This document shows, piece after piece, positions 1 through 21,499 of a DNA stretch of 21,499 nt; the first letter of the stretch is position 1, and each line of letters opens with the position of its first letter. The position numbers and the translations under genes were made by a program. The DNA is from a virus: IMG/VR virus record IMGVR_UViG_3300042319_000814, positions 1 through 21,499 of that record; one strand, written 5' to 3'. Below the pieces are notes generated by a model. The model was not told where the DNA came from. It saw only the letters and a program-made list of their open reading frames with translations, and did not search any database.

Positions 1-2
1 AC

Positions 3-641
3 AACGGAGGTGGCGCACCTCGCGAACAAGTACCCGCAGGAATGCATCTGGCACGATGCTACGAAATGATTCAAATCGGAACAGAGACATCCATTTGGGA
101 GGGACAAACTAAATCGGCAATGAAAGTTAGAATTGGTTTTGAACTACCGGAAGAACTCAGAATATTTAAAGAGGAAAACGGAGAACAACCGATGGTTATT
201 AGCCGTGAGTTTACTTTGTCGATGCACGAAAAATCTACACTACGCGCCTTCCTTGAGTCTTGGAGAGGTCAAAAGTTTACTGAGGAGGAGGCAAAGAAGT
301 TTGATATTACCAAGCTAATGGGCGTGCCTTGTCAGTTGAATGTGACACACGTTGAGAAGGGGGAGAAAACCTACGCAAACATTCAAGGCGCAACACCACT
401 CCATAAATCAATGGTGGCGGCTATGCCCGCGCCAATGAATAAAGTACGCGTGTTATCCTATAGCGATTTTGATTGGTCTGTTTTTGAAACACTACCCGAT
501 TTCTTAAAAACAAAAATGGCGAATACTCCAGAGTACGGATCTCTGAAGTCTGCTAAAGAAGCGCAAGAACGTGCCAACGCTTTGAAAACGCACGGAAGCA
601 CTGTGCGAGTGGATGAAGTAGAATACGATTTACCATTTTAA
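3..641 (+). CDS. Probable phage ssDNA-binding-like replication protein (5' partial)
   Basis: The reading frame is open from the left edge of the window, and the residues before the first in-frame ATG (position 42), including VPAG, continue the conserved N-terminal pattern, so the true start lies upstream. The visible part contains LRAFLESWRGQKFTEEE followed by a segment ending in YANIQG. I recognise this pattern from small phage proteins of the replication or recombination block, which are often described as ssDNA-binding-like. That name comes from recalled family resemblance, not from visible catalytic residues. The C-terminus is acidic and ends in DLPF, the kind of tail SSB-like proteins use to recruit partners. 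The next gene starts three bases after the stop, so the two are probably co-transcribed. Unknown function remains possible. Confidence 0.75.
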   Translation, partial: NGGGAPREQVPAGMHLARCYEMIQIGTETSIWEGQTKSAMKVRIGFELPEELRIFKEENGEQPMVISREFTLSMHEKSTLRAFLESWRGQKFTEEEAKKFDITKLMGVPCQLNVTHVEKGEKTYANIQGATPLHKSMVAAMPAPMNKVRVLSYSDFDWSVFETLPDFLKTKMANTPEYGSLKSAKEAQERANALKTHGSTVRVDEVEYDLPF

Positions 642-644
642 AAA

Positions 645-890
645 ATGAGAACGGAATTGATTGAAGAGATTTGGAGCGCGATAGAAAGACTTCGCGCTCC
701 AATAACCTGCGACGCTCCCATTGAAACAAAAAGTTTCGGCACTTGGAGCATAATGGGGGACATTGAACTCGGTTACCCAAACACTGGATATATAGAACGA
801 TGCGTTCAGTACGTTGATGATTATAATGATGATCCAACAGACGAGTTAAACGAAGAGGAAAGACACGAATTAAATTATAGACTACGATGA
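645..890 (+). CDS. Small hypothetical phage protein (81 aa)
   Basis: I do not recognise this protein. It is acidic, begins with a short amphipathic helix-like segment (residues 1-17) and ends with an acidic stretch rich in Asp and Glu (about 57-75). It starts three bases after the preceding stop. Its own stop overlaps the start of the next gene in an ATGA junction, which supports it being a translated gene within the early operon. No signal peptide, membrane segment or metal-binding motif is visible. The reverse-strand frame over the same DNA lacks any such junction and is judged a shadow. Confidence 0.7.
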   Translation: MRTELIEEIWSAIERLRAPITCDAPIETKSFGTWSIMGDIELGYPNTGYIERCVQYVDDYNDDPTDELNEEERHELNYRLR

Positions 891-1090
891 AAAATAAATC
901 TTGGAAAAATTTTGTTGAGAAGCATTTCAGTAATACCGAGGGTTTCGCAAGCACGCTTGATGTGACCACACCAACCGCTTACAAGTACATAAAACATCCT
1001 GTTGAGATGAAAGTTAAACACATCCACATTATAGCGGTAACGCTTGGCATCCATCCTAGCGAAGTGGTAAGGGAGGTGTATAATGACTAA
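887..1090 (+). CDS. Small helix-turn-helix (Cro-like) DNA-binding protein
   Basis: This 67-residue protein has the size and layout of a minimal Cro/Xre-type DNA-binding protein. Residues about 15-36 (GFASTLDVTTPTAYKYIKHP) look like a helix-turn-helix, with the recognition helix around TTPTAYKYI. The following segment VKHIHIIAVTLGIHPSEV is typical of the helices that end such domains. It overlaps the previous gene by four bases (ATGA) and the next by eight. It probably binds phage operators to regulate early genes, but no operator can be assigned. The helix-turn-helix call rests on pattern reading only. Confidence 0.7.
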   Translation: MKNKSWKNFVEKHFSNTEGFASTLDVTTPTAYKYIKHPVEMKVKHIHIIAVTLGIHPSEVVREVYND

Positions 1091-1577
1091 CTCCATTTTA
1101 CAAGCAAGCGAGCTTGTGCCGCCATCTAAAAGACGCGAATTTTTAAACATCATTTCTAAATCAAATAAATTGACGCAAGAGCAAAAAGAGATAATTGAGA
1201 AGGATGCTAATGATGTCATCGATGCTGCGGCTAAGTGTTGCGGGATTACACCGGTTGAAGCCTTAAGCCGTAGCCGAAAAGAGGAGAGGGTTTCTGCACG
1301 CTGCCTGGTCGCTTGGTATCTACTGAGAAAAAAGGGGTGGTCTCTTACTGGCATTGGTCGTCGCTTGAATTGTCACCACGCTACAATTATTAACCTCGTT
1401 AATCGATGCGAAAATTTAAAAGAGGTAGACAAGCGTTTTAAACTTATCTTTGAAAACTTTTTAAAACAAATAGAAAATGAAACAACCCAAGAACCTGCAT
1501 TTGATGTACCTGCACGCTCAATCGATTCCATCTCAGCTACACTCGACGTATTACGGCATCGTGCAGTTAATAGTTGA
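1083..1577 (+). CDS. Stand-alone DnaA domain-IV-like DNA-binding protein
   Basis: Residues about 45-112 resemble the C-terminal DNA-binding domain (domain IV) of the replication initiator DnaA: a basic helix (SRSRKEERVSARCLVAWYLL) followed by SLTGIGRRLNCHHATIINLV. That is the position of the DnaA signature helix-turn-helix, whose usual DHTTV core reads HHATI here (residues 98-102). The AAA+ ATPase domain is absent: the protein has 164 residues and no Walker motifs. Such single-domain proteins in phages may recognise DnaA-box-like sites or modulate host initiation. No DnaA-box cluster was seen nearby. The C-terminus (from about 135) is low in recognisable features. It overlaps the next gene by about 100 bases. 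Confidence 0.75.
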   Translation: MTNSILQASELVPPSKRREFLNIISKSNKLTQEQKEIIEKDANDVIDAAAKCCGITPVEALSRSRKEERVSARCLVAWYLLRKKGWSLTGIGRRLNCHHATIINLVNRCENLKEVDKRFKLIFENFLKQIENETTQEPAFDVPARSIDSISATLDVLRHRAVNS

Positions 1578-1998
1578 TAGTGGCGGTAAATGCCACCAAA
1601 GTGAAGTGGATAAGTTTGAAATGAACGGATCATTGCGCTCCAAGTTCACTATAATAAACAACGATTGGAGTTGTGACTGGTTATTGTTTGAGGAATTAAT
1701 TAAAAAGGAAAGTGAGAAACGCGCCTCATTTACCACACCGGACATAAATGCTCTTTGTGATTTTTTTATCGAGAATCAATCGACTAAAATAGAAGCACAA
1801 AACTTTTATGACTTTTACCAATCTAAAGGGTGGCGAGTGGGGGCAGTTAAAATGGCTGATTGGAAAGCCGCTGCTCGTCGTTGGATTAAAGCGAATACAA
1901 GTAAAACGATAAACAATGGAACAGATAAAATCGGAAGTCGCAACACTCGCGAAGGACTCAACGCTATGCGTGACGCACTTAATGGCGGAATTAAATAA
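1477..1998 (+). CDS. Putative phage replication/primosome-associated protein
   Basis: The C-terminal third carries the pattern FYDFYQSKGWRVG followed by MADWKAAARRWIKAN. This closely matches the end of replication-initiation (DnaD-like) proteins common in Bacteroidota phages and mobile elements, and its position after a DnaA-like protein agrees with a replication role. The N-terminal part is not recognised. The start is uncertain. The ATG at 1477 has an A-rich leader but overlaps the upstream gene by about 100 bases. An in-frame ATG at 1621 removes the overlap and keeps the recognised C-terminal motif. No ATPase or nuclease motif is visible, so a loader or accessory role is inference. Confidence 0.7.
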   Translation: MKQPKNLHLMYLHAQSIPSQLHSTYYGIVQLIVDSGGKCHQSEVDKFEMNGSLRSKFTIINNDWSCDWLLFEELIKKESEKRASFTTPDINALCDFFIENQSTKIEAQNFYDFYQSKGWRVGAVKMADWKAAARRWIKANTSKTINNGTDKIGSRNTREGLNAMRDALNGGIK

Positions 1999-2692
1999 GA
2001 CGCAAGCCGCGCGTAATGGTGTTCAATTTTTCAACGCTAACGGAGATGTTTTCGCTAACTTATTTTCAAGGTGCTGCGTGCTTATCGGATGCGTAGCACC
2101 TACACCAGAAGCCGCCATCGTTCTCGCTAATTTCCTGCGCGATCACAAGCCTCTTGTTTATGACACCGAGTTATTATTAGCAGTTGAACTGAACGTTGCA
2201 GGCAAGTACCCAAGCAGGACAGAGCATTATAATAGTTTTGATGCTTCTTACTGCGGGCAAGTTTTGGAGAAATTTATCGAGTACAAAAGAGAGCTGCATT
2301 TAAAGGAAGCACGCCAACCAAAATTAAACGAGGAAACAAAATTGCTTTCAGAGCCTACCTCCGACGATAGCTTTGAAAAAATTATTCAATCAGACATCGA
2401 TAATTTTAGAGAGGGTAAAAGTATGCTCGCGGCTCAGACACTTGCGCCATTTGTTGTAGATTATTTAGCGTCCAAAGGACGATTGGAACACTTGACAGAC
2501 GAGACACTTATTAAGTGGCAAATTGAAGCCAAAGAAAACATTTTTAGAAATTACCCAGACAAGTGGACTCGCGGAAAAGTTCAACGATTAAAAAACGAAA
2601 ATCATCCATTGTATAACGAGTTTCAAAAATCCGTATTGATGGAACGAAAAAGAATTATTTATTTCAACTACCTAAAAGAAAATTTAAAATGA
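1916..2692 (+). CDS. Conserved Bacteroidota phage protein, replication block, unknown function
   Basis: This 258-residue protein shows an N-terminal region with PTPEAAIVLANFLRDH, then YDTELLLAVELNVAGKYPS and SFDASYCGQVLEKFIEYKRE. I recognise this arrangement from proteins next to replication genes in Bacteroidota phages and conjugative elements, but I know no established function. The C-terminal half is helical and charged, ending in a Lys/Arg-rich stretch. The start at 1916 follows an A-rich leader but overlaps the previous gene. An in-frame ATG at 1982 would reduce the overlap to 17 bases. The stop overlaps the next start (ATGA). A helicase-loader-like role is possible but not shown. Confidence 0.7.
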   Translation: MEQIKSEVATLAKDSTLCVTHLMAELNKTQAARNGVQFFNANGDVFANLFSRCCVLIGCVAPTPEAAIVLANFLRDHKPLVYDTELLLAVELNVAGKYPSRTEHYNSFDASYCGQVLEKFIEYKRELHLKEARQPKLNEETKLLSEPTSDDSFEKIIQSDIDNFREGKSMLAAQTLAPFVVDYLASKGRLEHLTDETLIKWQIEAKENIFRNYPDKWTRGKVQRLKNENHPLYNEFQKSVLMERKRIIYFNYLKENLK

Positions 2693-2973
2693 ACGGATCA
2701 CACTACAACACGACGATGGAACACGCTCCAATACTTAATGTTTTGGAATCACGCGCGAGACATCAAGAGAAAATCATTATTGATTTATTCAAGCGTTTTC
2801 AATCTCTAACTCCATCGCAAGTTTATCAATTAGTTAAACAACAGTACCCATTGACAAGTGTTCGTCGCGCGATTACTAACTTAACTGGCGCAGGGGAGTT
2901 GATTAAAACGGATCAAAAGAAAATCGGCATCTACGGGCGTAGTGAATACGTTTGGAAAAAAGCAGGATTATGA
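2689..2973 (+). CDS. Winged-helix DNA-binding protein, candidate small terminase subunit
   Basis: Residues about 25-90 read as a winged helix-turn-helix: helix IIIDLFKRFQ, then LTPSQVYQLVKQQYPLTSVR as the helix-turn-helix, RRAITNLTGAGELIKT as the recognition helix and following strand, and a short wing ending in YVW. The gene overlaps the large terminase gene by four bases (ATGA), the usual place for a small terminase, which would recognise phage DNA for packaging. The protein is shorter than most small terminases and has no obvious oligomerisation domain, so a transcription regulator is an alternative. The DNA-binding fold is fairly sure; the packaging role is inferred from position. Confidence 0.7.
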   Translation: MNGSHYNTTMEHAPILNVLESRARHQEKIIIDLFKRFQSLTPSQVYQLVKQQYPLTSVRRAITNLTGAGELIKTDQKKIGIYGRSEYVWKKAGL

Positions 2974-4289
2974 TAGAAACAACTTCGGTTAAATACCATC
3001 CAAAGCAAATTGAAGCACTGAAATATCTTAGCGCGAAAAGTGATGTGTCTAAGATTCTTTATGGCGGTGGCGTTTTCTCCGGTAAATCTTTTTTTGGATG
3101 CGATTGGCAGATTAAAAGACGGCTTAAGTACCCCAACACAAAAGGACTCATCGGTCGAGCTGAGTTAAAGAAGTTGAGGTTGTCTACTATGCAGACATTT
3201 TTTGAACTGCTGACTGTTTACAACATTAAGCCCGGTATACACTACACATACAATGGACAAGACCACGTCATTAAATGGTACAATGGAAGCCAAACGATAT
3301 TAATGGATTTGGCTGATATGCCAAGTGATCCCGACTTCCAGAGATTTGGATCCATAGAAATAACAGACTATTTCATCGATGAGGCTGCAGAGGTGTCCAA
3401 ACGTTGTGTAGACATTTTACACTCGCGCGTGAGGTATCGATTAATAAACGATAAGCCTAAAGGATTAATGACCTGCAATCCATCGAAAGGATGGCTTTAC
3501 AATGAGTTTTATTTACCAAATAAGAATGGAGAATTGAGTGCAGAGAAAGCATTTGTAAAAGCCCTGCCAACTGACAACCCGTATATGTCGGAGAGTTACT
3601 ACAAGAACCTGCTATTGCTTCCACCGCACGACCAAGAACGCTTGTTAAAAGGAAATTGGGAGTTTGATGACGATGCATCCAAGATGTTTTTCACCAACGA
3701 TCTCAATGCTATGTTTCGTCAAGAACCTGCAACTGGAAAGAAATTCATTACTGCAGACATTGCTCGACTTGGTGAGGACAAAACAGTTGTAATTTTATGG
3801 GATGAGTTGACTGTTGTACAAATTACCACTCTTGAAAAAAAACGAATTGATGAGATTTGTGAATTTATTCGTGGTATGCGCGACATTCACCAAGTGCCGT
3901 TAAAGAATATAATTTGTGACGAGGATGGTTTGGGCGGCGGTGTTGTCGATACGTTAAAATGTACTGGGTTTAAAAATGGATCTGCGGCAACCAAACCGAA
4001 GGATTACGCGAATTTAAAATCCGAGTGTTATTTTCTTTTGGCGAATTATGTAAGCGGTGGTAAAATAGCCGTAAATTTAAGCGGCGATGTGACTGAGATT
4101 AAAAATAGAATAATTCAAGAGTTTGAAACAATTCGAAGGGCTAATATGGACAAGGACACCCGCCTTAGCGTTGTGGGTAAAAAAGAAATAAAAGCAAAAT
4201 ATAGCTTCTCTCCAGACCACGCAGACGCGATGATGATGCGTATGTACTACGAGCTTCATCCGAATAGAGGAAACTATATGCTCAGATAA
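2970..4289 (+). CDS. terL: Phage terminase large subunit (ATPase-nuclease)
   Basis: This is the packaging motor that cuts concatemeric phage DNA and pumps it into the prohead through the portal. With the ATG at 2970 the protein has 439 residues, normal for the family. Walker A is GGGVFSGKS (32-40) and Walker B is YFIDEAAE with acidic residues D137 and E138. The RNase H-like nuclease has acidic residues at D263 (ITADIARLGEDK), D317 (IICDEDGLGGG) and D416/D419 (FSPDHADAMM). An in-frame TTG at 2952 lies inside the previous gene and is less likely. Unusually, it sits on the strand opposite to the portal and capsid genes, at the end of the replication block. Confidence 0.96.
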   Translation: MIETTSVKYHPKQIEALKYLSAKSDVSKILYGGGVFSGKSFFGCDWQIKRRLKYPNTKGLIGRAELKKLRLSTMQTFFELLTVYNIKPGIHYTYNGQDHVIKWYNGSQTILMDLADMPSDPDFQRFGSIEITDYFIDEAAEVSKRCVDILHSRVRYRLINDKPKGLMTCNPSKGWLYNEFYLPNKNGELSAEKAFVKALPTDNPYMSESYYKNLLLLPPHDQERLLKGNWEFDDDASKMFFTNDLNAMFRQEPATGKKFITADIARLGEDKTVVILWDELTVVQITTLEKKRIDEICEFIRGMRDIHQVPLKNIICDEDGLGGGVVDTLKCTGFKNGSAATKPKDYANLKSECYFLLANYVSGGKIAVNLSGDVTEIKNRIIQEFETIRRANMDKDTRLSVVGKKEIKAKYSFSPDHADAMMMRMYYELHPNRGNYMLR

Positions 4290-4386
4290 ACAAATAAACT
4301 TAAAAAACTAATTGAACTTGCAAAATAGACTAAGTAAAATCTATTACACTGCTATCTATGTTACTCTTCAGTTAGCAGTAGTGAGG

Positions 4387-4497
4387 ATGATTGTCCATAT
4401 TGAACACAGGGTTAAGACTACATTGCCCGGACAATGGCATTGGACAGATGGTTATTATGATTATGTTGAATCTTTAAAAAATAAAATCTATGAGTAA
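4387..4497 (+). CDS. Very small hypothetical protein (uncertain)
   Basis: A 36-residue frame with the segment LPGQWHWTDGYYDYVESL overlaps the next ATG by eight bases, as the other plus-strand genes do. The frame stays open back to a TTG at 4312 without a better start, so the true 5' end is unclear. The 97 bases between the terminase stop and this ATG show no convincing promoter or hairpin. No family is recognised. It may be a real accessory gene or chance. Confidence 0.4.
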   Translation: MIVHIEHRVKTTLPGQWHWTDGYYDYVESLKNKIYE

Positions 4498-4696
4498 ACA
4501 AACTGCGGTTGAATGGTTAATCAATGTTTTAGATATTGATGCTAATGATTCTGCAACAAAAGAGGCTATTAATCAAGCCAAAGCAATGGAGAAAGAGCAG
4601 CTTGAAAATGCTTATTTTAATGGAGGAGCAGATAATATGAATGATGAAGGAAGTTTTAAGGAATACTACATCGAAACATACGGAGGTGATGAATGA
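4490..4696 (+). CDS. Small phage protein of unknown function (68 aa)
   Basis: A small acidic protein with the pattern TAVEWLINVL, then INQAKAMEKEQLENAYFNG, and a C-terminus EYYIETYGG. I have a clear sense of this arrangement as a recurrent small accessory protein in Bacteroidota phages, but no function is known to me. The central part should be a single long helix. It overlaps the previous frame by eight bases and the next gene by four (ATGA), so it is probably co-translated within the accessory cluster downstream of the terminase. Confidence 0.75.
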   Translation: MSKQTAVEWLINVLDIDANDSATKEAINQAKAMEKEQLENAYFNGGADNMNDEGSFKEYYIETYGGDE

Positions 4697-4920
4697 AAAA
4701 CAACGACATTATAGAGTTTGGTTTAATGGAAATCGAACTAAAGAACACAAAAATAATTTTAGCGAGTTTGGAGAAGGCTTTAGATGATAGAGATAAACAA
4801 ATTGAAAAAATGTATAGCGAGGAAGATGTTTATACTATCTTGGTACAACACACTATTGAATTATTTAAAAAAGAACCTTGCACCTTAGATGAATGGTTTG
4901 GAAAACATAAAAAGAAGTAA
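4693..4920 (+). CDS. Small phage protein with C-terminal LDEWF motif (75 aa)
   Basis: Residues about 12-40 form a charged, probably coiled-coil helix. They are followed by YSEEDVYTILVQHTIELFKK and a C-terminus CTLDEWFGKHKKK. This ending recurs in small proteins of Bacteroidota phages that often neighbour the preceding gene type. The function is unknown. It overlaps the previous gene by four bases. No membrane segment or catalytic motif is seen. Coiled-coil content suggests self-association or partner binding, which is inference. Confidence 0.72.
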   Translation: MKNNDIIEFGLMEIELKNTKIILASLEKALDDRDKQIEKMYSEEDVYTILVQHTIELFKKEPCTLDEWFGKHKKK

Positions 4921-4940
4921 TTGATTAAAATAACACACAA

Positions 4941-5936
4941 ATGAAAAACACACAAGCAACGCTTCAAGCGTTAAGGCTACCCGATAGCCTAGCTCCATTC
5001 GATGGGTTGATAATCGAAAAGATTACCAATACACCAACGATTATCGAAACAATTAACTACGATAAAAGAATCAATGGCAAGCCAACCATTACAACCGAAG
5101 TCGTATTTAAACAAACAAAGGATCTTACTAAATCCTATTTTCTCAACTGGATTCAACAAAGAATCAACCATCCAAAATCCGTTATCGGTAGTGAACTTGA
5201 AAACGACTATTTTTTTGGATACGAGCGTTACGAAGGAATTATTCCAATCGGCTATTTAGCAGGGAAAACAGTGACATTCGCGGGATCAAAAATCCAAATT
5301 AGCGGAGATGGTGTTTACAAGCAAATGACAATAACATCTAATATCGGCAGAAACGTTAACGCGCAAGGTCAACCTCTTGCTTTTGAAGATTGGCAGATGA
5401 CTGTAAGACGTGAACGCGTTATTGTTTTAGGCGGAAAGTCTCTCAAGCCAACTATTTCTAACCCAACTTTTAAAGTTACTGAGGTAGCAGCTATGTTAGG
5501 CGTCACGCGAAATCAACTTGATGAGTTGTGTTCTGAGATTTATAAAATCGACACCAATGTTGACACTACAAAGAACATTATCTCCACCGCTTGTTATGCG
5601 ACATTTAAACGTGTTGGAACAGAACTCACGGCTACTATGCACGTTTTGTACAATGGTCTTGAAAGTAAACCCTCTGGATTAATCACGAGCTATGGAAAAC
5701 AGTACCCCGGACACGTCACTCGTTGGAGACTATACAACGGCTCAAATGACAATGTCTCGTATGGCGCAAGTGAGGTAGTGAGTGAACAAATTACTTATAC
5801 CATTACCGACGAAAAAACAATTGATGGAGCGACACTATGGGCGACATTTGAAGAGTTACCCGCGCAAGGCAAAGGATGGGGAAGTGAAGCTATTTATTTG
5901 CTTATAGATGGGCAGGATCCGCTGAGAACGTATTAA
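4941..5936 (+). CDS. Unrecognised 331-aa protein in the accessory cluster
   Basis: I do not recognise this protein. It appears soluble, without a signal peptide or membrane helix. The first 140 residues and the last 110 look rich in beta strands. A central segment (about 175-200, FKVTEVAAMLGVTRNQLDEL) resembles a helix-turn-helix. The ATG follows an A-rich leader typical of Bacteroidota genes and lies 20 bases after the previous stop. It sits between terminase-linked small genes and a DUF2829/Tad2 gene, so an accessory role, possibly against host defence, is as plausible as a structural one. No catalytic residues can be named. Confidence 0.7.
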   Translation: MKNTQATLQALRLPDSLAPFDGLIIEKITNTPTIIETINYDKRINGKPTITTEVVFKQTKDLTKSYFLNWIQQRINHPKSVIGSELENDYFFGYERYEGIIPIGYLAGKTVTFAGSKIQISGDGVYKQMTITSNIGRNVNAQGQPLAFEDWQMTVRRERVIVLGGKSLKPTISNPTFKVTEVAAMLGVTRNQLDELCSEIYKIDTNVDTTKNIISTACYATFKRVGTELTATMHVLYNGLESKPSGLITSYGKQYPGHVTRWRLYNGSNDNVSYGASEVVSEQITYTITDEKTIDGATLWATFEELPAQGKGWGSEAIYLLIDGQDPLRTY

Positions 5937-5966
5937 ATATAAATAAACAATTCAAACAACAACAAG

Positions 5967-6239
5967 ATGAAAAATCTACATTTCGGACAAGCAACTGAAG
6001 CCGCAAAAAGCGGTAAAAAAGTAGCCCGCGAGGGTTGGAACGGTAGTGGTATGTTTGCTTACATTGTACCCGCAGCAAGTTACCCCGCGCAAACGGGCGT
6101 TGTTAAAGAATACTTTGGGGAAAATGCTTTAGTGCCGTATCGAGCCTATTGGGCATTAAAAACTGCGCAAGAAGATATTGCTATGTGGTCGCCTAGCGGT
6201 AGTGATTCTCTCGCTGAAGATTGGATGATTTTAGATTAA
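5967..6239 (+). CDS. tad2: DUF2829 family protein, Tad2-like Thoeris anti-defence protein
   Basis: The 90-residue protein matches the DUF2829 pattern along its length: HFGQATEAAKSGKKVAREGW near the N-terminus, NGSGMFAYIVP (25-35), a tyrosine- and tryptophan-containing middle (YRAYWALKTA, 58-67) and the C-terminal IAMWSPSGSD plus LAEDW (71-86). Proteins of this family, studied as Tad2, bind and sequester cyclic ADP-ribose-type signals made by Thoeris ThsB proteins, and some members bind cyclic dinucleotides. That is established for characterised members; the activity of this one is inferred. It is the last plus-strand gene before a terminator, a typical place for an accessory gene, with an A-rich leader before the ATG. 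Confidence 0.88.
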   Translation: MKNLHFGQATEAAKSGKKVAREGWNGSGMFAYIVPAASYPAQTGVVKEYFGENALVPYRAYWALKTAQEDIAMWSPSGSDSLAEDWMILD

Positions 6240-6261
6240 ACAATCAACATACACAAAAAGA

Positions 6262-6285
6262 AAACCCGCCAATCACGGCGGGTTT
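6262..6285. terminator. Bidirectional intrinsic terminator between convergent gene clusters
   Basis: A perfect 9-bp stem (AAACCCGCC with GGCGGGTTT) encloses a 6-base loop. On the minus strand it is followed by a T-rich tract (TTTTCTTTTT), a good intrinsic terminator for the late cluster. On the plus strand the T tract is shorter. The stop codon of the minus-strand spanin gene lies in the loop, so the hairpin overlaps the end of that coding region. Confidence 0.88.
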
Positions 6286-6800
6286 CTTGTTATGGTATAT
6301 GTGTATTTATTGAAAAACCATCTACCAACATAATAAAGACAGATAAAGAAAAGGACGAGCCAAATGAACCACCACGGAAATGTGGTACGTTTTTTTTCTG
6401 AGTGTTTTTTTATTTCTTTTTTCTTTACCTCAACTTTCGACTTTTCCTTTCGATGCGTGGTAGTTGTTTCCTTAATTACTATTGGCACATCCTTTTTTTT
6501 AGTAATTGCAACCACGTTTATTTTATTGTTTTTTTTGTCCACTTTAATCGTAACCAAATGATTTTCGTTGTCGATTATTTTTGTCGTTGTTGTATCAAGT
6601 GGAATAGGCGCGATGACATTTGATGTGTCTGGTTTAACAGTCACAATTGTGTCCACTGCACGAGTTACAATAGATGTCTCTTCTATCGTTGTGGTAGCGG
6701 TTGAATCGATTAATGACTTATCGATAGACGATGTCTTTTTGAGTTTACCGCAGGATGTGAGCGCGATAATAGCAATCAATAAAATTAAAAATCTATTCAT
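6273..6800 (-). CDS. Candidate unimolecular spanin (lipoprotein with C-terminal membrane anchor)
   Basis: The N-terminus is a lipoprotein signal: hydrophobic residues 4-14 and lipobox LTSC with Cys17. The C-terminus has a strongly hydrophobic segment at about 142-160 (PWWFIWLVLFFICLYYVG) followed by a short polar tail. Between them lie about 120 periplasmic residues rich in Thr, Ser, Val and Lys. An outer-membrane lipid anchor plus an inner-membrane helix in one chain is the defining topology of u-spanins such as T1 gp11, which fuse the two membranes at the end of lysis. It is the last gene of the lysis cassette, and its ATG overlaps the amidase stop (TGATG). A GTG three bases upstream is less likely. 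Sequence similarity to known spanins cannot be judged here. Confidence 0.75.
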   Translation of the reverse strand: MNRFLILLIAIIALTSCGKLKKTSSIDKSLIDSTATTTIEETSIVTRAVDTIVTVKPDTSNVIAPIPLDTTTTKIIDNENHLVTIKVDKKNNKINVVAITKKKDVPIVIKETTTTHRKEKSKVEVKKKEIKKHSEKKRTTFPWWFIWLVLFFICLYYVGRWFFNKYTYTITRNPP

Positions 6801-7234
6801 CACAATTGTGTTTTAACATCAAAACAAGGACAAGCCTTCACCCATTCGTGTTTCTCAACCACACCATCACCATCCTTGTCCGGAGACAAGTCGCGATGTC
6901 CTAAAACAACTGCTTTAGGGAACTGCATTTTTAAGTCATTGACACGCATTCGCAGTTTATGTTTTTGGCTATCCGTTCTGTTATCTACGGGTTTTCCAAA
7001 TTTATCTACTCCTCCGATATAACATACGTGGATAGAATTTTCATTGTAACCTCTCACGCCATTTGTGGGGTAGATAATTGATTGCAACTGAGTTTCTACC
7101 CCTCGGCTATCGATTATGTAGTGATAACCTACACTCTTCCAACCGATTTTTTTCCAATAGTTTTTTATTGACTCGACCGAAGCGTCTTGAGTTCCACCAG
7201 AGCAGTGAATCACTATGTATTTAATTTCCCTCAT
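6800..7234 (-). CDS. N-acetylmuramoyl-L-alanine amidase endolysin (Amidase_2 family)
   Basis: This 144-residue enzyme should cut the bond between muramic acid and the stem peptide during lysis. It follows the T7 lysozyme-type zinc amidase layout: H10 (IVIHCSGG), Y38 (GYHYIID), H113 (GHRDLSPD), K133 and C135 (KACPCFDV). The zinc ligands are H10, H113 and C135 by analogy. There is no signal peptide, so release depends on the adjacent holin. Residues 119-130 read DKDGDGVVEKHE, a perfect EF-hand-type calcium loop inserted between two zinc ligands. The gene overlaps the holin upstream by four bases (ATGA) and the spanin downstream by one base. Confidence 0.93.
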   Translation of the reverse strand: MREIKYIVIHCSGGTQDASVESIKNYWKKIGWKSVGYHYIIDSRGVETQLQSIIYPTNGVRGYNENSIHVCYIGGVDKFGKPVDNRTDSQKHKLRMRVNDLKMQFPKAVVLGHRDLSPDKDGDGVVEKHEWVKACPCFDVKTQL

Positions 7235-7686
7235 TCGTCTTTTTTTATTTTACCTACTTCTCTCTTTAACACTTGAGCCACTCCAATTGATTTTTTAAAA
7301 TAAAACCAAGTGCCTTTGTTCTTATTGATTGCACGAATGTTTTCATCAATGGAATAACCCTCGTTAATTATAACCATAAGTGCCGCGACCTTAGTGACGA
7401 ACAACGGAACTTGAATGAACATAGCCACTATGCCACCAAGAATCAACGTGTCTACCGCATAAGCGACGATGATAACTCCTTGATAAACGAGCATTTTGGA
7501 AACTACTGACGCGAGCTTATTGCTTGTTATTTTAACCCTTCTTTTTTTGCTTGACCAAACTCCTAAAACAGTATCGATTATAATTAAAAATCCTACCAAA
7601 ACCAATAAGTGTTTGATTGGAGTCAGCAAACTAAGAGCAGCGAAAAAAAGATATTTAAGATTCGCAGAAAGAATTATAGATTTCAT
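7231..7686 (-). CDS. Phage holin
   Basis: A 151-residue membrane protein with hydrophobic segments at about 10-22, 26-44, 66-84 and 86-108. It has the motif LIIIDTVLGVWSSKKRR, typical of the family of phage holins in which an Asp follows the second hydrophobic stretch and a basic cluster follows the helix. The C-terminus is basic (KREVGKIKKDE), as expected for the cytoplasmic tail of a holin. It lies immediately upstream of the amidase with an ATGA overlap, and its role would be to permeabilise the inner membrane so that the signal-less endolysin can exit. The start at 7686 overlaps the stop of a 29-residue frame. Confidence 0.85.
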   Translation of the reverse strand: MKSIILSANLKYLFFAALSLLTPIKHLLVLVGFLIIIDTVLGVWSSKKRRVKITSNKLASVVSKMLVYQGVIIVAYAVDTLILGGIVAMFIQVPLFVTKVAALMVIINEGYSIDENIRAINKNKGTWFYFKKSIGVAQVLKREVGKIKKDE

Positions 7687-7772
7687 CTCTTGTTCTGCTT
7701 TTTGCTTAAATACTGTTTTAACTTTTCGTGCAGGATTTTTTTATCCGCTTTTGTAACTGTCTTTTTAGCCAT
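7683..7772 (-). CDS. Very small lysine-rich protein (29 aa) upstream of holin
   Basis: This frame starts MAKKTVTKADKK and ends KKQNKR, with 10 lysines in 29 residues and no hydrophobic segment. Its ATG lies eight bases inside the end of the connector gene, and its stop overlaps the holin ATG (ATGA), the same coupling used throughout this cluster. That makes it likely to be translated although it is very short. A role is unknown. It could be a leader that couples holin translation to upstream ribosomes, or a nucleic-acid- or membrane-surface-binding peptide. Confidence 0.6.
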   Translation of the reverse strand: MAKKTVTKADKKILHEKLKQYLSKKQNKR

Positions 7773-8367
7773 AGTAACCTCCCGTGTATGCAAATAACCA
7801 ATTGTTTAATTCACTAAGTGATGTCGCGTTGAGCAATGGATTGCTTGAAGCAGTGTTGCCGCTACTAAATCGCATTGTGTTCTGTGAGTAGGCAGATTTT
7901 CTTGGACACAAATTCGGGAAATCGTTGTTGGTGTACTCTGGGATTTCCGATGAGTTCTGACAAAGGAAACGAATCATCCTCTCCGTGTACATCTGCGCGT
8001 TATTGGTAGCCGCGTCCACAAGCATTTTAAACTGTGCTTCTGTGATGGGTTGAAAATCCTCACCGGAGCGAATGCTTAGTGTACTGTTATCGTGTTTGAC
8101 GAGTAAATAGGGATACAATTCAACCATTGTCCATTGCGTAAGCATTGGTTTGATATACTCGTGTAAAATCGTTGAATAAATGCCGCTTAAATCGTCATTA
8201 TCGATGTCCTCTTTAATCTTATTGAGCAAATTCGTTCCAAGATAAACCTCAGCGTGCTTGTCTTGTGCAATCTTTAAGGAAGGCACAATCATATTCTCCT
8301 CAACTTGCGAAGTCAAGTTGGTGTTTTCTTGAATGTACTTGTAGTTAATTAGATAAATCTGAGCCAT
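7765..8367 (-). CDS. Head-tail connector (adaptor) protein, DUF6712-like
   Basis: The N-terminal pattern YLINYKYIQENTNLTSQVEE, then MIVPSLKIAQD and VYLGTNLLNKI, matches the adaptor-type proteins of Bacteroidota phages. In these, a helical bundle binds below the portal in the manner of other phage head-completion adaptors. The segment TILHEYIKPMLTQWTMVELYPYL (broken here by an inferred loop) agrees with the family's central helices. It directly follows the portal gene in transcription order with three bases between them, which supports the call. The C-terminus is a polar Ser/Asn-rich tail ending in TGGYYG. The DUF number is from memory; the connector role is a family inference. Confidence 0.75.
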   Translation of the reverse strand: MAQIYLINYKYIQENTNLTSQVEENMIVPSLKIAQDKHAEVYLGTNLLNKIKEDIDNDDLSGIYSTILHEYIKPMLTQWTMVELYPYLLVKHDNSTLSIRSGEDFQPITEAQFKMLVDAATNNAQMYTERMIRFLCQNSSEIPEYTNNDFPNLCPRKSAYSQNTMRFSSGNTASSNPLLNATSLSELNNWLFAYTGGYYG

Positions 8368-8370
8368 TAT

Positions 8371-10503
8371 TTAAGCGTATTTAAGTGATCCGCGTGTTGG
8401 TGTATTTATTGGGGCAACACCTTCAACCCCCTTTTGAGGAACGAATGGAACGTTAGCTACACGAACATCGTTTTTTAATCCATCGTTAGGCAAAAACTTA
8501 CCGCCTTCGCGCTTACGGAAGTAGATTCTGCGCTCCCATTTATGGTGACAATAAACACCACCTTTCCATTCAAAAATTGAATAGTTGCTTGAGCCTTGTG
8601 GGGCGAATTGACCATTTACGCCATCGTTACCCATTTCAATAATGTCCTCGTATCTAAATACGTTTCCTGCTTGCGCTAATGCGACCATTTGCTTGCAAAA
8701 CTGTCTACTATCTTGCGAAATGTTTTGAGAATAAGAATAGCGCAATTTGTATAGCCCACTATCACCCCAACGACTTCTTTCATCTCCGTTAGCGTAAGAG
8801 CCTACACTTGCTAATTCAAATGTTTTCTTGAATAAATTATCTATGTAATTCTGCTCCTCTTCAATGGTGTCAAATGCAGGAACGATAATGTCCTCGTCGT
8901 ACTCTTCCCACTCATCGAGGTCAATTTGTTCGGCAACCGTTTTTAAATAATCGATTGCTCTCTCGTCATCAAAATCTGATTGATGTGTGCTGCAACATAC
9001 ACTGTGCAACTCTTCTTCTCTGTATCTCTCAACTATTCTTGATGCCCAATCTCTACCAGCATCACCACCCCACAACTGCCAAGCAATTCTTCCTGCAGTT
9101 GGGAAACCATCCTCTCCATCGTTCCATCCATTAGCTTCTTTGTCGACTTCGTGGCGAGAGAAGTAACTATTCATCCTTTTGACAGTGTCGTAAGAAAGAT
9201 TCCTTTTGTTGCTGATGTCTCTTGCACGAGCAACGCCAACCTCAGTACCACCACGACCAAATTCTTCTCGCCATTTTAAGCCAAGTTCTGCTTCAGCAGC
9301 CATCTCGTTTGTTGGCTCAAAACTATCCGGTATTTCTAAATTAACTTTTTTTTTTTGAAGAGATACTTGTTTCAATGGATCAACAAAAGTGATTTTTGTA
9401 TCAATCCCTGCCACTTGCATTATGTACTCAATCGTTTCCGCTATCATTCGACGATACGGCTCGATTCGTTTCTCCATAAAAATTTTAAGACCTTCCGTCA
9501 TTTCATCTGCATTGGATGAAAACCCGTTGGGATTTTTAACACCAAATAAAAGAGGAGTAGTCACCCCGTGACTCACCATCGTTGCTTCTACCGATTGAGT
9601 GGATAGGTATTCGTATTGTTTATCCGCATCTGATAAAGGGAACGTTTCGAATGTAGCCGCAACATCTTTGTTGTCATTAAAAAGAAAAATAGCCTTACCC
9701 GCATTTCTCGCTCCACTCATTTTGTTTTCAAAATCCCTTGTCATCAAATCCGCGCCGTTGCCATCTGGTTGCCCGTTGTTAAACTGCACGATGATGGATG
9801 GAAAGAATCCATTCATAATGTTGTTGACGTGGTAAAGACCAATTTGTCTTGAAAGTTCGATATAGTTCAAACCACCGATGTAATCGGGTTTAGGATAGTA
9901 CATAGAACCTACCGCTTGACGGAAATTATACACCGCGTAACGCACGGGCGCATCCTCTTCATTCTCACTTGGCAGTTTTGTAAATAATGGGATAAATACG
10001 GGTTTGTTTTGCTTCTTAGTAGTGTTTTTCCAATCGCGCGAATACCACACGCCATTTATCTTATCAGTCTCCTCTGAATAACTAACGCGACAATTCTCAA
10101 AAGGCAAGTGATTAACACGAGCCACACCTTTTTTATCGGCAGTTAAAATTATCTCTAAGTAAAATCCCCCTTGAATCTTCAAGTCACTACACACGTTGTC
10201 TATGTGTTTACTTGTTCCCCACATAGATAATTGGATGGATCCTGCTCCGGTAGCATACAAACCATCTCCAACAATCATTGAAGCTATTGCATTACATAAC
10301 GCGTTATGATAAGGCGCACTATAATACAAGTCGATGAGATAATTGGGATAGGCATTGTCTGCGCCATAAGTCACCCAACCCTTTTTGTCCTCTGTTTCTC
10401 GCGTCGATACGGCTTCATACATAGCCATATTAACCACCATCGTTTTATTCTGCGAACTTGATGGTTGGTGTTCCGCTATCTGAGTAAGTTGGTTGTTCTC
10501 CAT
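8371..10503 (-). CDS. Portal protein with fused C-terminal head-morphogenesis-like extension
   Basis: Residues about 40-380 form a phage portal domain (GWVTYGADNAYPNYLIDLYY, later HGVTTPLLFGV and MTEGLKIFMEKRIEPY), the ring through which DNA enters. The rest is an extension of about 320 residues. One block (about 390-492) has ARARDISNKRNLSYDTVKRM and GRIAWQLWGGDAGRDWA, a recurrent phage virion module of unknown role. A second (about 545-710) has SRWGDSGLYKLRYSYS, YCHHKWERRIY and PINTPTRGSL, as at the C-terminus of MuF-like minor head proteins. An A11 run lies at the junction of the portal and the extension. The start may instead be the ATG at 10440, which avoids a 59-base overlap with the upstream gene. 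Confidence 0.88.
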   Translation of the reverse strand: MENNQLTQIAEHQPSSSQNKTMVVNMAMYEAVSTRETEDKKGWVTYGADNAYPNYLIDLYYSAPYHNALCNAIASMIVGDGLYATGAGSIQLSMWGTSKHIDNVCSDLKIQGGFYLEIILTADKKGVARVNHLPFENCRVSYSEETDKINGVWYSRDWKNTTKKQNKPVFIPLFTKLPSENEEDAPVRYAVYNFRQAVGSMYYPKPDYIGGLNYIELSRQIGLYHVNNIMNGFFPSIIVQFNNGQPDGNGADLMTRDFENKMSGARNAGKAIFLFNDNKDVAATFETFPLSDADKQYEYLSTQSVEATMVSHGVTTPLLFGVKNPNGFSSNADEMTEGLKIFMEKRIEPYRRMIAETIEYIMQVAGIDTKITFVDPLKQVSLQKKKVNLEIPDSFEPTNEMAAEAELGLKWREEFGRGGTEVGVARARDISNKRNLSYDTVKRMNSYFSRHEVDKEANGWNDGEDGFPTAGRIAWQLWGGDAGRDWASRIVERYREEELHSVCCSTHQSDFDDERAIDYLKTVAEQIDLDEWEEYDEDIIVPAFDTIEEEQNYIDNLFKKTFELASVGSYANGDERSRWGDSGLYKLRYSYSQNISQDSRQFCKQMVALAQAGNVFRYEDIIEMGNDGVNGQFAPQGSSNYSIFEWKGGVYCHHKWERRIYFRKREGGKFLPNDGLKNDVRVANVPFVPQKGVEGVAPINTPTRGSLKYA
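9346..9356 (-). other. A11 homopolymer, possible slippage site in the portal gene
   Basis: On the coding strand eleven A residues span the codons CAA AAA AAA AAA (Gln383-Lys386). One added A gives Lys-Ser-stop and one lost A gives Leu-Ile-stop, each ending the protein at 387 residues. This is the longest homopolymer I found in the window; other runs reach eight. Confidence 0.6.
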
Positions 10504-10834
10504 CTTTTAATAAAATTAAACGACCTTGTTCGCACTTGCCAACTACGGTCACGTTTTCGGGATCTGTATTTGACGAACTATTTTGTCCGTAAACGACATA
10601 AAAATATTGACCGCTATTTTCTAATCCAACAGTAGTCACAGTCAATTCGGTGTCTCGTTCGTTCTCGGTCACGATAGTAGCCACTTGAGCCAAACGATTG
10701 TTAGAATCGTCAGTGTTGTCCTCGTATTGAAAAACAACGAGGTAGTGAGTGAATGAATCTGCAAAAAAACTACGAGCTTCACTCAGTGTCAAGTGAATCG
10801 TCTGGTTTGCTTCGTTGTGGTTTAGATAGATCAT
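10445..10834 (-). CDS. Conserved small Bacteroidota phage structural-region protein
   Basis: The start MIYLNHNEANQTIHLTLSEA, followed by HYLVVFQYEDN and a Thr/Val-rich stretch, fits a family of small beta-rich proteins found among head and portal genes of Bacteroidota phages. No biochemical role is established to my knowledge. The ATG at 10834 was chosen because it gives the usual family N-terminus. An ATG at 10855 would add a lysine-rich leader and lengthen the overlap with the upstream gene. The stop is four bases before an alternative portal start at 10440. A decoration or assembly role is possible but not shown. Confidence 0.68.
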   Translation of the reverse strand: MIYLNHNEANQTIHLTLSEARSFFADSFTHYLVVFQYEDNTDDSNNRLAQVATIVTENERDTELTVTTVGLENSGQYFYVVYGQNSSSNTDPENVTVVGKCEQGRLILLKDGEQPTYSDSGTPTIKFAE

Positions 10835-10970
10835 TCTCTTTTTGCTTTTTTTCATCAATCAAATTAGGAAACAATTTTACAAGTTTCGCTAATTGTTCCT
10901 GCGAGCATTCGTTCAAACGAATATCGCGACCATTAATAGTCACGATTTTATCTTTTGGTATAAATTTCAT
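10779..10970 (-). CDS. Small protein of unknown function in the structural cluster (63 aa)
   Basis: The N-terminal half has KIVTINGRDIRLNECSQEQL followed by AKLVKLFPNLI, a short strand-strand-helix arrangement common in tiny proteins next to tail tube or head genes. The C-terminal 25 residues are charged and probably disordered (Lys, Asp, Ser, Pro). It overlaps the next gene by more than 50 bases in another frame, so its C-terminus and that gene's N-terminus constrain each other. No function is recognised. Confidence 0.6.
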   Translation of the reverse strand: MKFIPKDKIVTINGRDIRLNECSQEQLAKLVKLFPNLIDEKKQKENDLSKPQRSKPDDSLDTE

Positions 10971-10985
10971 AGGTCAAATATAATG

Positions 10986-11016
10986 AAATAAAGGGGCTTA
11001 TTCAACCCCCTTATTT
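10986..11016 (-). terminator. Hairpin after the probable tail tube gene
   Basis: On the minus strand an 11-bp stem with one G-U pair (arms AAATAAGGGGG and CCCCTTTATTT in the RNA sense) encloses a 9-base loop, 12 bases after the stop at 11029. The following tract is only moderately T-rich (TTATTTCATTATA), so partial termination or mRNA end protection is likely. Confidence 0.62.
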
Positions 11017-11028
11017 TGATTCCTACTA

Positions 11029-11574
11029 TTAAACCGCAGAACCGATTGTGATGTCGGCAAAGTTGTCGAAAGGATCTGTCGTGTAATTCTCAAGACGAGC
11101 TGCACGAGCAGGCTCTTCAGCAACAAGAGCCAATGTGTAACCATTGTAATCAGTTGCGTTAGTACCCGTTGCTCCAGTACCCGTTGTCAAACGCGCTCCT
11201 CTCAAGCGACCAATAAACCAAATGTTGTTGTTTGCGTCTTGAACGAAAACCGCCAAGTCGTTTTTAGCCAACTTATGCAATTCGGTTTGTTTGCGCTGCG
11301 TCAAGATTTGCACTTGGAAATTCACTGTTTGATTATAAGCGAGAGATCCCGTAGCTTCGTTGCTCAATGTCTCTTCAAGACTATTCGCTTGACCTTTTTT
11401 CAATTCGTATGGGTAGATAGTTGCCTCTGGAAGAGTCTCAACTTGTCCACTTGTACCATCAAGAGCGACACCCGTTGCGAAATCCGAATAAAGACCCATC
11501 CATAGTTTTTTCAATCCACCAATTGCATCCGAGCAATCAAGGTTGAAACCAGTAGTTAATTCTACACAAGCCAT
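11029..11574 (-). CDS. Probable major tail (tube) protein
   Basis: The N-terminus (MACVELTTGFNLDCSDAIGG, then LKKLWMGLYSDF) matches a family of about 180 residues in Bacteroidota siphophages that I associate with tail tube or other abundant virion proteins. The central part (TVNFQVQILTQRKQTELHKL, DLAVFVQDANNNIWFIGRL, TDYNGYTLALVAEEP) resembles the beta-sandwich pattern of tube proteins. Hairpins lie on both sides of the gene, consistent with separately tuned high expression. It sits between the capsid and portal genes rather than next to the tape measure, so a head protein is the main alternative. Confidence 0.65.
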   Translation of the reverse strand: MACVELTTGFNLDCSDAIGGLKKLWMGLYSDFATGVALDGTSGQVETLPEATIYPYELKKGQANSLEETLSNEATGSLAYNQTVNFQVQILTQRKQTELHKLAKNDLAVFVQDANNNIWFIGRLRGARLTTGTGATGTNATDYNGYTLALVAEEPARAARLENYTTDPFDNFADITIGSAV

Positions 11575-11594
11575 TTTATTTTTTTGTTTTATCC

Positions 11595-11620
11595 AAAAAA
11601 GGCGGCAGTCGCCCGCCGCC
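11595..11620 (-). terminator. Intrinsic terminator after the major capsid gene
   Basis: On the minus strand a GC-rich 6-bp stem (GGCGGC with GCCGCC) with an 8-base loop is followed by TTTTTT. It lies about 25 bases after the capsid stop and upstream of the probable tail tube gene. Only about 20 bases separate it from that next ATG, leaving no room for a promoter, so read-through probably sets the expression of the downstream gene. Confidence 0.8.
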
Positions 11621-11645
11621 CTTTTCAGTGATTATTATTCGATGA

Positions 11646-12548
11646 TTACGCGTTATCCAAGTGATACAATGCGATTTCGTTTCCGAAGCCATATTGCACT
11701 GCACCATAGAAGTCAGCAGAGAAACGAACTGTCTTGTCTCCGTTTACCGGTTCCATATCAATCACAGAGATGCTTGAGAAATCTTCAGTTGTGTTTGTTC
11801 CCATCCACAAGTTTGATTTCTGAGCCATTACCATTGTTGAATCGCTCATTCCTGGGCATTCAACGATTTCGTACTGACCTAACCAAGTCATTGAGATAGC
11901 AGCACCCGATTGGTAAAGATTGTTATTACCTAACGCAGCTTGAGCATTTCTGTAAGCCTCTGCAACGTTAGAAGCAACGTAAATCAATGGCTTTTCAGCA
12001 GAACGTCTAACTCGTAGAGGTGAAGCAGCTACAAGTTTTTGGATTTCCGCTACAACGTTTGTTGCGTCGATAGCTTCGGGATCAGCAACATCGATAACTG
12101 TTGCATCTGCAAGCATCAATGTTTCAAATCCTGCGTAAGCACCGGTACCCGCCACACCCTGCCAAATCATTGTCTCGTTGATTTGACCGATAAGTCCAAT
12201 CATAGTTACAGTAAGAGCATCAGCAGTTTCAGTGATGTCTCCATTTTGAGCCGCTAGAGCTTCCCAATCAGCTAAGAAATCCTTTTTACAAAGTTCTCTT
12301 TGAAGTGCCATTGGTACAAGTGTGATAACACGCTCGTTCAATGTTACTGTGCCAGTTGGCGTGAATGTACAAGTCTGACCGCTAAATGCAGTTGCGTTGT
12401 CAGTGATACGTCTTACAACTTGCTTGTAAGCGATATTTGGTTTAACGGTTACGTTTTGTGCAGAATCGTTCGCAAGGAACGCAGCTTGGATGTAACCCGC
12501 TAACTTTTCACCTGCGTAGGTGGTAGTTAATGAAGTTGTTGTTGCCAT
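11646..12548 (-). CDS. Major capsid protein (HK97-fold)
   Basis: The 300-residue protein follows the protease and scaffold genes, the usual capsid order. It shows the features of small HK97-type capsid proteins of Bacteroidota phages: an extended N-terminal arm (residues 1-35), a region with LNERVITLVPMALQRELCKK and DFLADWEALAAQ, a central A-domain-like core (EKPLIYVASNVAEAYRNAQA, GQYEIVECPGMSDSTMV) and a C-terminal ending in VQYGFGNEIALYHLDNA. It would build the icosahedral shell. A strong terminator follows, in line with high expression. The fold assignment is from pattern and position, not from a search. Confidence 0.85.
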   Translation of the reverse strand: MATTTSLTTTYAGEKLAGYIQAAFLANDSAQNVTVKPNIAYKQVVRRITDNATAFSGQTCTFTPTGTVTLNERVITLVPMALQRELCKKDFLADWEALAAQNGDITETADALTVTMIGLIGQINETMIWQGVAGTGAYAGFETLMLADATVIDVADPEAIDATNVVAEIQKLVAASPLRVRRSAEKPLIYVASNVAEAYRNAQAALGNNNLYQSGAAISMTWLGQYEIVECPGMSDSTMVMAQKSNLWMGTNTTEDFSSISVIDMEPVNGDKTVRFSADFYGAVQYGFGNEIALYHLDNA

Positions 12549-12556
12549 TTCTTAAA

Positions 12557-13156
12557 TTAGTTTTTGTTAAGTGAAGCAAGGACACGCTCTGTCTGCGACA
12601 TCTGTGACCAAGACTTTTTACTTAGGTTTGTTTTTTCTTTTTCTACTTCGCGCTTAGTTTCTTTAACCGAGTTAGTCGCAGGAACTTTAGCGAGTTTTGC
12701 ATTTTCAGATTTCACTTTCGCGAGATCTGTTTTAAGCGTTTCGTTCTCAGACTTCACAGTCGATAGTTCAGCAGTCGCTGAGTTCAATTGACCTTCAAGT
12801 TCCGACACGCGACCTGCAAGTGCTTCAACTGCTTGGCGAACATCGTCGCTCATTTCAGCCTCTTCAACTTCTTTCGCTTTAATCGAAACGATTTTTCCAT
12901 CCAAGACCTCGATAGTTGTCTCGTCCTCTAGAATATGGATGCCGTCCGGAGCAGGTACTGGTTCGCCACCTTCAGCAGGTAGAACGAACACCTCTACGCC
13001 TTCTGCAAATTCTTCCGCAGGAGTTGCAACTACAACGCCGTCTTTTGTTTTGGTTTCTGCCATCATCTTAACTTCAACTTGAACGCCAACGCGAAAAGAT
13101 GCGCCTGCCTTCTCAAGGAGAGTGTTGATGCCAGTTACAATTTTGTTACTGTTCAT
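12557..13156 (-). CDS. Probable scaffold protein with coiled coil
   Basis: The protein has two parts. Residues about 32-95 form a Val/Glu/Pro-rich domain (TKDGVVVATPAEEFAEGVEV and PAPDGIHILEDETTIEVLDG) often seen in Bacteroidota phage scaffold-like proteins. Residues about 104-157 form a clear coiled coil (VRQAVEALAGRVSELEGQL, then heptads with Glu and Lys). The C-terminus is basic and polar (KKSWSQMSQTERVLASLNKN), as in scaffold tails that contact the capsid subunit. It lies between protease and capsid genes with eight bases to the capsid stop-start gap. It would guide capsid assembly and then be removed or degraded. Confidence 0.78.
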   Translation of the reverse strand: MNSNKIVTGINTLLEKAGASFRVGVQVEVKMMAETKTKDGVVVATPAEEFAEGVEVFVLPAEGGEPVPAPDGIHILEDETTIEVLDGKIVSIKAKEVEEAEMSDDVRQAVEALAGRVSELEGQLNSATAELSTVKSENETLKTDLAKVKSENAKLAKVPATNSVKETKREVEKEKTNLSKKSWSQMSQTERVLASLNKN

Positions 13157-13179
13157 TGTGTTGATTTTGTTTTACACAC

Positions 13180-13210
13180 TATAAATAGAATGGATACCCT
13201 AGAAATACAA
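13180..13210 (-). promoter_or_regulatory. Weak candidate promoter for scaffold and capsid genes
   Basis: On the minus strand TTG and TATTTATA are separated by 20 bases, a partial match to the Bacteroidota arrangement of a TTTG-type element and TAnnTTTG. It lies about 25 bases before the scaffold ATG and downstream of a terminator, where a promoter would be needed. The second element matches only partly, so this is tentative. Confidence 0.3.
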
Positions 13211-13241
13211 TTAACTTATTAACACTAATGCGCTTGAAAAC

Positions 13242-13266
13242 AAAAAGGGCAAGCCGTTGCTCACCC
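13242..13266 (-). terminator. Terminator between protease and scaffold genes
   Basis: On the minus strand GGGTGAGC pairs with GCTTGCCC (8 bp, two G-U pairs) around a 4-base loop and is followed by TTTTTGTTTT. It lies about 70 bases after the protease stop, within the 181-base gap before the scaffold gene. It would separate tail-protease transcription from scaffold-capsid transcription. Confidence 0.7.
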
Positions 13267-13337
13267 TATTTGTAACAAATAAAACTTGATTCAATGAAAA
13301 CATCCGTGAATACGGAAACCTTAGAAGTGCAAATGTA

Positions 13338-13919
13338 TTACAAATTTCCCTTAATGATATTATCGATTTCAGATAAAATTTTCTGTTCTGTGCTGCAAAG
13401 ATTTTCAATGGCATCAAATAGCCCCTCGATACTAAAACCTTTTACTTCTCCGTTTTTAACTTGCGCCCACACATCATCATTGTCAACTTTATTGCCTACT
13501 ATCCAAGAGCCTATTGGCGCGTCGATTCCGAGTTTAGAAGATTTATCCTCTTCAAATTCTCTAATCCAAGACTCAACAACTGTGCATCCCGCAACTTTTA
13601 TTTCGTGTTGTAATGTGTGTTCGCGTTGGTTGCCTTGTTTTAAATAAGCGTATGCCGCAGCTCTGATTGTTTCTTTTGAAAACTTAATGAAGTACTCTTC
13701 TCCGGTTAATTGGTCAATTCGCGGGATTAGTTTGTCTGGTATAAGTACCGCCCCATAAACCATCCTGCGCTCTTCGTCAATTGACTCTAACTTTATTTCG
13801 TGCTTGGACAAATGAATGAAATTAATTTCTATCGCGGGATCGGTGACAAACGAAATTGCGTAAACACCGAAGTTCCCGTCCTCATCCATTAACATCTCTT
13901 TTACTTTTCTTTTTTCCAT
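13338..13919 (-). CDS. Prohead protease, XkdF-like (S78_2 type)
   Basis: A serine protease that matures the prohead. The C-terminal half carries the XkdF-like pattern: REHTLQHEIKVAGCTVVESW (99-118), where H101 or H105 and S117 are the likely catalytic pair, then GSWIVGNKVDNDDVWAQVK and GEVKGFSIEG (158-166). The N-terminal residues DGNFGVYAISFVTDPAIEIN are typical for the family. It precedes the scaffold and capsid genes, as expected, but follows the tape measure gene by two bases, which is unusual. The family assignment is confident; the choice of histidine is not certain from sequence alone. Confidence 0.88.
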   Translation of the reverse strand: MEKRKVKEMLMDEDGNFGVYAISFVTDPAIEINFIHLSKHEIKLESIDEERRMVYGAVLIPDKLIPRIDQLTGEEYFIKFSKETIRAAAYAYLKQGNQREHTLQHEIKVAGCTVVESWIREFEEDKSSKLGIDAPIGSWIVGNKVDNDDVWAQVKNGEVKGFSIEGLFDAIENLCSTEQKILSEIDNIIKGNL

Positions 13920-13921
13920 TG

Positions 13922-15853
13922 TTATAATGTTGATTGGTCTCTGATTCTTTCTTGAGCATTTAATTCATCACTCACATCACCGCCTAAAACGTATGCTTGT
14001 ACCGGTGGCGGTTGGTTACCTTGTTGCCCTAAAAATGATGGATTCAATGCGCTAAATTGCGGGTTAGAAGCCGTGTCGACTGCTCCTCCTCCCCCATTTC
14101 CGATAGATGGTGTGCCGCCACCACCGGTATCACCACCACTCCCCCCGCTTGGTTCAAATTTTGTTTTAGCTATTCGAACAACATTCGCCAAACCTGCGGC
14201 AGTCGCGATGGATGCTGCGGCTATTCTTAATCCTATGCCCCCAGGCTGAGAGGCAAAAGCTGCAGTCGCCCCCAAGAATGTGTTTTGTAGTGCCTGCGCT
14301 AAGGATAACGCTTTATTTATGTTGAATTGTCGTCGAGCAGATTTCTCATTATTCGCCTCAAATAAATCATTGATAGCGATAAGAGCATCAATAGCGTTGT
14401 TAGACAATTCTATTTTTTGGGCAACCTCTTGGCGTTTTCTTTCTGATTCTTTCTTTGCAGCATCATCATTTATTTTATCTACCTCTTTTTGGTTTGCCTC
14501 CGCTAATTGTTTTAAAAGTTCCGCGTTCCCGTGTGCTTGTTTTCTGAGTTCTATGTATTTCGCGTCAACTGCTGCGATTTCTTTCTCTGTCTCGTCTTGA
14601 ATTAACGCTATTCTCAAATCACGTTGGTCAGCGAGCATTTGTGTTCTTTTCTCTTCACTTGCTTTCTCAGCGGCTAATTTTTGATCCTCTAAGTTTTGAA
14701 GTAATTCATTTATTTTTTCTGCGCTTGACCTTTTTGCTAACGCTAAATTTCTTTCGTTTTCTAATCGTTTTTTAAGCTCGTCGTCTGCTATCTTTTTTCT
14801 CTCTTCTGCTCCTTGCTTCTCTATATTATTCAACGCGATTTGATAGCCTGCTTGTTGATTTTCCAAGTCGCGAATAGCTTTAGCATTTTCGATTTTTGTT
14901 TTTTCTGCATTTGCTAAAAGTTCCTCTGGGTTAAAAGCAAGTTCAGCAACGGATTTTAAAGCACCTTGAAAACCCTCAACTAATCCAAAGTCTTGTCCGA
15001 GCGCATCACCTACCAAATCAATTTGAGTTAAAAGGGCGCGTATGGGAATTGCGATAAACTCTAAAATACCCGCGAGAATGTCTCTGTTTCTTTTCGCGGC
15101 TTCAATTTGAGCCATCGTTATTTGGTCTTGCAACGCTTGTTGACTTTTCAATGATGAAATCAACTCTTTGGTCTGCGCCTGCTTGATTTTTAAGATGTCC
15201 TTTTCGGTGAGTCCCTGCAGTTTTAAAATGTTTTCCTGCGCGGTCGTAGCCTCCAATTGATTTCTCGCCTCTTGCGTTAACTTCTCTTGATTAACTAATG
15301 CTTGCGACAACTCAACAGATACGCCACTGATAGCCGCATCTACTGACGGCAATAATTTCAAAAGCGTATCAAAATTCATAATGATAGCCGTCACCGCTGC
15401 CGCTAATAAGAAAATCGGATTTGCAAGCAGTGCGCGACCAAGCGCAATCATTGATTTACCGAATGAGCCTAACTCCGCCCCTAGCGTTTTAAAGTCAACT
15501 CCTTTGACGTTTGCCGCGAGTGCCTTAACGCTTTCAGCCGCACCTCCGAAATCGAGAGAGCCGAGTTTGGATGTAAGTAAGGATGCATTATTTCCAAGAC
15601 GTTCAAATGCAGGTCCAGCATTCGCGTTGACCGCTTCACTTGCATTCTTTATTTGGTCTTTAACCTCTCCCGCTTTTTGAGATAATTCCACAAATTTCTC
15701 ACTCGCGGGATCAAGCGTTTGCAATTCTTGTTGGAGAGTCCGTAACTGAGTTTTTAAATTAGTTACCGAACCAACACCTTCGTTGATTGCTTCTGTCGCT
15801 TTGTCGAGGTCTCCTACCCCCGTAACTTTTATGTCTATGTTGGTTGTAGCCAT
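13922..15853 (-). CDS. Tail tape measure protein
   Basis: This 643-residue protein has the layout of a short tape measure: an N-terminal helical region (about 20-80), a hydrophobic segment (136-160, with NPIFLLAAAVTAIIMNF), a long charged coiled coil (about 310-490), then FNINKALSLAQALQNTFLGA and RIAAASIATAAGLANVVRIA (about 500-565) and a Gly-rich C-terminus. The ATG at 15853 overlaps the stop of the upstream gene (TAATG) and matches an N-terminus MATTNIDIKVTGVGDLDKA. A frame 15 residues longer lies inside the neighbour. It sets tail length and suggests a siphovirus-like tail. The tail assembly chaperone pair usually found upstream was not seen. Confidence 0.82.
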   Translation of the reverse strand: MATTNIDIKVTGVGDLDKATEAINEGVGSVTNLKTQLRTLQQELQTLDPASEKFVELSQKAGEVKDQIKNASEAVNANAGPAFERLGNNASLLTSKLGSLDFGGAAESVKALAANVKGVDFKTLGAELGSFGKSMIALGRALLANPIFLLAAAVTAIIMNFDTLLKLLPSVDAAISGVSVELSQALVNQEKLTQEARNQLEATTAQENILKLQGLTEKDILKIKQAQTKELISSLKSQQALQDQITMAQIEAAKRNRDILAGILEFIAIPIRALLTQIDLVGDALGQDFGLVEGFQGALKSVAELAFNPEELLANAEKTKIENAKAIRDLENQQAGYQIALNNIEKQGAEERKKIADDELKKRLENERNLALAKRSSAEKINELLQNLEDQKLAAEKASEEKRTQMLADQRDLRIALIQDETEKEIAAVDAKYIELRKQAHGNAELLKQLAEANQKEVDKINDDAAKKESERKRQEVAQKIELSNNAIDALIAINDLFEANNEKSARRQFNINKALSLAQALQNTFLGATAAFASQPGGIGLRIAAASIATAAGLANVVRIAKTKFEPSGGSGGDTGGGGTPSIGNGGGGAVDTASNPQFSALNPSFLGQQGNQPPPVQAYVLGGDVSDELNAQERIRDQSTL

Positions 15854-16056
15854 TACATAAATAGATAATAAATAATACCAATTATTCCAATGTACCAAAC
15901 TGATTTAATTGATCGGTACTTCCATTTATCACGCAGCTTATTCGAGCCTTGCGCGAATCGACACCAAACACTTCCCCCCTTCGCTTCGCTATTAGAGTAG
16001 ATGTCGATAACTGTTGTAATGCACTGCATTGCCTTTAATCTTTCCTCGTTTGTCAT
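15853..16056 (-). CDS. Small protein with C-terminal membrane helix (67 aa)
   Basis: The first 50 residues are soluble and contain a basic stretch (NKLRDKWKYRSIKS). The C-terminus is a single hydrophobic segment (VWYIGIIGIIYYLFM, 53-67), so it should be a tail-anchored membrane protein. The start overlaps the preceding stop (ATGA) and its stop overlaps the tape measure start (TAATG), which supports it being real. No family is recognised. Its place next to the tape measure could indicate a role in tail assembly at the membrane or in DNA entry, but this is inference. Confidence 0.65.
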   Translation of the reverse strand: MTNEERLKAMQCITTVIDIYSNSEAKGGSVWCRFAQGSNKLRDKWKYRSIKSVWYIGIIGIIYYLFM

Positions 16057-18920
16057 ATAACTTGTGTGTATTGAAGAGTCGCGCTTATTCTTACGTCATT
16101 AAATGGATAACCAGATGCTCCGCTACTGTTAACCTTAAACCCGTGAACACTTGTGTCCGTTATCGTGTCGATGTTCAAAGATAGTGTATTGAAGTCCCCC
16201 GATTGAAATAACGTTGTGACTGAGCTTGCGGCAGTGGTAGTGTCTTTAGATAATCTAAATGCGAAAATAGCACTATGCATATCACCACTTGGATTAATCG
16301 CGGTCACGTTCATCGTACACACCCACACGCTAAGATTTGGAATGGCTAGTTTTTCTCCATTAAATAGAATTACAATTCCGTCATTAGATGCCGTATAATC
16401 ACCCTCTCCCTCAGCGATCATTAAACCGCCTTGCGCTCTACCAATAACACTACTATTTAAGCCGTAATGCATTCCATTGGCAACCGCCTTGACTCCATTA
16501 CCGGACACGAGTGTCACTCCTGCTAAATCACTTATCTCATTTGAGTTTCCAAAAATAGATGAGTTACCGCTTTTCGTTCCAATGACGTTGTTGGATCCAT
16601 TAACAAAAGTGTTATCACTGCTACCATCAATCGAATTGTTGAATCCTTTTGATAGTGTGGAAGTGACTTGCGCGGGGGATGGGATTGAAATTCTCTCATT
16701 GCCTCCGAGTAACGCAGAAAAGCACTCGCCTCTATCACTATCCCATTTATAGCCGTAACGAGTGCAGCAAGTTTCCGAACCATCAGATGGTTCTCCTGCC
16801 CCATCCTCAAAATTAACTTTTCCTCCTAATGTGATGGATACGGGTATATATTCACAATCACGAATCTCGCCAACAAGTTTTGCGAGCTTGACAAACGTCA
16901 ACTGCTCTTGACCTACGAAATAACTACCGATTTCAAGCAATCTCCAATAACTATCTTTTATATATATCTTATCTTTAAATTGAATATTTCTGAAGTCGGA
17001 TAATGATAGTTTAAAATACGCCTCCATTATTCTCGCTTCAGTCGAATAAATTTCGTTGAAAGAACGAGAGTAGTAAAGTTGATAAGCGTTATTAAATGGG
17101 TTTGCGTTAATGACTTGTAGTGCCGTTTCCGCAGAAAAATTTAAATCATAATCAGTAAGCGTTGGAAGTGTTGCTGAGTAGTGTGATAAAATTGACACCT
17201 CTGTCAACTCCCCTTCCTCGGTCGTTTCGTTAAATAGCGCGATGACGGCACTACCTGCGTTGTAAAGCATTCGTGGACCAGGCACAACATAAGTACCCGT
17301 CTCGCCTATAAACTTTGGAACCGGTATGTTTGTCCCTTCGATTTCATTGCAAGGGGTTGAGCGCAGTTGTAACTCAACTCGTTTATCTCCCGTTGCGAAA
17401 TCGTTGGATGTGTTATTTATTTCCTTTTGCCCGTAAACGCGGCTACCCTGCTCAGTAAATATTTGCGACAAGTATTCGCCTCCTGCGGTGTAGGTAAATT
17501 TCAGATTTTTATTTTGCACCTCGGCAGTTGAGTAGACGACAACGTCTTTGTCTCCAACGTGCAATTTATGCGTCCAATCTTTTGTATCTCCGCTGCCTAT
17601 ATATGTACTGAAAGGCTCAACATTTATTTTCTTTGGCTCGTTTTGGTCTGGGATTAAAACAAGGTAATGCAGTTTTATCATATCACGAATAAAGTCCTCT
17701 TGCTTGTAATCCGGAGCATTTGCGGGCAAGTTTACTGTTGCTCCTTGTAATGGTGTTGATGTGGTAACAAGTTCAAAGCCACTTGCCTCGTCAATCGTCC
17801 ATTCGCCTCCGCTAAAAGGGGGGATAATCCCTCGCAAACCTACCTCATCCCCTTCATTTAATAGATAGGTCTTGGTGAATTGGAATGTAAAATAAGTGTT
17901 GTCCTCACTTACAATAGTGCTATAAACACTCGTGCCGTCAACCGCTATGTGTGTTTCTCCATTTGTAGGATTGACTAATCGAAAACCGATTGAGTCAGAT
18001 GATCCACCTATCGTTGTTTTTTTTATTTTTATCAAAACTCGAAAAGTGAAGTTGGCGTAATAAGGCGCAGTGAACACGCCTCCTGCTACATTTCCACCAT
18101 TATCAAATAATTCGTTAAATCCGCTTGCACTATTTAGGTCAATAGTCGTTCCCGATAATTGGTCAAAAGTGTACGGGGAAGTATTAGTGACGGCAAATGT
18201 GATTGACTCTGGTGACTCCGTTGTTTTGACTGCTTGCGAGTTGTTAAATACAATCCAATAGTCATTTAATGTGTTGTCGATAAATGACGAGTTGTAGGTA
18301 AATCCTGCGTCGGAAAATATCTGCCGCCATAAATACAAAGCGTTGACTGCAGGGGTTAAGTCTCCAACAAATAGCGGAGATGTTGTGTTGAATATGGGAC
18401 GACCAACGCTTGTTTCCTCCCCTTCACTAAATTTTTGTCCGCGTTCAATAAGCGTCCAAAGAGTGTTGGCAGGTGGAGACAAAACATTGTCGCGAGTCAT
18501 CTCGTGGTTCAAGTCCGAAAGATTAGACAAGTCCGCTATTTTCTTTTCTTTAATCGTGGCAATAAGACTTGGTGTGTCCGCGAAAAATATAAGTTCTAAT
18601 TCATCGTCTACTCCGTCCTGCTTACGAACTATTTTTTTTATCTGACAATAGCCGTTGTAAATGTTCACGCTACCGACACACAACTCTGCGTCTATTTTTG
18701 TAAATAAGTCAAATGTGTTATTGTTCACGTTAGCCACTTGCCCAAAAAATTCCACGTTCGTTGGGGTTAGTGGTATACGGAATGTCTGCGAAAAACTCCC
18801 GCGACTTTCAAACGTTTCGATGTCACTGAATAATTTATTTACTGCGATTCCGTCATTTTCGAAAGTGTCGAGAATAACGGATTTTGAATCGCGTGACAAT
18901 TTTATAAATACATCGCTCAT
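16053..18920 (-). CDS. Large tail tip/fibre protein with beta-roll repeats
   Basis: A 955-residue virion protein. The N-terminus (FSDIETFESRGSFSQTFRIP, then LTPTNVEFFG) matches the start of large tail proteins in Bacteroidota siphophages that lie upstream of or near the tape measure. The middle is long and beta-rich (about 250-700). A cysteine motif CCTRYGYKWDSDRGECF (about 718-734) recurs in such tail proteins. It is followed by short Asn/Gly/Ser repeats (about 760-815) like the head of YadA-type trimeric adhesins, and then a globular C-terminal domain. It probably forms part of the tail tip with host-contact function. Its ATG overlaps the stop of the preceding gene by one base (TAATG). Confidence 0.75.
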   Translation of the reverse strand: MSDVFIKLSRDSKSVILDTFENDGIAVNKLFSDIETFESRGSFSQTFRIPLTPTNVEFFGQVANVNNNTFDLFTKIDAELCVGSVNIYNGYCQIKKIVRKQDGVDDELELIFFADTPSLIATIKEKKIADLSNLSDLNHEMTRDNVLSPPANTLWTLIERGQKFSEGEETSVGRPIFNTTSPLFVGDLTPAVNALYLWRQIFSDAGFTYNSSFIDNTLNDYWIVFNNSQAVKTTESPESITFAVTNTSPYTFDQLSGTTIDLNSASGFNELFDNGGNVAGGVFTAPYYANFTFRVLIKIKKTTIGGSSDSIGFRLVNPTNGETHIAVDGTSVYSTIVSEDNTYFTFQFTKTYLLNEGDEVGLRGIIPPFSGGEWTIDEASGFELVTTSTPLQGATVNLPANAPDYKQEDFIRDMIKLHYLVLIPDQNEPKKINVEPFSTYIGSGDTKDWTHKLHVGDKDVVVYSTAEVQNKNLKFTYTAGGEYLSQIFTEQGSRVYGQKEINNTSNDFATGDKRVELQLRSTPCNEIEGTNIPVPKFIGETGTYVVPGPRMLYNAGSAVIALFNETTEEGELTEVSILSHYSATLPTLTDYDLNFSAETALQVINANPFNNAYQLYYSRSFNEIYSTEARIMEAYFKLSLSDFRNIQFKDKIYIKDSYWRLLEIGSYFVGQEQLTFVKLAKLVGEIRDCEYIPVSITLGGKVNFEDGAGEPSDGSETCCTRYGYKWDSDRGECFSALLGGNERISIPSPAQVTSTLSKGFNNSIDGSSDNTFVNGSNNVIGTKSGNSSIFGNSNEISDLAGVTLVSGNGVKAVANGMHYGLNSSVIGRAQGGLMIAEGEGDYTASNDGIVILFNGEKLAIPNLSVWVCTMNVTAINPSGDMHSAIFAFRLSKDTTTAASSVTTLFQSGDFNTLSLNIDTITDTSVHGFKVNSSGASGYPFNDVRISATLQYTQVI

Positions 18921-20260
18921 TAGTAGTAGAAATTTTCGTTGGAGTATCTGAGTCTGAAAGTTACGCGCGACAGTTTTCCATTGCGTTCTCTTCTTTCAAT
19001 AAAGCTATTGGTGTCAACAACAACCGGTGTTGCGTTTCCGTCATCATTAATTATCCAAACATAACGCGAACGAACGAGATTAGATAATAATCGATATTCG
19101 CCCTCTTGTATCCAGTCAGATGTGATGTCTAGATAAGTTGTTGGTGATACCGATGTTTCGCTGAGTCCACGATCAGATGTGGCAAAAGTGAATCCACTAG
19201 ATGCGTCGCCATAGTTGCCGATTATTTTTTTAATTCTTTTGCGTTCTACATCAACAGATTTCTGGGACACTTTACTGAAATTAAAAAAGTCAAAACCACC
19301 CTTGATTGGTGACCACCAACATAGTCGAACATTTTCATAGATACAATCGTCCTCGACTGGGTAGAAAACATAAAGTGCGCTTCTGACAATGGTTAATTCT
19401 GAGTCCTCAAACAGTTGAACAGAGTACCACTGCCAATCAGTAAAATTCTTTGGTATGACAGGGCTATAAGTGCCAACATTTAAATTAGCGGGATAGGCAG
19501 GGATGTGCGCTAGCCTTTTAGTCGCTCCCCCTCCCGATAAAGTCGTTGATTGTTCAACTGTTGTCCCATCCGATTTTTTCAGAACATATTTAACGTACAA
19601 GCCTCCCGCGTCATAACTACCACCGATACCGCTAACCACATTTAGTACACCCCAATCGTTTTCGCTTTTACGCGTTGGAATAGCGACATAATACTGTCCG
19701 CCTAAATTAGTGATGTCGTTTAAGTAAGTATCGGGCAAATGAGTCGTTGTATTTCTATCGCCCATCATTAGTGACGTGCTAACTACGTTGAATGGTTCTA
19801 TTGGTTTAAATCCATAATCGCTTTCTGGATTTGGTCGATAGCCATCTGAAATGTTGTACGATGCAGGGATTAAATAAGTTCCTTCAGATGAACCATTTAC
19901 ATAAACCGCACTACCTTCATCAATGGTCAACACCCCATCAACTAACCACGCTTCGTACACCCATAAAATATAGGGGAACAATGGATATTGATTATTCTGA
20001 AAATATTCATCCAACCCATCTACGAAAACTTTAGTTGGCTCAACACTTGGAAAGTCTTTAACCGCATCGAATAAATCAAAAATTCCTTGTGATGATGGAT
20101 TGGGAGAGATGTAAAAATCGGTTTCATTTGGAGTTCCAGGGAACAATCTAAAAACAAATTTAAACCCATCGTTCCCGACATTGGTGCTTGTTGCTCTTAC
20201 GATTAATTTTTGACCGAGACGAGTCAAGTCGTAGGGTTGTTCTTGTATCGTTATTGCCAT
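18920..20260 (-). CDS. Tail protein, probable distal tail/baseplate component
   Basis: This 446-residue beta-rich protein has NVRLCWWSPIKGGFDFFNFS (about 311-330) followed by KRKRI-type basic residues. The pattern matches tail proteins found directly next to the large tail tip protein in Bacteroidota siphophages (often seen as WLNR-GG-DYF). The N-terminus contains FKFVFRLFPGTPNETDF. No enzymatic motif is seen. It overlaps the upstream gp10-like gene by 10 bases and the downstream tail gene by one. A distal-tail or hub role is inferred from location. Confidence 0.7.
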   Translation of the reverse strand: MAITIQEQPYDLTRLGQKLIVRATSTNVGNDGFKFVFRLFPGTPNETDFYISPNPSSQGIFDLFDAVKDFPSVEPTKVFVDGLDEYFQNNQYPLFPYILWVYEAWLVDGVLTIDEGSAVYVNGSSEGTYLIPASYNISDGYRPNPESDYGFKPIEPFNVVSTSLMMGDRNTTTHLPDTYLNDITNLGGQYYVAIPTRKSENDWGVLNVVSGIGGSYDAGGLYVKYVLKKSDGTTVEQSTTLSGGGATKRLAHIPAYPANLNVGTYSPVIPKNFTDWQWYSVQLFEDSELTIVRSALYVFYPVEDDCIYENVRLCWWSPIKGGFDFFNFSKVSQKSVDVERKRIKKIIGNYGDASSGFTFATSDRGLSETSVSPTTYLDITSDWIQEGEYRLLSNLVRSRYVWIINDDGNATPVVVDTNSFIERRERNGKLSRVTFRLRYSNENFYY

Positions 20261-20772
20261 TTTTCTAATTCTTTATTAATTAATTCAGTCAATTTATCAG
20301 TAAATTCCTGCGACTTACTATTAAGCACTGTTTGAATCGCATCGTCATAATAACGGGTAGCAGGAGTTCCGCGTTTTTTAATGCTTTTGGCAATGGCGAA
20401 TGCTGCTCGCGCAAGTCCTTTGTCCGTTGTTTTGATAAATGCTCCAGATGCTGATCGCAATCGAACGGGCTTCTTTTTCATCCAAGCAACAATAGCGGAT
20501 GGCGGTGGCATTGTACCCGCTTTTCTACCTTCATTTACCACGGCAAAATAACTTTTAGCCGCACCGCCTGCGGAAAATTTTATTGTTGGATTTCCTGCGG
20601 TTTGTGTTATCGAGTAACCGAGATTGTTGCGTAGTGTACCGGTTGTATCTATTCGGCGTTTTACTGTCCTGCCGTTCCAAGTTCTGACGCTGCGTATAGC
20701 ACCAATGTTTCTTTGAGCTTGCTCGATGACTTCATCGGCTAATTGGGTTAGTATGTCGTTTAACTCTGTCAT
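20251..20772 (-). CDS. HK97 gp10-like tail completion/neck protein
   Basis: The 173-residue protein contains YFAVVNEGRKAGTMPPPSAI followed by VAWMKKKP (about 75-101), the hallmark of the HK97 gp10-like family of phage neck or tail completion proteins. The N-terminal part has a basic strand (RTVKRRIDTTGTLRNNLGYS) also typical of the family. It may join the tail to the connector. Its ATG overlaps the stop of a 53-residue gene (ATGA), and it is followed at once by two large tail genes, so it acts as the first tail component in this cluster. Confidence 0.82.
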   Translation of the reverse strand: MTELNDILTQLADEVIEQAQRNIGAIRSVRTWNGRTVKRRIDTTGTLRNNLGYSITQTAGNPTIKFSAGGAAKSYFAVVNEGRKAGTMPPPSAIVAWMKKKPVRLRSASGAFIKTTDKGLARAAFAIAKSIKKRGTPATRYYDDAIQTVLNSKSQEFTDKLTELINKELEKWQ

Positions 20773-20930
20773 AAATACGGCTGAGTGTAATCAATTCCAT
20801 TCTGAGCGAAAAAATCTAACCTCTCATCTTCGGTTTCAAAAAAATAGAAAAATTCTGAATCGCTATGTACCGCAAAATCACCAATAGGTGTTTCTTCTGG
20901 CTTTCCGTTTATGTTTCGTGTTTTTATCAT
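20769..20930 (-). CDS. Small acidic protein (53 aa) between fibre and gp10-like genes
   Basis: The frame starts MIKTRNINGKPEETPIGDF and ends NGIDYTQPYL. It is rich in Phe, Asp and Glu (FFYFFETEDERLDFF in the middle). Its ATG overlaps the preceding stop (TAATG) and its stop overlaps the next ATG (ATGA), as for other genes in this cluster, which is strong support despite its size. No family or function is recognised. Its location suggests a fibre-associated or assembly protein. Confidence 0.65.
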   Translation of the reverse strand: MIKTRNINGKPEETPIGDFAVHSDSEFFYFFETEDERLDFFAQNGIDYTQPYL

Positions 20931-21499
20931 TATGCTACTCGTGTTATTTTCATTATTGAAGCACCTAAACCACCAATGGTTGAAGTTTGTCCGCCCGTAC
21001 CCGAAGCAAATTGTAATTGAACCACTCCCCCCGTTGCGCCCACGACAACACGACCATACAATTTTGTAAAAGCACCACCATTAAATCTATTTACACCAAC
21101 CGAACTTAACGCGCCACTTGTAGTCGATTGCTGATACGCTGCGGCTGAGGAAGATGTACCTTCAACATATAATAATCCTGTTGAACCACTTGGTGCGGTA
21201 TATCCAAACTTAATACCTCCAGTACCCGTGCAAGCCGTACCCATTAAAACTTCAAAAAACCACGTGCTATTAGCGGGAAGGGTAGGTGTAACAAAACCCG
21301 TAATATCAACTAAAGTTGCGCTTGTTGTTGTTATGTTTGAGCCCGTTAATGCTATCTCTATGTTTTTATCAAGTTCTACCTGAATGGTATCGAGTGCCGT
21401 CTGAGTTGCCGTGCTAATCGGTTTGTTAGCATCACTCGTATTGTCCACGTTTCCTAAACCAACATCTGTCTTTGTTAGTGCGTGATTTTTCCAAGTGCC
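20930..21499 (-). CDS. Tail fibre-like protein (start outside window)
   Basis: The coding frame runs past the right edge of the window. The visible N-terminal end reads LTKTDVGLGNVDNTSDANKP, the well-known repeat motif of phage tail fibres and head fibres. The GTG at 21448 within this motif is therefore not the true start. The C-terminal 130 residues form a beta-rich domain with many Gly, Thr and Ser (ending GGLGASIMKITRVA) like fibre tip domains. It may bind the host surface. It precedes the tail cluster in transcription order and is probably its first visible gene. Confidence 0.78.
   Translation of the reverse strand, partial: GTWKNHALTKTDVGLGNVDNTSDANKPISTATQTALDTIQVELDKNIEIALTGSNITTTSATLVDITGFVTPTLPANSTWFFEVLMGTACTGTGGIKFGYTAPSGSTGLLYVEGTSSSAAAYQQSTTSGALSSVGVNRFNGGAFTKLYGRVVVGATGGVVQLQFASGTGGQTSTIGGLGASIMKITRVA

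Follow-up and report, generated by a model that had tools for sequence, protein, structure and literature searches.

We analysed a virus record of 21.5 kb over its whole length (hereafter the window), to which all portal coordinates refer. A block of head-and-tail genes lies on its minus strand and includes a long ORF whose product is identified as a portal protein by profile matches across its core. Residues 37-385 matched the PHROG portal families phrog_33693 (2.3e-62) and phrog_11226 (2.2e-35), and the match of the ORF to PF04860 was weak (18.5 bits, under the Pfam cut-off of 39.1). As the original prediction had stated, an uninterrupted run of 11 A residues separates the full portal core from an extension of about 320 residues (Table 1). 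The run is read as CAA AAA AAA AAA GTT, which codes for Q383, three Lys residues and V387, and no other run of 11 A residues is found in the window.

With one additional A, the reading would become CAA AAA AAA AAA AGT TAA, giving a protein of 387 residues with the C-terminus KKKS, in agreement with the predicted Lys-Ser-stop ending. With one A fewer, it would become CAA AAA AAA AAG TTA ATT TAG, whose product ends in KKKLI and has 388 residues rather than the 387 initially announced. Since the core matches cover residues 37-385 and the phrog_11226 model is 388 positions long, both truncated forms would have the length of a normal portal, as had been proposed.

Table 1. Features of the portal gene and of its A-run junction, with the evidence for each.
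Feature	Position	Strand	Evidence
Portal gene, core and fused C-terminal extension	8371..10503	-	710 codons plus stop; PHROG portal families
Portal core, residues 1-380	9364..10503	-	PHROG matches over residues 37-385; alignment of relatives
A11 run, part of CAA AAA AAA AAA G	9346..9356	-	Sequence; A10-A12 in 134/153 relatives; retained through phase and codon changes
TAA stop, frame after gain of one A (387-aa portal)	9341..9343	-	Sequence; early off-frame stops enriched in relatives
TAG stop, frame after loss of one A (388-aa portal)	9336..9338	-	Sequence; early off-frame stops enriched in relatives
Optional mobile module, ~residues 405-505	8989..9291	-	phrog_2859, 9e-26; missing in some run-bearing relatives
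C-terminal domain, ~residues 505-710	8374..8991	-	Present in aligned relatives; alignments; AlphaFold pLDDT 77

The extension comprises an optional module and a C-terminal domain. Stretches similar to the module open the capsid-protein ORFs of Roseobacter phage CRP-831 and Synechococcus phage S-CBS1, and many Vibrio phage proteins contain the module too. Ten residues of the C-terminal domain are invariant among 79 sequences. A first structure model was discarded as too poor (pLDDT 61), and the AlphaFold model in Table 1 is of medium confidence. Foldseek searches of BFVD with the domain revealed similarities to parts of XkdF head-protease proteins and to one portal (E down to 5e-9), and we identified no credible Pfam match, no PDB sequence match and no PDB fold match for it. 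The XkdF-named proteins that harbour the domain belong to uncultured phages and are of the head maturation protease type. With its 193 residues, the XkdF protein of the window (13338-13919) would have little room for such a domain. The C-terminal domain seems to be a head-assembly module that is mobile among head proteins. In phages 11b and phi10:1, a Mu-F-like head gene follows the portal gene, and no separate gene of this type was identified next to the portal gene of the window. By inference, the extension might play a minor-head role.

We collected 153 IMG/VR contigs with related portals in two scans, with identities down to 28-30%. The sampling was not biased towards KKK, because the search peptides excluded the KKK stretch. 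An uninterrupted run of 10 to 12 A residues occupies the junction in 134 of these relatives (A10 in 96, A11 in 36 and A12 in two), and in none of the 134 is the frame lost. All 129 run-bearing contigs with enough downstream sequence are read in frame through the extension, so that plain reading gives the long form and the short form would require a slip. The run is also kept in relatives that lack the mobile module or have an extra helical domain ahead of the junction. The same A11 is present in four near-identical contigs from other metagenomes, which makes five with the record analysed here.

Among the relatives devoid of the run, two (L065 and L069) end at or before the site, and the others have no run or at most nine A residues. 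In L065, an A9 (5380-5388) is found at the junction, about 20 bases from the contig end, and the plain reading stops there; it is possibly a real short allele or an end-of-contig error. The portal linkers of L105 and L225 contain an A9 in phase 0, which may be a weakened or degenerate version of the putative slippage site. The run is absent and the extension fused in frame in L097, L136 and L221, which belong to the clade, and in most of the distant relatives, including the cultured Nonlabens phages P12024L/S. The portal of the latter is a single ORF with homologous core and C-terminal domains, but it has no A run (longest A6) and no KKK. As these run-less relatives keep the fused extension, the site is not universal and the short form is not required by every such phage. 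Judged from these comparisons, the putative slippage site is a conserved but dispensable trait.

We also fetched 77 further contigs using the C-terminal domain, among which the extension was not found as a separate gene. It was fused wherever the core was readable in the same frame; L182 showed a frame change, and L162-L164 and five short contigs were uninformative. Over 4.3 kb, L182 matches L037 at 99.96-100% identity, but 49 nt are missing directly before its own A11 (region 2661-3010). Its plain reading therefore stops immediately past the run, and the extension sits in the frame with one extra A, which may reflect either a naturally reversed layout or a faulty assembly. One scan of genome contigs detected no relative in cellular genomes. 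No long A run is found in the portals of cultured Bacteroidota phages whose terminases are related, and terminase relatives point to Bacteroidota as the likely hosts.

We then examined the constraint on the run using a tree of 62 portal cores, 45 of them run-bearing tips; this was a quick tree with some weak forks. The reading phase of the run has changed at least 12 times on the tree and its first codon at least 18 times (GAA, CAA, TTA, GTA, GCA, CTA, ATA, TCA and GGA), with the run remaining at 10 or more A residues throughout these changes of phase and flanking codons. The contexts found were GAA AAA AAA AAG, CAA AAA AAA AAA G, the series TTA/GTA/GCA/CTA/ATA/TCA/GGA AAA AAA AAA G, GAT AAA AAA AAA AAG and CAA AAA AAA AAT. 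Homologues encoding these Lys residues with AAG codons and lacking the run, which the original prediction had named as evidence against slippage, were not found within the run-bearing clade. There, AAG is used for the third Lys only, where the preceding codon supplies enough A residues for a total of at least 10, and in L098 the third codon is AAT with an A10 nonetheless kept. Given the amino acids and the genes' own codon usage, the probability of runs of at least 10 A residues is 5e-17 for 18 clusters, and 10^-19.5, 10^-12.2 and 10^-7.9 for representatives at <70, <60 and <50% identity, respectively, i.e. ~1e-8 to 1e-20 overall depending on the degree of thinning. Elsewhere in these portal genes, Lys is encoded by 405 AAA and 307 AAG codons, and only eight homopolymers of 10 or more residues occur outside the junction in the 981 kb of the 134 loci. 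The run is thus conserved at the nucleotide level past what the amino acids need, and amino-acid constraint alone is rejected by the synonymous-codon calculation.

A shift at the run would lead to a defined alternative product, with stops after one to three codons in the window and an enrichment of early stops in the relatives. Across the 45 tips, the first stop after the run lies at a median of three codons in both shifted frames, compared with ORF means of ~10 and ~15 codons and a background of ~9 and ~14 (Wilcoxon, p=5e-7 for the gain frame and p=6e-6 for the loss frame). The excess is also found among representatives at <60% identity (p=0.009 and p=0.004, respectively); of these 15 representatives, 11 reach a stop by the second codon in one frame, where 4.8 would be expected. 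At <50% identity, it persists for the loss frame (p=0.004) and is not significant for the gain frame (p=0.12).

Based on these analyses, we propose, with a probability of about 0.7, programmed slippage at the A11 run, probably by RNA polymerase, that truncates a share of the portal subunits. The conservation of the run in relatives thus lends support to the original prediction of short and long portals made by slippage. In some of the transcripts, RNA polymerase would insert or omit one A at the run. Unslipped mRNA would yield the 710-residue portal with its C-terminal module, and on slipped mRNA translation would reach an off-frame stop one to three codons on and yield a portal of 387 or 388 residues, so that one gene would supply a mixture of short and long subunits. 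We infer that slippage happens at some rate, at transcription and not at translation, and that the portal ring incorporates both products. Transcriptional slippage is associated with uninterrupted A or T runs of about nine or more residues, as found here and in the 134 relatives. Polymerase slippage fits both the closure of the two shifted frames and A10 being the commonest length, and the floor at 10 A residues in any phase, near the 9-10 bp of the RNA:DNA hybrid (PMC5009743), also favours transcription. In Escherichia coli reporters, frameshifting reached 63% on A11, 40% on A9 and 10% on A7 (PMC3711429), and large amounts of short portal are therefore plausible. Counting against this mechanism, A runs make the E. 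coli polymerase slip less than T runs do (PMC6260861), although that of the likely Bacteroidota host may differ.

Transcription is favoured over translation only tentatively. The main rival, which we regard as unlikely, is that the short portal arises at translation, when ribosomes slide or shift by -1 along the lysine AAA codons. Poly(A) causes E. coli ribosomes to slide, and a K3 stretch with an A11, as here, gave a robust truncated product (PMC4363877). However, A9 and A10 gave little sliding product in the same work, yet 96 of the 134 relatives have an A10. An in-phase slippery heptamer is likewise part of every run of at least 10 A residues (A AAA AAA for the window). Nevertheless, a -1 shift needs just A6G or A7, yet no run shorter than 10 is found among the 134, and it would leave the stops in the loss frame unexplained. 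Stimulatory elements were sought as well: downstream structure is inconsistent (mean z -0.44, and -1.5 for the fold at this locus) and an upstream Shine-Dalgarno-like motif is present in only 8 of 45 tips. Stimulated -1 frameshifting was rejected on these grounds.

The run might instead vary at the DNA level, with an A gained or lost at replication and some virions carrying short-portal genomes only. Poly(A) is slippery for DNA polymerase, and two contigs could represent such alleles, L182 with its unslipped frame closed just past the run and L065 with its A9. Nevertheless, both could be assembly faults, the long frame is kept in all 134 run-bearing contigs, with no off-frame allele among them, and run lengths differ among relatives through compensated changes and not frame loss, which makes this explanation improbable. 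We give equally little credence to ordinary constraint, whereby a Lys-Lys-Lys linker, a translation pause at the domain border or a DNA A-tract would be selected, slippage being incidental and the stops a safeguard. KKK is indeed present at the domain border in nearly all run-bearing relatives, and off-frame stops might just limit waste. However, synonymous AAG codons would preserve KKK, the joint probability of the runs is very low, and L098 keeps its A10 with AAT as the third codon. In E. coli, AAA-AAA-AAA is under-represented by a factor of 50 (PMC4363877). The run is also internal to the gene and coincides with no terminator-like site; a terminator or promoter role was considered and dropped, as nothing notable was found there. 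Lastly, homopolymers are prone to error, and a sequencing or assembly artefact hiding two separate frames had been regarded as the main alternative. It is rejected as extremely improbable, as independent contigs agree on the A11 and on the in-frame fusion, and the extension is fused in run-less relatives and cultured phages as well.

Truncated products generated by transcriptional slippage are documented for Shigella spa33 and mxiA (PMC5009743). More generally, the bacterial genes subject to such slippage (Thermus dnaX with its A9, Shigella spa13, spa33, mxiA and mxiE, and IS elements) likewise contain a conserved internal A or T run of about nine or more residues and give two products with a common N-terminus (PMC5009743, PMC3711429). 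In contrast with them, the gene described here codes for a phage head protein and its long form corresponds to the unslipped frame; slippage is here predicted from sequence. Phages also use ribosomal frameshifting to make a virion or assembly protein from one gene in two versions, short and extended, at a given ratio, as for lambda gpG/gpGT, the T3 and T7 coat proteins and Listeria PSA (PMC5009743). In those pairs, however, the shift occurs at translation, the shifted product is the extended one, and none is a portal. No earlier report of slippage in a portal was found in the literature searched, most subscription journals being outside its scope.

Portals are taken to be rings of identical subunits. 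Tentatively, and with somewhat less than even odds, the make-up of the portal ring might be set here by polymerase slippage, with only some copies in a twelve-subunit portal carrying the head-assembly module, which is related to one found elsewhere in XkdF proteases. If only some of the twelve subunits carry it, the slip rate of a homopolymer would determine how many copies of a minor head component are built into the portal. If true, a widespread group of uncultured phages would have mixed-subunit portal rings whose ratio is set during transcription. Since reading without a slip yields the long form, a gene finder or frameshift screen registers a single normal gene, and in-frame truncating slippage sites of this type may be overlooked elsewhere.
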